Numbered from the stretch's first letter, positions 1-64,000 are shown. The stretch is 64,000 bases of DNA from Candidatus Tityobacter terrigena (GCA_003156715.1 PMHO01000038.1:85638-149637); one strand, 5' to 3'. The notes: generated from the sequence alone by a model not told the origin. A program made the numbers and translations.

Positions 1-621
1 GTTCGCCACGACGTCGACTTGTGGAATCGTCGCGAAGGCGGCTGGGTCGTCGAGGGCGACCGTTTCGTCCGCGCCGATGCTTTGCGCCTGATCGAGCTGA
101 AAACGCTGCACGCCCGCGATCACGCGCGCGCCCGAGACCTTCGCCCTATAGACGGCTGAGCGACCGACGGCGCCCGCCGCGCCGGAGACCAGCACCGTCT
201 GGCCGGCGTGCACTCCGCTCGCGACCGAGATCAACTGGCTGCCGGTGACGCCCGCGAGCGGAATCGCGGCCGCGTCGACGAGGTCCATCGTCTCCGGCAC
301 CTTGGCAAAAAGAATCGCTTTGTCGGCGACGAGCTCGGCGTAGGTGTGGTACGACCACCCGCAAACGCGTTCGCCGACCGTGAGGTCCGTGACGCCGTCG
401 CCCGTCGCGACCACCGTTCCCGACACGTCCACGCCGATGATCGCCGGAAAGTGCAGCTGCCACCCCTTGACGGCGCCCTTGCGCTCTAGTATGTCTTCCG
501 GGTTGATGCCGATGCCGGCCACCCGGACGAGGACGTCGCCCGAACCCAGTTTGGGATCCGGCATGTCCTGATATTTCATTACTTCCGGACCGCCGTATGC
601 GGTCACAACAGACGCTTTCAC
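1..621 (-). CDS. Zinc-free alcohol dehydrogenase / NAD(P)H:quinone oxidoreductase, N-terminal 207 codons
   Basis: This gene runs off the left edge, so only its N-terminal part is present. It begins with a GTG codon and the typical MDR opening (VTAYGGPEV). The GroES-like domain covers roughly residues 10-120 (GDVLVRVAGIGINPED; PAIIGVDVSGTV), and a Rossmann segment with the nucleotide-binding glycines follows (VLVSGAAGAVGRSAVY, near residues 150-165). No cysteine-rich zinc lobe is seen, which fits the quinone-reductase/zeta-crystallin branch. The substrate cannot be told. It lies 10 bp after the alpha/beta hydrolase stop on the same strand, so it is probably the last or a late gene of the epoxide hydrolase operon. 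The family is clear; the function is inferred. Confidence 0.85.
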   Translation of the reverse strand, partial: MKASVVTAYGGPEVMKYQDMPDPKLGSGDVLVRVAGIGINPEDILERKGAVKGWQLHFPAIIGVDVSGTVVATGDGVTDLTVGERVCGWSYHTYAELVADKAILFAKVPETMDLVDAAAIPLAGVTGSQLISVASGVHAGQTVLVSGAAGAVGRSAVYRAKVSGARVIAGVQRFQLDQAQSIGADETVALDDPAAFATIPQVDVVAN

Positions 622-631
622 GGGTCGCCGC

Positions 632-1393
632 CTACTTCGCCGAGGAAGTGGCAGCGTCGACGATCACGGCCGCAACGCGATCCGGCATCGAGAGCATTGG
701 AACGTGACCCGCTGCAAGGATCGTCAGTTTCGCATGAATTTGCCTTGCGGTGTCTTTTTCATACTGCGGTGGGACCATGCGATCGTTGGCGTCTGCGATC
801 AGCCATGACGGCTTTGACCGCCACGCCGGGTTCTGAACCTTCTCAGCGAGAGCGGCGGAGTTCCACGGCCCCTGCGTTGCATACACGATCCCACGCTCGG
901 CGGCAGGCAGTTCGGGAACAAAATCCTCGTCGACGCCCTTGCGCGTGAGGGTCAGATAGCCGGCGGCATCGGGCTTCGCTTGGGCAGAACCCGGAGCGGC
1001 CGGATATCCCTTGGTCGTGTCGGCCCCGGCTTGACCCTTTTTCGGCACGAGTGCGGAGATGTACACCAGGGCGGCGACCTTGGGATCGTTTCCGGCTTCA
1101 CTAATGACCATACCCGCCCAGGAGTGGCCGACGAGGATCACCGGACCGTTCATCTGCGCAATCGCACGCTTCGTTGCTGTCACGTCATCGGCAAGCGACG
1201 AAAGCGGATTCTGAACGGCGATGACGTTATAGCCCTTTGCCTGAAGCAGGGGGATAACTTTTGACCAGCTCGATCCATCTGCGAAGGCGCCGTGTACCAA
1301 GACAATGTTCTTGACGGAAGTCGCGGCGCGCCCGCTGAACGTTCCCGACACAACCGCCAAGAGAGAAAGTGCGAGGATCGAGAGAGGCTTCAT
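632..1393 (-). CDS. Secreted alpha/beta hydrolase (esterase-like)
   Basis: A protein of about 253 residues with an N-terminal signal peptide (MKPLSILALSLLAVVSG...GRAA) and an alpha/beta-hydrolase core. The oxyanion-hole motif HGAFADGSSW lies near residue 35 and the nucleophile elbow GHSWAG near residue 90. A late GHVPML segment supplies the catalytic His and DANDRMVP probably the acid region. The start at 1393 is preferred over upstream in-frame codons because an AGGAGCC ribosome site sits just before it and the signal peptide begins there. It is 14 bp behind the Tat-exported epoxide hydrolase, so both probably act outside the cytoplasm on related substrates. The exact substrate is unknown; EstC-like esterases are the nearest match I recognise. 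Confidence 0.85.
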   Translation of the reverse strand: MKPLSILALSLLAVVSGTFSGRAATSVKNIVLVHGAFADGSSWSKVIPLLQAKGYNVIAVQNPLSSLADDVTATKRAIAQMNGPVILVGHSWAGMVISEAGNDPKVAALVYISALVPKKGQAGADTTKGYPAAPGSAQAKPDAAGYLTLTRKGVDEDFVPELPAAERGIVYATQGPWNSAALAEKVQNPAWRSKPSWLIADANDRMVPPQYEKDTARQIHAKLTILAAGHVPMLSMPDRVAAVIVDAATSSAK

Positions 1394-1407
1394 ACTCGGC
1401 TCCTGTC

Positions 1408-2736
1408 TTACTTCGTCGCTCGCACGGATCGGAACGTCCCGCGAACGTCTTCGCAAAAGAGTTCCGGTTGTTCCCAGGCCGCAAAGTGTCCGCCGACGTC
1501 GTGCTTCTTGTAGTAGACGAGCTTCGGATACGCTTTTTCAGACCAGCTGCGTGGCGCCTGGTACAGTTCGTACCGGAACGCGCTGACGCCAACCGGTACG
1601 GCGACGCCTTTGATGTCGAAAAAATCGAGTTTATTTTCCCAGTAGAGGCGGGCCGACGGGATGCCCGTGTTCGTTAACCAGTAGAGGGTAACGTTGTCCA
1701 GCACGTCGTCGCGCGACAGACCGCCCGGGTGCCCAAAAAACGCCGGCGCAATCATCTCGTAACTATCCTTGTCGTGGTCGAGCATCCAACTCGCTAACGC
1801 AATCGGCGAGTCGCTGAGCCCGTAGAGCGTTTGCGGGCGGTTGGTCATCTCGACTGCATAGCCGAGATGCTTTGCATAAAAATCGCTCAACTGCTCGAAC
1901 GCGTGGAGTTCGTCGCCGGAAAGCGCCACCGGCGACTTGGCCCCAGACTTAGCGGCGGCTAAGATGTCGGCCGGAACCGTGCCCGGCATGTTCGTGTGGA
2001 TTGCGATCGCCTTGGTGGGCGCGAGCAACGCCAGCTCTTGGGTGACGTTGGCTCCCCAGTCACCGCCCTGCGCGACGAACCGATCGTAACCGAGCCGCTC
2101 CATCAGTACGAGCCACGCCTTTGCGATGCGCACGGGATCCCAGCCGAGAGTCGTGGGCGCCGGCGAGAATCCGTGCCCGGGCATCGATGGGATCACGAGG
2201 TGAAACGCATCCGACGGGCCGGCCCCGTGCGCGGCCGGATCGGTCAGCGGATCGATGATCTTGAGCTGTTCGATGATCGAGCCGGGCCAACCATGCGTTA
2301 CAATGAGCGGTAATGCGTTCTCGTTCTTCGAGCGCACGTGAATGAAATGGATCTCCTGGCCGTCGATCTCGGTCAGGAACTGCGGTATCGCGTTCAGCCT
2401 CGCTTCGCACCTGCGCCAATCGTAATCGGTCGCCCAATAGCGTGCCAGCGCCTGCGTCATCGCCAACTGAACGCCTTGCGTCTGGTCGTCGACCAATTCA
2501 CGGGAGGGCCATCGCGTAGCGCTGATGCGCCGGCGCAATTCGGTAAGCTCTGACTCGGGAACGTTCACTTGAGGAAACGGACGAATAGCAGCCGTATCGC
2601 TTCCGGTCTTTTGTGCGACGACAGTCATGGCGTTAGTCCCTTCTCTAAGACCGAGAAGACCCAAGGGCCCGGCGGCCAGCGCAGCCGCTGCAGCGCCGGA
2701 AAAGCGACGGCGATTGATGCTGAGCTTTTCCAACAT
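1408..2736 (-). CDS. Epoxide hydrolase family protein, Tat-exported
   Basis: About 442 residues. The N-terminus carries a twin-arginine signal (SINRRRFSG followed by an Ala-rich hydrophobic stretch). The epoxide hydrolase N-terminal domain (PESELTELRRRISATRWP, DYDWRRCEARLN) follows, then an alpha/beta-hydrolase core with HGWPGS near residue 149 (oxyanion hole), GGDWGAN near 225 (Asp nucleophile) and GGHFAAWEQPE near the end (catalytic His). Start: an in-frame GTG lies 21 nt upstream, but the ATG at 2736 follows AAAGG and begins the Tat peptide directly. A second epoxide hydrolase at 16620 has the same core without an export signal. It heads a three-gene operon with the hydrolase and oxidoreductase downstream. 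Export is inferred from the signal only. Confidence 0.92.
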   Translation of the reverse strand: MLEKLSINRRRFSGAAAAALAAGPLGLLGLREGTNAMTVVAQKTGSDTAAIRPFPQVNVPESELTELRRRISATRWPSRELVDDQTQGVQLAMTQALARYWATDYDWRRCEARLNAIPQFLTEIDGQEIHFIHVRSKNENALPLIVTHGWPGSIIEQLKIIDPLTDPAAHGAGPSDAFHLVIPSMPGHGFSPAPTTLGWDPVRIAKAWLVLMERLGYDRFVAQGGDWGANVTQELALLAPTKAIAIHTNMPGTVPADILAAAKSGAKSPVALSGDELHAFEQLSDFYAKHLGYAVEMTNRPQTLYGLSDSPIALASWMLDHDKDSYEMIAPAFFGHPGGLSRDDVLDNVTLYWLTNTGIPSARLYWENKLDFFDIKGVAVPVGVSAFRYELYQAPRSWSEKAYPKLVYYKKHDVGGHFAAWEQPELFCEDVRGTFRSVRATK

Positions 2737-2886
2737 GCAAAACCAGCCTTTGGGCACCCCAGAGTCATTGCGGCAATCTCAGGGGGATGAGGTCGCCTCA
2801 CGGGTATTGTAGAGACCGCAAGGGCGAGCCACAACGAAGCCGGGATAGGCAAGTGCGACTACCAGGTAAAGCGCGATCGGCTCGGA

Positions 2887-3339
2887 CTACGGTCGCAAGC
2901 GAGTGATCCTGGGGTGTGGCGTATCCTCGGCCGCACGTATCATTTCGGCGGAGAGGGTTTCGAACGCGCCGGCCCACGCGTCGCGCAGACTGTTGTCGAA
3001 CGACGGGCCGAGGGCGTCTCCGAGAGCGAACAGCAACGCTACGCGCGCAGTGTCATAATCCTCCGCGGCTATGCCGTACTCGGCGTGACGGCGCCCGAGC
3101 GCTTGAACGAGCGTCGCGATCGAATCGAGGTTTTCCAAAGCCGTCACCGCGACAGCCAGCTTTTCCATGAACTTGACTCCCTGCTGTCGCAAATCGATCT
3201 TAAAGAGGGGCCGCAGGCCAGGGTCCAGCTCGAATAGCCGCCGGTAGAACGTCGCGGCGACGCGGTCGGCGATTGGTTCGACCTGCGCAAAACTGGCCTG
3301 TACGAGCCGGCACTCGTCCCGCGTGAGCAGGCTTTGCAT
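2887..3339 (-). CDS. Single-domain globin (bacterial haemoglobin-like)
   Basis: About 150 residues, the length of a single-domain globin. The fold is recognisable from ESFAQVEPIADRVAATFYRRLFELDPGLRPLF-type helices A-C (RLFELDPGLRPLFK, near residues 35-48), and GRRHAEYGI supplies the proximal His near residue 94. Such proteins bind haem and O2 or NO in the cytoplasm; no reductase domain is attached. The ATG at 3339 (MQSLLTRDEC) was chosen because upstream in-frame codons add an arginine-rich tail unlike globins. It starts 7 bp after the stop of the helix-turn-helix gene at 3347, so the two probably form a regulator-globin operon. Whether it handles oxygen or nitric oxide cannot be told. Confidence 0.88.
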   Translation of the reverse strand: MQSLLTRDECRLVQASFAQVEPIADRVAATFYRRLFELDPGLRPLFKIDLRQQGVKFMEKLAVAVTALENLDSIATLVQALGRRHAEYGIAAEDYDTARVALLFALGDALGPSFDNSLRDAWAGAFETLSAEMIRAAEDTPHPRITRLRP

Positions 3340-3346
3340 GGAGACC

Positions 3347-3892
3347 CTACGACAAGTCCCGAGCGGCGATCTCGCGGCAGATCGCCGATGCGAGCGCGCG
3401 ACCGCCTGCAGCACGCACTTCACGCAGGGACTCTTCGGTCATGAGACGCTGAGAGATGATTCCTGCGAGCGCACGACCGGCACTGGCACGCGCGTCCCGC
3501 ACCAACTCTTCGGCCGAAGCCAAGATCGCCTCAAAGTGCTCCGCGACGGCGGCCACCTCCGGGAGTGCAAGCCTAAAGAGGCGCACGCGATCGGCCTGAT
3601 CGAGCCGCAACGCTTCGGCAACGTGTTGAACGAACGCGGGAGAGAAATTGCGGTCGCTATTGCCGGTTTCAAAGGCGGCATACCAGTTGGGGGAAACGCC
3701 CACGAGTTCGGCGACCTCTTCGCGCCGCAGGCCCGGAACCCGCCGGTGCGTCGTCAAGGGTAACCCGACGTGCTCCGGCCGCAGTCGTGCACGCGCAGCG
3801 GTGAGAAATGCCCGCAATTCCGATTGACGGTCCAAAGGCGCCACCCCGAGCGTGCATAAGAGTTGGGAGACCAGGGCTGGCCCATTATACAT
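3347..3892 (-). CDS. XRE-type helix-turn-helix regulator, short form
   Basis: The N-terminal half is a Cro/C1-type helix-turn-helix of the kind found before MmyB-like ligand domains (HRRVPGLRREEVAELVGVS then PNWYAAFETGN). The C-terminal half is shorter than in full MmyB regulators and is alpha-helical and Ala-rich. The start is uncertain: ATG 3892 overlaps a perfect TATAAT box on this strand (3889-3884), so if that box is the promoter, translation would begin later, perhaps at GTG 3844 (VAPLDRQSELRAFL), which aligns with the paralogue at 13549. It sits just upstream of the globin and divergently from the related regulator at 4007. DNA binding is clear; ligand and targets are unknown. Confidence 0.8.
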   Translation of the reverse strand: MYNGPALVSQLLCTLGVAPLDRQSELRAFLTAARARLRPEHVGLPLTTHRRVPGLRREEVAELVGVSPNWYAAFETGNSDRNFSPAFVQHVAEALRLDQADRVRLFRLALPEVAAVAEHFEAILASAEELVRDARASAGRALAGIISQRLMTEESLREVRAAGGRALASAICREIAARDLS

Positions 3893-3936
3893 CCCCGCGG
3901 GCGGCGATTCTAGGGCCCAAGCGGGCAGACACTCAC

Positions 3937-3975
3937 TGCTAGTTGCTAGTCTGCTCCACGCGAGCGGTGTAGCGT
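3937..3975 (+). promoter_or_regulatory. Putative promoter/operator region of the MmyB-like regulator
   Basis: A TAGCGT hexamer at 3970-3975 matches the -10 box of three other promoters in this window. A tandem heptamer TGCTAGT-TGCTAGT (3937-3950) lies where a -35 or an operator would be; a weak -35 (TAGTCT, 3947-3952) is 17 bp from the -10. The predicted transcript would start near 3982, which excludes GTG 3974 and supports GTG 4007 as the start codon. Confidence 0.4.
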
Positions 3976-4006
3976 GAGGGGCAGCACTGTCCCAGAGGGA
4001 GTTTGC

Positions 4007-4798
4007 GTGATACAGCCCGACGCGCGATCCACCCGGCACGCTCAGTTAGCCGAGTTCCTCATGAGCAGACGAACGCGCCTGCTCCCCGAATCGTGTGGAC
4101 TTCCGCACTTTCGCCGGCGCCGGCGGGCGCCGGGCCTGCGCCGCGAAGAGGTCAGCGCGCTGGCCGGGATTTCGACGGCGTACTACACCTGGATCGAGCA
4201 AGGCCGCACATTCGACGTCTCGATCGAGGTCTTGGGGGCGATCTCGGGCGCCCTACAGCTGAACGAGATCGAAACCACGCACCTCTTCGCGCTGGCCGGG
4301 AAGGCCACGCAGCGGTCGCCGTTGGCGACCGATAGCATGTCGGCCTGGCGTGGAGCGATCTTCGAATTCGTGCGTCGGTTCGAGCGGGGTCCGGCACTGG
4401 CGCTCAGCCCGTGGCTCGAAGTCAACGCGGCAAACCAGTCGGCTCGCGAGAGCCTTGGGGTCGACACTGGCGCGAACTTTGCGGAGGCATTCTTTGGCGC
4501 CGAACGATCCGTGACGTATCGTAACGCCGATGCCCTCGCGGGGGCGCTCGTGGCGCTGATGCGGCGCAACTACGCACGGGACATCGAGAACGCTCATTTC
4601 GCCGGCGTCATCGGCAGGTTGCGAGGACGCAGCGGTTCGTTCACGGCCCTGTGGGACGGGCACGTCGTCGATGACGCTCCTACGTTCGACGTCGAGATCG
4701 AACGGGCCGGTACGGCTAAAGGTCGCTTCCACGGAGTTATCCTTTCCGACCCGATTTCCGTCAGACAGTTTGCGCTGTTCATGGATCGCGTCGAGTAG
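4007..4798 (+). CDS. Helix-turn-helix regulator with MmyB-like ligand-binding domain
   Basis: About 263 residues, the usual length. Residues 10-75 form the XRE helix-turn-helix (RRAPGLRREEVSALAGIS, TAYYTWIEQGR). Residues 100-260 match the MmyB-like PAS-related ligand domain (SPWLEVNAANQSARESLG; NYARDIENAHFAGVIGRLRGRSGSF; the closing HGVILSDPISVRQFALF). The GTG at 4007 follows a GAGGGAG ribosome site. It is transcribed divergently from a shorter relative at 3347 and probably controls nearby genes or itself. MmyB-domain regulators are thought to sense fatty-acid-like ligands; that is family knowledge, not visible here. Confidence 0.88.
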   Translation: MIQPDARSTRHAQLAEFLMSRRTRLLPESCGLPHFRRRRRAPGLRREEVSALAGISTAYYTWIEQGRTFDVSIEVLGAISGALQLNEIETTHLFALAGKATQRSPLATDSMSAWRGAIFEFVRRFERGPALALSPWLEVNAANQSARESLGVDTGANFAEAFFGAERSVTYRNADALAGALVALMRRNYARDIENAHFAGVIGRLRGRSGSFTALWDGHVVDDAPTFDVEIERAGTAKGRFHGVILSDPISVRQFALFMDRVE

Positions 4799-5137
4799 GA
4801 CACCTGCCGGCGAGGCCGATAGCGCTATGAGGGCCGCCAGCGGAAACGGCATTACCATCATCTCCTCGCAGTAATCTTCGATTATCGACGAGGCTTTGAG
4901 CCGTAGAAGGAACCTGCACGCGCTCGAGCGACCGCTGGGGCTCAGCCCCCCACGTGCGGGGGGCCTTGCGCGGACGCGGTTTGGAAGTTTCTGTAATTTC
5001 CGGCAGTTTGTCTAAAGCCGAAAAAGCCTGCACCGGGCGCGTGGCCCTGTCGGCGATCGCGGGCACGAGGTCACTACTGGCGAAGGGCTTCGATACATGA
5101 GTCGGCCGAGCAGGCTAGGCAATTTCACGACGCCGGT
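4799..5137. other. Gene-free stretch with one strong hairpin
   Basis: I see no coding signal here. It contains the GC hairpin listed separately at 4945-4964. The rest is unremarkable leader sequence before the TauE/SafE gene, with no recognisable riboswitch. Confidence 0.5.
4945..4964. terminator. GC-rich perfect hairpin
   Basis: GCCCCCC and GGGGGGC form a perfect 7-bp stem around a 6-nt loop (ACGTGC). It lies 146 bp after the regulator at 4007 and has no T-run, so it may stall transcription or stabilise a 3' end rather than act as a classical terminator. Confidence 0.4.
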
Positions 5138-5866
5138 ATGAGTCAAGAACTCATCTCGCTCCTTATCGCCGCGGTGTCGCTTATGTATGCGACCGTCGGG
5201 CAGGCCGGTGGAACGGCGTTTCTGGCCGTGATGGCATTCGCCGGCTTTGCTCCCTCCGAGATGCGGACAACTGCGCTCCTTCTCAACATCGTTGCCGCCG
5301 GCTACGCGACCTGGAGACTTCACGACCGTGGCCTCATTGACTGGAACCTGCTTACGCGCCTCACGCTACCCTCTCTGTTGGCTGCATTCGGGGGTGGATT
5401 GCTGACTGTAAGTGGCCGCGCATACTTTGTCCTGACGGGAACTTTGTTGATCATCGCGGCTGCGCTCATCGCCTTTCGACGGTCCGAGGACAACGTGGGG
5501 CCGCTTAGGTATTCCCTTGTCCCCGCGGCCCTCGTCGGACTCTCGTCCGGATTCGTTTCCGGCCTCAGCGGCGTCGGAGGTGGCGTTTTCTTAACGGCAC
5601 AACTTCTGGCATTTAAGTGGGCATCGCCTCGAGGTGCGGCCGCCATATCGCCGCCCTTCATCCTGGTCAATTCTATCGCAGGACTCGCGGGACTACTCAT
5701 CGCTGGGCAACGGCTCTCGCAAGCGGCTCCCCTGTATGCCTGCGGCGCCTTATTTGGATCGGTGGTTGGCACGACGATCGGGCTACGCTGGATGTCGCAG
5801 CAGGCAACGCGCTACATGCTTGCAGCCGTCTTAGTCTTCGCAGGCGTGAGACTGCTTGCGCGCTAG
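5138..5866 (+). CDS. Sulfite exporter TauE/SafE family membrane protein
   Basis: A 242-residue polytopic membrane protein with about eight hydrophobic segments. Two TauE/SafE repeats are visible: the first begins SLMYATVGQAGGTAFLAVMA and the second SSGFVSGLSGVGGGVFLTAQ, each with the glycine-rich kink typical of the family. It ends LAAVLVFAGVRLLAR. Members move sulfite, sulfoacetate or other small organic anions across the inner membrane. No sulfur-metabolism gene lies nearby, so the substrate is open. It stands alone between a hairpin upstream and a convergent gene at 5911. Confidence 0.88.
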   Translation: MSQELISLLIAAVSLMYATVGQAGGTAFLAVMAFAGFAPSEMRTTALLLNIVAAGYATWRLHDRGLIDWNLLTRLTLPSLLAAFGGGLLTVSGRAYFVLTGTLLIIAAALIAFRRSEDNVGPLRYSLVPAALVGLSSGFVSGLSGVGGGVFLTAQLLAFKWASPRGAAAISPPFILVNSIAGLAGLLIAGQRLSQAAPLYACGALFGSVVGTTIGLRWMSQQATRYMLAAVLVFAGVRLLAR

Positions 5867-5910
5867 AGGGTTCTGGCTGCCTTGTTCGCGAGATCGGGTG
5901 TCGGCTTGGT

Positions 5911-6453
5911 TTAGCCCCCGTGATCGTGCATTTGCATCTCGCTCCCACCGTTGCCGCGCATGCCGTCGTACATCATGACTTGGTCGTCCGTGAGCAGCTT
6001 GCGCGTTGCAAGGTGCGCGGAAAGATGTACCGCGCGCAATTGGCCCTCAAGGTCGCCGATGTGAAGCGTTAGCGCGCTGAGCGAACTCTCATCAATCGTC
6101 TTATCCGCGAATGCGCGGTCCAGTGCGCCTTCCGCGTCGACAATCTCCCGGCCAAGCGGCACGGCGGCGGCAGTCATAGATGCCTCGATCTTCTCAATCC
6201 CTGTCTTTTGCGCGTCGGAGAGCCCGAGGTGACCAGCCATCGCCAGAACGTGCTTGGGACCAGGATAGTGGTTCAATTCCCCGGCCTTTGCCATGCCGAG
6301 TCCTTCGCCTGCGAGGTAACCCCTCACCTCATCGGGCGTGAGCGTTTTGATTCGCGGCGGCTCGTCACTTGTATTTGGAGAGGCGCTCTGAGCCGCCGAA
6401 AACGCCGGGACGGTCGCGGCGATGACCGCTGCGAGGACGATGCGACTTTTCAC
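5911..6453 (-). CDS. Periplasmic Spy/CpxP-like (LTxxQ) protein
   Basis: About 180 residues. A signal peptide (KSRIVLAAVIAATVPAFSAAQ) precedes an all-helical domain with LGLSDAQKTGIEKIEASM near residues 75-95 and LLTDDQVMMYD near the end, resembling LTxxQ helices of periplasmic metal-resistance or Spy-type chaperones. The tail is His- and Met-rich (SEMQMHDHGG), which could bind metal. GTG 6453 is chosen because the signal peptide starts there; an ATG at 6534 would add a hydrophilic 27-residue leader before it. It stands alone, convergent with the TauE-like exporter. Metal or envelope-stress function is inferred. Confidence 0.75.
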   Translation of the reverse strand: MKSRIVLAAVIAATVPAFSAAQSASPNTSDEPPRIKTLTPDEVRGYLAGEGLGMAKAGELNHYPGPKHVLAMAGHLGLSDAQKTGIEKIEASMTAAAVPLGREIVDAEGALDRAFADKTIDESSLSALTLHIGDLEGQLRAVHLSAHLATRKLLTDDQVMMYDGMRGNGGSEMQMHDHGG

Positions 6454-6676
6454 GCCGTCCGCTTCGCTCGACCTCGGACGATTCCCGGCTTGGCCTCTGC
6501 TATCGGTCGGAACGACATTGCCGCGCTGGCCCATAAACGGGCTATTATCGCGGCTTCAGCGCCAGAAGGGCCCGGGCGATCTCTTCATCTTATGTCGTTA
6601 TGTCGCGGCGACCTTGGCGTGGCTCCTGGTTGATGGAAGTGCTCAATCTTAAAGACGAGTGGGGAAGTTTCACAGC

Positions 6677-6886
6677 TCACCTACCGTGCGACTCCAGGTA
6701 CTTGGCCGCCTCTCGGAAGCGATCAGGTTGCTCCCCCAGCAAACCCAGGGCCGTATTACATGCGTTGCAGAGGAGTCCACGAACGGCACCGCTGCGATGA
6801 TCGTGGTCCACGCACAAATGATGCAGGAACATGGTCTCATCATGACGTGCGGCTTTTGCCGGCTTGCATTGAACCCAAGGAAGACG
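6677..6886 (-). pseudogene. Recombination endonuclease VII, C-terminal remnant
   Basis: The reading frame ends with the signature of phage endonuclease VII: VDHDHRSGAVRGLLCNACN, then ALGLLGEQPDRFREAAKYLE. The N-terminal CxxC half is missing. The frame reads straight into a tRNA-Phe-like fragment at 6891-6919, so the gene seems cut exactly at a recombination point. Endonuclease VII resolves branched phage DNA, so this is a relic of a phage or phage-derived element. It is too short to be active. Confidence 0.7.
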
Positions 6887-6890
6887 GCAG

Positions 6891-6919
6891 ATCGAACTCG
6901 CGACACCAGGTTTTTCAGA
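6891..6919 (-). repeat. tRNA-Phe fragment, candidate att site (left)
   Basis: These 29 bp match the intact tRNA-Phe gene (22304-22332) at 28 positions, with the last 20 bp identical. The match runs from the T-loop to the anticodon loop, the part of tRNA genes commonly used as integrase crossover sites. It has the same orientation as the intact tRNA, as expected if a 15.4-kb element inserted there. Confidence 0.65.
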
Positions 6920-7047
6920 GAAGAAAAGGCGTTGATCGCGTGCGGTCGCCCTTGTTCGCGTACGCCCGGAAACCATTGTCCGATAATCCTTTGCAGCGAG
7001 GCCGCGTGTTCGCCCGCGTTCGTCCTTGACCGTCCCTGGCCACGGTT

Positions 7048-7071
7048 TTAGGGAAAAAGTTAGGGAAAACG
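7048..7071 (+). repeat. Tandem TTAGGGAAAA repeat, left copy
   Basis: Two copies of TTAGGGAAAA lie 12 nt apart. The second is part of a 14-bp sequence (AGTTAGGGAAAACG, 7058-7071) found again at 22208-22221, close to the intact tRNA-Phe. This could be an integrase arm-binding site; no integrase gene remains to test it. Confidence 0.5.
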
Positions 7072-7296
7072 ACGCACGTCAATCACAGAGGTATCGAACG
7101 CCAGCGGCTTGACGTAGCGCACGGTGCCAGCGGGTGGAGGAAGCGCGAGCAACGGCGCCGAGATTGGGCGTCCTCTGCGGTGGTCTTCTCCCGTTTCCAG
7201 GAAGCGGTCGTACCGGAGTGGCCGAGGCTGCGGTTGAATGTCCTCGAGTTCGAGGACTTCCGGTCCGCCATATCGATGGACGCGTATCGCTTTCAT
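7060..7296 (-). pseudogene. Quinone oxidoreductase N-terminal remnant
   Basis: The first 22-24 codons are a clean MDR oxidoreductase start (MKAIRVHRYGGPEVLELEDI). After that the reading frame loses all similarity (charged and proline-rich residues) and stops after 78 codons, without the GroES-like domain. It looks like a gene cut by deletion or recombination. It is at the left end of the proposed island and overlaps one of the TTAGGGAAAA repeats. Confidence 0.7.
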
Positions 7297-7403
7297 TTTG
7301 AAACCTCTTGTCCGAAGACTCCGTCAGCGTCTGCTACGTCACGACCTGGAGGGAAACGTCAAGCGTTCGAGTTGTCCTCGCCCGCCCAGAAAGCGGCGAG
7401 TCC

Positions 7404-8171
7404 TCACGATTTGGCGATCAATTGTTGGCCGCCGTCAATGTCGATCGTTGCTCCGGTGATCGCCGTGTTCGTCATAAGGTGAACGGCGAGTGCAGCAACG
7501 TCGGTTGGGCCGATGACGCGCCGGATGGGTAGCGTCGCGCGGAGTTGATCGCGACGGGCGTCCAGTTGATCGCCTAGCAGCGATGCCGACAGCGACGTGT
7601 CGACGAAACCGGCGGCGATGACGTTGACCCGGATCGGTGCTATTTCGACCGCTAGATTGGCGACCAGCGCGGGCAGGGCAGCCGTGCCTGCCGCAACGAG
7701 CGACAACCCGGGTCCAGGTGCTCGGCCGCCCGTGCCCCCCATAAACAGCAGCGTGCCGCCGGGCCGCACCCGACCAACCGCATGCTGGGCGACCGCAATT
7801 GCCAGCCACTGATGCTCGTCGAAATCCCGGTGGGCCAGATCGCGATTGAGGTCTGTCAAGGGCGCGTAGTAGGGCCTGCCGGCCGTCACCATCACGTGAT
7901 CGATCACATTAGGCAAGCCCTCGAAGAACCGGTCGAGTGCTGCCGGATCGGTGGCGTCGAAGGCGGCGGTGCTGTGCGCGCCGAGTTCGTCGGCAGCCCG
8001 GTGCAGGGCGTCAGCCTTGCGCCCAGTCAGAATGATGTCGGCGCCCTCGGCCCGGGCCTTGCGAGCCGTTTCGAGTCCGATCCCGGCGCTGCCGCCGATG
8101 ACCACGATCGTTTGTCCGGCCAGGCTTGCCTGGTGTTCGATTATAGTAGCGGCGATTGCGTTTGTCGTCAT
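7404..8171 (-). CDS. SDR-family oxidoreductase lacking the usual Tyr-Lys pair
   Basis: 255 residues, normal for a classical short-chain dehydrogenase. The cofactor site is present (VVIGGSAGIGLETARKARAEG, residues 22-42; Arg in LTGRKAD hints at NADPH), and the C-terminal ITGATIDIDGGQQL is typical. Where the catalytic YxxxK normally stands, the sequence reads PGLSLVAAGTAALPALVANL, with neither Tyr nor Lys. A recognised SDR branch shares this change, so it may catalyse a different reaction or bind cofactor for regulation. The start ATG 8171 gives the expected N-terminus. It stands 73 bp downstream of the unknown gene at 8245 on the same strand, so the two may be cotranscribed. Confidence 0.85.
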   Translation of the reverse strand: MTTNAIAATIIEHQASLAGQTIVVIGGSAGIGLETARKARAEGADIILTGRKADALHRAADELGAHSTAAFDATDPAALDRFFEGLPNVIDHVMVTAGRPYYAPLTDLNRDLAHRDFDEHQWLAIAVAQHAVGRVRPGGTLLFMGGTGGRAPGPGLSLVAAGTAALPALVANLAVEIAPIRVNVIAAGFVDTSLSASLLGDQLDARRDQLRATLPIRRVIGPTDVAALAVHLMTNTAITGATIDIDGGQQLIAKS

Positions 8172-8244
8172 GGGTCACTCCTCAAACTTGGATAGGTTGG
8201 GTCACTCAGCGCCGATCGTGCCTCACGTTCATTACGGCATATCC

Positions 8245-9228
8245 TCAACATCGACACTCAGATCTGTGCGGTCGCTTCACGATGTTCTTCCATAGCTGCT
8301 CAAGACTCTCGAGTCCGCCGGCGCTCGACCACCAAGCTGTCGCATCGCACACGACAAGTTGACCCCCGAACACGCCGTGCTTCGCCTGAAGAATCGCATT
8401 GAAGCGGTCGTTGCCGGCAGCGACAAACGGATGCGGAGGTGCACTGAGATCAACCCTTTGCTGCGCTAGCACGTCGAATTTCTCCGCGCCTTCGTTAACC
8501 GGCTCCAGATGTGGAAGGTGCATGTGTAGATTTAACGTCGTTACGCCGTCGAGGGTGCCAAACCGGTCAACGTCCTCGGCGATCTCAATTGGAGATGGAG
8601 ACCCGTCTGGCTCGTGCGCCGGCCGAAGACCGAAGCGATTGCGAACCGAAGCGCCGAGCCCGGTCAATAGGGAAAGACCGAAGGTTCCAAACCTTTGCTG
8701 CGGCGGAATCGCGCGGTCGCCATGATGCAGCAGCTCAGCCTCCTGTCGCTTTATCGTCTCTTCGGGCGCTAGACCGTCGACGTTCCCCACGTCATGGTGC
8801 GGACAGACAAATATGCTATGATTCGGGTTCGCCAAGAATGCCTTCACGGCGGTGATCTCTTGCGGTTCGGCTGTTTGCCGGGCCCGCCACGAATCCAGGC
8901 TGATGACGATGAGCGTATCGATGCCCGAGAGGAATTCCTCGTCGAGCAACGTCTGCGTCGCCGCGATCCGCTCGACGATTTTCAACGGGTTTTCCGTCCA
9001 TGCTTGCGTCCTTTGAGCAAAAGTTTGGTAATTTGCAAGCACGTGATATTCAAGCGTACCGTCGATGCCTTGGTTTTTCGCCGGACCAGCTAGGTGTTCG
9101 GATTTCGGCCAATTCACACGTCGAATTTCGAAGATTGTTGCCCATCGATTATCCAATATACCAAGTTGCGCGTTGGCTTCGTCCGGCCGGTTCCAGGCGA
9201 AATAGAGCGCGACATTACGGTTCGACAT
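8245..9228 (-). CDS. Unrecognised protein, possible glutamine-amidotransferase-like fold
   Basis: About 327 residues that I cannot assign to a named family. It has no signal peptide or membrane segment. The middle segment (GIDTLIVISLDSW, then ITAVKAFLANPNHSIFVCPHHDVG) resembles the strand-helix pattern of class I glutamine-amidotransferase-like domains, in which a loop opens after a yes/no 'must return' strand, and the C-terminus has LVVCDATAWWSSAGGLESLEQLWKN. ATG 9228 is preferred to ATG 9243 because a GGAGG site precedes it with 6-nt spacing. It lies in the accessory region next to the odd SDR. Function unknown. Confidence 0.7.
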   Translation of the reverse strand: MSNRNVALYFAWNRPDEANAQLGILDNRWATIFEIRRVNWPKSEHLAGPAKNQGIDGTLEYHVLANYQTFAQRTQAWTENPLKIVERIAATQTLLDEEFLSGIDTLIVISLDSWRARQTAEPQEITAVKAFLANPNHSIFVCPHHDVGNVDGLAPEETIKRQEAELLHHGDRAIPPQQRFGTFGLSLLTGLGASVRNRFGLRPAHEPDGSPSPIEIAEDVDRFGTLDGVTTLNLHMHLPHLEPVNEGAEKFDVLAQQRVDLSAPPHPFVAAGNDRFNAILQAKHGVFGGQLVVCDATAWWSSAGGLESLEQLWKNIVKRPHRSECRC

Positions 9229-9497
9229 CTTCGCCTCCGACATCTACTTTCAGGGTGTTAGGACGAGTCTTGTGGTCGAATTGTAATCGTTCACCATGAC
9301 GGTCGGGAGTCACCGCTACTTCCCGCGGGACTTTTCATCGGTGTTTTTCTGCGCGGGTTAAATTATGGCGTCTGCAGGCAGCGCAGCCGGGACGACGCCG
9401 TCCGAATCCCCGGGTGGAAGAAGCGATGACTCCCGGATCGTGAGGCCTCGCTGTTAGGCTAGGCACATGAGACCTGCAGAAGCCGAGGAGGTGGGCC

Positions 9498-9632
9498 ATG
9501 TCTGACCCTTCGCAGTTCAACGTCGACCGCGCGAATCCGGGCCGCTGGACGATCATGTTCAGCAACTCGCCGATCAACATGCTGTTTGCTGAGGGAAACC
9601 TCACAGGCATCGCACACGCGGAGGTGGCATAA
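9498..9632 (+). pseudogene. Enoyl-CoA hydratase N-terminal remnant (44 codons)
   Basis: A strong GAGGAGG ribosome site precedes ATG 9498. The first 29 codons (FNVDRANPGRWTIMFSNSPI) match the start of enoyl-CoA hydratase/isomerases, which then normally continue for over 200 residues. Here the frame turns into unrelated sequence and stops after 44 codons, directly before the sigma factor start. The gene was truncated, leaving its translation signal in front of the sigma factor, which may still be coupled to it. Confidence 0.65.
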
Positions 9633-9633
9633 G

Positions 9634-10128
9634 ATGGGAATAAGTTTCGCCTCCGTCGTTGACGGCGGCACGTTGGCTACCTATCGCGCCCGTTTGGTTC
9701 AGCGTGCCCGCCGGCTCGTCGGCGCGGTCGATGCCGAGGACGTCGTCCAGGATGCGTTCGAACGTGCTCTGCGTGCGAGAACGGTCCGTGCCGGCTCCGA
9801 TCCGCTGCCGTGGCTCAACCGCATCACGCGCAACGTGGCCTACGATCGTCTCCGGTCCCGGGCGCGCACGATCCAGCGCCAGATTCCGGCGGTCGACACC
9901 GCGAGCGCGGAGCGCTCCGTCGTGCGACGCGAGACCATTGGCGAGCTGGGCCGCGCCTTGCTCAGCCTCCCGGCCGTGCAATGCCGCACGATCGTGTTGC
10001 ATGATGTGCAGGGCTACAGCAACGCCGAGATTGCCACGCTCGATCACGTGCCGTACCACACCGTCCGCACGCGGCTGAACCGCGCGCGCCGCGCGCTGCG
10101 CATCGCGCTCGGACCGATGGCCGCATGA
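9634..10128 (+). CDS. ECF-type RNA polymerase sigma factor
   Basis: 164 residues, the length of a two-domain ECF sigma factor. Region 2 (DAEDVVQDAFERALRART and PWLNRITRNVAYDRLRSRAR) binds polymerase and the -10 element; region 4 (LLSLPAVQCRTIVLHDVQG, then YSNAEIATLDHVPYHTVRTR) contacts the -35. The ATG at 9634 follows GGAGGTGG, one base after the stop of the broken hydratase. Its end overlaps the RND pump start by 4 nt (ATGA), so the two are translationally coupled. No anti-sigma factor gene is adjacent. It may direct expression of the pump. Confidence 0.88.
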   Translation: MGISFASVVDGGTLATYRARLVQRARRLVGAVDAEDVVQDAFERALRARTVRAGSDPLPWLNRITRNVAYDRLRSRARTIQRQIPAVDTASAERSVVRRETIGELGRALLSLPAVQCRTIVLHDVQGYSNAEIATLDHVPYHTVRTRLNRARRALRIALGPMAA

Positions 10129-13100
10129 CCCGCTTCTTTCTTGAACGCCCGGTGTTTGCGTGCGTGACGTCGCTCGTTATCCTCATCGCCGGATTGGTGG
10201 CGCTGCCCACGCTCCCGATCGCGCAGTATCCGAAGGTCGCGCCGCCGGAGATCACCGTGAGCACCAATTACATCGGTGCGAACGCCGCCGCCGTCGAGAG
10301 CGCGGTTACCACGCCGCTCGAGGAGGCGATCAACGGCGTCGAAGGCATGCGCTACATGAGCTCGATATCGAGCAACGACGGCACCTCGACGATCACCGTC
10401 ACATTCAACCTCGGCCGAGATCTCGATGTGGCGGATTCCGACGTGCAGAACGCCGTCCTCACCGCTACCGGACGCCTTCCCGTCGCCGTGCAACAGACCG
10501 GCGTCGTCGTGAAGAAGTCTTCTTCGGCGCTCATTCTGGGCGTCGCGATGCTCTCAAACGGTCACCTCACGAACGGCGAGCTGAGCGATTACGCCGAGCA
10601 CCACGTGATCGACAACCTCAAGCGCATCCCCGGCGTCTCCGACATCCAGACCTTCGGTTTGCGCCGCTACGCGATGCGGTTGTGGCTGGACCCGCGCCGG
10701 CTCCAAGCTCAGCACCTCACGGCGACCGACGTTATCACGGCGCTGCAGAGCCAGAACCAACAGGTCGCCTCCGGTTCGCTTGGCGCGCTGCCCTCACGCA
10801 ACGATCAGCTCTATCAGATCCAGCTCAACGCGCAGGGCCGGTTGACCACGCCTGACCAGTTCGCGCGCATCATCGTCAAGACGACGCCCGACGGCGGCTA
10901 CGTGCGCATCTCCGACGTCGGCCGCGTAGAGCTCGGGGCCGAGGACTACACCAACGCCATGCGCTGGAACGGCGAGGACGGCGTCGGCTTTGCCATCGTG
11001 CAATCGCAGGACGCGAACGCACTCGACGTCGCAGACAAGGTGCGCGCTGCGCTCGACGAGATGTCGGCCAACTTCCCGCAGGGCGTCTCCTACGTGATTC
11101 CTTTCGACGCGACACTATTCGTGCGCGAGTCCATCAAAGAGGTCGCGATCACGCTGGCGTTCGCGATCGTGCTGGTCGTGCTCGTCATATACGCTTTCCT
11201 CCAGAACGCAAAGATGACGCTGGTTCCGATGATCACGATCCCGGTCTCGCTAATCGGAACGTTCGCCTTGATGAAGCTGCTCGGCTTCTCGATCAACACA
11301 CTCACGCTCTTCGGCCTTACGCTTGCGTTGGGACTGGTGGTGGATGATGCGATCGTCGTCATCGAGAACATCGCGCGCTTCGTTCAGGAAAAGCACATGG
11401 CGCCGCTCGCCGCTGCGCGAGAGGCGATGAGCGAGATCTCGGGTGCCGTCATCGCAACGTCGCTCGTGCTGCTCGCGGTCTTCGTCCCAGTCGCGTTCTT
11501 CCCGGGTTCGACCGGGTTGCTCTACAAGCAGTTCGCGATGACAATTGCGTGCTCGATCTCGATCTCGCTCTTTACCGCGCTCACGCTCGCGCCGCCGCTC
11601 TCGGCGATATTGCTCGCGCACCAGAAGCCCGCGACCGCTACGGCGTTCCGCTTCATCAACTGGCTGATCGCGCGGCTACGGTCGTCGTACCACGCGCTGC
11701 TCCCAGAACTGGTGCGCTACCGGCTGGTGATGCTCGGCATTTTCGTGTTCGCGCTAGCACTCACGGCGTACAGCTATACGCGCACGCCGACATCGTTCAT
11801 CCCCGACGAAGATCAGGGCTACCTGATCGTGGTGCTGCAGACGCCGATCGGCACATCGGCGGCATACGAGCAGCGCGTCTCACGGCGCGTCGCGCGTGAG
11901 ATTCGCGCGGCCGTCCCCGAAGCCGAAGGGGTCTTCGTGCTCGACGGCTTCGGGTTTACCGGCAGCGCGCCGAATCGCGGCGTCGATTTCCTTCCGCTCA
12001 AGCCGTGGAGCGAGCGGAAGGGCAGTAGCCATACCTTCCAGGCGATCCTGGCGCGGCTCTACCCGATTCTCGCGCGCGAGCCCGACGCGCAAGTGCTCGC
12101 GTTCAATCCGCCGTCGGTGCAGGGTATCGGTAACTTCGGCGGCTTTCAGTTCGAAGTGCTTGACGACGACGATCTCGGCTTCAGCATCCTCACGAACTCG
12201 GCACGAGGCCTGATCGGCGCGGTGAACACGGATCCGCACTTCGCCGGCGCGTTCACCTCGTTCCGCGACGATGCACCGCAAGACGATCTCGACATCGATC
12301 GCGAGAAGACGGAAGCGCTCGGCGTACCGTTCGGTACGATCGCGCAGACGCTCGGCGTGTTCGAGGGCTCACAGTACGTCAACGATTTCGACTTCCACGA
12401 CCGCTCATATCGCGTGTACGTGCAGGCCGACGCGCCGTTCCGCTCGGACCTTGCCGGGTTGCAAGCGATGTACGTGCGCTCGCCGCAAGGCGGCTTGATC
12501 CCGCTCTCCAACCTGATGACGGTCTCGCCGGTGAAGGCGCCGACCGAAATCACGCACTTCGACCTCGAGCGCTCGATCGAAATCGACGGCGCGCCGCGAC
12601 CCGGCGTCGGCACGGGGGACATGATCGCCGCGATGCAGCGCTTGGCGGCTGCGAAGCTGCCGCACGGCACGAGCTCTGCGTGGTTCGGCTTGACGCGCGA
12701 CCAGATCGAGGGCGGCAATCTCGCCGCGCTCGTGTTCGGCCTCGGCATCGTGTTTGTGTTCCTCGTGCTCGCCGCGCAGTACGAGAACTTCTGGGACCCG
12801 TTCGTCATCCTGCTCGCCGTGCCGCTGGCACTGCTCGGCGCGCTCTGGGCGATCGGCCTGCGGGGGCTGCCGAGCGACGTGTTCGTGCAGGTGGGCTTCG
12901 TGATGCTGATCGGCCTCGCCAGCAAAAACGCCATCCTGATCGTCGAGTTTGCGAACCAACTGCGCGAAACGGGGATGACGGCGACGCTAGCCGTCGCACA
13001 GGCGGCCGAGACCCGATTGCGCCCGATCATCATGACGTCGCTCGCCTTCATCTTAGGCATCTTGCCGCTGACCCGGGCGAGCGGCGCCGGCAGCGCGAGC

Positions 13101-13289
13101 CGCAACTCGCTCGGCACGGCGGTGTTCGGCGGCATGCTGGTGTCAACGGCGCTGAACCTGCTGTTCGTGCCCGTGATCTACGTCCTGATCGCCTCGATCC
13201 GCGAGCGCGTCGGCGGTGGCCGGCGCGCGACGCTGCTCGAACCGAACGCACCGATGGGCGAGCCGACCGAGGTCGCCGTTGCGGTGTAG
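10125..13289 (+). CDS. RND-family multidrug efflux permease (HAE1/AcrB type)
   Basis: 1054 residues, full length for an AcrB/MexB-like inner-membrane pump. The family features are intact: TM1 near residues 10-28, the proton-relay Asp pair in GLVVDDAIVVIENIAR (near 405-408), and the TM10 lysine in LIGLASKNAILIVEFANQ (near 932). Two large periplasmic loops lie between TM1-2 and TM7-8. Such pumps export drugs, detergents or bile-like compounds together with a membrane-fusion protein and an outer-membrane channel. Neither partner is encoded here, so it must share partners encoded elsewhere. It is fused by ATGA overlap to an ECF sigma factor, which is unusual; most RND genes follow an adaptor gene. 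Confidence 0.95.
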   Translation: MTRFFLERPVFACVTSLVILIAGLVALPTLPIAQYPKVAPPEITVSTNYIGANAAAVESAVTTPLEEAINGVEGMRYMSSISSNDGTSTITVTFNLGRDLDVADSDVQNAVLTATGRLPVAVQQTGVVVKKSSSALILGVAMLSNGHLTNGELSDYAEHHVIDNLKRIPGVSDIQTFGLRRYAMRLWLDPRRLQAQHLTATDVITALQSQNQQVASGSLGALPSRNDQLYQIQLNAQGRLTTPDQFARIIVKTTPDGGYVRISDVGRVELGAEDYTNAMRWNGEDGVGFAIVQSQDANALDVADKVRAALDEMSANFPQGVSYVIPFDATLFVRESIKEVAITLAFAIVLVVLVIYAFLQNAKMTLVPMITIPVSLIGTFALMKLLGFSINTLTLFGLTLALGLVVDDAIVVIENIARFVQEKHMAPLAAAREAMSEISGAVIATSLVLLAVFVPVAFFPGSTGLLYKQFAMTIACSISISLFTALTLAPPLSAILLAHQKPATATAFRFINWLIARLRSSYHALLPELVRYRLVMLGIFVFALALTAYSYTRTPTSFIPDEDQGYLIVVLQTPIGTSAAYEQRVSRRVAREIRAAVPEAEGVFVLDGFGFTGSAPNRGVDFLPLKPWSERKGSSHTFQAILARLYPILAREPDAQVLAFNPPSVQGIGNFGGFQFEVLDDDDLGFSILTNSARGLIGAVNTDPHFAGAFTSFRDDAPQDDLDIDREKTEALGVPFGTIAQTLGVFEGSQYVNDFDFHDRSYRVYVQADAPFRSDLAGLQAMYVRSPQGGLIPLSNLMTVSPVKAPTEITHFDLERSIEIDGAPRPGVGTGDMIAAMQRLAAAKLPHGTSSAWFGLTRDQIEGGNLAALVFGLGIVFVFLVLAAQYENFWDPFVILLAVPLALLGALWAIGLRGLPSDVFVQVGFVMLIGLASKNAILIVEFANQLRETGMTATLAVAQAAETRLRPIIMTSLAFILGILPLTRASGAGSASRNSLGTAVFGGMLVSTALNLLFVPVIYVLIASIRERVGGGRRATLLEPNAPMGEPTEVAVAV

Positions 13290-13548
13290 CAGTGGACCGA
13301 ACGGCGGACGAGTCAAGCGTTTCGGCCGCTGTCCGGCTGGTCCAACGTACATTTCGCGCCGTCCTCGCTACGAGGCTTGCTGGTTTATCGCGACTGCGTT
13401 ATCGATTCGCTTATAGACGGCTCCTGAAGCGGCGATGCCTTTAAAGAAACCAGCGAGGGGTGTGCGACGCCGGTCACCGGAGCAACGTACGACATCGGCC
13501 GCGGCAAACGATCGGTTACCGGATGATGATCGCCATCTTTCTGTTACG
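13290..13548. other. Intergenic stretch without supported genes
   Basis: Between the RND pump and the truncated regulator I find no reading frame with recognisable protein, no RNA gene and no strong hairpin. Confidence 0.4.
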
Positions 13549-13881
13549 CTAAAGCCGATACATCTCGACAAATGCCAGGCGAAAAAGGGTCAGCTCTTGC
13601 GCGCGTGAGAGGTTTAAGACTCTCGCAAGCCGAGAAACAAACTGTGGCGAGACCCTCACCGGCCTTCCGCTCTCGAACGCACGGTACCAGTCCGTCGTAA
13701 CGCCGATAACCTCGGCGACCTCTCCGCGCCGGAGGCCGGGTACTTGGCGGCGTGGGGTATGCGGAAGGCCGATATCGATGGGCATCAAGCGAGCGCGGCA
13801 CTCTAGGAGAAATGTCCGCAGCTCACGGCGCCGCTCTAGATCAAGGTCGCCCTCCAGCCGATCGATATCGTAAGCTAGCAT
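13549..13881 (-). CDS. Truncated helix-turn-helix regulator of the MmyB family
   Basis: 110 residues. Only the DNA-binding half is present (RQVPGLRRGEVAEVIGVT, DWYRAFESGRPVRVSPQFV, then helix ALxL), closely resembling the regulator at 3347. The ligand domain of about 150 residues is missing and the stop codon falls right after the helix-turn-helix. It could be a functional DNA-binding fragment or a decaying copy. It sits 107 bp after the ATPase regulator on the same strand, within the accessory region. Confidence 0.65.
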   Translation of the reverse strand: MLAYDIDRLEGDLDLERRRELRTFLLECRARLMPIDIGLPHTPRRQVPGLRRGEVAEVIGVTTDWYRAFESGRPVRVSPQFVSRLARVLNLSRAQELTLFRLAFVEMYRL

Positions 13882-13988
13882 GGAAATGCTTTCTGATGAG
13901 GCAGCAAAGTATTTGCTGCATCGTAACCTCGCTGATTGCTGAGGCCCACCGACGGTCCTGACACTTAAGCCGGACAGTTAGGACCCTC

Positions 13989-16430
13989 TCAGGAGCAGAG
14001 CCTAACGGCCTCATCAATGGCCGCGTCAAGGTCGAGCCTCGCCCCCTCTGCGGTTAACGTGGCAATCGTTTCGGCGGAGAAATGTTGGCGTGCGGAAGAC
14101 ATTAGGATGTCATGGCTCGAGCGTCGCATCCGATCGGCGCCTGGGTCCGGCACGTCGCTAATCGCCGCGGCGAAGCCGGCAAGCCGAACGGCCTCCGCGG
14201 GGTGCCCGCGAAGCGCGATAACAGCCGCTACGTGCCAGATGGCTGACCATGTCGCTTGCGGTGCGAAACGTGCGAATTCCAGCAGCTCGGCGCCGGTCTT
14301 CGCCGCCGCGTCGACTTCACCGACCGCGAGATATGCGGCAACCAGTGGGATCAATAGAATTTTACCAGCCCACCCGTACTTGCCCCTCATACCAAGGCCT
14401 TCTTCGAGGAGTACCACGCATTCGGTTAGATGGCCGTCGCAGAACTCGATTTGTGCGCGATAGTAGTACAGCCGATAATTTTCCGGGTCCGCCTCGCGAA
14501 GCCGAAAGGCCTCGGCGAGGTCCGCTTTCGCCTCAGCCGTATCGCCCTTACGAGCCCGAACTCCGCCCCGTATCTCCACCAGGTCGGCGTATCTGCGCGA
14601 CCCCCGCAGCTGGTCCTCGTCGGCAAGCGCAAAAGCAAGGTCTAAGGAGCGCTCTGCGGCGGCAAAGTCGTGGCAACGACCTTGTTCGAATGCAAGGTGT
14701 GCGTAGAAGGACATGAGGAGCTTCCGGTCCCCAATCCGCTCGAACAGCGCAATGGCATCGGTTGCTGCCGCTTGGACTTGCTTGGCATCGCTAACCTGAA
14801 TCTGCGTCGCCATGAGTCGCGCGGCGATGTGAGGATGGCGTTCGGCGTCGATCCGGGGAAGTATCGTTCCTAACCAATGCCGGCACTCCGCATGCTGTTT
14901 CGTTGTAATCCACAAGCCCCGAAACCCGCCGAAGATCCGCCCAGCGAGTACGACGTCGTGCTCCGTGCCTTCGCTGGTCGTCCATTCGAGTGCGGAGCGA
15001 ACATTGTCAATCTCGGCAATCCGCTCGCGGAGCCACTGGCTTTGCGACATCTCCCGGTAGGCCGCCTCGCTCCGGTCGGCGGCCACCGCAAGCCAGGTGG
15101 CATGCGCTCGCGCGACCCATTCGAGTTCTTGCATTTCAACGAGCTTGGTTCGGGCGAACGAACGAACGGACTCGAGCATCGTATATCGGGTTTGCTTGTC
15201 GGAAGGGACGACCGAAAGAAGCGATTTGTCGACGAGCTGCGACAATATCTCCGGGATGACGTCGACCGTCAATGCGGCGTCTGCGGTGACTGCCGCAATC
15301 GCCCCAATTGTTGCGCCGCCGCGGAAGATCGCGAGACGCCGAAGGAGCGTTCGCTCTTGCTCACTCAGCAGCTCATGACTCCAAGCGATTGTGGCGAGCA
15401 TGCTTCTTTGGCGCTGCGGCAGGTCTCGACTGCCGCCGGCGACGATGAAGTGCTGGCTCAACTGCTCTTGCAGCGCATCGAGACCGAGTGCCGCGGCACG
15501 GGGCGCCGCGAGTTCGATCGCGAGTGGAATGCCCTCGAGTTGCTGACATATCGCCGCGACGCTTCCCAAGCGGTCCGGCGCGATCACGAGCTTTAGTCCC
15601 GTCGCTTCAGCCCGCTCCACGAAGAGGCGGAAAGCTGCGAATGAAAACGCCTCGTGCGCCGAATCCGGCAGCTTCGGCGGCAAGGGCAGTGACGGAAGTC
15701 GATACGCTCGTTCACCTTCCACCGCCAAACGTTCCCGGCTCGTCGCAAGGACAGTAATACCAGGGCAAGCGCGCGCCATGACGGCGGCAGCTTGGGCGGC
15801 ATCCGCGATAACGTGCTCGCAATTGTCGAGGAGCAGAAGCAGCCGGCGTGACTTGAGCCAGGTTGCAAGCGCTCGCAGCGGGTCGATAGCCTGCGCAACG
15901 GGGGCTTCGAGGACCGAAGCAATCGCGCCGGCGACGAACGTTCCGTTGTCGAGAGGCGCGAGATCGACGAACCACGCTTGGTCGTAATGCTCGCCGAGAA
16001 GCTTCTTGGCCGCCTCAACTGCGATGCGTGTCTTTCCAACCCCGCCCGACCCGGTCAGTGTCACGATCCGGTGCGTTCTTAATAGAGCTGTTATCTCGGC
16101 GAGCTCTTCGTCACGCCCGACGAAGGACGTTAGCCGGACAGGCAGATTGTGCCTGAGCTCTGGAGGTGCATCGCGCCGCGGTGCCCGTCGCCGGCCCTGC
16201 TCAGCAGCCACATCTAGTTCAGCCCGCTCCTCGGCAGACAGCGCCAAGGCGTCGGCAAGAACAGAAAACGTCTCGCGATAAGGCGCTCTTCGTAAGCCGC
16301 GTTCGAGCACACCGATCGCATCAACACTCAGCCGAGCGCGCTCGGCAAGGGCCTCTTGCGAAATGCCGCGCGCGAGTCGGTGGCGTTTGAGCAATTCACC
16401 GAATGTCGTAGCGGAGCTGCTCTTACTCAT
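13989..16430 (-). CDS. XRE-NB-ARC ATPase-TPR transcriptional regulator (COG3903-like)
   Basis: 813 residues. Residues 8-70 form an XRE helix-turn-helix (ELLKRHRLARGISQEALAER). Residues 100-400 form a STAND/NB-ARC ATPase: LTSFVGRDEELAEI, Walker A TGSGGVGKTR near residue 131, and Walker B RRLLLLLDNCEHV near 192. The remainder is helical and TPR-like (TAEAKADLAEAFRLREADPE). Such proteins (AfsR/LAL-type) switch on target operons after nucleotide-dependent oligomerisation. The gene is divergent from the epoxide hydrolase at 16620, with a perfect 17-bp palindrome between them, so that operon is the most likely target. Signal unknown. Confidence 0.9.
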   Translation of the reverse strand: MSKSSSATTFGELLKRHRLARGISQEALAERARLSVDAIGVLERGLRRAPYRETFSVLADALALSAEERAELDVAAEQGRRRAPRRDAPPELRHNLPVRLTSFVGRDEELAEITALLRTHRIVTLTGSGGVGKTRIAVEAAKKLLGEHYDQAWFVDLAPLDNGTFVAGAIASVLEAPVAQAIDPLRALATWLKSRRLLLLLDNCEHVIADAAQAAAVMARACPGITVLATSRERLAVEGERAYRLPSLPLPPKLPDSAHEAFSFAAFRLFVERAEATGLKLVIAPDRLGSVAAICQQLEGIPLAIELAAPRAAALGLDALQEQLSQHFIVAGGSRDLPQRQRSMLATIAWSHELLSEQERTLLRRLAIFRGGATIGAIAAVTADAALTVDVIPEILSQLVDKSLLSVVPSDKQTRYTMLESVRSFARTKLVEMQELEWVARAHATWLAVAADRSEAAYREMSQSQWLRERIAEIDNVRSALEWTTSEGTEHDVVLAGRIFGGFRGLWITTKQHAECRHWLGTILPRIDAERHPHIAARLMATQIQVSDAKQVQAAATDAIALFERIGDRKLLMSFYAHLAFEQGRCHDFAAAERSLDLAFALADEDQLRGSRRYADLVEIRGGVRARKGDTAEAKADLAEAFRLREADPENYRLYYYRAQIEFCDGHLTECVVLLEEGLGMRGKYGWAGKILLIPLVAAYLAVGEVDAAAKTGAELLEFARFAPQATWSAIWHVAAVIALRGHPAEAVRLAGFAAAISDVPDPGADRMRRSSHDILMSSARQHFSAETIATLTAEGARLDLDAAIDEAVRLCS

Positions 16431-16580
16431 ATCGGGCCGGCCCTAGCTAGCTGCGATCAAGGAAGCGTTCCTCGTCGTTCGCGCCTTCTATGCATGCCGC
16501 TGACGGACCTGCAACAAGATCGATCGGGGTGGAAGTCGGACTGACTCGGCAATCGACGCCGGCGCTGCTACGCTGGTCGC

Positions 16581-16597
16581 GCGATAACTCTTATCGC
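16581..16597. promoter_or_regulatory. Perfect palindrome, candidate operator
   Basis: GCGATAA and TTATCGC flank CTC as a perfect inverted repeat 23 bp before the GTG start of the second epoxide hydrolase and 150 bp from the divergent ATPase regulator. Position and symmetry suggest an operator for a dimeric regulator. It could instead be part of a transcript hairpin. Confidence 0.5.
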
Positions 16598-16619
16598 TCT
16601 TACGGAAAGGACTACCGCA

Positions 16620-17840
16620 GTGACGCGAGTTTCCCAACAAAGGGGCATTGATGCGACCGCAATTTACCCATTTCACGCGAGCGTCACGGAAGCCGAACTC
16701 ACCGAATTGCGCCGGCGCATCGACGCGACGAAATGGCCCGAACGGGAAACGGTTCCGGATGCATCTCAGGGCGTACAGCGAGCGACGATCCAAGCGCTGG
16801 CGCGTTATTGGGCGACGGAATACGACTGGCACAAGATCGAAGCAAAACTGAACGCACTGCCGCAGTTCACCACCGAGATCGACGGGCTCGACATCCACTT
16901 CATACACGTTCGGTCGATGCACGAAGACGCGTTGCCCCTGATCGTCACCCACGGATGGCCCGGTTCGATCATCGAGCAGATGAAGATCATCGATCCGCTG
17001 ACGAACCCGATAGCGCACGGCGGCAGCGCAGCCGATGCGTTCGACCTGGTGATTCCGTCCCTGCCGGGTTACGGATATTCAGGCAAACCGACCGACACCG
17101 GATGGGATGCGCGCCACATTGCGCGGGCCTGGGTGGTCTTGATGAAGCGCCTCGGATACACAAAATTCGTGGCGGCGGGGGGCGACTGGGGCGCGATCGT
17201 CACCGATGAATTGGGCCTGTTGGCTCCTCCGGAATTGCTTGGCATTCACTCGAACATGCCTGGCATCTTTCCAGCCGACATTGACAAGGCGGCTCTTTCT
17301 GGAGCGCCCGCGCCAGCGGGTCTCTCAGCCGATGAGAAGGCCGCTTACGATCGCCTGCAGTTCGTTTATCAAAAGGGCATTGCGTACGGGTACCAGATGG
17401 GGCTTCGGCCGCAGACGCTATACGGCATCGCGGACTCACCCGTCGGTCTGGCCGCGTATTTCCTCGACCACGACGCGCGCAGTTACGAGCTGATCACGCG
17501 TGTCTTTGTTGAGAGAGCGTCCGAAGGCCTCACGCGCGACGACGTCCTCGACAACATCACGATCGCGTGGTTGACGAACACGGCCCTTTCTTCCGCCCGC
17601 CTGTATTGGGAAAATTGGGGCAAGGTTGGGTTTTTCGGCGCCAAAGGCGTTACTATCCCGGCTGCGGTGAGCGTCTTCCCAGACGAACTCTATCCATCCC
17701 CGCAGAGCTGGTCCCAGCAAGCGTATCCGAAACTCGTCTACTATCACAAGGTCGCGAAAGGCGGACACTTTGCCGCCTGGGAACAGCCGAAACTCTATTC
17801 AGAGGAGATTCGCGCGGGCTTCAAATCGCTGCGATCGTAA
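16620..17840 (+). CDS. Epoxide hydrolase family protein, cytoplasmic paralogue
   Basis: 406 residues, a paralogue of the protein at 1408-2736 with much of the core shared, for example HGWPGSIIEQMKIIDPLT near residue 111 and GGDWGA near 187 carrying the Asp nucleophile; GGHFAAWEQPK near the end has the His. The N-terminal EHN domain (EAELTELRRRIDATKWP) is present, but there is no export signal, so this copy stays in the cytoplasm. The GTG start follows GGAAAGGA. The EHN family opens epoxides by an ester intermediate. It lies beyond a perfect palindrome, divergent from the ATPase regulator that may control it. Confidence 0.92.
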   Translation: MTRVSQQRGIDATAIYPFHASVTEAELTELRRRIDATKWPERETVPDASQGVQRATIQALARYWATEYDWHKIEAKLNALPQFTTEIDGLDIHFIHVRSMHEDALPLIVTHGWPGSIIEQMKIIDPLTNPIAHGGSAADAFDLVIPSLPGYGYSGKPTDTGWDARHIARAWVVLMKRLGYTKFVAAGGDWGAIVTDELGLLAPPELLGIHSNMPGIFPADIDKAALSGAPAPAGLSADEKAAYDRLQFVYQKGIAYGYQMGLRPQTLYGIADSPVGLAAYFLDHDARSYELITRVFVERASEGLTRDDVLDNITIAWLTNTALSSARLYWENWGKVGFFGAKGVTIPAAVSVFPDELYPSPQSWSQQAYPKLVYYHKVAKGGHFAAWEQPKLYSEEIRAGFKSLRS

Positions 17841-17954
17841 GCGCGAGCAACTGCACGAAACACTCAGGCCGAAAGCGCATCCCGCTTTCCGGGATGCGCT
17901 TCTGGTTCGCAGACCCTTCAACGGCCAATCTCGTCAAATGGAGGTGCCCCAGTC

Positions 17955-18200
17955 ATGGACTCTATCTTCCACAGCCGAGAAGAGATCGAGCGAGCACTCC
18001 GGAGATTGCATTGCGTGCCAACCGATAACCGCGATGCGTTGCTCGCTCTCGGTTTCCAACGCATGTATCCCCAAGTGAAATCCGGATACCATAGCCACCT
18101 ATGGGTGCGATCGGTCGATGCGGGCTACAGCTCATCGCTATGCAACGGCCGTAAGCTGATTATGCAACGCGCCTTTCTCGAGCAGAGGATTGCTCGATGA
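17955..18200 (+). CDS. Small hypothetical protein
   Basis: 81 residues that I do not recognise, with no signal peptide or membrane segment. GGAGGTG lies 8 nt before the ATG, and its stop overlaps the thioredoxin-like gene start (ATGA), so translation seems coupled. These signals support a real gene, but composition gives little help. It may be the remnant of a longer upstream gene. Confidence 0.5.
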   Translation: MDSIFHSREEIERALRRLHCVPTDNRDALLALGFQRMYPQVKSGYHSHLWVRSVDAGYSSSLCNGRKLIMQRAFLEQRIAR

Positions 18201-19147
18201 TGACCACGGCCTGGGCCGAGGGCGCTGCGATCGCGGTCGCGATCACTACTGCCGGCAAGAGTGCTTGGATCAACTCCGTCCCGTTGGATGCGGAGGCGCT
18301 GCTCGGTAAAGTTGTGCTGATTAGTTTCTGGACATACTCGTGCATCAACAGCTTGCGTCCGTTACCATATATACGGGCCTGGGCAGCTAAATACAAGCAG
18401 GCGGGCTTAGTGGTTCTTGGCGTACATACGCCGGAGTTCTCATTTGAAAAGGAGCGTGGGAACGTCGCGGCAGCAGTTCGCAACCTGCAGCTTGAGTATC
18501 CAATCGTGATGGACAGCGATTACCGGATTTGGAACGCATTCGGTAATGATGCGTGGCCCGCATTTTACCTCATCGATGCTCAAGGACGAGTTCGATATCG
18601 CTACTTCGGTGAGGGGGACTACGTCGAGATCGAGTGCGACTTGCAGATGCTGTTGGGAGAAAACGCTGCCCGCGCGATTAGTCCGAATATCGTTACCGTA
18701 GCAGGTGAGGGAGTTCAGAAGGCTCCCGATTTCAAACACGAACAATCGCCCGAGACGTACATAGGCTCGAATCGCGCCGAGCGCATGGTAACAGATCTAT
18801 CGGCGCTCACATTGAACCACTGGCAACTGGGTGGCGCATGGGACGTCGGGCCCGAGAATGCGGTACTCGAAGCGCCTTTCGGGAAGATTCGGTTCCGCTT
18901 TCATAGCCGCGACCTAAACTTAGTTTTGGGCTTGGCGAAGGACAGTGCGCCCGTTCGCTATCGCGTTACGCTTGATGGCTTCGCACCCGGCGCCGACTGC
19001 GGCGTCGACTGCGCCGCAGGCGCCGGCGAGGTTCGCGAGCCGCGGCTCTACCAGCTAATCCGGCAGAGCGGAGCGGTGACCGATCGGACGTTTGAGATCG
19101 AGTTCCTCGATCCGGGCGTTCGAGCGTTCGTTTTCACCTTTGGGTAG
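18197..19147 (+). CDS. Thioredoxin-like protein with DipZ-type C-terminal domain, CxxS active site
   Basis: 316 residues. The first 170 form a thioredoxin-like domain of the DipZ/TlpA kind (VVLISFWTYSCINS, GVHTPEFSFEKE, DSDYRIWNAFGNDAWPAFYL with the cis-Pro, FGEGDY). The following beta-rich part resembles the C-terminal domain of DipZ-type proteins. The family active site is usually CxxC; here Cys49 is followed by I-N-Ser52, so the resolving Cys is gone and disulfide reduction is unlikely. It may instead act as an isomerase-like or trapping protein. No signal peptide is evident, odd for a family normally outside the cytoplasm. It is coupled to the small gene upstream. Confidence 0.8.
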   Translation: MMTTAWAEGAAIAVAITTAGKSAWINSVPLDAEALLGKVVLISFWTYSCINSLRPLPYIRAWAAKYKQAGLVVLGVHTPEFSFEKERGNVAAAVRNLQLEYPIVMDSDYRIWNAFGNDAWPAFYLIDAQGRVRYRYFGEGDYVEIECDLQMLLGENAARAISPNIVTVAGEGVQKAPDFKHEQSPETYIGSNRAERMVTDLSALTLNHWQLGGAWDVGPENAVLEAPFGKIRFRFHSRDLNLVLGLAKDSAPVRYRVTLDGFAPGADCGVDCAAGAGEVREPRLYQLIRQSGAVTDRTFEIEFLDPGVRAFVFTFG

Positions 19148-19285
19148 AGCGTCGAACTAGCGCCTATCGGACTGAAAACAGAAGAGTGCCACGCTCACAC
19201 TCTTCGTGCGTGGCGCGTTCACGCTGCACCAAGAGATGCTAGAGTTCGATCCCGGAATCGTCCGGAGATTTTGTCGGGAGCATTT

Positions 19286-19510
19286 ATGCATGTCGACAGC
19301 GTCTTGAGCGCCGACCTCGAGGACGCTAAGCTCGTCGGGGCGGCGCGAGCGGGTTCAGCCGAGGCATTCGCCGTCTTGGTCGACCCGTATCGAAGCCGGC
19401 CGCCAGAATCATCGGCCGCACGACTCCATATGTCATTTTACTCGAAGGCGCGAAAAGGTCGGAAGCGGTTCTTTCCGCTCGCACGGCCGTTTCCGGACGT
19501 GAAACAGTGA
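19286..19510 (+). pseudogene. Sigma-70 family (ECF) N-terminal remnant
   Basis: The first 35 or so codons (LSADLEDAKLVGAARAGSAE, FAVLVDPYRSR) are the region 2.1 start of an ECF sigma factor. The frame then departs into unrelated basic sequence and stops, with regions 2.2-4 missing. It is a broken gene inside the accessory region, another sign of turnover there. Confidence 0.55.
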
Positions 19511-19653
19511 ACTATCCTAAACGTGCGCTCAACGCTAGTCGGACTCTTATGGCCCTCACCTTGGTGAGCAGTCTCATAAGTGAGGCCAGGGCCGGCCGCG
19601 GGAGCGTGTTCATTAAGGTCGAACTGACACGCGGCCTCGCGCATTTCAACGCT

Positions 19654-21489
19654 CTACGGCTTCAGTTTTTGAACGTACGCGGCGACGGCTTCGACTTGGC
19701 TCTTATCGAGAGGACTTGGATAGAGCTTCGGCATCGGCGGCGCAGGATTTTCTATCCACGCCATGGTCTGCGCGAGGTTCTTGCGCGAGCTCTCACCTTT
19801 GAGTGAGGGAGCCGTCCCGCCGCCGCCGCCGGCACCGTGACACACGGCACAGTTGGCAGCAAAGATCGCTGCCCCGCTTTGCGTCGATGCCGCGGCGAGC
19901 GCTCGAGCGTCGACGACATATGTGGACGTCGCTCCTAGTTTATAGACGGTCACGAGTGGCGCCCCCGTCCCGCCGAAGTAGCGCGACACGCCGCCGCTCG
20001 GAACCGCAACGTACTGCCTTCCCGCGACCGTATAGGAAACGATCCCGCCCGCGATCGAGCCCGGCATCGTCCAGCGCGCGAGTTGCGAACCGTCTGCGCT
20101 GTTGAAGACGTACACGTTTCCGGCCAAGTCGCCCGCGAACACAATCGCACTCGTCGTTGAAACAATGCCAGCAACGCTCGGCGCCGGCAGGTGCTTGCGC
20201 CACTTGATTGCGCCGCTCGTGTCGTCGAGCGCGGTTACCCACCCCGACGGCTTTCCGGTCGGCTTGAACGTGCCGCCGTAGAACGCCACGCCCTGCGTAT
20301 CTGTCGTGTGATCGAGCGCGTAGATACCGCAGAGATCGTTGGATGGCACGAACAGCAGCTTGCGCGTCGTGTCGACCGACGGCCCGAACCATTCGGTTCC
20401 CCCGAGCGGCCCCGGGCACGTATCGACGCCGGCCGCCTTTGGGTCGACCGTATTGTTCCTCAAGGTGGAGATCGCGGTTTTTACACGCTGTTTATGTGTC
20501 GTGCGATCGATGAGATGGACGTATCCATCTTTTCCGGCTGCCGCCACCAGTGCGACGCCGTTCGCGTCATTATACAGTGCCGGCGGCGCGCCGAGATCGT
20601 AATCATGCGAATCGTTCGATACCAACTGATACCACCACAGCAGTTTGCCCGACTTCGCATCGAGCGCGACCACCGAGTCGGTGAAGAGATTGGCTCCCGG
20701 TCGCAGACTAGGAGCCCAGTCGGGCGCAGGGTTGCCGACCGGAACGAAGAGCTCGCCGGTCGATGGATCCAACGTATATGACGACCACATCGCGCCACCG
20801 CCGGTGTTAACCGTGCGGGGCTTTTTCCACGTATCAGCTCCAACGCTCTTTCCGCTGGGAACAGTGTAGAACAGCCACTTGCGCGCTCCCGATGCGGCGT
20901 CGTACGCCATCATCTGACCGCGTGCTCCCCAATCGCTTCCGGCGGCCCCGATAAAAACGAGACCATTCCAAGCCACCGGTGCGGAGGTCAGGAACTGGCC
21001 GAGTTTGGGTTCGACGGCCTTGACCTTCCAGAGCACGTGGCCATCGCGCGCATCCATCGCGATCAAACGGCCGTCGCCGAAGCCGCGGAAGACCCGATTG
21101 TCCAGAAGTGCTGCACCGCGATTCGCTAGCGCGAGCGGCGTTTGTTCCATCGTGTACGCCGTCACCCATTTCTTACGACAGGTCGCCGCATCGAACGCGC
21201 CCGTCCGCTGTCCAGTCGTCACGTACAGTGTGCCGTCGACGATCAGGGGAGCAGTTTGGAACGGCCCCTCATCACCGAGCAGGATCTCGCACGCGGGACG
21301 AAGCTGCTTGATGTTTTGTGGCGTAATCTCGGAGAGATCGACGAAGCGCGTTGCAGCATAATCGCCATCGTAGTGGGCCCAGTCGACGTCCGCGGCAGCT
21401 TTGGTTCGGCCTTGACAGCCAGCCAGGCCAACGCAGAATAACGCCGCAATAATAAAGCCGGCGTCACGCGGTTTTGTTTTTGCGAACAC
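19654..21489 (-). CDS. PQQ-type beta-propeller dehydrogenase with C-terminal cytochrome c, lipoprotein
   Basis: 611 residues. A signal peptide ends in a lipobox (VGLAGC, Cys at 25), so the protein is probably lipid-anchored outside the membrane. A PQQ-dehydrogenase propeller fills most of the chain, with WAHYDGDYAATRF at the start and several W-motif blades (SGKLLWWYQLVSNDSHDYD; GAIKWRKHLP). The last 70 residues are a small cytochrome c with one haem site (CAVCH near residue 546) and a distal MPKLYP Met. It resembles quinoprotein alcohol dehydrogenases, which oxidise alcohols and pass electrons to the attached haem. The GTG start follows GAGGTG. Substrate unknown. Confidence 0.88.
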   Translation of the reverse strand: MFAKTKPRDAGFIIAALFCVGLAGCQGRTKAAADVDWAHYDGDYAATRFVDLSEITPQNIKQLRPACEILLGDEGPFQTAPLIVDGTLYVTTGQRTGAFDAATCRKKWVTAYTMEQTPLALANRGAALLDNRVFRGFGDGRLIAMDARDGHVLWKVKAVEPKLGQFLTSAPVAWNGLVFIGAAGSDWGARGQMMAYDAASGARKWLFYTVPSGKSVGADTWKKPRTVNTGGGAMWSSYTLDPSTGELFVPVGNPAPDWAPSLRPGANLFTDSVVALDAKSGKLLWWYQLVSNDSHDYDLGAPPALYNDANGVALVAAAGKDGYVHLIDRTTHKQRVKTAISTLRNNTVDPKAAGVDTCPGPLGGTEWFGPSVDTTRKLLFVPSNDLCGIYALDHTTDTQGVAFYGGTFKPTGKPSGWVTALDDTSGAIKWRKHLPAPSVAGIVSTTSAIVFAGDLAGNVYVFNSADGSQLARWTMPGSIAGGIVSYTVAGRQYVAVPSGGVSRYFGGTGAPLVTVYKLGATSTYVVDARALAAASTQSGAAIFAANCAVCHGAGGGGGTAPSLKGESSRKNLAQTMAWIENPAPPMPKLYPSPLDKSQVEAVAAYVQKLKP

Positions 21490-21555
21490 TGGTCACCTCA
21501 CTTCAGCCGATGGTCAGTCTAAACGCTATCAACCCCACTCGCGCAGAGGAAGTAA

Positions 21556-21741
21556 CTAAGGCTCACTCCCCCAATCTTCCTTCGTCGCCGGTATGGACTG
21601 CGTCATCACGGTCGGCGTCACAAAGACCGACGGTGAGACCGGCGCGTTCGGCGCGTAGTTGGAGAACGTGATCGTGCCATCGACGCTGTATCCCGGGAAA
21701 CGCGCAGCGATGTCTCCCTTCGCGACGGCAAGCCTGACCAT
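21556..21741 (-). pseudogene. Possible C-terminal fragment of a secreted or binding protein
   Basis: A 61-codon frame that ends in SPSVFVTPTVMTQSIPATKE and looks like the tail of a longer secreted or solute-binding protein. I do not recognise the family for certain. No proper start is visible. It probably is a remnant near the right edge of the accessory region. Confidence 0.3.
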
Positions 21742-22207
21742 ATTGTAGAATCAGCTGCTTCGCATGTCACGCCCCAGAAGAGCTACGGACTTTGTCTTCA
21801 CCCGTTACTCGCCTTGATGTCGAAGCGTACAGTTGGAATCGATCGTCACGCGCAATCGCCGAGTGGCGATCAACGCAGATTCTCGCGTGAGTGAGGCAAA
21901 GCGGGGGTTTGCCAAGGCGCGATCATGCGAGTTTCAACGCGTGCTTAGCGGTCGATGCGACCGCGAAAGATGCGGGGCCATTTCACTTGAATTGAGCAAA
22001 ACACTTAACAGCTTCTCTATAATTGGCTGGGTATTGGCTGAGGAAAAAATGAAGAATGGCGGCTCTCCCACCCACATCGAATGCCGAGAAATCCCCGTTG
22101 CAGACGGTTTGAGGCGGATCGTAGCGACAACTAAATTCGCGACAACAGGTCCGGTTTAGGGAAGACATCGTGCCGAGTTGGTCCTGACCGGGGTCGACGG
22201 GCCGGGC
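21742..22207. other. AT-richer stretch without supported genes
   Basis: No recognisable protein is encoded. The part from 21985 to 22150 is richer in A and T than the rest of the window, suggesting foreign origin. A TTTAGGGAAG sequence near 22155 resembles the repeat listed at 22208. Confidence 0.4.
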
Positions 22208-22221
22208 AGTTAGGGAAAACG
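22208..22221 (+). repeat. AGTTAGGGAAAACG repeat, right copy
   Basis: Exact 14-bp copy of 7058-7071, lying 69 bp from the tRNA-Phe 3' end. With a related sequence about 50 bp upstream, it mirrors the tandem pair at the left edge. Possible integrase arm site. Confidence 0.5.
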
Positions 22222-22251
22222 GATGAATTGGCGGCCGGCTCTCAAAGAAGG

Positions 22252-22284
22252 AAAACGCCCAAACCCTATGGGACGGGCGTTTAA
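22252..22284 (-). terminator. Rho-independent terminator of tRNA-Phe
   Basis: On the minus strand AACGCCC pairs with GGGCGTT around a loop that holds a smaller CCCATAGGG hairpin, followed by TTTTCC. It lies just after the tRNA-Phe gene. Confidence 0.7.
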
Positions 22285-22289
22285 GAGTA

Positions 22290-22362
22290 TGCCGAGAGCC
22301 AGAATCGAACTGGCGACACCAGGTTTTTCAGACCTGTGCTCTACCGACTGAGCTATCTCGGC
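22290..22362 (-). tRNA. tRNA-Phe(GAA)
   Basis: A complete cloverleaf of 73 nt. The acceptor stem is GCCGAGA/TCTCGGC, the D-arm AGCTCAGTCGGTAGAGC, the anticodon loop CTGAAAA (GAA) and the T-loop TTCGATT. The CCA end is not encoded (TAC follows the discriminator A), unlike the tRNA-Asp and tRNA-Val genes beside it. The 3' half is duplicated in part at 6891-6919, so this is probably the target of an old integration. It is first in the window's tRNA cluster from the left and last to be transcribed. Confidence 0.95.
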
Positions 22363-22477
22363 GTCCGAGGGGTGGATGCGTTTTTTTGGGCGGTGCTCCC
22401 TTCCGAAAGCGGAGCGCGGCGGCGCCTGGCTCGCGATGAAAGCCGAGCGCCGGACCGCGGGATCCGGCGCTCGAAAG

Positions 22478-22554
22478 TGGCGACGTTGAAGGGACTCGAA
22501 CCCTCGACCTCCGCCGTGACAGGGCGGCGCTCTAACCAACTGAGCTACAACGCC
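22478..22554 (-). tRNA. tRNA-Asp(GTC)
   Basis: 77 nt including an encoded CCA. Acceptor stem GGCGTTG/CAACGTC has one G-T pair; anticodon stem CCGCC/GGCGG encloses loop CTGTCAC (GTC). It lies between tRNA-Phe and tRNA-Val(CAC) on the same strand. Confidence 0.95.
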
Positions 22555-22562
22555 AGATCGGG

Positions 22563-22637
22563 TGGTGGGCACGGTTGGGATTGAACCAACGACCCCCCGC
22601 GTGTGAAGCGGATGCTCTCCCACTGAGCTACGCGCCC
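22563..22637 (-). tRNA. tRNA-Val(CAC)
   Basis: 75 nt including an encoded CCA. Acceptor stem GGGCGCG/CGTGCCC, anticodon loop TTCACAC (CAC), T-loop TTCAATC. It is 8 bp from tRNA-Asp, so the three tRNAs are probably processed from one transcript. Confidence 0.95.
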
Positions 22638-22693
22638 GGTTGAATCCCCCCTGCCCGACGAGGTCGGAGTATACCCCATAGGTTTCGGCCTGT

Positions 22694-22714
22694 CCACCCG
22701 CAGAACGCGGGTGG
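22694..22714. other. Hairpin in the leader of the TPR gene
   Basis: CCACCCGC and GCGGGTGG form an 8-bp perfect stem with a 5-nt loop, ending one base before the ATG at 22716. It has no T-run. If the transcript includes it, it would hide the translation start and could control expression. Confidence 0.5.
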
Positions 22715-22715
22715 C

Positions 22716-24200
22716 ATGCAACGTTGGCCTGGCACGCTTGCCCTCCTCCTCTGTCTCGCGCTCGGACCGGCGAGCGCGCAGAGCCCGTCGCCGCAAGCGT
22801 TCGTTCGCGCGCACCGCACGGTCGCGACTCAGAACGCCGACGCGCAGGCTTCTTTCGACGACGGTCTTACGCTGCTCTATGCCTTCAATCCCGAAGCGGC
22901 GCGTCGCTCGTTCGAGCGCGCGGCGAAACTAGATCCGGCGCTCGCGATGGCTCAGTGGGGCATCGCGCTTTCCTACGGCCCCAACATCAACACGGATTAC
23001 GACGCGGTCAAGGCACATCTCGGGCACACCGCCATCCTGAGAGCTGAGGCGCTCGATGGATCTGCGCAGTCCGTCGAGCGTGCGTTGATCGAGGCGGCGG
23101 CCAAGCGCTACGCGTTCGACCACCCGGGCGACGCCGATCGCTCCACGCGCGCCTATGCCGATGCGATGCGCACGGTCGCGACCGCGTATTCCGCAGACGA
23201 CGACGTACAAACCCTCACGGCCGAGGCCGAGCTCGACGTGACGCCCTGGGGCTACTGGTCCCCGGATGGAAAGCCCGGACCCGAAACACTCGACATCATC
23301 GCGCGGCTCAAGACCGTCCTTGCGCGCGATCCGCTCCACGTCGGGGCGAATCACTTCTTGATCCACGCCGTCGAAGAGTCGCCCCATCCTGAAGACGGGC
23401 TCGATGCAGCGCAACGCCTCGCCGCCATGCATTTCGAGCCGGCAGCAGAGCATCTGACGCACATGCCGGCCCACATCTTCGCCCACGTCGGCGATTACGA
23501 CGCCGCCGGCCTCGCCAACGAACGCGCGGTTGCGAGCCTCAAGGCGTATCTTGCCGATGGGGCCGCCGACCATGGGGGCTACCTCGGTCACGACTGCCTT
23601 TTCGGCGTGTACGCATTCATGATGGCAGGCGAATACGCGCGCGCGAAGGCGCTCGCTTCGACCTGCGATAATCGCGCGGAGGCCGACGAAGTCGACTATC
23701 GGTTCCGGCATTGGAGCACTTTGCAAACGAGCAGTCTCGATCTTGAACGCGGAGCGGCCGATGTCGCGGTTGGGAACCTCGAGGATGCGCAGCGCCGCTT
23801 GCATTCGCTGACGAGGGTCACCGACGATCGCGGAAAGATCTCCGTGCTACTGCTGACAGCGCGTATCGACGCCGCGCGGGGCGAGCGCGCCGGCGAGATC
23901 TCGGCGCTCCAAACTGCCGTTGCCGTCCAGGACGCTTTCGGCTATCGCGAACCGCCGCAGTGGTGGTTTCCGGTCCGCGAGACCCTTGGGGGTGCGCTCT
24001 TTCGCGCCGGAAAATACGCGGAAGCGGAACGCGTCTTTCGAACCGACCTGGTGAAGAATCCGCAGAATCCGCGCTCGCTCTTCGGCCTCGCCAAGACGCT
24101 CGATCGCGAAGGGCAAACGGCGGAAGCCGCCACGGTCGAGCACGCGTTCGAGACCGCTTGGGCTCAAGCGGACGCCGCGCTCGATATGAAAGACCTCTAG
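22716..24200 (+). CDS. Secreted TPR-repeat protein
   Basis: 494 residues. A signal peptide (GTLALLLCLALGPASAQS) is followed by tetratricopeptide repeats (FNPEAARRSFERAAKLDPAL with a following A-helix). A conserved block near residues 210-270 (HFLIHAVEESPHPEDGLDAA; HLTHMPAHIFAHVGDYDAAG) marks a family of bacterial TPR proteins with repeated histidines, suggesting a metal site. The C-terminus has more TPR-like helices. The ATG at 22716 lies directly after a hairpin, with no clear ribosome site. It is followed without gap by a thioesterase gene. Function unknown. Confidence 0.85.
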   Translation: MQRWPGTLALLLCLALGPASAQSPSPQAFVRAHRTVATQNADAQASFDDGLTLLYAFNPEAARRSFERAAKLDPALAMAQWGIALSYGPNINTDYDAVKAHLGHTAILRAEALDGSAQSVERALIEAAAKRYAFDHPGDADRSTRAYADAMRTVATAYSADDDVQTLTAEAELDVTPWGYWSPDGKPGPETLDIIARLKTVLARDPLHVGANHFLIHAVEESPHPEDGLDAAQRLAAMHFEPAAEHLTHMPAHIFAHVGDYDAAGLANERAVASLKAYLADGAADHGGYLGHDCLFGVYAFMMAGEYARAKALASTCDNRAEADEVDYRFRHWSTLQTSSLDLERGAADVAVGNLEDAQRRLHSLTRVTDDRGKISVLLLTARIDAARGERAGEISALQTAVAVQDAFGYREPPQWWFPVRETLGGALFRAGKYAEAERVFRTDLVKNPQNPRSLFGLAKTLDREGQTAEAATVEHAFETAWAQADAALDMKDL

Positions 24201-24201
24201 C

Positions 24202-24612
24202 GTGCTCGAGGGCTATCGGTTCGCGAGCCGCTTCCGCGTGCCGCTCTCCGATGTCGACATCCTGCGGCATGCCAACAACGTCGCCTACCTGCGCTGGGCG
24301 GAGACGCTGCGCACGGACTACGCGGCCGAAGTCCTGGGGGCCGACGTCGGCGGCGAGCACGGGATGATTCTCGCTAAGACGAAGGTCGTCTACGAGAAGC
24401 CGATTCTTTACCGCGAGCGCGTCGCCATCGGTACGCGTATCCCGCGCATCGGCGGAAAGTCGTTCGACTTCGAGTTCGAGGTCTGGAGCGACGACAAGGA
24501 CGTACGCTGCGCGCACATCTATTCGGTGCTGGTCGCGATGAACTACGTCACGAACCAGACGATTCCGGTACCGCAAGATTGGCGGGACCGCATCGCGGAG
24601 TTCGAACGCTAG
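24202..24612 (+). CDS. Acyl-CoA thioesterase, 4-hydroxybenzoyl-CoA thioesterase family
   Basis: 136 residues, typical for a single hotdog domain. The catalytic region SDVDILRHANNVAYLRWAE near residue 16 contains the Asp used by 4HBT-type enzymes, and the following strands (MILAKTKVVYEKPILYRERV) have the hotdog pattern. The GTG start is one base after the previous gene's stop, so they share a transcript. Its end overlaps the convergent STAS gene by 4 bp. Substrate unknown. Confidence 0.88.
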   Translation: MLEGYRFASRFRVPLSDVDILRHANNVAYLRWAETLRTDYAAEVLGADVGGEHGMILAKTKVVYEKPILYRERVAIGTRIPRIGGKSFDFEFEVWSDDKDVRCAHIYSVLVAMNYVTNQTIPVPQDWRDRIAEFER

Positions 24613-25007
24613 GTCGTCTGGCTCTTGGTGCCCAACTCTTTGCGCAAGGTCAGTTCGGGGGCAGCCGCTATTGCAGCTTCGAGCGTTGGATAGGTCGGGA
24701 CGCGAGTCGTGACGCCGACGATGTCGAGGATCCTGCGTGGTGTGCCGCGCTCGCGTACGGCGACAACCAGGCGCTGCCGATTCGCCTCTAACCTGGCGCG
24801 GTATGCCATGATGGCATGCACCGTTAAACTGTCGAAGTAGGCCGCGTCGACAAGCGACAGGATTACGACACCGAGATCGAGATCGGCAGCCTGCTGCGCG
24901 ATGCGCTCGAAGCGATCGATCCCGAGGTGATCCAACTCGCCCTTCACGGAGACGATCGGATAGAGGCCATCGGCAATCAGGGCGATATCGAGGTCGTTCG
25001 CTATCAT
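24609..25007 (-). CDS. STAS-domain anti-sigma factor antagonist
   Basis: 132 residues. A STAS fold is visible: an N-terminal VKGELDH strand, then GVVILSLVDAAYFDSLTVHA where the phosphorylatable Ser of SpoIIAA/RsbV-type proteins lies (here Ser in FDS). It starts inside the end of the SpoIIE-kinase gene (4-nt overlap), so both are made together. Family knowledge says the kinase domain phosphorylates and the phosphatase dephosphorylates such a STAS protein, freeing it to release a sigma factor. The target sigma is not here. Confidence 0.85.
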   Translation of the reverse strand: MIANDLDIALIADGLYPIVSVKGELDHLGIDRFERIAQQAADLDLGVVILSLVDAAYFDSLTVHAIMAYRARLEANRQRLVVAVRERGTPRRILDIVGVTTRVPTYPTLEAAIAAAPELTLRKELGTKSQTT

Positions 25008-27457
25008 GCTGGAATCGGCTCCAAAAGGCGGACGCGGGTGCTGCGCCCGTCGCTGACGATTTCAGCCGACGGACAAAGTTGCTTGATGAGATTGAGCCCA
25101 TGGCCGCGCCCCTCGCTGCGCGGGGCGCGCCAGCGGCCAAAGTCGATGATCTCGACGGAGACCTCGGTAGACGTTCCGAAGGCGCGCAAGCGGATGTTGC
25201 CCGTCGACGCTCCGTAGGCGTGCTCCATAACATTGGCAACGGCTTCGCCGACCGCGACCTCGAGTGCGAACAGACGCTCGGGTCCGATGCCCGCCTCGCG
25301 CGCGACGCGCCGTACGGCACGGCGCAGCGATCGAGCGCTATCGGCGGTCGCCGGCAATTGAACGTCGAGGGTCGTGCGCGGGCTCAGCGGAACGCCGATA
25401 GTCAGAATCGCGACGTCGTCGCCGGGCGCCGTGTCGAACATCGCGGCACCGATCGCCGCCGACGGGTGGAGGCTGGTCGACGATACGACGTTCCTGACCA
25501 CCTCGCATAAGCGCGCTTCGCCGGCTTCAATGTCTTTTCGCATCTCGATCAGGCCGTCGGTATAGAACACCAAGACTTGGCCCGGCCGCAGGGCGATGGT
25601 TCGCGCATTCAGCGTTTCTCCATCGATCAAGCCGAGGGGCAGCGTGCGAGGCAGCTCCAGCAGCTCGAGCTCGTCGCCTTCGGCGAGGATCGGGCCTGGG
25701 TGTCCGGCGTTGACATACGTCAAGAGGCGCGCGCTGGGATCGACGACGCCGACAATGGCGCTCACGAGCAATGCGCCGTCGAGGCGCTGCATGCGATCGA
25801 GGTTCGCGACGATCGCGCGTGGATCCGCGTCGGTCAGTGCGAACGCGCGAACAGCCTGACGGACTTTGCCCATCACGATTGCTGCCGGGAGCCCGCGCCC
25901 GGCGACGTCGCCGATGGAGAACACGACACGACCTCCAGGCAGCTCGAACGCGTCGTACCAATCCCCGCCAATGTCGGCGTCGGTTCCGGCCGGCACGTGC
26001 AATGCGTCAAAGACGACCCCGGCGAGCTGCGGCAGCACCGCCGGCAACATCGCACGCTGAAGCGCGTCAGCCAAATGCCGCTCGCGCTGATAACAGCCGG
26101 CGTTAACGATAGCGGCTGCCGTCCGGGCCGCCAGTTCTTCGGCCAGCGCCACTTCGGCCGAACTAAAGGCCTCACGACGAGGCGCGCGCGCGCACGCGAT
26201 GACGCCGACGATCTCGCCCTTTCGTTCGATCGGCGCGACCATATGATGATCGCCGGAGGGGTCTTCCCAGACCTGAACCGCGCCTGTCTCGATTGCGCGG
26301 GTCGCTTCCAGTTGCGCGAACGCCTCGGCTGGACTGCAACGCCGCAGGGTTGCCTCGCGGTCGCGCTCGACATCGGCGTCGAAGTCGGCGACACCCAGCG
26401 CGCAGCGATCGGCGCCCCGCTCGCAAACGGCAACAACGCAACGATCGCAGAGGAGTTTCGTCGTATGCCGTGCGAGGCAAGCGATCATTGATTCGAGCTC
26501 GAGGAACTCTCCTAGAATGCGTCCGGCGGCGGACAGAAAACGGAGCCGTTCGGTTTCACGCTCTTGGATCGCCGCTTGCTCTCGCACGTTTCGCTCGACC
26601 CGCTGCAACCGGCCGTACTCGTAGGCGAGCGCGACCAGGACCGCGCTGCTCGCGAGCACACCGTCGATGCGCGCGAGATACCAGCCGAACGAAAAGCGGC
26701 CTTGCGCGATCAGCGACAGCGACGTGTCGAGCAGCGAAGCCAGCACTGCGACGCCCAACCACATCTCGATCATGTTGGCGCGATTGTTGCGGCGCACGAA
26801 GGTTACCATCGCCAGCAGGTTCATCACGAAAAGAAGCGGTCCGACGCCTGAGGTGACGAAGCGTGAATAGTCGGTCCACGAAAGGGCATTGGGCAGGAGC
26901 GATTCGCTATGCAGCGCGAGATCGATCAGGAGCGCTGCTACGGCGAAGACCGACCAGGGCAACAATGCGATGGAGCGGGCGTAGCGGACTTCCGCGCCCG
27001 GCCGGTCCGGCACGAGCTTCGCGACGATGAAGTACGCCGTCACGAACAGCGGAAAAAGTCCGTGCCAAAAGACGCCAAGCCAACTCGCCGCCGGCGCCCC
27101 GCCGCCCATGAGTCCAAGCGGTCCAAACACCCCGGGAAAGTTGAGCATCTGAGCCACAACGAGGCAGCCCGTGAGGAGATAGCCCGCACCGAGCACGGAG
27201 ATCGACACCGAGCCGCTGGCTCGCACCTGAAGAAGCAACAGGGCCGCGGTGAGCAAGTCGGCGACGACGAGCAAGGAACTGTAAGCCGGGGTGAAGCCCG
27301 GGATCTGTACGAGCGAAATTCCGGCCACCGGGGTCGCCACGACAAAACTGACCAAGAGCAACGCGATGACGCTCAGCGACAAGCGGCGCTGTGGCTCGGT
27401 TGCGCTACCCGAAAAAAGGCGAGGCAGCGTAATGGTCATTCGGTGTGCGAGGGCCAT
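25004..27457 (-). CDS. SpoIIE-type phosphatase with membrane sensor, GAF and RsbW-like kinase domain
   Basis: 817 residues. Seven or so membrane segments fill residues 25-270 (MASE-like sensor). A coiled coil (QERETERLRF) leads to a GAF domain (about 315-450), then a PP2C-like SpoIIE phosphatase (DADIGGDWYDAFELPGGRVV, FSIGDVAGRGLPAA, near 480-510) with metal-binding Asp residues, and a C-terminal HATPase (VGEAVANVMEHAYG near 740; GRGHGLNLIKQL). The chain therefore holds the phosphatase and the anti-sigma-like kinase for the STAS protein coded next. A membrane signal could shift the balance. No ribosome site is evident at the ATG. Confidence 0.9.
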   Translation of the reverse strand: MALAHRMTITLPRLFSGSATEPQRRLSLSVIALLLVSFVVATPVAGISLVQIPGFTPAYSSLLVVADLLTAALLLLQVRASGSVSISVLGAGYLLTGCLVVAQMLNFPGVFGPLGLMGGGAPAASWLGVFWHGLFPLFVTAYFIVAKLVPDRPGAEVRYARSIALLPWSVFAVAALLIDLALHSESLLPNALSWTDYSRFVTSGVGPLLFVMNLLAMVTFVRRNNRANMIEMWLGVAVLASLLDTSLSLIAQGRFSFGWYLARIDGVLASSAVLVALAYEYGRLQRVERNVREQAAIQERETERLRFLSAAGRILGEFLELESMIACLARHTTKLLCDRCVVAVCERGADRCALGVADFDADVERDREATLRRCSPAEAFAQLEATRAIETGAVQVWEDPSGDHHMVAPIERKGEIVGVIACARAPRREAFSSAEVALAEELAARTAAAIVNAGCYQRERHLADALQRAMLPAVLPQLAGVVFDALHVPAGTDADIGGDWYDAFELPGGRVVFSIGDVAGRGLPAAIVMGKVRQAVRAFALTDADPRAIVANLDRMQRLDGALLVSAIVGVVDPSARLLTYVNAGHPGPILAEGDELELLELPRTLPLGLIDGETLNARTIALRPGQVLVFYTDGLIEMRKDIEAGEARLCEVVRNVVSSTSLHPSAAIGAAMFDTAPGDDVAILTIGVPLSPRTTLDVQLPATADSARSLRRAVRRVAREAGIGPERLFALEVAVGEAVANVMEHAYGASTGNIRLRAFGTSTEVSVEIIDFGRWRAPRSEGRGHGLNLIKQLCPSAEIVSDGRSTRVRLLEPIPA

Positions 27458-27615
27458 GCAAGTAGGTTATCGGCCTGTTTTTCACCTCGCGCGCACGCGC
27501 GAGAGCCCGCCTGGCCCCATTCCCTTGCGGCTAGCGAGGACCGGCCCGAGGGAGGGGGCGGTTTAGACGGCGCGAACCGCTCGGAATGCCCCGCGCGGCA
27601 AGCCGGAACCGACGG

Positions 27616-27690
27616 GGGCGCGTAGCTCAGGGGGAGAGCGCTACATTGACACTGTAGAGGTCATAGGTTCGAAACCTATCGTGCCCACCA
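27616..27690 (+). tRNA. tRNA-Val(GAC)
   Basis: 75 nt including an encoded CCA. Acceptor stem GGGCGCG/CGTGCCC as in tRNA-Val(CAC), anticodon loop TTGACAC (GAC), T-loop TTCGAAA. It is followed directly by a strong terminator. Confidence 0.96.
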
Positions 27691-27693
27691 CTT

Positions 27694-27721
27694 GAAAAAG
27701 CCCGTAACCACGGGCTTTTTC
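27694..27721 (+). terminator. Rho-independent terminator of tRNA-Val
   Basis: GAAAAAGCCCGT pairs perfectly with ACGGGCTTTTTC around AACC, giving a 12-bp stem with a terminal T-run. It begins 4 bp after the tRNA. Confidence 0.92.
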
Positions 27722-27773
27722 AATTGCCGGGCCCGTGCCCCGTAGGCTCTTGCGCTCACCCGTTCAATATGAT

Positions 27774-28364
27774 ATGAACATTCAAATTATGGTGAACACA
27801 CTTGAAATCGCTAGTGAATTGCCGATCGGAAACCTCGAGGTCCTTCAGATCCTGGTCGACAGCCAGCGCCACCGCCTGGTCTCGCTGCTCATCCAGGAGC
27901 CGCTGAGCGCGCGCGAACTTGCCGAGCGCCTGGGGCTGGCGCGCACGCGCCTCTACTACCATTTAGAGCTGCTGCAGCGGCACGGGATCGTTCGGGTTGT
28001 CGAGACCCGCGTCGTTGCCGGGTTGGAAGAGCGCCGCTATCGCGCAGTCGCCCGAGGGTTCCGGGTCGACCGGAAGCTGCTCGCGGGTCAGGCCTCCGAG
28101 CCGCAGATCGCGGACCGCCAAGCGGCGATCCTCGAAGCCGTCGCCGGGGATCTGCGCGCGCGTGCGCTGACCGGCACCGAGCGCCCGGGCGAGGACGATG
28201 ACGTTTTAGTGGGCCGCAAATTCCTGACCTTGAGCGACGCGCGCCGCCAAGAATTGCGCGCGCGGCTCGGCGCGCTTCTCGCCGAATACGAGGCGAACGA
28301 TGCCGGCGGGCGACCAACCGAGGTCGCATTCGCGCTGTTCGCGACGGAGCGGGACGCGCAGTGA
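27774..28364 (+). CDS. ArsR-like winged-helix regulator
   Basis: About 196 residues. The N-terminal part holds a winged helix-turn-helix of the ArsR/GntR-like kind (RLVSLLIQEPLSARELAERL; ARTRLYYHLELLQRHGIVRV). The C-terminal half is helical and charged, without a known ligand domain. The start is uncertain: a TATGAT box (27768-27773) overlaps ATG 27774, so ATG 27789 is also possible if that box is the promoter. It overlaps the aspartyl protease gene by 4 nt (GTGA), so the regulator and protease are one unit. Confidence 0.82.
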   Translation: MNIQIMVNTLEIASELPIGNLEVLQILVDSQRHRLVSLLIQEPLSARELAERLGLARTRLYYHLELLQRHGIVRVVETRVVAGLEERRYRAVARGFRVDRKLLAGQASEPQIADRQAAILEAVAGDLRARALTGTERPGEDDDVLVGRKFLTLSDARRQELRARLGALLAEYEANDAGGRPTEVAFALFATERDAQ

Positions 28365-29947
28365 TCGGGGCCCTCGCGTTTGCGCTCGGCACTTCAAGTG
28401 CGCCGCTCGCCGGTCCGCGCTACCTGCACGTTCAGTTCGAAGTCGTCGCGTACGGCATCCTCGGCACCGGCACGCTCGACGTCGACCGTCGTACGGGCTG
28501 GTTCGTGCGCCGGTTTGCAACCGGTCCCGCAAGCGAAGCTGAGGGTTTCGACGGCGTGCGCGCGTGGCGAGCCGATGCGACCGGCATGCCGCGCATCGAA
28601 GGGAACGTCGACGAACGGAACGAGATACTGGAGTGGTCGTCGGCCTTGGTGCGGGCGACGCGTGGTCCGCTGCCCCGCGCCGTCGTGCACAGCGGCACCG
28701 ATCGCGTCGTCGTCACCTTTTCGGGCTACCGTCACGCGGGGGGCCTATGGCTGCCCTCGCGCATCGAGTCACGGGCCGCGCAGAACGGCGTATGGACCGC
28801 TCAGGTCCTCGCGGCCCAAAGCTCATCATCTGCGCCGGTGACGTTCGCGCCGCCCGCTCCACCGCGCGATTCGTCGCTCGCCGGCATCACGCGCGTGCCG
28901 ATTTCAATGACGGGCGGTTCCCCACTGCTAACGGTACGCGTCGACGGCCAAGCGTTGCGCTTCATTCTCGATACCGGCGGGCAAAACGTCATCACGCAAA
29001 GCGCCGCTCGGCGAGCCGGCCTGACGGTCAGCGGCGGCGGAATCGTCGCCGGCGGCGGCCCGGACGTTGCTGCGATCCGGTATGCGCGCGCGCGTTCGCT
29101 GGGCGTCGGCGCCGCCGAGCTACGCGCGCAGCCGTTCATCGTCCTTGCCGACGATGCGCTGCCCGGCGTCGACGGCATCGTTGGTTACGAACTATTGGCG
29201 CGATTCGCGGCGCGCCTCGACATGGCCCACGGTTCGCTCGCGCTGGCTTCGCGCGCAGCCGCATTCGGACCGCCGGTTCATGCCGCGACGTTCGCGTTTC
29301 TCGATCGTCAGCCGCAGCTGCGTGGTGCGCTCGACGACGTGCCGGGCGCGTTTTCGATCGACACGGGAAGCAATCTGACCGCGCAAGTCAACGCCGCAAT
29401 CGTTCGCAGCCACGCGCTGATCTCGCGGCTGCATGCATCGGTTACGACCCTCGCAAGCGGCGTCGGCGGACGCTATACGATCTATCTCGTACGCGCGCAC
29501 GTCTTGCGCTTGGCGAACAACGTCGTCCGGGCGCCGATCGTCGATCTCATGACGCATCGCGGCGGCTCGCTCAGCAGCCCGACGGTCGTGGCTAACGTCG
29601 GGGACGGCATTCTGCGCCGCTGGACGCTGGTCTTCGACTACGCTCACGCGCGCATCGATTTCCGACCGGGCGGCGATGCGACTGCGGGTGCCTACGGCGA
29701 CCGTGGCGGCCTAGGACTTGCGACGCAGTCGGGTGCGCTCGTGGTCGGCTTCGTCTTGGGCGGGACGCCCGCGGCTTGGGCAGGCATTCCGGCCGGCGAG
29801 CGCATCGTTGCCGTCGACGGTCGCGCCGTCGCGGCACGGGACCGCGCGCGCGTTCGTGCGATCCTCCACGGCCCGCCGGGAACGTCCGTCCGCCTCCGTC
29901 TCGGAGACGGCTCGACCCACGTCGTGGTTCTTCGGCGGTACCTCTAG
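28361..29947 (+). CDS. Retropepsin-like aspartyl protease with C-terminal PDZ domain
   Basis: 528 residues. Two DTG-type motifs are visible: FILDTGGQNVITQSA near residue 203 and FSIDTGSNLTAQVN near 333, which fits two Asp-protease-like lobes. The last 90 residues form a PDZ domain (GLATQSGALVVGFVLGGTP, ERIVAVDGRAV). The N-terminal 170 residues form a beta-rich lead-in. A short hydrophobic start may be a signal segment. Family members are periplasmic or surface proteases of uncertain target. It is translated from a GTG overlapping the regulator upstream. Its end overlaps the convergent phasin-like gene by 4 bp. Confidence 0.85.
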   Translation: MIGALAFALGTSSAPLAGPRYLHVQFEVVAYGILGTGTLDVDRRTGWFVRRFATGPASEAEGFDGVRAWRADATGMPRIEGNVDERNEILEWSSALVRATRGPLPRAVVHSGTDRVVVTFSGYRHAGGLWLPSRIESRAAQNGVWTAQVLAAQSSSSAPVTFAPPAPPRDSSLAGITRVPISMTGGSPLLTVRVDGQALRFILDTGGQNVITQSAARRAGLTVSGGGIVAGGGPDVAAIRYARARSLGVGAAELRAQPFIVLADDALPGVDGIVGYELLARFAARLDMAHGSLALASRAAAFGPPVHAATFAFLDRQPQLRGALDDVPGAFSIDTGSNLTAQVNAAIVRSHALISRLHASVTTLASGVGGRYTIYLVRAHVLRLANNVVRAPIVDLMTHRGGSLSSPTVVANVGDGILRRWTLVFDYAHARIDFRPGGDATAGAYGDRGGLGLATQSGALVVGFVLGGTPAAWAGIPAGERIVAVDGRAVAARDRARVRAILHGPPGTSVRLRLGDGSTHVVVLRRYL

Positions 29948-30396
29948 ATAACCGCCCCTACCGACGATCCCGAAGCCGCGTCCATCAGTTTCGTGAAGCT
30001 CTTCGCTTCATCGACCTGCGCTTCGATCACGGGCTTGAGCGATGACATGCCGTTGCGCAGCGCTTCACTTACCAATTGAGCCTGAGTCTCGCGGAGCAGA
30101 TCGCCGCGCGCACTGAGGTCCTTCGCCAGCTTGGCGGCGTTTGTGCTGCGCGTCTCTAGCTCGGTGCGCGCCAGCTCCACGAGCTTCACGCCGCGATCGC
30201 ACGCTTCCGCGTACACGCCGTCGAAGCTTCGCGACGCGTAGGGAGTCGACAGGATCTCGTAGGCGGCCTTCGCGTTGCTCAGCGCACGTTGCGCCGCACC
30301 CGCAAACGCCTCGCCGACGAGCCTGTATATTTCCGTCGAAGTTTCGACGTACTTGCTGAGTTGGGCGGCGCGTTGGTCTGATGGCTCGCCGTTCAT
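29944..30396 (-). CDS. Phasin-like helical protein
   Basis: 150 residues, almost all alpha-helical with amphipathic stretches (TEIYRLVGEAFAGAAQRALS; ELARTELETRSTNAAKLAKD), which resembles phasins that coat polyhydroxyalkanoate granules. No PHA synthase is nearby. ATG 30396 has a GAGGAG ribosome site at good distance. The assignment rests on length and pattern only. Confidence 0.6.
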   Translation of the reverse strand: MNGEPSDQRAAQLSKYVETSTEIYRLVGEAFAGAAQRALSNAKAAYEILSTPYASRSFDGVYAEACDRGVKLVELARTELETRSTNAAKLAKDLSARGDLLRETQAQLVSEALRNGMSSLKPVIEAQVDEAKSFTKLMDAASGSSVGAVI

Positions 30397-30659
30397 CGTA
30401 GCTCCTCGCGGCGCAATCGCGCCGACTTCTCAAAGGATTGCGCCGGTTTGCTGCGAGCTTTTCCCCCTTGGCTTGCGCGAGACCGGCGCGCCCGCTAGTG
30501 TAACCCACGCGCTGCAGTGCATGTCAATCCCCCGCGCGCGCGCAAAAACTTCTTCCTGAGAACAGGGCGAGGACGGAAATTATGCTCCTGGTCCGATCGC
30601 AAGCAATCAGCCGCTTCTGCAGCAGCGCGGGCGGTTCGCGAAATCGAAGGGCTTCGCGT
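30397..30659. other. Intergenic stretch without supported genes
   Basis: Contains a short CGCGCGCGCG run and no recognisable gene, RNA or terminator. Confidence 0.4.
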
Positions 30660-31853
30660 CTAGCGGCAGCGCTGGGGCTTTGGCTCGAGCTGTCCTTGTT
30701 GACCGGGCGTTGCGATAACGTAGGGCGCGCGCGCGACGGTCACGGTCGACGGGCCTTCGATCGCGCTGCACGCCAGCAACGTACCGCCTTGCGCTAGTGG
30801 CGTTCCTTGCCAAGTCATCCAATCGATGTTCGCGGTAGCGGCGCCAGGTTGCTCCGGCGAATACAAGGTTCCATCTTGATCGGTAGCGTACGCGCCGGCC
30901 ATCGCGACGTTTCCGAAGTCGTCGAGGGTGTTCGGCAGCGATTTCTTTTCGGCGCTGTAGAAGGTCGCTTCGGCCATCCATTCGACCGTGTCGCCGAAGA
31001 GCGTCGCGGGACGTTGATATGGCGTGCCGCAATCGACACAGCCGGAATGAAATGTCCGCGCCGGAAGATAATAGCCGGTCGTTTCGTTAACGAACCAAAG
31101 CGTGGCGCGCTGCCACGCGGCCGGTCCCTTCGTTTCGGCTGCGATCCGTACGTAGATCGTGTCGCCGGCGCGTACCGGTAAGTTCCGCGAGTTGCGCCGT
31201 ACCGCAATGTTTTTCGTACCGGCCCATTCGATCCAGAAATAGGATGACGTCGGGTAGTTGCCGATGGGGCCGCCGCTGTAGCAAGCAACATCCGATTCCG
31301 AACCGGCTTGCAGCACATCGGTCGAGTCGTAGGTGTGATACTTGCCGTCTTTGCCTTTAGCGTGCGCTACAAAGGTGCTCATCCAGCCGTCAAGCCCGAC
31401 CCAAAGCGACGAACCGTCGCTCGGCTCCCATCGGTTCGAACAGTTGATCGTCGGCTTCGCGACGGGAACGGTCCACTCGGCCTCGACCTCGCTGAACCGG
31501 TACTGCGGAATCCTCATCGGCTGGGCTCCGGGGGCGAAGAGAACGGCACCGGCCCAATCGGGCTGAAAGACGCGAAGGGGCGTGAGCTGCTGCATCGGAA
31601 TGAACTGAACGTCGAGCGGCACGCGCGCGGCGCGCATCACGCGCATCCACCTTTGGTACCGATCGGAATCGAAGGGCGCTACCGGGCGCGGCGGAAAACC
31701 ATGCGCAGCCAAAACGTCGTTCGACGCGCCGATGTAGTCGGCGCCCCCCGGCGCGACCGGTACGACGCGGGTCGCGGACATGGCGCGGGCGTACGTCTGG
31801 AACCCGGTAAGGATCGCAGCCGCCGCGACCACGATCGCGAACGCACGTTTCAT
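30660..31853 (-). CDS. Peptidase G1 (eqolisin) family, secreted
   Basis: About 397 residues. A signal peptide (MKRAFAIVVAAAAILTGFQT...) is followed by a beta-sandwich with the G1 features: SLWVGLDGW, then DVLQAGSES, whose Gln belongs to the catalytic pair, and FGDTVEWMAEATFYS with the catalytic Glu. Glutamic peptidases act at acid pH and are best known in fungi. A GGGAGG ribosome site precedes ATG 31853. It is the first gene upstream of the acetate kinase on the same strand but 94 bp away, probably a separate unit. Confidence 0.85.
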   Translation of the reverse strand: MKRAFAIVVAAAAILTGFQTYARAMSATRVVPVAPGGADYIGASNDVLAAHGFPPRPVAPFDSDRYQRWMRVMRAARVPLDVQFIPMQQLTPLRVFQPDWAGAVLFAPGAQPMRIPQYRFSEVEAEWTVPVAKPTINCSNRWEPSDGSSLWVGLDGWMSTFVAHAKGKDGKYHTYDSTDVLQAGSESDVACYSGGPIGNYPTSSYFWIEWAGTKNIAVRRNSRNLPVRAGDTIYVRIAAETKGPAAWQRATLWFVNETTGYYLPARTFHSGCVDCGTPYQRPATLFGDTVEWMAEATFYSAEKKSLPNTLDDFGNVAMAGAYATDQDGTLYSPEQPGAATANIDWMTWQGTPLAQGGTLLACSAIEGPSTVTVARAPYVIATPGQQGQLEPKPQRCR

Positions 31854-31947
31854 TCGAGCGCCTCCCCAGTTACTCTGCAATTAAGGTGCGGCGGCCGCTG
31901 CACCTGCGGCGCGCGGTCAAAGAAGAGCTGCGACCAGGCGCGGACGA

Positions 31948-33138
31948 TCAAGCCGAGTTTGCATCGAGGCGCAGGAGGCGCACGACGTGACGCGCGACGA
32001 TCGCTTCCTCGTCGGTTGGAATCACCCACACCGCGGCCGAGCCGGTCGCGTCGCTAATCTGGCGCGCGTTAGCATCGTTGGCGGCACCATTCAGGTGAAC
32101 TCCGAGCCAGGCGAGCTGCGCGCACACCGCCCGCCGGACCGACGGGACATTCTCTCCGATGCCGGCGGTAAAAACCAATGCGTCCAGACCGCCGAGCGCG
32201 GCGGCGAGCGAGCCGACTTCGCGCACGATCCGATAGGCGAAGAGGTCGATCGCCTGGGCCGCACTTGGGCTCGTACTGGCCAGCAGCTCGCGCATATCGT
32301 CGCTTACTCCCGATACGCCTAGCAACCCGGACTGCTCCCAGAGGAGATCGCAAAGGTTTGTGCCCGACATGCCGCTATCGAGCAGATACAAGACCACGCC
32401 TGGATCGATCGCGCCGCATCGCGTGCCCATCATTAGTCCGTCGAGCGCCGTGAACCCCATCGTCGTCGCCACGCTGCGCCGATATCGCATCGCACACATG
32501 CTCGCGCCGCTGCCGAGATGCGCCACGATGACGCGCTCTTCGGCAAGCTCGCCGAGATAAGACGGCAAGACGGAAGCGATGTATTCGTAAGAAAGACCGT
32601 GGAATCCGTAGCGTCGAATTCCCCGCGCAGACAGCGCCTCTGGGAGCGCGAACTGGGTCGCAAGCGGCGGCTGCGTGTGATGAAAGGCGGTATCGAAGCA
32701 CGCCACCTGGGGTACGCGGGGATGGAGCCGTTTGAACGCTTTGATCGCGGCAAGGTTGTGAGGCTGGTGAAGCGGCGCCATCGGGATGTACTCTTTGAGC
32801 TGGGCGAGCACCGCGTCGTCGACGACGACCGGTTCCAAGAAGCGCGCTCCGCCGTGCACGACACGGTGCCCGACGGCGACGATACGATTCCTGCGTTCCC
32901 GGTCGATCCAACCTAAGACGTACGCCATGGCCGGCTCGTGGCCCGCAACGTTTTCGAGGCTGCGATCCTCCAGGAGTGCTCCGCTGCCATCCGCGATGCG
33001 AACGCGCGGCTCGTGCGGCATTCCACTCACCGAACCGTGCGCCAACGCCTCGGCGCTCGTAAGCTCGCGCTCCACGTCAAAGAGCGAGAACTTGAGGCTT
33101 GACGAACCTGCATTGAGCGCGAGGACCGCGTCGCTCAT
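31948..33138 (-). CDS. ackA: Acetate kinase
   Basis: 396 residues, the usual length. The ATP/acetate motifs are intact: NAGSSSLKFSLFD at the N-terminus, GTRCGAIDPGV around residue 235, and FTAGIGENVPSVRR near 325. It makes ATP and acetate from acetyl phosphate. It starts 9 bp behind the phosphoketolase gene, which supplies acetyl phosphate. The two form a short phosphoketolase-acetate kinase route for gaining ATP from sugar phosphates. Confidence 0.96.
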   Translation of the reverse strand: MSDAVLALNAGSSSLKFSLFDVERELTSAEALAHGSVSGMPHEPRVRIADGSGALLEDRSLENVAGHEPAMAYVLGWIDRERRNRIVAVGHRVVHGGARFLEPVVVDDAVLAQLKEYIPMAPLHQPHNLAAIKAFKRLHPRVPQVACFDTAFHHTQPPLATQFALPEALSARGIRRYGFHGLSYEYIASVLPSYLGELAEERVIVAHLGSGASMCAMRYRRSVATTMGFTALDGLMMGTRCGAIDPGVVLYLLDSGMSGTNLCDLLWEQSGLLGVSGVSDDMRELLASTSPSAAQAIDLFAYRIVREVGSLAAALGGLDALVFTAGIGENVPSVRRAVCAQLAWLGVHLNGAANDANARQISDATGSAAVWVIPTDEEAIVARHVVRLLRLDANSA

Positions 33139-33147
33139 CGGCTTACC

Positions 33148-35526
33148 TTAACTGCCGCCCGGCCACGTCCAGTCCGCAATCTCCGGCAGGTCCTCGCCGT
33201 GGGCGCGAATGTAGGCGCGATGCTCGATGAGCTTATTTGCGATCGTATCCTTGATGTGAGCCGAGCGATCTCGCAGCCGCGGTATGCGGTCGACGGCAGC
33301 GCCGGCAAGATGGAAGCGGTCGAGCTCGTTGACGACGGTCATGTCGAATGGGGTTGTCGTCGTCCCCTCTTCGTTATAACCGTGGACGTGGAGATTGTCG
33401 TGGTTCCGGCGGCGGTACGTCAAGCGGTGAATTAACGCCGGGTAGCCGTGGTACGCGAAAATCACCGGCTTGTCGACCGTGAAGAGCGCGTCGAAGTCGG
33501 CGTCGGGCAAACCGTGGGGATGCTCGCTTGGCGACTGCAATTTCATCAGGTCGACCACGTTCACCACGCGGATCCGCACGTCGGCGAACTGCTCCCTTAA
33601 GAAGGCGACGGCGGCCAGCGTCTCGAGCGTCGGGATGTCTCCGGCACAAGCCATCACGACGTCGGGTTCGGCACCCGCATCGTTGCCGGCCCAGTCCCAC
33701 ACGCCGATCCCCTTCGTACAGTGCTCGACGGCGCTCTCCATGTCAAGGTATTGCAGAGCCGGCTGCTTGCCCGCCACGATGACGTTGACGTAATTGCGGC
33801 TGCGCAGACAGTGGTCGGCAACCGACAGCAACGTGTTCGCGTCCGGGGGCAGATAGACGCGGATGACGTCGGCTTTCTTGTTGACGACGTGATCGATGAA
33901 ACCGGGATCCTGGTGCGAGAACCCGTTGTGGTCCTGCCGCCACACGTGCGACGTCAGCAGGTAGGTTAGCGAAGCGATCGGTTCGCGCCAGTGAATCGCG
34001 CGCGAGACCTTCAGCCATTTCGCGTGTTGGTTGAACATCGAATCGATGACGTGAATGAAGGCCTCGTAGCAAGAAAAGAAGCCGTGGCGTCCCGTGAGCA
34101 GGTACCCTTCCAGCCAGCCTTGGCAGAGGTGTTCGCTCAGGACCTCGAGCACGCGGCCTTCGGGATCGAGGTGCTCGTCGTCGGCCGGTTCGGTTTCGGC
34201 GATCCAACGCCGGCCGGTGGCCTCGAAAAGCGCATCGAGCCGGTTCGACGACGTTTCGTCGGGCCCGAACGTGCGAAAGCTGCGCGCGTTGCCGCGCACC
34301 GTGTCGCGCAAGAATTCGCCCAGGATGCGGGTCGACTCGGCGACCGTTACCCCGGGCCGGACGGTCAGGGCGTAAGCGCGAAAGTCCGGCAGGTCGAGGG
34401 GCGTCAATAGCTTTCCGCCGTTTGCGTTTGGGTTGTCGCCCATGCGCCGGTGTCCCGAGGGTGCGAGGTTCCGCAACTCCTCGACGAGCCGGCCGCTCGA
34501 ATCGAACAGCTCCTCGGGGCGATAGCTTTTCATCCACGCTTCGAGCGCGGCCCGGTGCTGCGGGTTCGTCCGTGCAGCCTCGATCGGGACCTGATGTGCT
34601 CGCCAGGAGCCCTCGACCCGCAAGCCATCGATTTCTTTCGGACCCGTCCAGCCCTTGAGCGTTTTCAAAACGATCATCGGCCAACGAGGCCGCTCGGTAT
34701 AGCCGTTCGTGCGCGCTCGGTGCTGAATCGCAGCGATCTCGTCGAGAACAGCATCGAGCGTGCGCGCCATGAGCTGATGCATCGCTTCGGGTTCGTGACC
34801 TTCGACGAAGTACGGTTTCCAGCCGCAACCTTCAAGTAGCTCGATGAGCTCGGACGAAGGAATGCGCGCGAGGATGGTAGGGTTCGCGATCTTGAAGCCG
34901 TTCAGGTGCAGGATGGGCAGAACGGCCCCGTCGGAGACCGGATTAAGAAATTTGTTTCCGTGCCAGCTCGTCGCCAAGGGACCTGTCTCCGCCTCGCCGT
35001 CGCCGATCACGCAAGCTACGAGCAGTTTGGGATTATCGAATGCGGCGCCGAACGCGTGGGCCAGCGAATACCCGAGTTCGCCGCCCTCGTGAATCGAGCC
35101 CGGCGTCTCGGCCGCGACGTGGCTCGGGATGCCGCCGGGAAACGAGAACTGTTTGAACAGCCGCTGCAATCCGGCTTCATCCTGGGAAACGTGCGGGTAG
35201 TATTCGCTGTACGTTCCCTCGAGGTACACGTTGGCCACGATCCCCGGGGCACCGTGGCCGGGACCTGCGATATAGATCGTGTCGAGATCGCGTGCAACGA
35301 TCGCACGATTGAGGTGCACATAGACGAAATTTTGCCCGGGCGTCGTGCCCCAATGGCCCATCAAGCGCGGCTTCACGTGCTCGGCAGCCAGCGGTTCGCG
35401 CAAGAGCGGATTGGCGAGAAGGTAAATTTGCCCGACCGAGAGGTAGTTCGCCGCTCGCCAGTATGCGTCGATGCGCCGCAGCTCTTCTTCAGCAAGCGGC
35501 CCAGTTTGGGTTCTTAGGGTCGTCAT
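33148..35526 (-). CDS. xfp: Phosphoketolase (xylulose-5-phosphate/fructose-6-phosphate)
   Basis: 792 residues, full length. The TPP signature [20 protein letters not shown] near residue 180, the conserved [22 protein letters not shown] near 90 and [20 protein letters not shown] near the C-terminus are diagnostic. The enzyme splits xylulose-5-P or fructose-6-P to acetyl-P and a shorter sugar phosphate, in the cytoplasm. It leads the ackA operon. Its ATG lies 7 nt after a TATACT -10 box, so the transcript is probably leaderless. Together the operon bypasses part of glycolysis. Confidence 0.96.
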
Positions 35527-35533
35527 GGCTGCG

Positions 35534-35562
35534 AGTATACTACGCCGTGGTTCACAAGCGAA
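35534..35562 (-). promoter_or_regulatory. xfp promoter, probably leaderless
   Basis: TATACT (35539-35534) is a good -10 box. A weak -35 (TTCGCT, 35562-35557) lies 17 bp upstream. Only 7 nt separate the -10 from the ATG, so transcription would begin at or next to the start codon. Confidence 0.6.
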
Positions 35563-35634
35563 GCGTGCGATGTGTTAACGCAGGGAGCCGGGGTTGTTCG
35601 CTGCGCAGTTGCGGGGACCACCAATAATGCGAAG

Positions 35635-35658
35635 AGACCCCGCCGGTAGCGGGGCCTC
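35635..35658 (-). terminator. Hairpin after the small secreted-protein gene
   Basis: CCCCGC and GCGGGG form a stem around CGGTA, extended by GAG/CTC past one mismatch. It lies 38 bp after the end of the minus-strand gene at 35696; the T-run is weak, so termination efficiency is uncertain. Confidence 0.5.
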
Positions 35659-35695
35659 CTCGTTCGAGCCGGTTAGGCTCTTCGAATTCTTGGTC

Positions 35696-36118
35696 TTAGA
35701 CGAGCGAGGTCACAAAGAACGTCCCGTCGAGCCAGTAACCGTGCGCAACGACCTCGCGACCGACCGCAACCTTCCCGGTCCGCTTCGTGTCGAGCGCCGG
35801 TTGATCGTTGACCACGAGCTTGCGATCGGTCAACTGCAGCGTCACGAGATGTCCGGTTACGAAGGTGATCGTTCCGGCAAGGTGCTCGTGGCGCATTTTA
35901 TCGGTGTCGGGCGGGCAGTTCCCATTGGGCATCCAGTTGTCGTCGCGCCACGACCCGCAGCGCGTGTCGTTGTAGATTTCCATCTGGGCGGGTGGCGCAG
36001 GCGCTGCAGCGTCAGGTCCGGCCGCTTGCGCAAACGCTGGTTGAGCGCCGGCCAGGCCGATCAGGGCGATACTGCTCCCGAAGACGGCGGCGTTCAAGGC
36101 GACGAAGATATTTTTCAT
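35696..36118 (-). CDS. Secreted small protein of unknown function
   Basis: About 140 residues. A signal peptide (FVALNAAVFGSSIALIGLAG...AFAQ) precedes a Pro/Ala-rich linker (GPDAAAPAPPAQ) and a beta-rich domain with QLTDRKLVVNDQPALD and HGYWLDGTFFVTSL, an OB-like pattern. A single CGSWR and CPPD segment contains two Cys that might form a disulfide. AGAAGGA precedes ATG 36118. I do not recognise the family. Confidence 0.7.
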   Translation of the reverse strand: MKNIFVALNAAVFGSSIALIGLAGAQPAFAQAAGPDAAAPAPPAQMEIYNDTRCGSWRDDNWMPNGNCPPDTDKMRHEHLAGTITFVTGHLVTLQLTDRKLVVNDQPALDTKRTGKVAVGREVVAHGYWLDGTFFVTSLV

Positions 36119-36288
36119 GGGACGATTCCTTCTAGACGATAGTCCAGTTCGGCGCCCAAAGAAAAAAAGAGCGTCAGGCATCTTATACCCAAAAACGGAA
36201 AGTGCTAACAACGTTGGAATGACTTACGCGCACGATTGCACCGATCGATGCTGCGCAGGCGGCCTGAGCGGGCTCCTCGGCGAGGACA

Positions 36289-37857
36289 TTGAACTTTCCA
36301 CTGCACATGCGCACTGGTACCGGACTTCCTGTGAGGCGCGGTCTTAGGCCGGGAGGCTTCTGGTCGCTCTTGCTCGTTTGGATTCTCGCGCTCTGGGCGA
36401 TTGTCGACGCCGGCAGCGGCCTTCTCGAAGCGGTTCGCCTCGTTTCGATCGCCGATACATCGGCCGTAAGCTGGCCTTCGCTTATCGCTGCCTGCGCGAC
36501 GTCGCTCGTGTTCGTCGGCGTAGGCTTGCTTCTCGTGATGGCGCGCCCCAACTCGGTCACCTGGGGCTTCTTTCTCCTAGCTTGCGGCTACACGATCGCG
36601 CAGTTCGGATCGCTCGGGGCCTTGCTGCCTGCGGCATGGGCGATACCGTATCGGGTTAGTCGGGCTGTGGCGATTGCGATGGCGATCGGCGGCGGCAGCA
36701 TTTTCGCGGCTCGCTTCCCCAACGGCACCAAGACAAGGGTTGGGATGCTGCTAGAGCGTGTCGGGGTGCCCGTTGCCCTCGTCATCGCCGCCTTGTACCT
36801 CGCAAGGTTGCTCCTTGCAGCCTCGGACCCGATCGCGCCCCTCATCAAAACTGCCTACGAGGTGGCGCTTCTCGCGATCCTTGCTCTGAATGTTGCCGTT
36901 GGCATCTACCGCCGCGCGGAATCGCGCGGTGAAGAGCGCGCTCGTGGACAGTGGGTCATCTCAGGCTCGACGATTGGGGTCGGCGCGGTTTTTGCCGACA
37001 CGGTCATGCGGTTGCTGCGCGTGCCGGGCTTCGATGGATCTGCACTCGACACAACCCTCAGTGTCGCAATTATCGTCATTCCGTTGTCGGTCGCCTATGC
37101 GGTCTTGCGCCACCGGGTCATCGACGTGCGCTTTGCGATCAACCGCGCTCTCGTGTTCGGGCTCATCACCACGGGATCGATCCTTGCTTTCTCGCTCATC
37201 GAATGGTTTCTCGGCAAAGAGCTGGAGGCCACGCGCTTAGCGCTCGACGTCGAGGTGGGTCTGGCGCTGGCGATCGGCTTCTCGTTCGATCGCCTCAAAG
37301 GGCTAGTCGATCGAGGCGTCGAGCGCGCCTTTTTTCGGCGTCAACATGCGGCAGCAGAACGCTTGCGGCGCGCCGTCGAGGCGCTGCCGCATGCGGGGGC
37401 GCCGGAGACCGTGGACGAGCTCATGATCTCCGAGCCGTCCGAGGCCTACGGGTTATCATCGGCGGCGCTGTTTCGCAAGACTCTCAATGGAAGCTTCGAG
37501 CGAACCGCGTCGCGTGGCTGGGACAATGGATGTGACAGCGTCGTGACGAGCGCCGACCCGCTTCTCGCCTACGTAGCGGCGAGCATCAGACCCCTCGAGC
37601 TCGACGATACGCGGTACCGCCTCAAGGTGCCGAGTGGCGAATTGCGGCCGGAGGTAGCCGTCCCGATCGCAGCGCGCCACGAACTTTTGGCATTCGCGCT
37701 GTACGGGCCGCACGAAAGCGGGGAGATGATCGACCCGGAGGAGCGGAGCACGCTCGGCGATCTTGCCGTCGCGGCGGCTGCGGCGTACGATCACCTCGAA
37801 GCGGCGGACCTCAAGCGCGAAGTACATGAATTACGCCGCCGACGGGGCATAAGGTGA
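36289..37857 (+). CDS. Polytopic membrane sensor with GAF-like C-terminus, no kinase domain
   Basis: 522 residues. About eight membrane helices fill residues 22-300, followed by a linker (DRLKGLVDRGVERAFFRR) and a GAF-like domain to the end. The layout resembles the input half of sensor histidine kinases or SpoIIE sensors, but the catalytic half is missing, so it may be a stand-alone sensor. The start is uncertain: TTG 36289 has a short GAGG site, whereas ATG 36307 has none. It is followed within 4 bp by a small hydrophilic protein gene. Confidence 0.7.
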   Translation: MNFPLHMRTGTGLPVRRGLRPGGFWSLLLVWILALWAIVDAGSGLLEAVRLVSIADTSAVSWPSLIAACATSLVFVGVGLLLVMARPNSVTWGFFLLACGYTIAQFGSLGALLPAAWAIPYRVSRAVAIAMAIGGGSIFAARFPNGTKTRVGMLLERVGVPVALVIAALYLARLLLAASDPIAPLIKTAYEVALLAILALNVAVGIYRRAESRGEERARGQWVISGSTIGVGAVFADTVMRLLRVPGFDGSALDTTLSVAIIVIPLSVAYAVLRHRVIDVRFAINRALVFGLITTGSILAFSLIEWFLGKELEATRLALDVEVGLALAIGFSFDRLKGLVDRGVERAFFRRQHAAAERLRRAVEALPHAGAPETVDELMISEPSEAYGLSSAALFRKTLNGSFERTASRGWDNGCDSVVTSADPLLAYVAASIRPLELDDTRYRLKVPSGELRPEVAVPIAARHELLAFALYGPHESGEMIDPEERSTLGDLAVAAAAAYDHLEAADLKREVHELRRRRGIR

Positions 37858-37861
37858 TCCT

Positions 37862-38077
37862 ATGGACGACTATAAGAACGCGCTCCCGGAAGAGGTCGCC
37901 GAGCGGAGGGATTCCGACGAGCCTCGACCGCTGCACTCCTTGGCCGATAAAGAAAGGCCGCTGAGCCGGCGAGAGGCCGATGTCGCGGGGATCTCGCAGA
38001 CCCCCGAAACCGTATACGGCGACGACTCTACCGAGCCCAACAGCGACGACCAGCGCGACGCTCACCGAGCAGAATAG
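37862..38077 (+). CDS. Small acidic hydrophilic protein
   Basis: 71 residues, rich in Asp, Glu and Arg, without hydrophobic segments, probably disordered. AAGGTGAT precedes its ATG, and it follows the sensor gene at 36289 after 4 bp, so both are probably expressed together. Family unknown; the signals, rather than any homology, support it. Confidence 0.6.
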   Translation: MDDYKNALPEEVAERRDSDEPRPLHSLADKERPLSRREADVAGISQTPETVYGDDSTEPNSDDQRDAHRAE

Positions 38078-38209
38078 ACCGCGCGTAACGTCCTGACGTC
38101 CGGGCACACGACCTGCGGTCGAGGAGCGAGCGGTACGGGTCATCGGCGAGACGCAACGGCAGTGACGTGCACTCGCACGCCACTGCCGAAGGTCATGGCC
38201 GGCGTTCGA

Positions 38210-39166
38210 CTACTTACCGGGACCCGCGTCGGGATGTGCCGGCGCCGGAGCCGCGTGAGCCGCAGCCGGATCCGGGTGATGTGCGACCGTCGCCGGCACG
38301 CGCTGCGCAACTGGCGCCGCGCGATGCACGACCGGTGCTCCCGCATGCCGCGCAGCCGGAGCCGCGCGATGAACCACGGGTGCCGCGGCGCGATGCACGA
38401 TCGGTGCCAGAGCGTGACGCACCACGGCTGCAGGCGCGCGATGCACGACCGTCACCGGACGGTTGCTGCTGCTGAACGGACGCGCGACGGCTAATTCGCC
38501 CGGACGGCCATGATTGACGCTCGCAAAGAGACCGCGATCCTGCCCCGCGAGCAGGATATGCTCGCGCTGAACGGAGGTCAGCCCGAGGTGAGGCCCTCGC
38601 AGAATCGCGAGCTGTCCCGCGCTAGGACGTACCGTCAATCCCCCGCGGCCGCCGTTGTAAGCAATGCGAATCGGCGAGCGGTTGACGAACACGGTCCGAT
38701 CGACGTACACGTTGCGAGTGATACGCGAGTTGACGTTCGTGACGAACGTGTTATACCGAAAGACGTTCCCGGCCCAACGGCCGCCAACGTACCCGTTCCC
38801 GTAGTAGCCTGCGCCATAGTTCACGCCGCCGTAGAAGCCCACGCTCGTCCCCCAGTAACCTGAGTTAAAAGAGAAGCCGTAAGCACTTGCTCCCCAATAA
38901 CCAGGAGTCCAGAGATAGCCATACTGGGGTGCCTCGACCCACGTGCCCGGAACCCAGAAGTAGCCGCCCGGACCCCAAGCCCAGTATCCGGGCGTCCAAA
39001 TGTCGTTGGGCTCGAGCGCGACAGGCTGCGCGTACACTGGAATTGGGGGAGGCGGGTTGCCAACGTTGATGCCGACCCCGATCGATACTTGCGCAAGAGA
39101 CGGCACGGGGAGCGCGATGAACGTCATCGCTGCTACTAAGAATAAAAGAAGGCGGAAGGTTTTCAT
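38210..39166 (-). CDS. Secreted YXWGXW-type protein with His/Ala/Pro repeat tail
   Basis: About 318 residues. A signal peptide (FRLLLFLVAAMTFIALPVPSLAQ) leads to repeated W-rich units (DIWTPGYWAWGPGGYFWVPG, then GYLWTPGYWG, NSGYWGTSVGF), the signature of YXWGXW proteins. The last 120 residues are a low-complexity tail of Val-His-Arg-Ala/Pro units (APVVHRAAPA). It is likely in the periplasm or on the surface. AAAGGT precedes ATG 39166. It lies next to the slipin gene on the same strand. Function unknown. Confidence 0.85.
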   Translation of the reverse strand: MKTFRLLLFLVAAMTFIALPVPSLAQVSIGVGINVGNPPPPIPVYAQPVALEPNDIWTPGYWAWGPGGYFWVPGTWVEAPQYGYLWTPGYWGASAYGFSFNSGYWGTSVGFYGGVNYGAGYYGNGYVGGRWAGNVFRYNTFVTNVNSRITRNVYVDRTVFVNRSPIRIAYNGGRGGLTVRPSAGQLAILRGPHLGLTSVQREHILLAGQDRGLFASVNHGRPGELAVARPFSSSNRPVTVVHRAPAAVVRHALAPIVHRAAAPVVHRAAPAARHAGAPVVHRAAPVAQRVPATVAHHPDPAAAHAAPAPAHPDAGPGK

Positions 39167-39210
39167 AATGTTGATACCTTTCAAATGATGTTCGAAGACC
39201 AGCACGAGAC

Positions 39211-40023
39211 TCATCGCCCCGCAGCTTTAAGGCCGTTCCCAGGGGGCGCCGAGGTCACGTTCTTGTTGACGATATCCAAGAATGGCTTCACGATGTCCAG
39301 GGGCATCGGGAAGATCACGGTCGAATTGTGCTCGCCACCGATTTCGGTAAGCGTTTGCAGATAGCGCAGCTGCATAGCGGCCGGAACGGCGGCCAGGATC
39401 GTGGCTGCATTGACGAGCGTCTGCGCTGCCTGGAACTCGGCTTCCGCGTGAATGACCTTTGCTCTGCGGTCGCGTTCGGCTTCGGCCTGCTTGGCGATCG
39501 CCTTGACCATATTGTCGGTGAGTTGCACGTCGCGAATCTCGACGGCGCTCACGTCGATACCCCAAGCTTTGGTGCGGGAATCGAGAATGTCTTGGATGTC
39601 CGTATTGAGTTTAGCGCGCTCGGAGAGCATCTCGTCGAGATCGTGCTGTCCAAGCACGGATCGGAGGGTCGTCTGGGCCAGCATATTGGTGGCCGCAATG
39701 AATTGCTCCACCGCGATGACGGACTTTGCCGGATCGACGACGTGGAAGTAGAGGACGGCGTCGACCTTCACCGAGACGTTATCGCGAGAGATGAGATCTT
39801 GGCTGGGAACTTCCATGACGACCGTCCGCAAATCGACCCGCACGAGCTGTTGCACGAGCGGAATCAGAACGATCAACCCCGGCCCCCCGACGTGCGAGAA
39901 GCGGCCGAGCGTGAAAACGACGCCGCGCTCGTATTCGCGCAGGACCTTCAACGATGCGTTCGCGAGCAGCACAAGCACGAAAAACACGACAAGGGGCGTT
40001 ATGAAACCGGAAAGGGCAAGCAT
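39211..40023 (-). CDS. Slipin (SPFH/band 7 membrane protein)
   Basis: 270 residues. An N-terminal membrane helix (LVVFFVLVLLANASL) is followed by the SPFH domain (ERGVVFTLGRFSHVGGPGLI; VDLRTVVMEVPSQDLISRDN; LGQHDLDEMLSERAKLN) and a coiled coil (AEAERDRRAKVIHAEAEF). Members form ring-like membrane microdomains. A NfeD-like partner, common for some slipins, is not adjacent. It ends 44 bp before the secreted W-rich protein gene. Confidence 0.92.
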   Translation of the reverse strand: MLALSGFITPLVVFFVLVLLANASLKVLREYERGVVFTLGRFSHVGGPGLIVLIPLVQQLVRVDLRTVVMEVPSQDLISRDNVSVKVDAVLYFHVVDPAKSVIAVEQFIAATNMLAQTTLRSVLGQHDLDEMLSERAKLNTDIQDILDSRTKAWGIDVSAVEIRDVQLTDNMVKAIAKQAEAERDRRAKVIHAEAEFQAAQTLVNAATILAAVPAAMQLRYLQTLTEIGGEHNSTVIFPMPLDIVKPFLDIVNKNVTSAPPGNGLKAAGR

Positions 40024-40221
40024 TGGGCGACCTCAGTTGGCACGCTCGACGAGCGCGCAGTACGCTCATTATATCGCAGCGGGGCGCGGTGCGGTATCGT
40101 GAAACGCACGGAAGGCGATTTCGTCCCCATCACAATCGGACGCCCAAGCGCAAAGCGCAGGGCGATTTTGCCCGACCCGTCGAATTCACGATCATAGCAT
40201 GGTGGTCGCAGCGCGCATATC

Positions 40222-41274
40222 GTGAAAAAGGCCGATCGGACAAGACGGGGAGGCGCTCCAGCGCTCCACGACGCGATCCCGGAGTCGGATTCGGCATACC
40301 CGATCCTCTCGGGCATCCTCCGCGTCGTACCGGTTTCGCGTTGGGCCTTTGCGCGGGTGGCGCCGAACGGAGATCTCGGCTCGCTTTTCAGCTCGCACGC
40401 GAAGGGCGAGAAACTCGCGGGACTGACGGGGCTCGCGGACGAGCTCCAGCGCCAGCGCACGGCATCTCGTTCGGGGCCCCGGATCGCGGCGACGCTGGGA
40501 CCTCTCGATGATTTCGAGAGCGGAATAACGCTCGTTTTTGCCGACGCGCGCGCGCAATTTGGCATTCTCACGCTCTTGCGGACGGCGGAGTTGGGACCGT
40601 TCACGTCGAGCGAGATCAGGATGCTGACGTTTGCCTTGGACGCGCTCTCCGACCGGCTCTCCCACTTACGCTTGCAACCGCCGCCGCAGCTCGTTTCAGA
40701 GACGGATCATTCTCAGATAGCCGGTGCCGCCGACGTGTCGGAGGAGGCGTTCTACGTCCTGGACAGCGATCTTCAGATCGTTTTGGCGTGGAGCTCGGAA
40801 GACCAGCGCCGCATTGCCTTGACGGGACTTCACACCCGGATCGCCGAGCGCCTTCCCAACGTGCTCGAAGAGACGGTGCGCGAACTAACCGCCGCGTGGT
40901 CCAGCGAGTCAGTGAAGCATACCGGCGTCGCGCGCCCGGTTCCATTTCTCGTCGTCCGAACGCAACCGATGTCGGGCCCGGCTGGGCTGTTCATCGGCGT
41001 GCGCATCGATCGCTTTCGCCCGCCTAATTCGCTTACGGGGCCGGCGTCACGGTTTCATATCTCACCGCGTGAGGTGCAGGTGCTGGCACTGCTGCTCGAT
41101 GGTAACCACCTCGATCAAATCGCCGAGCAGTTGTACATCACGTCGTCCACCGTTCAGGATCATATCAACAGCATGCTCAATAGGACGGGAAGCCGTAACC
41201 GCAGCGAACTGATCGCACGCGTGCTAGGCTGGGAGTTGACGCCGACTGCCCGCCGCGCCAATGAGGCCGGCTGA
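40222..41274 (+). CDS. LuxR-type regulator with N-terminal sensory domains
   Basis: 350 residues. The last 70 residues form a LuxR helix-turn-helix (ISPREVQVLALLLDG, then HLDQIAEQLYITSSTVQDHI). Residues 20-150 look GAF-like and 165-260 PAS-like, so it probably senses a small ligand. It has no phosphoacceptor domain. Its GTG start lies next to a hairpin-prone leader. It stands alone between the divergent slipin gene and a convergent secreted protein gene. Confidence 0.88.
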   Translation: MKKADRTRRGGAPALHDAIPESDSAYPILSGILRVVPVSRWAFARVAPNGDLGSLFSSHAKGEKLAGLTGLADELQRQRTASRSGPRIAATLGPLDDFESGITLVFADARAQFGILTLLRTAELGPFTSSEIRMLTFALDALSDRLSHLRLQPPPQLVSETDHSQIAGAADVSEEAFYVLDSDLQIVLAWSSEDQRRIALTGLHTRIAERLPNVLEETVRELTAAWSSESVKHTGVARPVPFLVVRTQPMSGPAGLFIGVRIDRFRPPNSLTGPASRFHISPREVQVLALLLDGNHLDQIAEQLYITSSTVQDHINSMLNRTGSRNRSELIARVLGWELTPTARRANEAG

Positions 41275-41320
41275 CGGCGTGCTATAGGGCTTGCCTTTCG
41301 CGGTGCGACCGCCGCTGAGG

Positions 41321-41779
41321 CTAATGGCCGATCCGAGCACAGGCGGCGAGTAGCTGTTGACGGGTCGTCGCATCGCGGACGGAAACGGCGAAGTTCTTAT
41401 TCTTGAATGACTCGATCGGAATCGCTACGATCGTATGCGAGACTTGACCGGCAGAAATCGGATTCAATGGTATGGGCGCCACCGCGCCCCCCGGCGCGTC
41501 CTGGCAGTTGGTTCCGACGGCAAGGCTCAAACTCGAACGCAGAGCCGCGAAATTGGTCGCGTAGACGTGTACGATCGTCTTGGGGCCCTGCGCGGTCAGC
41601 GTTACTGTTCCGTGCACTCGGGATCCGTTGCGTTCTTCGAGCGGCACGGTCATGCTACGACCCGTTGCCGCCGGCGTCGGGGTCGACGCCGCTAGGACCG
41701 GCCTCGACACGCCGCTTTGCGCCCCCCAACCGAGAGCCAGGGCAGCGGCGTAACCGGCGAATTTCCAGTGAGAGCGCAT
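41321..41779 (-). CDS. Secreted hypothetical protein
   Basis: 152 residues. A signal peptide (FAGYAAALALGWGAQSG) precedes a beta-rich domain with VHGTVTLTAQGPKTIVHVYA and CQDAPGG. Two Cys (CQD; ACARIGH) may form a disulfide. No family recognised. The gene is followed by an intergenic stretch with two hairpins on its promoter side. Confidence 0.65.
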   Translation of the reverse strand: MRSHWKFAGYAAALALGWGAQSGVSRPVLAASTPTPAATGRSMTVPLEERNGSRVHGTVTLTAQGPKTIVHVYATNFAALRSSLSLAVGTNCQDAPGGAVAPIPLNPISAGQVSHTIVAIPIESFKNKNFAVSVRDATTRQQLLAACARIGH

Positions 41780-41841
41780 GGCTTGTACCTATCCTTTGCC
41801 CCGTCGAGGCGGCCCGGAAACCCAAGAGTCGCCAGCCTTCG

Positions 41842-41882
41842 CGCCGCCTAGCGGCGGCGCCCTCCGGCGCACGGCGGAGGGC
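41842..41882. other. Two consecutive GC hairpins
   Basis: CGCCGC-CTA-GCGGCG (41842-41856) and an 8-bp stem GCCCTCCG/CGGAGGGC (41859-41882) follow each other. They lie between divergent genes (41321 minus, 41955 plus) and could act as transcript structures in either leader. No T-run. Confidence 0.45.
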
Positions 41883-41954
41883 TGGGCGCGTTCGTCTCAA
41901 GTAGGCGAACATCTCCGCTAACGGGAACCGTCACGATTCGAAACGGGGGGCGTC

Positions 41955-42818
41955 GTGGACCACACGAATTTCCTGGTGCCGCCGGGCCAGCCTTGCCGGC
42001 TGCGCGACATCGACCCGCAATTCACGTCCGAGTTCGAGAACAAATCGGATGCCCGCCATAAGCTCGAGAGCGACATCGAGCGCCTTGCGGCGTTGCAGGA
42101 TGTCTTCTTCGCCGCGCGGACCTACGCCCTGCTTGTGATCCTGCAAGGAATGGACGCGGCGGGAAAAGACAGCGCGATCAAGCACGTGATGTCCGGACTC
42201 AACCCTCAGGGCGTCGCCGTCTTCAGCTTCAAAGCGCCGAGCGGCTTGGAGCTCGGCCACGACTACCTCTGGCGCGCCGAGAAGGCGCTTCCGGAACGTG
42301 GGCGGCTCGGGATATTCAATCGCTCGTATTACGAGGAAGTGCTCGTGGTTCGAATCCACCCCGACTTCTTGGCGCGCGAGGGGGTGCCCGACTACGCGCT
42401 GCACGGCGATCTGTGGGCCGACCGCTTCGAAGACATAAACGCGTTCGAGCGCCACCTCTTCCGAAACGGAACGCATATCGTCAAGATTTTCCTACACGTT
42501 TCCAAGAACGAGCAGCGCAAACGATTGCTCGAGCGTGTGGATGACCCAGCGAAAAACTGGAAATTCTCTTCGCAAGACGTCGCCGAACGGCTCTACTGGG
42601 ACCGTTACCAGCAAGCCTACGAAGAGGCGATCGATCGTACGAGCACCGAGTGGGCGCCGTGGTACGTGATCCCCGCGGATCGAAAGTGGTTCGTGCGGGC
42701 CGTGCTCGGCGACATCCTCGTCGCAAAGCTCGACTCGTTCAAACTCCATTATCCGACTCCCGGCGAGGATCAGCGCGCCCAACTAGCCGCGATGCGCTCC
42801 AAATTAGAAGCCGAGTAG
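41955..42818 (+). CDS. Polyphosphate kinase 2 family protein
   Basis: 287 residues. The Walker A (LQGMDAAGKDSAIKHVMSGL, near residue 60), the lid and Walker B segments (RSYYEEVLVVRIHPDF; FLHVSKNEQRKRLLER) match PPK2 class enzymes, which transfer phosphate between polyphosphate and nucleotides (PPK2-I makes GTP/ATP; class II or III phosphorylates AMP). Which class it is cannot be told here. The GTG start was chosen for its position at the beginning of the conserved region. It is followed 12 bp later by an MHS transporter gene. Confidence 0.92.
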   Translation: MDHTNFLVPPGQPCRLRDIDPQFTSEFENKSDARHKLESDIERLAALQDVFFAARTYALLVILQGMDAAGKDSAIKHVMSGLNPQGVAVFSFKAPSGLELGHDYLWRAEKALPERGRLGIFNRSYYEEVLVVRIHPDFLAREGVPDYALHGDLWADRFEDINAFERHLFRNGTHIVKIFLHVSKNEQRKRLLERVDDPAKNWKFSSQDVAERLYWDRYQQAYEEAIDRTSTEWAPWYVIPADRKWFVRAVLGDILVAKLDSFKLHYPTPGEDQRAQLAAMRSKLEAE

Positions 42819-42830
42819 CGAGGAGCACGA

Positions 42831-44120
42831 GTGAAACCCGCAACCAGTTCCTCAAAGATTGCCACCGTCGTGCGCGTTACGAGCGGCAACTTTCTCGAAA
42901 TGTACGACTTCTTCTTGTTCGGTTTCTACGCCACGAACATCAGCCGCGCGTTTTTCCCGGCGGGCAGTGCGTTTGTATCGCTGTTACTGACCTTTGCGGT
43001 GTTCGGCGCAGGGTTTTTGATGCGCCCGCTTGGTGCGATCGTTTTGGGAGCCTACGTCGACCGCGTGGGCCGGCGGCGCGGACTCATCGTAACGCTCTCG
43101 ATCATGGCGATGGGGACGATCCTGATCGCCTTCGTGCCGAGCTACCGCACGCTCGGCCTCCTCGCGCCGCTGCTGGTGCTGACCGGCCGATTGCTGCAAG
43201 GCTTCTCCGCGGGCGTCGAGCTGGGCGGCGTTTCGGTGTACCTCTCTGAGATGGCAACGCCGGGGCATAAGGGATTTTACGTTGCGTGGCAGTCCGCCAG
43301 CCAACAGGTTGCAATCGTCGTTGCGGCTTCGATCGGATTCGGTCTAGCAAAGTTGATGCCGGCCGCTGCAATCGCGCAATGGGGCTGGCGCATTCCCTTC
43401 TTCATCGGATGCCTTATCGTGCCGATCATCCTGGTCATCCGGCGCTCGCTCGAAGAGACGCCGGAGTTCTTGGCCCGCAAGCACCGGCCGGATGTTTCGG
43501 AGATCTTCCGCTCGATAGCAGGCAACTGGCGAATCGTGCTGGCCGGCATGCTTCTGGTGGTGATGACGACGGTTTCATTTTATATGATCACCGTCTACAC
43601 GCCGACGTTTGGTGCGACCGTCCTCAAGCTCGCCGAGACGGACGCGCTGATCGTAACCTTTTGCGTCGGGCTATCCAACTTTTTTTGGCTTCCGGTAACC
43701 GGCGCGTTGTCGGATCGCATCGGCCGCCGGCCGGTGCTCGTGGCATTCACGGCGCTCACCATTCTGACGGCGTATCCGGTGCTCGCGTGGCTCGTCGTCA
43801 ACCCAACCTTCAGCAAACTCCTCGGCGTCGAGCTCTGGCTCTCATTTCTTTACGGCGGCTATAACGGAGCCATGGTGGCCGCGCTTACCGAGGTCGTGCC
43901 GGCCAGCGTCCGCACGGCGGGCTTCTCCCTGGCCTACAGCCTTGCCACCGCGCTTGGCGGATTTACGCCGGCGATCGTCACGAGCCTCATACACGTCACC
44001 GGAAACAAGGCCGCTCCGGGTTTGTGGATGACGTTTGCCGCCGTCTGCGGTCTGGCGGCGACGCTCGCCCTGTACCGGAGCGGCGAATCGAGCCGAGTAG
44101 CCCTGGCGGCCTTGGCGTAG
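42831..44120 (+). CDS. MFS transporter of the metabolite:H+ symporter type
   Basis: 429 residues with about twelve membrane helices. The MHS signatures are seen: [16 protein letters not shown] near residue 20, the [20 protein letters not shown] loop between TM2 and TM3, and [16 protein letters not shown] near 130. Members take up citrate, tricarballylate, proline or similar compounds with protons. The GTG start follows a GAGGAG site, 12 bp after the PPK2 gene. Substrate unknown. Confidence 0.92.
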
Positions 44121-44133
44121 CTAGCCGCAGCGA

Positions 44134-44760
44134 TCATCTTGCCCCAGCTTCTGCCTTCTCACCCGCCAGTTGATCGAGAAACTCGTCGTGATCGACAGGC
44201 CGCGAAAACATCGGGTAGTTCTTGTCCACTGCCAACCGCTGCTCTTCCTCGCTGAGCGTGGCGGTGCAATCCTTGAGCGTGAAAACGTTGTAGCCTTTCT
44301 CGTAGGCCGTGCGCATGGTTGACTCGACGCAGCAGTTGGTGAGAAATCCGCCAAGCGCGATTGTCGTGATTCCCCGGCTGCGAAGGATGAAGTCGAGATT
44401 CGTGCTCGCGAACGCATCGAGCCCACGCTTACCCTCGACGACGATGTCGGACGGGCCGGGTTTGAGATCGTCGACGATCTGGGCACCCCAGCTCCCCTGC
44501 CGGAACGACTTGCTATCGACAACGCCCTTGAGGATACCGTACGGCTCGCTCGTGAGTTCGCGGTAGTCGTCAGCAAAGGAGATCGGCGCGTGCACGATCG
44601 TGGCACCCAGCTCGCGGGCTTTCTTGACGGTGTCTTTGGTGTTCTCGAGCATATTGGTCGACTGCATGATCGGCTTCACGGCCTCGTGTAGCGTCCCGCC
44701 CGGCGACGTGAAGTCGTTCTGATACTCGATCAGTACGACTGCGGTCTTGCTTGGTTCCAT
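44134..44760 (-). CDS. Isochorismatase-family cysteine hydrolase
   Basis: About 208 residues. The triad residues are recognisable: Asp in VVLIEYQNDFTSPGG near 16, Lys in VVEGKRGLDAFAST near 110, and Cys in LTNCCVESTMRTAYEKGYN near 145. Members hydrolyse amides or related bonds (nicotinamidase, N-carbamoyl hydrolases). ATG 44760 has AGAGGTAGG upstream and is chosen over an upstream in-frame start that adds 54 Arg/Ser-rich residues. It is divergent from the TPR gene at 44893. Substrate unknown. Confidence 0.9.
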   Translation of the reverse strand: MEPSKTAVVLIEYQNDFTSPGGTLHEAVKPIMQSTNMLENTKDTVKKARELGATIVHAPISFADDYRELTSEPYGILKGVVDSKSFRQGSWGAQIVDDLKPGPSDIVVEGKRGLDAFASTNLDFILRSRGITTIALGGFLTNCCVESTMRTAYEKGYNVFTLKDCTATLSEEEQRLAVDKNYPMFSRPVDHDEFLDQLAGEKAEAGAR

Positions 44761-44892
44761 CTTTGACCTACCTCTTAAGCGCACGTCATCACGTCCGGAG
44801 CTATTCGAAGCCTGTCGGCGCAATCCCGGCTGGCGCGGCGCAGCCTGGTGCTCTTTGGAGGACCTCGGCAGCGACGACGGTAGTTTGGGGAC

Positions 44893-45420
44893 ATGACCGG
44901 CGCCGGCGCGGACTGGGAACAACGCATATCCGATCTATGGTCGAGAATTGACGACCACGACGAGAAAGCGTTTGTCGTTCTCGTCGAAACGCTCGCGGCT
45001 GAGCTTCCGCCGGGGAACGCTATTGGACTATTCGAGCGCGCTTCGGCCTTTGATTCCACGGGTCACCCCGACGTCGCGGCCGCACTGTACGAGGACGCGC
45101 TTGCTGCGGGCTTAGCCGGCGAGCGCCGGCGGCGCGCGATCATTCAGATGGCAAGCTCCTTGCGCAACCTCGGCAAAGCTCGGGCTGCGGTGGATTTGCT
45201 GAGCGCCGAGCTGAATTCGCAGACAGATGCGCTGACTGGCGCCGTTCGAGCCTTCTTGGCGCTGGCGCTCGTAGACCTAGGGCGCGAGCGCGAAGCCGTC
45301 GCCGTTGCGCTTACGGCCCTTTCTGAATACCTTCCGCGCTACAACAGGTCCGTGGCTCGCTATGCGGTGCAACTGACGACTGAGTCAACGACTGGGGACG
45401 TACGCGAACGTACAAATTGA
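44893..45420 (+). CDS. TPR-like small protein
   Basis: 175 residues, all helical. FERASAFDSTGHPDVAAALY then LRNLGKARAAVDLL resemble three TPR units. Proteins of this type (about 165 residues, single domain) are common in soil bacteria and of unknown role. No signal peptide. It is divergent from the cysteine hydrolase and followed 128 bp later by a DUF3175 gene. Confidence 0.8.
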   Translation: MTGAGADWEQRISDLWSRIDDHDEKAFVVLVETLAAELPPGNAIGLFERASAFDSTGHPDVAAALYEDALAAGLAGERRRRAIIQMASSLRNLGKARAAVDLLSAELNSQTDALTGAVRAFLALALVDLGREREAVAVALTALSEYLPRYNRSVARYAVQLTTESTTGDVRERTN

Positions 45421-45548
45421 GCGAAGAGGTGCTCGGCGCCGAATCGCTCGGCAAGGTCGCGTGGGCGAGGGAGAGGTTGCCGCCGCGGCAGTTGGAACGC
45501 ACGCCGCACGGCTGCCTAACGTGCACGGATGCTGGGAACGATGACCAT

Positions 45549-45869
45549 ATGGCTGAACGTAAGAAACGCACGGCGAGCCGCTGGTCCCAGGACGTTACCG
45601 AGCACAGCAACGCGCTCGACCTCGACGGCGGCGTGTTCACTTGGGAGGATCCGAAGCGGATCGCTGCCTCGCTCAAGCAATCAGCAGAGACCAGCAAGCG
45701 CCGCAAGGCCGATGCGTTTCGCTCCGCGCTGTCGATGCTGGTCTTCTATCAGAACCGGGCAGGTAAGAATCTCACGCGCGAACGTCGCAAGGTCCTCGAC
45801 GAGGCCAAGGACGAGTTACGCGAGTTGTTCGGCCGCGGGCGAAAGAACGCGAGGCGCACGACCGCCTAA
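45549..45869 (+). CDS. DUF3175 family protein
   Basis: 106 residues. The family features are clear: SRWSQDVTEHSNALDLDGGV, then FTWEDPKRIAASLKQSAE and SALSMLVFYQNRAGKNL, ending ELRELFGR. DUF3175 proteins are small, basic and of unknown function. ATG 45549 is the start of the conserved part; upstream in-frame sequence does not match the family. Confidence 0.88.
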   Translation: MAERKKRTASRWSQDVTEHSNALDLDGGVFTWEDPKRIAASLKQSAETSKRRKADAFRSALSMLVFYQNRAGKNLTRERRKVLDEAKDELRELFGRGRKNARRTTA

Positions 45870-46034
45870 CGACGAGCGAGCAACCCCCTAAAAGAGGTGC
45901 GAGCAGCCCCCCGAGATGGGCCAAGGAAACCGAGCGAGGGGAAGCCGCCTAGGATTCTACGCGGCTGAGGTCGCCCCGCCAGAATCGAAGGCGGTCGAAC
46001 CCCTGGTATAACTTTTGTTAATGGTTGATAGTGC

Positions 46035-46074
46035 TTATGACTCCTTGACGCGATCAAATAATTTGTGCTAGCGT
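46035..46074 (+). promoter_or_regulatory. Promoter P1 (TTGACG-18-TAGCGT)
   Basis: A -35 TTGACG (46045-46050), 18-bp spacer and TAGCGT -10 (46069-46074). This 40-bp block matches 48413-48452 at 35 positions, with the last 19 identical. ATG 46082 follows the -10 after 7 nt, so transcription would start at the start codon. Confidence 0.7.
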
Positions 46075-46081
46075 CCCCGTA

Positions 46082-46309
46082 ATGTCGAGCATCGCGGCGG
46101 GACACCGGGCCGGCTTCCCGAGCAACCTGAATTGGCCGACCGTCACGACCTCGATCGTCGCGCGCTATTTTGTCGTTCCAGCCATCATCGGCGGCGTGGC
46201 GTTGAGCTTCGCCATCGCGGCGACCACCGAGCCGGCGCATTTCGGGCACTCGCACAAAACCGAGGCGCATTCGGCCGCGACCCAGCAACGGCTTTCGCTG
46301 GCTTGGTGA
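46082..46309 (+). CDS. Small single-pass membrane protein (hypothetical)
   Basis: 75 residues with one hydrophobic segment (RYFVVPAIIGGVALSFAIAA, residues 28-47) between polar ends. The C-terminal tail is His-rich (HFGHSHKTEAH). It lies directly behind promoter P1 with no room for a leader, which supports a leaderless start at this ATG. I recognise no family. A second small membrane ORF follows an almost identical promoter at 48413. Confidence 0.6.
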   Translation: MSSIAAGHRAGFPSNLNWPTVTTSIVARYFVVPAIIGGVALSFAIAATTEPAHFGHSHKTEAHSAATQQRLSLAW

Positions 46310-46382
46310 GCCCGGCGATGCGGAAGGCGGTAGCCCTTGCGCCGCCTTCCGCATCGACCAAAGGCGCCAAGCCCCGCCTAGT

Positions 46383-46949
46383 TTAGTACGGGCACTCGTA
46401 CGGTGTGTAGGGTGGATTCCACCAGGGTGTCCACTCGTAGCCGTTCCAGTACCAGCAAACGCCGGGCGAGTACTCGTAGACGAACGCATTGAGGCCGTCG
46501 AGGTTTAACCAGAAACCGTAGTGGCCGCCCCACGTCGTCCAGTCCTGATTGGCCCAGTAGTCGTGCCAATAACCGTGATACCAGCCGTTGGCCCAATAAC
46601 CGCGATCGGAGCCGGGATGCCCTGCATATTTCACGTTCACGGTCGTATGATAGTGGTTAATGTGATAGCTCGTGATGTCTTTGTAGACCTGATGGTTGGT
46701 GATCGCGACGTTCCGCTTAACTTGCGGGGTGTACTCGCGCACCGGCCGGCTCGCCGGATGGAATTGGTCGGGCGCAGCATGAGCGACCGGCTCGCGAACG
46801 ATCGGCGCCGCATGGGGCGCAGCCGGATGCTGATAGTGAGGCGCGGCTGCCGGCCTTGCGGGAGCTCCGCCGCGTGACGGTGCGGCCGGCGCCGGCGAGT
46901 TCGCGAGCAGTAGGCCGACGGCGAGCACGATTTGGAGAAGCGATTTCAT
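46383..46949 (-). CDS. Secreted Trp/Tyr/His-rich protein
   Basis: About 188 residues. A signal peptide (LLQIVLAVGLLLANSPAPAA) leads to a Pro/His-rich stretch (PHYQHPAAPHAAP), then a domain full of aromatic residues (GYWANGWYHGYWHDYWANQD; CWYWNGYEWTPWWNPPY). It recalls the W-rich secreted protein at 38210 and may also be a surface or matrix protein. AAGGAG lies somewhat far (about 13 nt) from ATG 46949. Function unknown. Confidence 0.75.
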   Translation of the reverse strand: MKSLLQIVLAVGLLLANSPAPAAPSRGGAPARPAAAPHYQHPAAPHAAPIVREPVAHAAPDQFHPASRPVREYTPQVKRNVAITNHQVYKDITSYHINHYHTTVNVKYAGHPGSDRGYWANGWYHGYWHDYWANQDWTTWGGHYGFWLNLDGLNAFVYEYSPGVCWYWNGYEWTPWWNPPYTPYECPY

Positions 46950-47105
46950 AAAATAAAATTTGCTCCTTTTGTTACAATTCGCCCAAACGCGAAAAGACTT
47001 TACGCCCCAGCGTACCCAATGCGGTTCTCCAAAAAACGCACCAGCAATTCCCAGCAATTTCCCAGAAATATCGCGTCTCGCGTCATTCGCCTCGCTCGCG
47101 TCCCC

Positions 47106-48254
47106 TTATGTCTTAGGAAGTACGTTTACGCCAAGCCGCAAGACGGTGTTGCGTCCCGAGCGGCGAGAGAAACCCGCGAAGGTCAGCACGAGACGACGCG
47201 CCGCCGCGTTGTCTCCGACGATCTCTGAAGCGGCTCGCGCCGGTTCGTCGACCGAGGTTAGCACATTCCAGCCGCCGCCGCGGAGCGCACCCACCACCGT
47301 CTTCGTAAGATCGGGCTCACCCGTTGCGTTTGCAACGAGCACGAGGTCCTGAGGCGGTTCGTCCGGCGAACACACCAGGCGCCCGACGATCTTAGCCCAC
47401 AAATCGTCGACGATGACGACAGACGCATTGCCCACGAATTCCGGCCGTCCCGGCAGCGTAAGAGTGCGGACGTTGTCGGGAGGAACGCCTCGGTATAACT
47501 CGACCAGCGCCTGAAGCTGAGAGTCGTTCAGGGGCGTCTTTACGTCCTTGCGAGCAAACCGTATCAAGCGTGGGATCTTGACCCAGTTCAGCGGCTCGCC
47601 CATCTCGCGTACGATCTCCCGAATGACCTGCTGCTGACGGCGCATGCGGCCCCAGTCGGACTCAACGTCGTGGCGAAAGCGCATGTACTCCAGCACTTGC
47701 CCGCCAGTGAGGAACTGCTCGCCCTTCTTGAGGTGGATATGGAGATCGCCGTAGTTGTCGTCGTAGTCCATGTCGCGCTCGACATCGATGTTGATGCCGC
47801 CAATTGCGTCGACGATCTGCTTTGCGCCGCCTGGATCGATCGTCAGCGTCGAATCGATGTGCGATCCTGTGAGCGCCCCGACGAGGCGCGCGGTGAGCGG
47901 GGGCCCGCCGAAAGCGTAGGCCGCGTTCAGTTTCTGGTGCCCGTGCCCCGGAACCGCAACCCAGGTGTCGCGCGGGACCGAGATGAGCGTCGCAGTACGC
48001 CGGTCGAGGTCGACGTGAGCGAGAATGATCGTGTCAGTGTTACCCTCGTCCTCTTGCGCGCCCAGCACGACAAGGTTGAGGCGCCGTTTATGAAATGCGC
48101 CTGCAACGTCGCGCTGCGCCAGGCCAAACGCGACTCGTTCCGCGACCGACTCGCGCAGCTTCTCGAAAGCCAGAAAACCGAAGGCGGTCGCCGCTACGAA
48201 GCCGCCGGCCACGAGCATGACTACCCAAGCCCCCGATTCGATCAGCCGGCGCAT
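47106..48254 (-). CDS. LytR-CpsA-Psr (LCP) family protein
   Basis: 382 residues. One N-terminal membrane helix (WVVMLVAGGFVAATAFGFLA) is followed by the LCP domain (NLVVLGAQEDEGNTDTIILA; ISVPRDTWVAVPGHGHQKLN with the conserved Arg; YMRFRHDVESDWGRMRRQQQ), then a LytR_C domain (DLVLVANATGEPDLTKTVVG). LCP enzymes attach polymers such as teichoic acids or arabinogalactan to peptidoglycan outside the membrane. That suggests anchored wall or capsule polymers in this organism. It is transcribed away from promoter P2. Confidence 0.92.
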   Translation of the reverse strand: MRRLIESGAWVVMLVAGGFVAATAFGFLAFEKLRESVAERVAFGLAQRDVAGAFHKRRLNLVVLGAQEDEGNTDTIILAHVDLDRRTATLISVPRDTWVAVPGHGHQKLNAAYAFGGPPLTARLVGALTGSHIDSTLTIDPGGAKQIVDAIGGINIDVERDMDYDDNYGDLHIHLKKGEQFLTGGQVLEYMRFRHDVESDWGRMRRQQQVIREIVREMGEPLNWVKIPRLIRFARKDVKTPLNDSQLQALVELYRGVPPDNVRTLTLPGRPEFVGNASVVIVDDLWAKIVGRLVCSPDEPPQDLVLVANATGEPDLTKTVVGALRGGGWNVLTSVDEPARAASEIVGDNAAARRLVLTFAGFSRRSGRNTVLRLGVNVLPKT

Positions 48255-48412
48255 CGGACTCCTTCTGCGAATATCCCGCCTATGATACCGTGACGACTCG
48301 TACGCCGCGACGAAGTCAGCGCCAAGTCGTACGCGTCCGCTTAGAGGAGTCCTGCCCGCCTTGCAGCACGACGACTATCATTACAAAAACTTGGTATTAC
48401 GTCTTGAAAGAT

Positions 48413-48452
48413 TTATGACTACTTGACGGGCCGAAATAATTTGTGCTAGCGT
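48413..48452 (+). promoter_or_regulatory. Promoter P2 (TTGACG-18-TAGCGT)
   Basis: Near copy of P1 (46035-46074): TTGACG at 48423-48428, 18-bp spacer and TAGCGT at 48447-48452. An ATG lies 8 nt later (48461) and opens a 30-codon frame. The membrane ORF starts further on in another frame. A CCCGAGCAnCC sequence is also shared downstream. Confidence 0.7.
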
Positions 48453-48486
48453 AACGGCGTATGACACACGTCGCGCCGGTACGCCG

Positions 48487-48723
48487 TTGTACGCTCCCCG
48501 AGCAGCCAGGATTAATGCCGGGGCCGCGGCGCTTTTGGGGCGCGGCTTCGTGATCGTCGCCCTGGCCGCGGCGTTAGTCGCCTCGGTTATCACGTTCACG
48601 CTTGGCGCCGCGGTCGGGTACCATTGGCGCCGTGCCGAACAGGAACGCGACGCCATGGTGTTCGCCACGGCGCGCCAACTCTTCGGGGTTGACTCCGGGC
48701 CATCATCGGCCTTGTGGCGCTAA
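48487..48723 (+). CDS. Small single-pass membrane protein (hypothetical, start uncertain)
   Basis: Up to 78 residues with one membrane helix (VIVALAAALVASVITFTLGA) and a charged tail (RRAEQERDAMVFATARQLF). Start candidates are TTG 48487 and a GTG near 48550. The ATG at 48461, expected from promoter P2, is in a different frame, so either a frameshift separates them or that ATG opens a leader peptide. No family recognised. Confidence 0.45.
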   Translation: MYAPRAARINAGAAALLGRGFVIVALAAALVASVITFTLGAAVGYHWRRAEQERDAMVFATARQLFGVDSGPSSALWR

Positions 48724-48811
48724 GCTCGATCCCAGGTTAAAAAGCGGGCCTACTACGGGCCTACTAGTCGAAGGCCCCAAAAGCTGTCCTCAGGCCGGCT
48801 GGCGACCGCGG

Positions 48812-49660
48812 CTAGAAGCGAGCGCCTTCGAGGTTGGCGTGAGCGATCGTTTGCAGCTCGTCGCGCGTTACCGGACGGCAGTCGGACCGACGCCGGCGGC
48901 AATAGCGAACGCCGGTGAGATCGGCGCCACGCAGGGTGGCGCCCGCGAAGTTCGCGCATTGGATTTTCTCCAAGGACAGTCCGTCGCGGTCGTTTTCGGG
49001 ATTGCACACGATGGCGGAAGCTAGTGACGCGCCGTCAAGTCTGGCTGCGCGAAAATTGGCCCCTTGCAGCTCGGCGCGATCGAACCGTGCCTGGCTCGCG
49101 TCGGCGTGCTCGAGGTCGGCGCCGACGAGGGAGCCGTCGCTGAAGTTCGCGCGCAAGAGGTCGTCGCCACGCAGGCTGCTGCCGACGAATAACGCTCCGG
49201 CAAGGTCGAGACCGCGCAGGCTTACGTCGTGCAAGTCGCAGCCGGTGCAACTCGGGGCGGCGCCGTGCAGCGACTTCATCGCGTTGAGCAGAGCGTGGGT
49301 GAGGCGCACGCCGACGAGCTTCACGTTGGTGAGGTTGGCCCCCGCGAACGACGCGCCTTCGAGCCGAACGCCGGTGAAATTCGCATCGGTAAGATTCGCG
49401 CCGTCGAACTGAACGCTGCTCAGGTTCGCGCCGGTAAATCGAGCCTCCCGAAGATCGGCGTTGCGCAAGTCGGCGCCACGCAGGTTCGCGCCGACGACAT
49501 CGATGCCGTGAAGATCGCGGCCTTGCAGATTGAGTCCGGCGAGATCGCAGCCCACGCAATGCTCGAGCAGTTCGCGCGGCAGCTCGGCGGACCGAACGGA
49601 AAGAGGGACGATGGACAAGGCTACCAGCAGAGACAGGGCGAGCGTTCGATGTATTTTCAT
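48812..49660 (-). CDS. Secreted pentapeptide-repeat protein with CxGCDL motifs
   Basis: 282 residues. A signal peptide (LALSLLVALSIVPLSVRSAE) precedes a long pentapeptide-repeat helix of A(D/N)LxG units (LRGADLRNADLREARF; FTGANLSSVQFDGANLTDAN). The first block begins HCVGCDLAGLNL near residue 35; a second begins SCTGCDLHDVSL near 138; the C-terminus has a Cys-rich segment (YCRRRRSDC). The same CxGCDL caps occur in the M56 protein just upstream. It starts 71 bp after that gene with AAGGA before the ATG. It may be a diffusible partner or decoy for that protein. Function unknown. Confidence 0.88.
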   Translation of the reverse strand: MKIHRTLALSLLVALSIVPLSVRSAELPRELLEHCVGCDLAGLNLQGRDLHGIDVVGANLRGADLRNADLREARFTGANLSSVQFDGANLTDANFTGVRLEGASFAGANLTNVKLVGVRLTHALLNAMKSLHGAAPSCTGCDLHDVSLRGLDLAGALFVGSSLRGDDLLRANFSDGSLVGADLEHADASQARFDRAELQGANFRAARLDGASLASAIVCNPENDRDGLSLEKIQCANFAGATLRGADLTGVRYCRRRRSDCRPVTRDELQTIAHANLEGARF

Positions 49661-49731
49661 TACTCTTAATTCCTTAGGAAATCAACTCAATCGTAAAGGG
49701 GCGCGATGTGCCGCGGTGCCTCATCGTGCAG

Positions 49732-51972
49732 CTATTGGCTTAGCGAGGTGCCGGTCAGCGAGATGCCCGCGAGCCGGGCGCCGCTAAGCGACGCATTGTC
49801 GAAGTCGCAGCCGATCAGAACCGCGTTGCGCAAGTCGACGCCGTCGAGCTTGGCATGGCTGAGATCGACACCGGTCAGGCGAATTCCGTTGAGGTTCGCG
49901 CCGGTCAGATCCGCGTGTGAAAGGTCGACGCCGGTGAGCGCGATGCCGTGCCAATCGATTCCACGCAGGTTCATGCGCGAGAGGTCGCAACCGTTACAGG
50001 GCGTCGCGAGGATCGCTCGCAGAGCCGTGGCGTCGAACGAAGCGTCGCGGAACGACGTTCCGGTCAGTCGCACCCCCTCGAGATGCGCGCCCCGGAAAGT
50101 CGCCCCTTGGATGTCGGCGCCGGTCAGGCGCGCTCCGCTCAGGTTAGCGCCGTCGAGATTCGCGTGGCTCAAATCGACGCCGTTGAGTGTCGCGTCCGAT
50201 AAATTTGCTCCGCGCAGGTCGGCGTGATTCAAGTCGGCGCCGGACAGCGTGATGCCGTGCAGATCGAGGTTGCGCAAGTCGCGACCGGAGAGATCGCAGC
50301 CGACGCAGCGAGAGACGAGCTCGCGTGTGAGCGGATCGCCTTGCGCGATCTGCATCGCGGGAACCTTTACGTTCACTGCCGGAACGTGGACCTGGACGCC
50401 GGGAACTTGCAACGGCGACAGCTGGTCTAGGAGCGCGCGGACTTGCACGTTTACACCCGCGACTTGCACTTTCACATCCGGGACGTGCACGTTTACAGGC
50501 GGGACGTGCACGTTCGTAGCCGGGACGCGCACGTTCAAGGGCGGCACGCGAACCTTGGCGACCGCCGGATGGGAAGCGGACTCAGCGTCCGAATCGGCAC
50601 TGCCCTCAGCGTCGGCATCTGCATCGCTGTCCGCGGCCGAATTTGCGTCGCGTTGTGCGACTTGGACGGTGTGGCGTTGCTGGGTTTGGACGGCGTGGCG
50701 TTCCTGGGAATGGACGTTCACGCTGCCGTGCCACCGCACGACCGATTCGGTCTTCTCTGGTGCGGCGCCCTGGGGTCCGTGGGCGGACCGCGAGGGAGTC
50801 GCGGCGTGCTGGGTTCGCGGCTGAACCGCCGCGTGCGCGGGCTGTTGGGCAATCGCGGCGACTGCCTGCGACGCTGGCAATTGGAGCGGCGGAGCGGCGA
50901 CGGCGACCACCGTCGACGAAAGGAGCGCGAGGGCGAAGCCTGCGACGAGGCTCATCGGGTTCAAGCCCATTAGGCGTTCGCGGCCCGGAGCGAGCAGCGC
51001 TTCGATGCGCGTCGAGATCTGGCGTCGCGTGAAGAGTGCGCCCGGGGCGACGACTGCATAGGCAGGCATGCGCATCTGCCGCGCCATGCGTAGCAGCGAT
51101 TCGGCGTAACGCACGACGTCCGCGCTGCGCGCGACGACCGCGTCGTCGGCAGCCATCTCGCGCTCCAGTGCGATCCGGCGCCCGACGTACCACACGACCG
51201 GGTTGAACCAAAAGAGCCGCTCGATCGCACGCTGCACGAGATTCGTCCAGTCGTCGTAGTGGCGCAGGTGGGCATGTTCGTGGACGACGAGGTCCTCGAT
51301 CGCGCGCAAGCCGCTGTGCGTCGCGAGATCGACTGGTATGAGGATGACCGGGCGGCGGAATCCGATCGCCACGGGAACTTCGATTTCGTGCGAGAGACGA
51401 AGGTACGCCTCGCGCCCGGCGCTCGGGGCGCTCAGCCACGGAAGATCGTCCGCCAGCGAATCGTCGAGAGGAATTGAACGGCCCTTGACCCGTCGCAGGC
51501 CGTAGACGCTCAACGCTAGCATCGCAAGCCCGGCTAGCGCGCCGAGCGCGAATGCGGCGTCAAGCGCGAGGAAGACATCGTGTCCGAGCCCGGCAAAGCG
51601 CGGTGCGGCCGGCAGCGACGACGCGGCAGCCCACGACCTTGTTGCGAGACGATGGGCGGTCGCCGGGATCCTCCGAGCGGGCGCTACCCGCGCTGGCGAC
51701 GTTTCCGCGCCGAGGTTTTTTTGCGAGAGCGCGAACGTCTCGGCAGGCTGCGCCGGCTGTGCCTGCTGTGCCTGCTGCGCACGAGCGAGGCTAACGCCGG
51801 CACTTATGAAGGGCAGGCCCGCGACCGCGAGGAGCGTCATGAACCACAGCTTGTGGCGGCTTGCGGCGGTGAAGTGGCTGGATCGAACGAGCAACGCCGT
51901 TCCGGCCGCCAGAACGATGCTTCCGGCGATGCTGCTGGCGAGCGCTACGAGAATAACGGTTGCGAGGTTCAT
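49732..51972 (-). CDS. BlaR1-like M56 membrane peptidase fused to a pentapeptide-repeat domain
   Basis: 746 residues. The N-terminal third is a BlaR1/MecR1-type M56 protease: membrane helices near residues 5-28, 38-58, 110-135 and 320-340, the zinc motif DLVVHEHAHLRHYDDW near 229, and ALEREMAADDAVVARSADVV near 265 with the third ligand. After a Ser/Asp/Ala linker and a repeated VxVPxVNV segment (about 470-544) comes a pentapeptide-repeat domain (about 550-746) with two blocks headed CVGCDL and CNGCDL. Classical BlaR1 has a penicillin-binding sensor there. It overlaps blaI by 4 nt. By analogy it would sense a signal outside and inactivate BlaI. ATG 51972 was chosen for this overlap and the membrane start. 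Confidence 0.88.
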   Translation of the reverse strand: MNLATVILVALASSIAGSIVLAAGTALLVRSSHFTAASRHKLWFMTLLAVAGLPFISAGVSLARAQQAQQAQPAQPAETFALSQKNLGAETSPARVAPARRIPATAHRLATRSWAAASSLPAAPRFAGLGHDVFLALDAAFALGALAGLAMLALSVYGLRRVKGRSIPLDDSLADDLPWLSAPSAGREAYLRLSHEIEVPVAIGFRRPVILIPVDLATHSGLRAIEDLVVHEHAHLRHYDDWTNLVQRAIERLFWFNPVVWYVGRRIALEREMAADDAVVARSADVVRYAESLLRMARQMRMPAYAVVAPGALFTRRQISTRIEALLAPGRERLMGLNPMSLVAGFALALLSSTVVAVAAPPLQLPASQAVAAIAQQPAHAAVQPRTQHAATPSRSAHGPQGAAPEKTESVVRWHGSVNVHSQERHAVQTQQRHTVQVAQRDANSAADSDADADAEGSADSDAESASHPAVAKVRVPPLNVRVPATNVHVPPVNVHVPDVKVQVAGVNVQVRALLDQLSPLQVPGVQVHVPAVNVKVPAMQIAQGDPLTRELVSRCVGCDLSGRDLRNLDLHGITLSGADLNHADLRGANLSDATLNGVDLSHANLDGANLSGARLTGADIQGATFRGAHLEGVRLTGTSFRDASFDATALRAILATPCNGCDLSRMNLRGIDWHGIALTGVDLSHADLTGANLNGIRLTGVDLSHAKLDGVDLRNAVLIGCDFDNASLSGARLAGISLTGTSLSQ

Positions 51973-52364
51973 GGCTGCGCCGTCCTCTGCGCCCGCGCGA
52001 TGTCGAGTATCTCGCCGAGCCGCGCGAGCTCGTCGTCGTCGACGCGCTCCGACTCCAGCAGGTTCAAAACGAGCTCGCCGGGCGAGCCATTGAAAAAGCG
52101 TGAGACGACATGTTGCACGACCTGTTGCCGCGCCGCGGAGCGCTCGATCGCAGCGCGATAAATGAAGGCGCGGCCGCTTTCGCGGTGGCGTACGTAACCC
52201 TTGCGTTCGAGCACACGCAACACCGTTAGGACGGTGTTGTACGCCGGCTGGGGCTCGCCGAGCAGCTCGACGACCTCCGAGACGCTCGCTCCCCCGCAGC
52301 GCCAAAGGACGTCCATGAGCCGGTATTCAGCTTCCGTGAGGGTCGGCGATTTCTTGCGAGCCAC
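51969..52364 (-). CDS. blaI: BlaI/MecI/CopY family repressor
   Basis: 131 residues. The winged helix is clear (LTEAEYRLMDVLWRCGGASV; PAYNTVLTVLRVLERKGYVR HRESGR), and a helical dimerisation tail follows (ERSAARQQVVQHVVSRFF). Such repressors dimerise on operators and are cleaved when the partnering M56 protease is activated. It heads the three-gene operon with the M56-pentapeptide protein and the pentapeptide protein. Its GTG start is only 6 nt after a TAGCGT -10 box, so the transcript is probably leaderless. Whether it governs beta-lactam resistance cannot be seen here. Confidence 0.93.
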   Translation of the reverse strand: MARKKSPTLTEAEYRLMDVLWRCGGASVSEVVELLGEPQPAYNTVLTVLRVLERKGYVRHRESGRAFIYRAAIERSAARQQVVQHVVSRFFNGSPGELVLNLLESERVDDDELARLGEILDIARAQRTAQP

Positions 52365-52370
52365 GCTGCC

Positions 52371-52399
52371 ACGCTACCACGCAGCGGCAGCCTTGTCAA
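52371..52399 (-). promoter_or_regulatory. blaI operon promoter (TTGACA-17-TAGCGT)
   Basis: Consensus -35 TTGACA (52399-52394), 17-bp spacer and TAGCGT -10 (52376-52371). The GTG of blaI is 6 nt further. The same -10 hexamer occurs in P1 and P2. I see no clear BlaI-type palindrome over it, apart from weak symmetry. Confidence 0.72.
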
Positions 52400-52436
52400 C
52401 TATTTCAGTAGGTGTGCGCGACTCCCGCAGGCATCG

Positions 52437-53822
52437 CTATGCCAGCTTGCTTGTCTTACGGCCGTAGAAGTAGTAGATCACGAGGCCGATCGCGAGCCAA
52501 ACGAAGAAGCGAACGATCGTCTCGAACGGTAGCTGCGTGATCAGGAAAAGCGATCCCAGCGCAGCGAGGATCGGCACGACCGGAACTCCTGGGACCCGAA
52601 AGCCGCGCTTGAGTTGCGGCGCGTTACGACGTAGGATGATGACGGCAATCGATACGAGGAAGAATGCCGCCAGCGTTCCGATGTTGGTGAGTTTTGCGAC
52701 CGTCTCGATGGGCGTGAAACCGGCCAGCAGCGCCACGACGATTCCGACGAGCGCCGTCGAGCGCCACGGCGTCCGCCACACCGGGTGCACGCGGCTGAAC
52801 ACCGGCGGCAACAGCCGGTCGCGCGACATCGCAAAGAAGATGCGACTCTGCCCGTAGAGCAAGCTCAGAATAACGGTCGTCAAACCGGCGATCGCACCCA
52901 CGGCGATGATCGCCGCGGCCCACGGCAAGCCGACCTCGAGCAACGCAAACGAGACCGGCGACGAAACACCCAACAGATGGTAGGGAACCATTCCCGTCAG
53001 GGTGCCCGCAACGAGAATGTAGAGGATCGTGCAAATGACGAGGCTGCCGATGATTCCGCGCGGCAAATCGCGCTGTGGATTCTTCGCCTCTTCCGCCGTG
53101 GTTGAGACGACGTCGAAGCCGATGTAGGCGAAGAAAATGATTCCCGCACCGGCAAACACCCCGTGCCACCCGAAGGGCAAGAACGGATGCCAGTTCGCGG
53201 GATTGACGTGCGAGAAACCGACCGCGAGAAAGAACGCAACCACGAGAAGCTTGACGGCGACGACGATCTTGTTGACGCTATTGGTTTCCTGGGTTCCGAT
53301 CGCGACAAGGACGGAGAGGGCGAGGACGATCAGCATAGCCGGAAGGTTGACAACGCCGCCCGCGCCGGGCGCAGCCCGCAGCGCACTGGGTATGACGATA
53401 TCGAACGCGCTGCGTAACAAGTCGCTGAAGTATCCCGACCAGCCGATGCTGACCGTGGCGGCACCAACCGCATATTCTAAGACCAGATCCCAGCCGATGA
53501 TCCAGGCCAGAAATTCGCCGAGCGTCGCATAGGTATACGTGTACGCGCTCCCGGAGATCGGCACGGTCGAAGCGAGCTCCGCGTAGCACGCGGCGCATAG
53601 TGCGCAAACGATGCCCGCGACAACGAACGACAGGACGATCCCCGGACCTGCGTACTTGGCCGCCGCGACGCCCGTCAGAACGAAGATGCCCGCGCCGATG
53701 ATCGCGGCGATGCCCATGGCCGTCAGCCCCCACACGCCGATCGTCCGCTTGAGGCCGTGTGGCGAACCTTCGCCCTCGGCCATGATGACGGCGACCGATT
53801 TGCAGCGACCGAGTAGCACCAT
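52437..53822 (-). CDS. APC-superfamily amino acid permease
   Basis: 461 residues with twelve predicted membrane helices. The family pattern is clear at TM1 (IAAIIGAGIFVLTGVAAAKYAGP) and in TM6-7 (FFAYIGFDVVSTTAEEAKNPQRDLP). It resembles YfnA/CAT-type cationic amino acid transporters. Start: ATG 53822 or ATG 53783 (MAEGEGSPHGLKR); neither has a good ribosome site, and the shorter one fits the family better. It stands alone between the blaI operon and methyltransferase genes. Substrate unknown. Confidence 0.9.
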   Translation of the reverse strand: MVLLGRCKSVAVIMAEGEGSPHGLKRTIGVWGLTAMGIAAIIGAGIFVLTGVAAAKYAGPGIVLSFVVAGIVCALCAACYAELASTVPISGSAYTYTYATLGEFLAWIIGWDLVLEYAVGAATVSIGWSGYFSDLLRSAFDIVIPSALRAAPGAGGVVNLPAMLIVLALSVLVAIGTQETNSVNKIVVAVKLLVVAFFLAVGFSHVNPANWHPFLPFGWHGVFAGAGIIFFAYIGFDVVSTTAEEAKNPQRDLPRGIIGSLVICTILYILVAGTLTGMVPYHLLGVSSPVSFALLEVGLPWAAAIIAVGAIAGLTTVILSLLYGQSRIFFAMSRDRLLPPVFSRVHPVWRTPWRSTALVGIVVALLAGFTPIETVAKLTNIGTLAAFFLVSIAVIILRRNAPQLKRGFRVPGVPVVPILAALGSLFLITQLPFETIVRFFVWLAIGLVIYYFYGRKTSKLA

Positions 53823-53885
53823 GGCTGGCGCTTTAGCGCCTCGTGTCGCGAACCCCCCTTGGCCGCCGCCGTCTTGCGGCGCGAC

Positions 53886-54566
53886 TCAACCGCGGACGCT
53901 CATTTCCAACCCGCCCGCGAACGGCAGCGTCATGGTGGAAAACCCGTTACTCGGATCCGTGATGAAGGCAAAGTAGTCTTCGTACTCCGCTCGGTAGGTC
54001 TGCGTGTTATCGCAGATAACGACCGCGCCCGTGCGCAGACACGGAGCGACCAACTCGATGGCCGGTCGGGCCATACGCGTCCATATGTCGATGAGCATGA
54101 AATCTACCGGGCTGCCGACGTCAACCAGGGTCTCCAGCAAATCACCCTCCCGCAAGTCGACGAATCCGGCGAGACCAGCCTCTTCGAAGTGCTTGCGGGC
54201 GGCCGCGGCTTTCCTAGGCTCGTACTCCGTTCCGATGACGATGTACTTGCCTGGCTGCGCGCGTGCGTTCTCACGCAAGGCTGCCGCCAGATAAAGGGTG
54301 GACACGCCGTACGAGGTGCCGGCTTCGATCGCGCGATGCGCATTCATCGCGCGGCAGAGTTGATAGCAGAATCGCGCCTTATCCGCATCGAGAGCGACGA
54401 GCTTGTCGCTCATGAAGTTCCTCTTGTCTGCATCATCCGCCGCAATCGGCTGCCTCTCGCGCCCGCGCGCCCCAAAATACGCTGCCGTTTCTTTCGACTG
54501 TGCCGTACTCTGCCCGTGCAGCCGCGCGAGCAACGCATCGAGCGCGGGATCGTTGAAGAAACTCAT
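53886..54566 (-). CDS. SAM-dependent O-methyltransferase (class I)
   Basis: 226 residues. The Rossmann motif I (AIEAGTSYGVSTLYLAAALR, near residue 80) and downstream IGTEYEPRKAAAARKHFEEA are typical, followed by VDFMLIDIW and GAVVICDN as in O-methyltransferase family 3 (catechol-like). Its ATG directly follows the stop of the DsbA-like isomerase (TAA-ATG), so the two are coupled. It may act on an aromatic or catechol substrate linked to that isomerase. Confidence 0.88.
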   Translation of the reverse strand: MSFFNDPALDALLARLHGQSTAQSKETAAYFGARGRERQPIAADDADKRNFMSDKLVALDADKARFCYQLCRAMNAHRAIEAGTSYGVSTLYLAAALRENARAQPGKYIVIGTEYEPRKAAAARKHFEEAGLAGFVDLREGDLLETLVDVGSPVDFMLIDIWTRMARPAIELVAPCLRTGAVVICDNTQTYRAEYEDYFAFITDPSNGFSTMTLPFAGGLEMSVRG

Positions 54567-55184
54567 TTAGCTACCTTCCTGGTTAGCGCCAGGATCGGTT
54601 CGGACCGCCCAGGCGAGTGCATCTTCGAGCGCCTCCTCGCCCCAGAAAAGCTCGTCGCCGACGAGGCAATTCGGCGCGCCGAAGATGCCGAGCGCGATCG
54701 CTCGATCGGTATTCGCCCGCAGACATCGGCGGCGTTCCCCTTCGAGCGCTTCGCGCAGTACCGGCTCAGGACGCCCGACGTCGGCGAGCAATTCGCCGAC
54801 GACGTCCGCTTCGCCAATCTCGCGATCCTCGCCAAAGTTCGCCACGAACACGCGCCGCACGAAGTCGCCGGTCCAGGGTTCGTGCGAGAACGCCGCGGCA
54901 ACGCGAGCCGGGTTCGTGGTCGGCCGCGGGAATCGCGACGGCCTTCGCCAGGGCAAGCCGAACTTCGCGGTTAGACGCTCCAAATCGCGCCACATATAGT
55001 TTCCGCGGCGCTCGTTGAGGTTGAAGTGCGAGTCGTTCCAGCCTTGCAACGCGAAGATCGGCCCGAGCAAAAATGGCTTCCAAAAGAGTTCTACACCGGC
55101 TTTCCGGCAGAGCCCTTCGATGCGCATCGCAGCGACGTACGAGTACGTGCTTGCGAATTCGAACCAAAACTCCAGAGGTTTCAT
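54567..55184 (-). CDS. 2-hydroxychromene-2-carboxylate isomerase (DsbA-like)
   Basis: About 205 residues. A DsbA-like thioredoxin fold without CxxC: LEFWFEFASTYSYVAAMRIE near the N-terminus (the family motif FDFxSPYSY varied, Ser at the active position), and GIFGAPNCLVGDELFWGEEA near the end with the cis-Pro. These glutathione-dependent isomerases take part in naphthalene breakdown and related aromatic degradation. ATG 55184 is the start of the conserved part; the ribosome site is weak. It is coupled to the O-methyltransferase gene. Confidence 0.85.
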   Translation of the reverse strand: MKPLEFWFEFASTYSYVAAMRIEGLCRKAGVELFWKPFLLGPIFALQGWNDSHFNLNERRGNYMWRDLERLTAKFGLPWRRPSRFPRPTTNPARVAAAFSHEPWTGDFVRRVFVANFGEDREIGEADVVGELLADVGRPEPVLREALEGERRRCLRANTDRAIALGIFGAPNCLVGDELFWGEEALEDALAWAVRTDPGANQEGS

Positions 55185-55443
55185 CGACGGCTTCAGACGG
55201 TTTTTCAACCCGAGGGCGACGCGCTCATCTTGGATACCCACGAGCACCGCGCGCATTCAGACCAGGAGACTCGCGACTGCAGTTAGTACACCTCTGCCGA
55301 CAATTGGTCGGAGATCGAGATCGTGGGACCGTTCCAGATGGGTGCGCTCTTGCTATGTCGGTGATCCCGTTAACGGCAAGCGGCCTAGGGCCCGCCCGAT
55401 GCATCGACGGCAGTTTCGGCTAAGCCGACAGGAAGGTTCTCAA
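55185..55443. other. Intergenic stretch before the S53 gene
   Basis: Divergent leader region between the isomerase (minus) and the S53 peptidase (plus). I see no gene or RNA in it. Confidence 0.4.
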
Positions 55444-56631
55444 ATGAATGGTGTTCTTCGATCCATCGTGACGGTCGCGACAGCGTTGACCATCACGGCG
55501 TGTAATGCGAGCGGCAGCGCACCGGCAGTGTCCGGTGCGAGCGGCCAGGGCGCGACCTCTCAGTTGGCCGAGCGTTCGGCTCCGGCCCAGCCGACGTTCA
55601 GACTGTCCCCGAACGTGCACCGGGCCTGCAACGATTTCCGTCCAGGCCACGCGCACTGCGATGTGCTCGTGCGCGACGGCGAGAGCCCTAGCGGGTTTTA
55701 TGCCGCGGATCTCGAGTCGGCCTACAACCTGCCCTCCACGACCGCTGGGAGCGGTCAGGTCGTCGCGATCGTCGACGCGTACGACAACCCGAGCGTCGCG
55801 GACGATCTCGCGGGGTATCGGTCGTACATGGGTTTGCCGAAGGCGAACTTCGCGAAATACAACCAGACCGGACAGCAGGGCAGCTACCCTACCGGGGACA
55901 CGGGTTGGGGCGTCGAGATCGCGCTCGACGTCGAGATGGTGTCGGCGAGCTGCCCGCTGTGCTCGATCATCCTGGTAGAGGCGAACTCCGATAGCACAGG
56001 CGATCTCGGTGCCGCCGAAAACGAGGCGGTAGCGCTCGGCGCGACGATCGTAAGCAACAGCTACAGCGGATCCGGCTCGCCCGTCTCGGACTACGACCAC
56101 AAGCACGTGACATATCTCGCGAGCGCCGGTGATGATGGCTACGGGATCGGCGATCCAGCAGACTTCGCGAGCGTCGTCGCAGTCGGCGGTACCTCACTTG
56201 TGAAGGGTGGAAGCGGCCGCGGCTGGACGGAAACGGCGTGGAGCGGCACCGGCGGCGGTTGCTCGACCGTGGCGAAGCCGGTCTGGCAGACCGACACGGG
56301 CTGCAAGTTCCGCACCGCAAATGACGTGTCGGCTATCGCCGACCCGAACACGGGCGTGGCGGAACTCGATACGTACGGTGAGGACGGCTGGTTCGTCGTC
56401 GGTGGAACCAGCGTCTCATCGCCATTTCTGGCGGGGGTCTTCGGTTTGGCCGGTAATTCGACCCGGCAAGACGGCGGCAAGACCTTCTGGGAGAAGCGAC
56501 ACCATAAGGACCTCTACGACATCACCAGTGGAAACGACGGAAGGTGCAGCCCCGCCTATCTCTGCACGGCCGGACCAGGCTACGACGGCCCGACCGGGTG
56601 GGGAACCCCCAACGGCGTCGGGGCGTTCTAA
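55444..56631 (+). CDS. S53 (sedolisin-like) peptidase, lipoprotein without pro-domain
   Basis: 395 residues. A short signal peptide ends in a lipobox-like TITAC, so it is probably lipid-anchored. The sedolisin residues are present: Glu and Asp in GWGVEIALDVEM, Asp in ASAGDDGYG and Ser in GGTSVSSPFLAG. Sedolisins usually have a pro-domain of about 150 residues; here the catalytic domain follows only about 85 residues (with PSGFYAADLESAYNLPST). It is an acid-acting serine-carboxyl peptidase by family. AGGAAGG precedes ATG 55444. Cys pairs (CPLC; CSTVAKPVWQTDTGC) suggest disulfides. Confidence 0.88.
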   Translation: MNGVLRSIVTVATALTITACNASGSAPAVSGASGQGATSQLAERSAPAQPTFRLSPNVHRACNDFRPGHAHCDVLVRDGESPSGFYAADLESAYNLPSTTAGSGQVVAIVDAYDNPSVADDLAGYRSYMGLPKANFAKYNQTGQQGSYPTGDTGWGVEIALDVEMVSASCPLCSIILVEANSDSTGDLGAAENEAVALGATIVSNSYSGSGSPVSDYDHKHVTYLASAGDDGYGIGDPADFASVVAVGGTSLVKGGSGRGWTETAWSGTGGGCSTVAKPVWQTDTGCKFRTANDVSAIADPNTGVAELDTYGEDGWFVVGGTSVSSPFLAGVFGLAGNSTRQDGGKTFWEKRHHKDLYDITSGNDGRCSPAYLCTAGPGYDGPTGWGTPNGVGAF

Positions 56632-56720
56632 CCGCACGCCTTGCGCGAACGTGATTTGGGGAGCGGCGCGCCGAGCGTCGCCCCCTAGACCTTTTCATCG
56701 CGGTTGGAGGCCCCATCGAC

Positions 56721-58082
56721 ATGAACGGCAAGCTCTCTGGCGCAGCGGGAGGCAGTAGCTCCGGCTGGATAAGCGGCAATGTGTCCGCGATCGTGGCGAC
56801 GGCCGCCCTTGGATTCTTGCTCGCGGTCGGTGTTTCCGGGTCGGTTCTCTCTGCGCACGCGATCGTGCGTGCGGTTCGCTCCAACGTACCGCCGGCGCCG
56901 AAAACGTTGACGGTACTCTACTCTTTCCAAGGTAGCCCGGATGGTTCCAATCCAAGTGCAGGAGCGATCGTTGACAGGGCCGGCAACGTTTTCGGAACGA
57001 CGGTCGGCGGCGGCTCGGCCAATGATGGAAGCGTGTTCGAGTTGACACCGTCCGGCAGTTCGTACCGCGAGACGATCGTTCATAGCTTTACTGGTTCCGA
57101 CGGAGCCGCGCCGTACGCAGCGCCCCAGGAGGACATGCACGGCAATCTCCTCGTCACGGCGAGCGGCGGAGGTTCCGACCAAGACGGCACCGTCGTGGAG
57201 TTGAGCCCACGGAGCAGCGCCTATCAGGAGACAGCGCTCTTCTCCTTCGATTCCACGGATGGTGACTATCCGGCCGCGGGATTTCTCAAAGTCGGCAAGA
57301 CGTTCTACACGACGACAGTCGACGGCGGGGCCTATGGGTACGGCGCCATCGTTTCACTGACGCCCACCGCGTCGGGCTTACGCGAAAGCGACGTCTACGA
57401 TTTTCAGAACGCGCCCGACGGGGCGTATCCGCAATCTCCTCTCGTCGCAGACTCGTCGGGCGCTGTGTATGGCACGACATATTATGGCGGGAACGGCGAC
57501 TGCTCCCACGGGAACCACCTCTATTACCATTGCGGCACCGTCTTCAAGTTCGTGCCCTCCGGAAGCGGCGGCACCGAGACGGTGCTTATGTACTTCAGCG
57601 GCGGTGACGGCGCAGACCCCGCCGCGGGCCTGATCCTCGACGCGACCGGGAACCTTTACGGTACGACTGTGTTCGGCGGCGGCCTCGGCTGCGGGACGAA
57701 CGGGCAGCCGCCGGGCTGCGGGACCGTGTTCGAGTTGAAGCCGAACGGCTCACAGTACAAGCAGATCATCCTGCGCTCGTTCGCGGGTTCGCCCGATGGA
57801 GAGTACCCGTATGCGACCTTGATCGCCAAGGGCAACGATCTGTACGGCACGACCGAATTCGGAGGAAGCGGTCCGAGCGCTTGCGGCAGCCTCGGTTGCG
57901 GAACCATCTTCAAGATGTCGGCCTCAGGCAAGCACTACACGGTGCTCCACAGCTTTGTGGGGAGCGATGGCGAGCAACCTCTTGCCGGACTTTTTGTGAA
58001 GGGGCGCAGCTTCTACGGCACGACTTCAAGTGGCGGCACCAACTCCTGCAGTTGCGGCGAAGTATTTGAGTTCGCGCCCTGA
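56721..58082 (+). CDS. GloVer tandem-repeat protein
   Basis: 453 residues. An N-terminal hydrophobic segment (VATAALGFLLAVGVSGSVLS) leads to about seven tandem units of 55-60 residues, each reading YSFxGxxDGxxPxAGxIxDxxGNxYGTTxxGGxxxxGxVFELxPSG. This is the GloVer repeat, which probably forms a beta-propeller-like surface protein. It ends FYGTTSSGGTNSCSCGEVFEFAP. Function unknown. It is convergent with the second GloVer gene, separated by 21 bp. Confidence 0.88.
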   Translation: MNGKLSGAAGGSSSGWISGNVSAIVATAALGFLLAVGVSGSVLSAHAIVRAVRSNVPPAPKTLTVLYSFQGSPDGSNPSAGAIVDRAGNVFGTTVGGGSANDGSVFELTPSGSSYRETIVHSFTGSDGAAPYAAPQEDMHGNLLVTASGGGSDQDGTVVELSPRSSAYQETALFSFDSTDGDYPAAGFLKVGKTFYTTTVDGGAYGYGAIVSLTPTASGLRESDVYDFQNAPDGAYPQSPLVADSSGAVYGTTYYGGNGDCSHGNHLYYHCGTVFKFVPSGSGGTETVLMYFSGGDGADPAAGLILDATGNLYGTTVFGGGLGCGTNGQPPGCGTVFELKPNGSQYKQIILRSFAGSPDGEYPYATLIAKGNDLYGTTEFGGSGPSACGSLGCGTIFKMSASGKHYTVLHSFVGSDGEQPLAGLFVKGRSFYGTTSSGGTNSCSCGEVFEFAP

Positions 58083-58103
58083 AATCGCCGGCCCGGCGGT
58101 GCC

Positions 58104-59468
58104 CTACGATTCCGACGGTACGTTTATCTTGAAGACGACTCCGTACGAATCAAGGCCAGTCTGACTTTTGCCGCCGCCCTCCTGCGTGGTGCCGTAGAGC
58201 GCCCCACCGGAATCGATGACGACGCCCGACGGCATCTCGCCGTCATCGGTGTCGAACTGGTGAAGAATGGACTCAACGTATGCCCGAGCGGGAATGTGCG
58301 GCGGGTTCAACTTGAATGCGAGTCCGACGCCGTTCTCGCCGCCGTCGGCGGTCGCCCCGCAAAGCGCACCGGCGCTTGAGCACAAGGTAACGCTGTTCGG
58401 TGAGGAACCATCGGTCCCGTCGAAGTCGAACAGGACACGGATTGCATAACCGCCAGAGGCAGACGAGGACGGCATGAGTTCGTACACCTCGCCGTAACGG
58501 GTGTAGGTGTTGGCGATGCCGTAAAAGTCACCCTGGGAATCAGCGGTCAGTCCCGAGGTCGGGGTTTCACCGTCATTGCCATCGAAAAAATGAATGACGC
58601 TCTCTTTGTACGGCTTCGGCTCATTGGGCGTCAACTCGTAAACGATTCCGCATCCGCTGGCGAACTCCGTGCAGTTGGGGTTGCCGCCGCTGGCCGCCGT
58701 CCCGTAGAAAGCGCCGCTCGAATCGGCAATGAGCGCCGACTGCGGAGACCATCCGCCGGCGCCGCCCTTGAAACGGTAGAGAACGCTCTCCGTGTACGTT
58801 CCCGAACCGGTAGGCGTCAGCTTGAAGACGATTCCGCAGCCTGTCCGCCCGCACGAAGAGTTTCCTCCACTTGAAGTCGTTCCGTACAGGGCTCCGCCGG
58901 CATCCTCGTACAAGCCTTGGGATCCAAGAAGCTCGGCGCCGTCGGAACCCCCGCTGAAACGGTGAAGAACGGTTTCCACGTAGGTTGAGCCCGTCGGGGT
59001 CAGCTTGAACACGATGCCGCAATACTCGCAGCCGTGGGCGTGTGACGTTGGCTGGGCATGGGTCGTACCGTACACAGCGCCGGTCGAGTCGACAAGCAGC
59101 GAGCCGGCTCCGGGAGAACCATTGAAATTCCGGTCAAACGAAAAGAGCGTGCTTTCCTCGTACCCCGTTCCTGACGGCGTCAGTTTGAATATGGTACCTC
59201 GGCCGTAGCGGCCCCCCGACGAGGTGGTTCCGTAGAAAACGCCGTTGCCGCTCGGATCGGTGGTCAGGCCCGCTAACGGCCGCAAGCCGTGCTTCGTCCA
59301 GCGAAAGCGGTAGAGAACGCTGGAGCCGCAGCATTCCGGCCTCAACGCCGGCGCCTCTCGGAAGGTGAGCGGCGGAACAAGGCGCACCGCGGCGGCGCCC
59401 GAAGGGATCGCAAACCCGATGCATGCGGCCAGACCCATGGCGGCACATCGGAACAGCGGACGTAGCAT
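58104..59468 (-). CDS. Secreted GloVer tandem-repeat protein
   Basis: About 454 residues. A signal peptide (LFRCAAMGLAACIGFAIPSGAAA) precedes about six GloVer units (VLYRFRWTKHGLRPLAGLTT, then GVFYGTTSSGG RYGRGTIF). Many Cys pairs occur in the loops (CEYCG, CGRTGCG, CTEFASGCG). GGAGG precedes ATG 59468, whereas upstream in-frame starts add an Arg-rich leader. It faces the other GloVer gene tail to tail. Function unknown; probably on the surface. Confidence 0.88.
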   Translation of the reverse strand: MLRPLFRCAAMGLAACIGFAIPSGAAAVRLVPPLTFREAPALRPECCGSSVLYRFRWTKHGLRPLAGLTTDPSGNGVFYGTTSSGGRYGRGTIFKLTPSGTGYEESTLFSFDRNFNGSPGAGSLLVDSTGAVYGTTHAQPTSHAHGCEYCGIVFKLTPTGSTYVETVLHRFSGGSDGAELLGSQGLYEDAGGALYGTTSSGGNSSCGRTGCGIVFKLTPTGSGTYTESVLYRFKGGAGGWSPQSALIADSSGAFYGTAASGGNPNCTEFASGCGIVYELTPNEPKPYKESVIHFFDGNDGETPTSGLTADSQGDFYGIANTYTRYGEVYELMPSSSASGGYAIRVLFDFDGTDGSSPNSVTLCSSAGALCGATADGGENGVGLAFKLNPPHIPARAYVESILHQFDTDDGEMPSGVVIDSGGALYGTTQEGGGKSQTGLDSYGVVFKINVPSES

Positions 59469-59503
59469 ACCGGTCCTCCAGCGCCGGCCTCTTCGGCCGG
59501 CCT

Positions 59504-59839
59504 CTACGTTAGCAGTGCGTCGCACTTCGCGGCAAATACGAAGTCGCTCTCGGTGAGGCCGTCGATTTTGTGCGTCCAGATCTCGACGCGCACGCGGCCC
59601 CACGCTAGGTAGAGATCGGGATGGTGATTTACCGACTCCGCAAGCGCCCCGACGAGATTTACGAAGCCAAGACCTTCGGCAAAGTCACGAAAAGCGTACG
59701 TCTTCAGGAGCCGGCGGGCGTCTAGGGCCAGCTCCCAGCCCCCGCCGAGGCGCTCGATCAGAGCCGCACATGCGGCGGGATCCAAAGGCGGCACGCCGCC
59801 TTTGCACGGGACGCACTCCAGGGCGGCCAGACTGCTCAT
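59504..59839 (-). CDS. Pterin-4-alpha-carbinolamine dehydratase
   Basis: 111 residues, normal length. The fingerprint ESVNHHPDLYLAWGRVRVEI with the catalytic His pair and the following WTHKIDGLTESDF are clear. The enzyme regenerates tetrahydrobiopterin-type cofactor after aromatic hydroxylation. No phenylalanine hydroxylase is nearby. It starts 4 bp after the end of the phosphoesterase gene, probably cotranscribed. Confidence 0.93.
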   Translation of the reverse strand: MSSLAALECVPCKGGVPPLDPAACAALIERLGGGWELALDARRLLKTYAFRDFAEGLGFVNLVGALAESVNHHPDLYLAWGRVRVEIWTHKIDGLTESDFVFAAKCDALLT

Positions 59840-59843
59840 CGCG

Positions 59844-61202
59844 CTACTGATCGTCAGGGGCGCGGTGACTCTGCGGCTGCGTAAGGAAAAAGTCGCTCCC
59901 TTTCGGAGCCTTGATCTTGTGGAACGGACGCGGCGGCTTCGAGAAGTCTAAGTTGTCCGTCACCGGGTCGGCCGCTCGTGCATCCGCGGTCGCAAGCTGA
60001 GGTAAGCCGAAGTTGTCCTCGATGTAGCGCGGGATGCTTGCCGTTTCGTAATGCACGTGCGTGACGTGCCCGTGTTTGGCATACGGCGAGATGATGAGCA
60101 TCGGAATGCGGAAACCAAGGCCATCGTAATCGACGCGCTTCGGCTTTACCGGGTCGTACCAGCCGCCCCAGTCGTCCCAGATTACGAAGATGACCGTCGA
60201 GTTCCAAAATGGGCTCTCGCCTACGGTGTTCACGAGCGATGAAACCCACGAAGGCCCGGTATTGGAAAGCGATCCGGAGTGGTCGGAGTTCGGCCAAGTC
60301 GGCGTGACCCAGGTCACCGCGGCCAATTTCCCTTTCTTGGAAACGTCGGTCAGAAACTGGGATTGCGGGGTGATGACGTCTTTCGCCCAATCCGGACCAT
60401 TGTAGATGTGATCGACCGCCTGATAGGCCGTCCACAGGTTTCCGTCTCCAGTGATCGAGGCGGTGTAAAAGCGCCAGGACAGCCCCGCCGTGTCGAGCTC
60501 GTCGCCAAGCGTCTGGTAGTTGAAACAGGGTTCGACGGTGTCCGGCGCGATTTTGCGCTCGGGCGCAAGCAGATACTGCTCCTGTGTGTTGGAGCCGCCG
60601 GGGCAGCCCCAGGCTTCAGTTGGATTGTTGACAGACTGCGCGGCGTAAGCGGCGATCGCGTACTGGTGCGCGACGAAGCTGCCGTCGACGTTAGACTGGA
60701 ACATCTTGTCGGCAAGTACATACTGGTCGGCCATATCCCAGTACGGCGCCGTTTCAGCGAGCGGAACGTAAGCGTAGGCGAAGTTCTGCGGCTGACCGCA
60801 GCACGCGGCTTCGTTGTTCCAACCGTCCATCTTGCCGTGGTCGAAGGCCGACTCGAACGTCGTAATGTTGTGATCGATGTTCCAGTCGATCTCGAACGGT
60901 TCGGATGTCAGCGGGATCTGATTTCCGCTCTGGTCGAGCCCGTAGTTCTGCGTCTCGGCACCCGGATAACCCACGAACAAGTCGTTGAAACTGCGGTTTT
61001 CCTGAATGATGAAGACGACGTGCTGAATCAACCCGCTCGAGCTGCTGTGGGTCATCCAAGTAGCCGGCTGCCGCTGACGCTGGGCAGTGGTGGCGCCGCG
61101 CGGGGCAAAGCCGGCGGCGAGGGACGCTCCCCCTCCGCAACCGCATAGAGCAACGCAAACGGCCATAAGGCCAATCGAAAAAGCCGTCCGAAGTTCGGGC
61201 AT
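59844..61202 (-). CDS. Phospholipase C / acid phosphatase-like phosphoesterase, lipoprotein
   Basis: About 452 residues. A signal peptide ends with a lipobox (VALCGC, Cys at about 21). The phosphoesterase motifs follow: VVFIIQENRSFNDLFVGYPG with the metal ligand Asn/Glu near 55, VIFVIWDDWGGWYDPV near 340 and ISPYAKHGHVTHVHYE near 375. The family covers bacterial phospholipases C and the acid phosphatase AcpA. ATG 61202 has GGAGG upstream and begins the signal peptide; earlier in-frame starts add Arg-rich sequence. It probably acts on the cell surface on phospho-compounds. Substrate unknown. Confidence 0.9.
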   Translation of the reverse strand: MPELRTAFSIGLMAVCVALCGCGGGASLAAGFAPRGATTAQRQRQPATWMTHSSSSGLIQHVVFIIQENRSFNDLFVGYPGAETQNYGLDQSGNQIPLTSEPFEIDWNIDHNITTFESAFDHGKMDGWNNEAACCGQPQNFAYAYVPLAETAPYWDMADQYVLADKMFQSNVDGSFVAHQYAIAAYAAQSVNNPTEAWGCPGGSNTQEQYLLAPERKIAPDTVEPCFNYQTLGDELDTAGLSWRFYTASITGDGNLWTAYQAVDHIYNGPDWAKDVITPQSQFLTDVSKKGKLAAVTWVTPTWPNSDHSGSLSNTGPSWVSSLVNTVGESPFWNSTVIFVIWDDWGGWYDPVKPKRVDYDGLGFRIPMLIISPYAKHGHVTHVHYETASIPRYIEDNFGLPQLATADARAADPVTDNLDFSKPPRPFHKIKAPKGSDFFLTQPQSHRAPDDQ

Positions 61203-61332
61203 CGGGTCCTCCGTCGACCGCCTGGGGGGCTGGTCCCACGTTGTGGTTCTCTTTCGCGTCGCCCGCGCCCCTGCGGGGAGCGCCCGCCGCGGGGGAATGT
61301 GCGTTCGGGGCCAAGGGAGAATTTCGCCCGGA

Positions 61333-62046
61333 ATGCTTTCACACGTTTTCTTGCACGTCGCATTGTGCAGCGCCATCCTGCAGCAGCCGCCCGACACCAC
61401 GGTCGCGATGCACGTACGCATGGTCTACCCGATGCGGCACACCGGCGCCGTCAAATTCGAGCAGACCTATACGTTCAAACGCGAGAGTGACCCGCAGACG
61501 GTGATCGAATTCGATATCGAGCCTGGCTTGTACGCCCTCGAGATCGACGCCCCGAAGTATGGTTGCTCCAGCCGCGACTTCCTCGAATTGCTTACCGATC
61601 ACAACCGGACCGTCAAGGAGACGCTGGTGGCGGGCGTACCGCCGGTAGAGCCGGTCTTGCTGCTGGAAGGCGCAGCGCCGCTCTCGTTCCAGTCCGTCAA
61701 GCCGACCTTCGTGTTGTTGGACAAGAGCGTCGCCTGCAACAAACCCGTCGGCACCCCGGTTTCTTCGCACATCGTGGTCGAGAACGACCTCGACGGGTAC
61801 TACGTCTGGCTTTATTTCGACTCCGTGACGGATCCCGAACCCGGGTCGGTCGTCCTCGCGTTCAGGCTGGCAACCCCGACCGGGCTCTTCCATTACGTAC
61901 GGTTGAAAGTACCGTTTCCGCAACCCTGGGGCGGCTGGCCCTCAACCGTGAGGTTCGACGTAACCGAGGAGATGATCGACGGCCTTTCAACCGAAAAAAC
62001 GGATACGCTTCTGTGCCCGAAGCTTTGGCAAACGAGTGCGGGCTGA
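61333..62046 (+). CDS. Hypothetical secreted protein
   Basis: 237 residues. A short hydrophobic start (HVFLHVALCSAILQQ) may be a signal peptide. The rest is beta-rich (DTTVAMHVRMVYPMRH; YTFKRESDPQTVIEFDIEPG) with Cys in YGCSSR, SVACNK and DTLLCPKLW. No family recognised. GGGAGAATT lies before the ATG; ATG 61297 is an alternative. It is divergent from the phosphoesterase and followed by a DUF5069 gene. Confidence 0.65.
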   Translation: MLSHVFLHVALCSAILQQPPDTTVAMHVRMVYPMRHTGAVKFEQTYTFKRESDPQTVIEFDIEPGLYALEIDAPKYGCSSRDFLELLTDHNRTVKETLVAGVPPVEPVLLLEGAAPLSFQSVKPTFVLLDKSVACNKPVGTPVSSHIVVENDLDGYYVWLYFDSVTDPEPGSVVLAFRLATPTGLFHYVRLKVPFPQPWGGWPSTVRFDVTEEMIDGLSTEKTDTLLCPKLWQTSAG

Positions 62047-62082
62047 CTTCCGCTCGGCAGGCTGCCGCAACTTGAGACCGGC

Positions 62083-62532
62083 GTGAGTGCATCCGCCGCC
62101 CAGCCCCGATCCGGCATACCACCCCATTGGGACGTCGAGATCGATGGAATTCGCTGGCTGCCGCGCATGATTGAGAAAGCGCGCATGCAAGAGCGCGGCA
62201 CGCTCGGCGCGTATTTGATGGGCCACTCTCCGGTCGACAAAGCCCTGCTCAAACGGCTCGGCATCGACACCGACAGCTTCGTGAAACTCGTCGCCGCGAA
62301 TCCCGACGATGCCGCCGTGCTTGCCGCGTTGCGCGCGCGTGGATTCGACGAGACGTCGGTGCGCAGGTGGTCCGCGAGCTTTCCAAATCGCTACGCGAGC
62401 TACATCAAGCTATGGGATCTCGATGAAGGATACACGCGGCCCTCGACGTGGCAGGCACCGCTGATTTCAGGCTTCCGCGCCGTGGAAGGCCCCGTGATGG
62501 CGCTGTTTCGGCGAATATCCAAGGCGCCCTGA
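62083..62532 (+). CDS. DUF5069 family protein
   Basis: 149 residues. The conserved features are GIRWLPRMIEKARMQERGTL near residue 22, LMGHSPVDKALLKRLGIDTD near 45, and VRRWSASF near 92. DUF5069 proteins are cytoplasmic and of unknown function. The GTG start is placed at 62083. It follows the secreted hypothetical gene by 36 bp and converges with the gene at 62538. Confidence 0.88.
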   Translation: MSASAAQPRSGIPPHWDVEIDGIRWLPRMIEKARMQERGTLGAYLMGHSPVDKALLKRLGIDTDSFVKLVAANPDDAAVLAALRARGFDETSVRRWSASFPNRYASYIKLWDLDEGYTRPSTWQAPLISGFRAVEGPVMALFRRISKAP

Positions 62533-62537
62533 GCTCT

Positions 62538-63770
62538 TTAGTAGCTGAACTCTTGGAGTTGGTTGAGCTTCGGCCCGCTTGAATTATCGCTTTCGATGCT
62601 TACATAGCCGATCCGGGCTGATGGATTAAGGGCCAGGCCTGGGAACGAGAACGTGAAGCCGTGGATCGATTCGACGAGCTTCCCCTTCTCGTCGTACGCG
62701 TAGATGGCGCTACCGGTCCCGGTTACGCTGTCGAAGGGTTGCGTGACGAGGAAGAGTTTGTTGACCTGATCGACCGCGACGGACCAGCCGGCCGCAATCT
62801 GGTCGTTCGTGTTCGTGTTGGGGAGCGACACGGTGATCCCGGCGCGTTTCTTAAGATCGTAGAACTCGACGCTGGCGTTGAGCTCCGTCGTCGTGCAAGC
62901 GATGTGCGTGTTCGAGTCGACCGCGAGGCCGTTGACGAAGCCGGCGCCGACCGGACCGTTGTTGAAACCATTGAACTTGGTGATTTTACCGCTGCTCAGG
63001 TTGATAAGCTCGATGAGGGGCGGAGTGGTGCCGCCAACCTCGCCGAAGTCCGGCGAAGTTGCCAGCACCGCGTCGTCGAGCACCGCGTCTTGTGCGACTT
63101 GCGGTTGAGCGCCAAGGGCGAAGTCGTTCGCATTCAGATGGATCACCGGGGCAAACGTGCCGGCTGCGATGTCGGAAACCAGGAGATCCGGGACGTCGTT
63201 GTTGGTGAGTTCGATCGCGAAGAGAATTGAGGTTGACGTGGTTTGGTTTTCCGCGTAGCCCTCCACGCGTTCGAGCGCTATCGGGGGCGTCCACGTGCCG
63301 GTGAAAGCCCCGCCGGTAACCGGGTTGAGGACGTTGTAGTCCTCAGCCGTGACGAAGCCGCTGCTTCCGACGATTTCCTCGTCGACCAGTCCCACGTCGT
63401 CCGAGAAAATGCCCTCCATGACGAAGTCATTCTGCGAGTTTTTCAAGGTAGCGACGCGCTTCGTAATTTTTGCGGTCGTTTGGTCGAACGTATCTACTTC
63501 CGCTCGATTGTCCGAGGAGTTCTCAAAGGCCAAAAGCCCGTCGGAGCCGTGCTGATCGATATCGAAGCCGAAAATGGTTCCGCCTTTGCCGACGGTCAGG
63601 ACGGGGCCGAGCGAGCCGTGGGCTTTCGCATCGGATGGAAGCGTGCGCGATGCCGTGCCCAGAGAGCGGACGAAGGCGCCCGCAGTATTTGCGGCGGCGC
63701 CGCTGGGGGACTGCAGCGCGGGAAGGAGCAGCAGGGACAGGACCGCGGCGGAGCGTTCTGCGCGTTTCAT
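62538..63770 (-). CDS. Secreted beta-propeller-like protein
   Basis: 410 residues. A signal peptide (AAVLSLLLLPALQSPSGAAA) is followed by repeated beta units, e.g. GKGGTIFGFDIDQHG, NGLAVDSNTHIACTT and GWSVAVDQVNKLFLV, resembling an NHL or LVIVD-type propeller. Many Asn/Asp/Thr in loops. Function unknown. It ends 6 bp from the DUF5069 gene, convergent. ATG 63770 opens the signal peptide directly. Confidence 0.78.
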   Translation of the reverse strand: MKRAERSAAVLSLLLLPALQSPSGAAANTAGAFVRSLGTASRTLPSDAKAHGSLGPVLTVGKGGTIFGFDIDQHGSDGLLAFENSSDNRAEVDTFDQTTAKITKRVATLKNSQNDFVMEGIFSDDVGLVDEEIVGSSGFVTAEDYNVLNPVTGGAFTGTWTPPIALERVEGYAENQTTSTSILFAIELTNNDVPDLLVSDIAAGTFAPVIHLNANDFALGAQPQVAQDAVLDDAVLATSPDFGEVGGTTPPLIELINLSSGKITKFNGFNNGPVGAGFVNGLAVDSNTHIACTTTELNASVEFYDLKKRAGITVSLPNTNTNDQIAAGWSVAVDQVNKLFLVTQPFDSVTGTGSAIYAYDEKGKLVESIHGFTFSFPGLALNPSARIGYVSIESDNSSGPKLNQLQEFSY

Positions 63771-63890
63771 GAGACCTTTCGTGCCGTGCCGAGGGGGCCA
63801 GTGACCGGCTCATTTTGGCGAACGGTTATTAAGAATTCCTGAAACCGGCGAGCGGCCAGCCCCTCGTCTGCGGCTCGCTGCGGGTCCCGG

Positions 63891-64000
63891 CTACTTCTTC
63901 GAGCGGGGATCGAGCGCGTCGCGCAGGCCTTCGCCGACGAAATTGAACGCGAGCACCGTGGTGAGGATCAGCAGGCCCGGGATCGCGATGAGCCACGGCG
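63891..64000 (-). CDS. ABC transporter permease (DppC/OppC type), C-terminal end only
   Basis: The last 36 codons of a gene that continues beyond the right edge. [20 protein letters not shown] and the closing [10 protein letters not shown] are the usual C-terminus of dipeptide/oligopeptide permease subunits. The rest of the operon must lie beyond the window. Confidence 0.85.

Follow-up and report, generated by a model that had tools for sequence, protein, structure and literature searches.

An apparently undescribed variant of BlaR1-type signaling with a pentapeptide-repeat sensor in Candidatus Eremiobacterota

Candidatus Tityobacter terrigena, from a group of soil bacteria in the uncultured phylum Eremiobacterota, encodes a three-gene cassette that we judge to be genuine and conserved. 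It appears to be an undescribed variant of BlaR1-type signaling whose ligand is unidentified. Taken as a whole, and in the absence of any experiment, the cassette probably encodes a BlaR1-type one-protein receptor in which the penicillin-binding sensor has been replaced by a paired-cysteine pentapeptide beta-helix of the secreted type. The stretch of DNA analyzed, referred to as the window, comprises 64,000 nt (GCA_003156715.1 PMHO01000038.1:85638-149637) and carries the following genes:

51969-52364, minus strand: blaI, GTG start, 131 aa, a BlaI/MecI-type winged-helix repressor (Pfam PF03965, E=2.2e-32)
49732-51972, minus strand: M56-pentapeptide receptor gene, 746 aa (PF05569, E=2e-32; PF00805, E=4e-58)
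48812-49660, minus strand: secreted pentapeptide gene, 282 aa (PF00805, E=4e-40), with a signal-peptide-like N terminus and a Cys-rich C-terminal module

The blaI stop codon and the receptor start codon share the sequence ATGA, a 4-nt overlap, and 71 bp separate the receptor stop from the secreted pentapeptide gene; this gene order and these domains are shown directly. The LytR-CpsA-Psr and amino-acid permease neighbors in the window were considered as cassette partners and rejected, as a neighbor count across loci gave no such recurrent cluster.

The receptor has an M56 domain (residues 6-326; PF05569 score of 112.9 bits against a cut-off of 31), and its C-terminal 200 residues include seven pentapeptide stretches. 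Its catalytic residues are conserved among homologues; in an alignment, E272 and D276 correspond to BlaR1 E242 and D246. The zinc site is as follows:

51268-51282, minus strand: zinc motif HEHAH, receptor residues 231-235, with HE..H conserved in homologues

An AlphaFold model of the receptor contains four transmembrane (TM) helices (residues 3-31, 36-71, 127-165, and 339-359), an M56 core lying between TM3 and TM4, and two beta-helix modules; at a mean pLDDT of 72 and a pTM of 0.49, its domains are usable but their arrangement is not. A Foldseek search with this model returned BlaR1 (8exr; 183 columns, rmsd 2.9) and pentapeptide proteins. Positive charges read from the sequence flank the predicted cytoplasmic ends (R30, R39, and K41; RRVKGR; RRQISTR). 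Because the protease sits between TM3 and TM4 of four helices, the charges follow this pattern, and the secreted paralogue has its own signal-peptide-like N terminus, the repeats most likely lie outside the cell, on the outer face of the membrane, a placement that remains a model prediction.

These results bear on most of what a first-pass annotation, made from the sequence alone, had claimed for the locus. The three-gene operon with its overlap and gap held (gene calls, Pfam), as did the intact zinc motif and an outer sensor made of pentapeptide repeats rather than a penicillin-binding domain (Pfam, with topology by model). Repeats located in the cytoplasm, which would have refuted that reading, are not borne out by the topology model or the charge pattern.

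One rival explanation is that the receptor is a true sensor of beta-lactams or other cell wall antibiotics despite its different domain. BlaI/M56 ancestry speaks for it. However, a Pfam search found no penicillin-binding domain in the receptor, the outer part lacks a KTG/KSG box, and its single SxxK string (S705) lies inside the repeats; we consider this explanation very unlikely. The receptor also fell short of the blaR1 equivalog cut-off (66 versus 400 bits).

The outer part of the receptor is organized around paired cysteines, preceded by a spacer:

49735-50337, minus strand: sensor domain, receptor residues 546-746, two modules, each a short helix-CxGC-beta-helix (AlphaFold model)
50296-50307, minus strand: first CxGC motif, C556/C559, invariant in 28/28 receptors
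49987-49998, minus strand: second CxGC motif, C659/C662, in 27/28 receptors, the exception (L036) appearing truncated
50338-50520, minus strand: spacer between TM4 and sensor, repetitive xVxVPxx, about residues 485-545, low-confidence strands in the AlphaFold model

These four cysteines and C722, which is present in 26 of the 28 receptors, are the only five in the window receptor. Nearly all receptors have 102-103 residues from one CxGC to the other, and most of the secreted proteins have 102-105; xVxVPxx-like spacer repeats occur in about half of the receptor homologues. The M56-pentapeptide receptors of four loci (L103, L107, L114, and L117) are shorter: they have one module, CxxxC replaces CxGC, and the spacer contains VxVP repeats. 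The phylum also has M56 receptors that bear different outer domains, for example one in locus L041 that looks by eye like a DUF2807-type domain.

The secreted pentapeptide protein is a paralogue of the sensor, as shown by sequence: the two align without gaps over 189 residues at 43% identity, with both CxGC motifs in register. The C-terminal module of the secreted protein adds cysteines C219, C235, C254, and C261, and the protein ends in ...TIAHANLEGARF. In one genus (g43; L040, L042, and L043), the receptor carries this Cys-rich end as a fusion, and a separate secreted gene went undetected there; some other cassette loci also lack a detected secreted copy. In a maximum-likelihood tree, sensor and secreted labels have to switch twice, and the proteins of both kinds from the window's lineage cluster together with support of 96/99. 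The tree gives two groups and so does not support a single origin of the sensor domain, but it is itself fragile because the repeats align poorly.

The repeats might instead protect gyrase in the manner of Qnr or MfpA, a role that the first-pass annotation had allowed for and that is unsupported here. Qnr, MfpA, and AlbG do share the pentapeptide fold, but they are cytoplasmic gyrase binders, whereas the fold described here is exported and misses the Qnr and MfpA equivalog cut-offs by far (52 versus 240 and 59 versus 360 bits, respectively). Gyrase protection is thus all but excluded.

The window BlaI has a Penicillinase_R domain and a cleavage region (Pfam; alignment). In an alignment to MecI/BlaI structures, the cleavage region LVLN|F is kept as ELVLN|L, consistent with the cleavage of Staphylococcus aureus BlaI at Asn101-Phe102 by the protease of the known BlaR1 pathway (PMC9834060). 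Cleavage of the window BlaI by its partner M56 protease is an inference without biochemistry.

The promoter and putative operator of the cassette lie directly upstream of blaI:

52371-52399, minus strand: blaI promoter, -35 TTGACA (52394-52399), 17-bp spacer, -10-like TAGCGT (52371-52376)
52399-52412, minus strand: putative BlaI operator CCTACTGAAATAGT, overlapping the -35 box

Transcription is predicted to start at or near the GTG, and the blaI mRNA may conceivably be leaderless, as inferred from sequence alone. The same promoter arrangement is found upstream of blaI in three other loci (L007, L033, and L035). Across the family, a dyad near ACTAANNNNTTAGT, whose sequence is the family's own, lies upstream of blaI and overlaps TTGACA; in many loci another operator copy sits close to the -10, about 45 bp further on. 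The operators of close relatives (CTTAATGAAATAGT and CTTAATTAAATAGT) occupy the same place as the window operator and match it. The window operator has the lowest position weight matrix score of the set (10.7, against 14-24 for the other blaI genes used), and it is the genome's only zero-mismatch match to CNTANTNNAATAGTTGACA. Separately, locus L035 carries a SNF2 helicase gene (L035:505-4737) with internal LAGLIDADG and Hint-associated matches, likely an intein.

The operator recurs at a second class of genes. The pattern YTWANNNAWTAGTTGACA gave 24 matches in 60 genomes (one palindromic site being counted on both strands) versus 1 for a reversed control, and five matches away from blaI precede a gene for a protein of about 700 residues. 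In a structure model (pTM 0.82), this protein has a CBM9-like domain at its N terminus along with about 20 long strands; Foldseek returned outer-membrane receptors and a CBM9-like protein, and the Pfam matches to CBM9_1 and DUF5916 are weak, below cut-off. It is thus predicted by model to be a CBM9-like, DUF5916-like outer-membrane beta-barrel. The barrel gene directly follows the cassette in 12 sampled loci and is divergent in one. A barrel gene that sits inside the operon lacks a separate operator, whereas one located elsewhere usually comes with one or two. A single operator region is common to barrel gene and cassette in G005, a 95% complete genome in which one BlaI gene was found; in cassette-less genomes (seven genomes without any receptor match) an operator was found at 0/13 barrel promoters. 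Barrel genes with an operator also occur in three genomes (G016, G047, and G053) whose M56 proteins gave no pentapeptide match; the barrel is thus an output not only of this cassette but of other BlaI/M56 systems as well. The papers searched describe no role for the DUF5916-like barrel in this phylum.

Seven loci (L057:3288-4298 and six others) encode an exported-looking protein of about 300 aa without a Pfam family, which follows the barrel gene in several cassette loci. Operators without a clear gene behind them, only short frames or a contig end, were seen in L182, L183, L184, and L186.

In the window genome, barrel genes with operators are present on contigs C22 and C61, neither of which is the window contig. 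Their controlling repressor is undecided because this genome also encodes an orphan BlaI with a canonical operator and no M56 neighbor on contig C37 (L170; G000:C37:88483-88821), similar in sequence to BlaI from locus L041; this orphan, not the window BlaI, could be what controls them. Another canonical operator, ACTAAGTATTTAGT, lies about 30 bp before a gene whose exported product resembles a zinc metalloprotease (L172; G000:C2:10621). Its frame runs off the locus and ends in HEVGH, and it is a possible further regulon member.

We surveyed 60 genomes of relatives and ran a pattern scan over 84,980 species, each represented by one genome. Receptors with the CxGC sensor were read in 28 genomes, including the window's, spanning 26 genera in two families of Ca. 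Eremiobacterota, and more CxGC-type receptors occur among named contigs. Most receptor genera also have blaI and a second pentapeptide gene; recurring in 26 sampled genera, the gene set is not a chance arrangement. The first-pass annotation had proposed checking whether both genes always accompany the receptor; they mostly do, the exceptions being the fused genus and the few loci without a copy. Kept matches in Acidobacteria, Zixibacteria, and elsewhere covered only the M56 part. One contig labeled Gloeobacterales (L109) encodes an M56-pentapeptide protein without CxGC, and a binning error is possible. The pattern scan relied on short patterns, with 80 loci kept, and so absence outside Ca. Eremiobacterota is unproven. 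Searches of viral contigs gave no relative; plasmid records gave no place covering 80% of the receptor, and the matches listed there are separate pentapeptide proteins.

The cassette resembles the BlaR1/BlaI and MecR1/MecI systems of Staphylococcus and Bacillus in its BlaI-type repressor and BlaI cleavage region, its M56 domain between TM3 and TM4 with HExxH, E, and D, its outer C-terminal sensor, its operator at its own promoter, and an effector related in fold to the sensor. The BlaR1 sensor domain is itself related to the enzymes that BlaR1 induces; by analogy, the sensor described here would stand in the same relation to the secreted protein under its control. The cassette differs in having a pentapeptide beta-helix as sensor, in a third gene that encodes a pentapeptide protein rather than a beta-lactamase or PBP2a, in its operator sequence, and in an output that comprises the secreted pentapeptide protein and, in relatives, the outer-membrane barrel. 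The literature searched contains no description of an M56-pentapeptide receptor, so that an already characterized architecture, which would also have refuted the first-pass annotation, is not borne out. Its claim of a new type of sensor system is supported in a narrower form, as a variant of BlaR1-type signaling, because M56 receptors with other sensors occur in these genomes. It noted neither the operator nor the cysteine pairs, and it had overlooked both the sensor's paralogy to the secreted protein and the regulon's outer-membrane barrel.

Two published systems offer further comparison. PetR/PetP, a BlaI/BlaR1 pair of cyanobacteria that responds to copper (PMC7896320), likewise joins a BlaI-family regulator to a BlaR1-family protease without a beta-lactam link; it differs in controlling plastocyanin/cytochrome c6, and the commentary cited mentions no pentapeptide sensor. 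The pentapeptide protein YjbI of Caulobacter crescentus, which is secreted and has paired cysteines, governs outer-membrane barrels and disappears under stress from zinc, copper, sucrose, or acid (PMC12864828). As the secreted protein described here appears to be, it is an exported beta-helix with cysteine pairs, tied to barrel expression and to its own resynthesis. Unlike the cassette, it works via the two-component systems UzcSR and ChvGI, with no protease fusion, and it has a charged C-terminal tail, which by inspection the window protein lacks. The window protein does have a signal-like N terminus and cysteine pairs, but it has more cysteines than YjbI's four, and in the absence of a direct alignment the resemblance is only tentative.

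Under the explanation we favor, a BlaR1-type receptor with a replaced sensor, BlaI at rest would sit on the operator over its own promoter, for which there are no binding data. A change in the cell envelope, felt by the outer pentapeptide domain, would be relayed across the four membrane helices and activate the M56 protease; cleavage of BlaI in its C-terminal dimerization part would then release the operon. Derepression would yield additional receptor and repressor together with the sensor's secreted paralogue, with the CBM9-like barrel in the same regulon across the family. The secreted copy would then shut the response off, either by taking the same ligand as the sensor or by mutual binding, as inferred from the paralogy of the two proteins and their common cysteine frame. 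The action of the protease on BlaI, the direction of the response, the feedback, and the trigger (metal/thiol stress or loss of envelope order) are all inferred; the YjbI precedent leads us, by analogy, to expect that the input is envelope stress or metal/thiol stress and that the secreted protein provides feedback (PMC12864828).

A sharper version of this explanation fixes the trigger: the CxGC pairs of both proteins would be binding sites for a thiophilic metal (copper, zinc) or indicators of disulfide state, with the secreted protein acting as a sink. Consistent with this possibility, the sensor CxGC pairs are invariant and of fixed spacing, the barrel proteins also have an invariant CxxC (C293/C296, 28/28), PetR/PetP responds to copper, and zinc and copper remove YjbI. 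However, P-type ATPase and thioredoxin-type genes did not turn up beside the cassettes in a simple motif search, the CxGC pairs could be structural disulfides, and the barrel CxxC occurs in the cassette-less genome G004 as well (alignment row). The conserved cysteine frame may indeed be only structural; the cysteines of YjbI are dispensable for its zinc-induced turnover (PMC12864828).

Homeostatic self-sensing is also possible. Here the receptor would gauge the amount or state of the secreted protein in the envelope through homotypic beta-helix contact, and the loss of that protein would lead to resynthesis, as for YjbI via two-component systems. The in-register paralogy, the fused form in one genus, the lineage-wise grouping of sensor with secreted protein, and the logic of the YjbI circuit (PMC12864828) support this reading; against it, there is no direct evidence of contact between sensor and secreted protein, and the secreted gene is undetected at some loci.

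The bolder reading, offered only as a possibility, is that matching cysteine-capped beta-helices allow a membrane protease to monitor a secreted protein paralogous to its own sensor. If so, the cell would read the state of its outer membrane, or a thiol/metal signal, and then rebuild the paralogue and the barrel. More broadly, and apart from this bolder reading, the cassette would show the BlaR1 protease platform, so far associated chiefly with antibiotics, to be a modular receptor with an exchangeable sensor, and secreted pentapeptide proteins and the DUF5916-like barrel would gain a regulated, testable function within a predicted regulon for an uncultured phylum.
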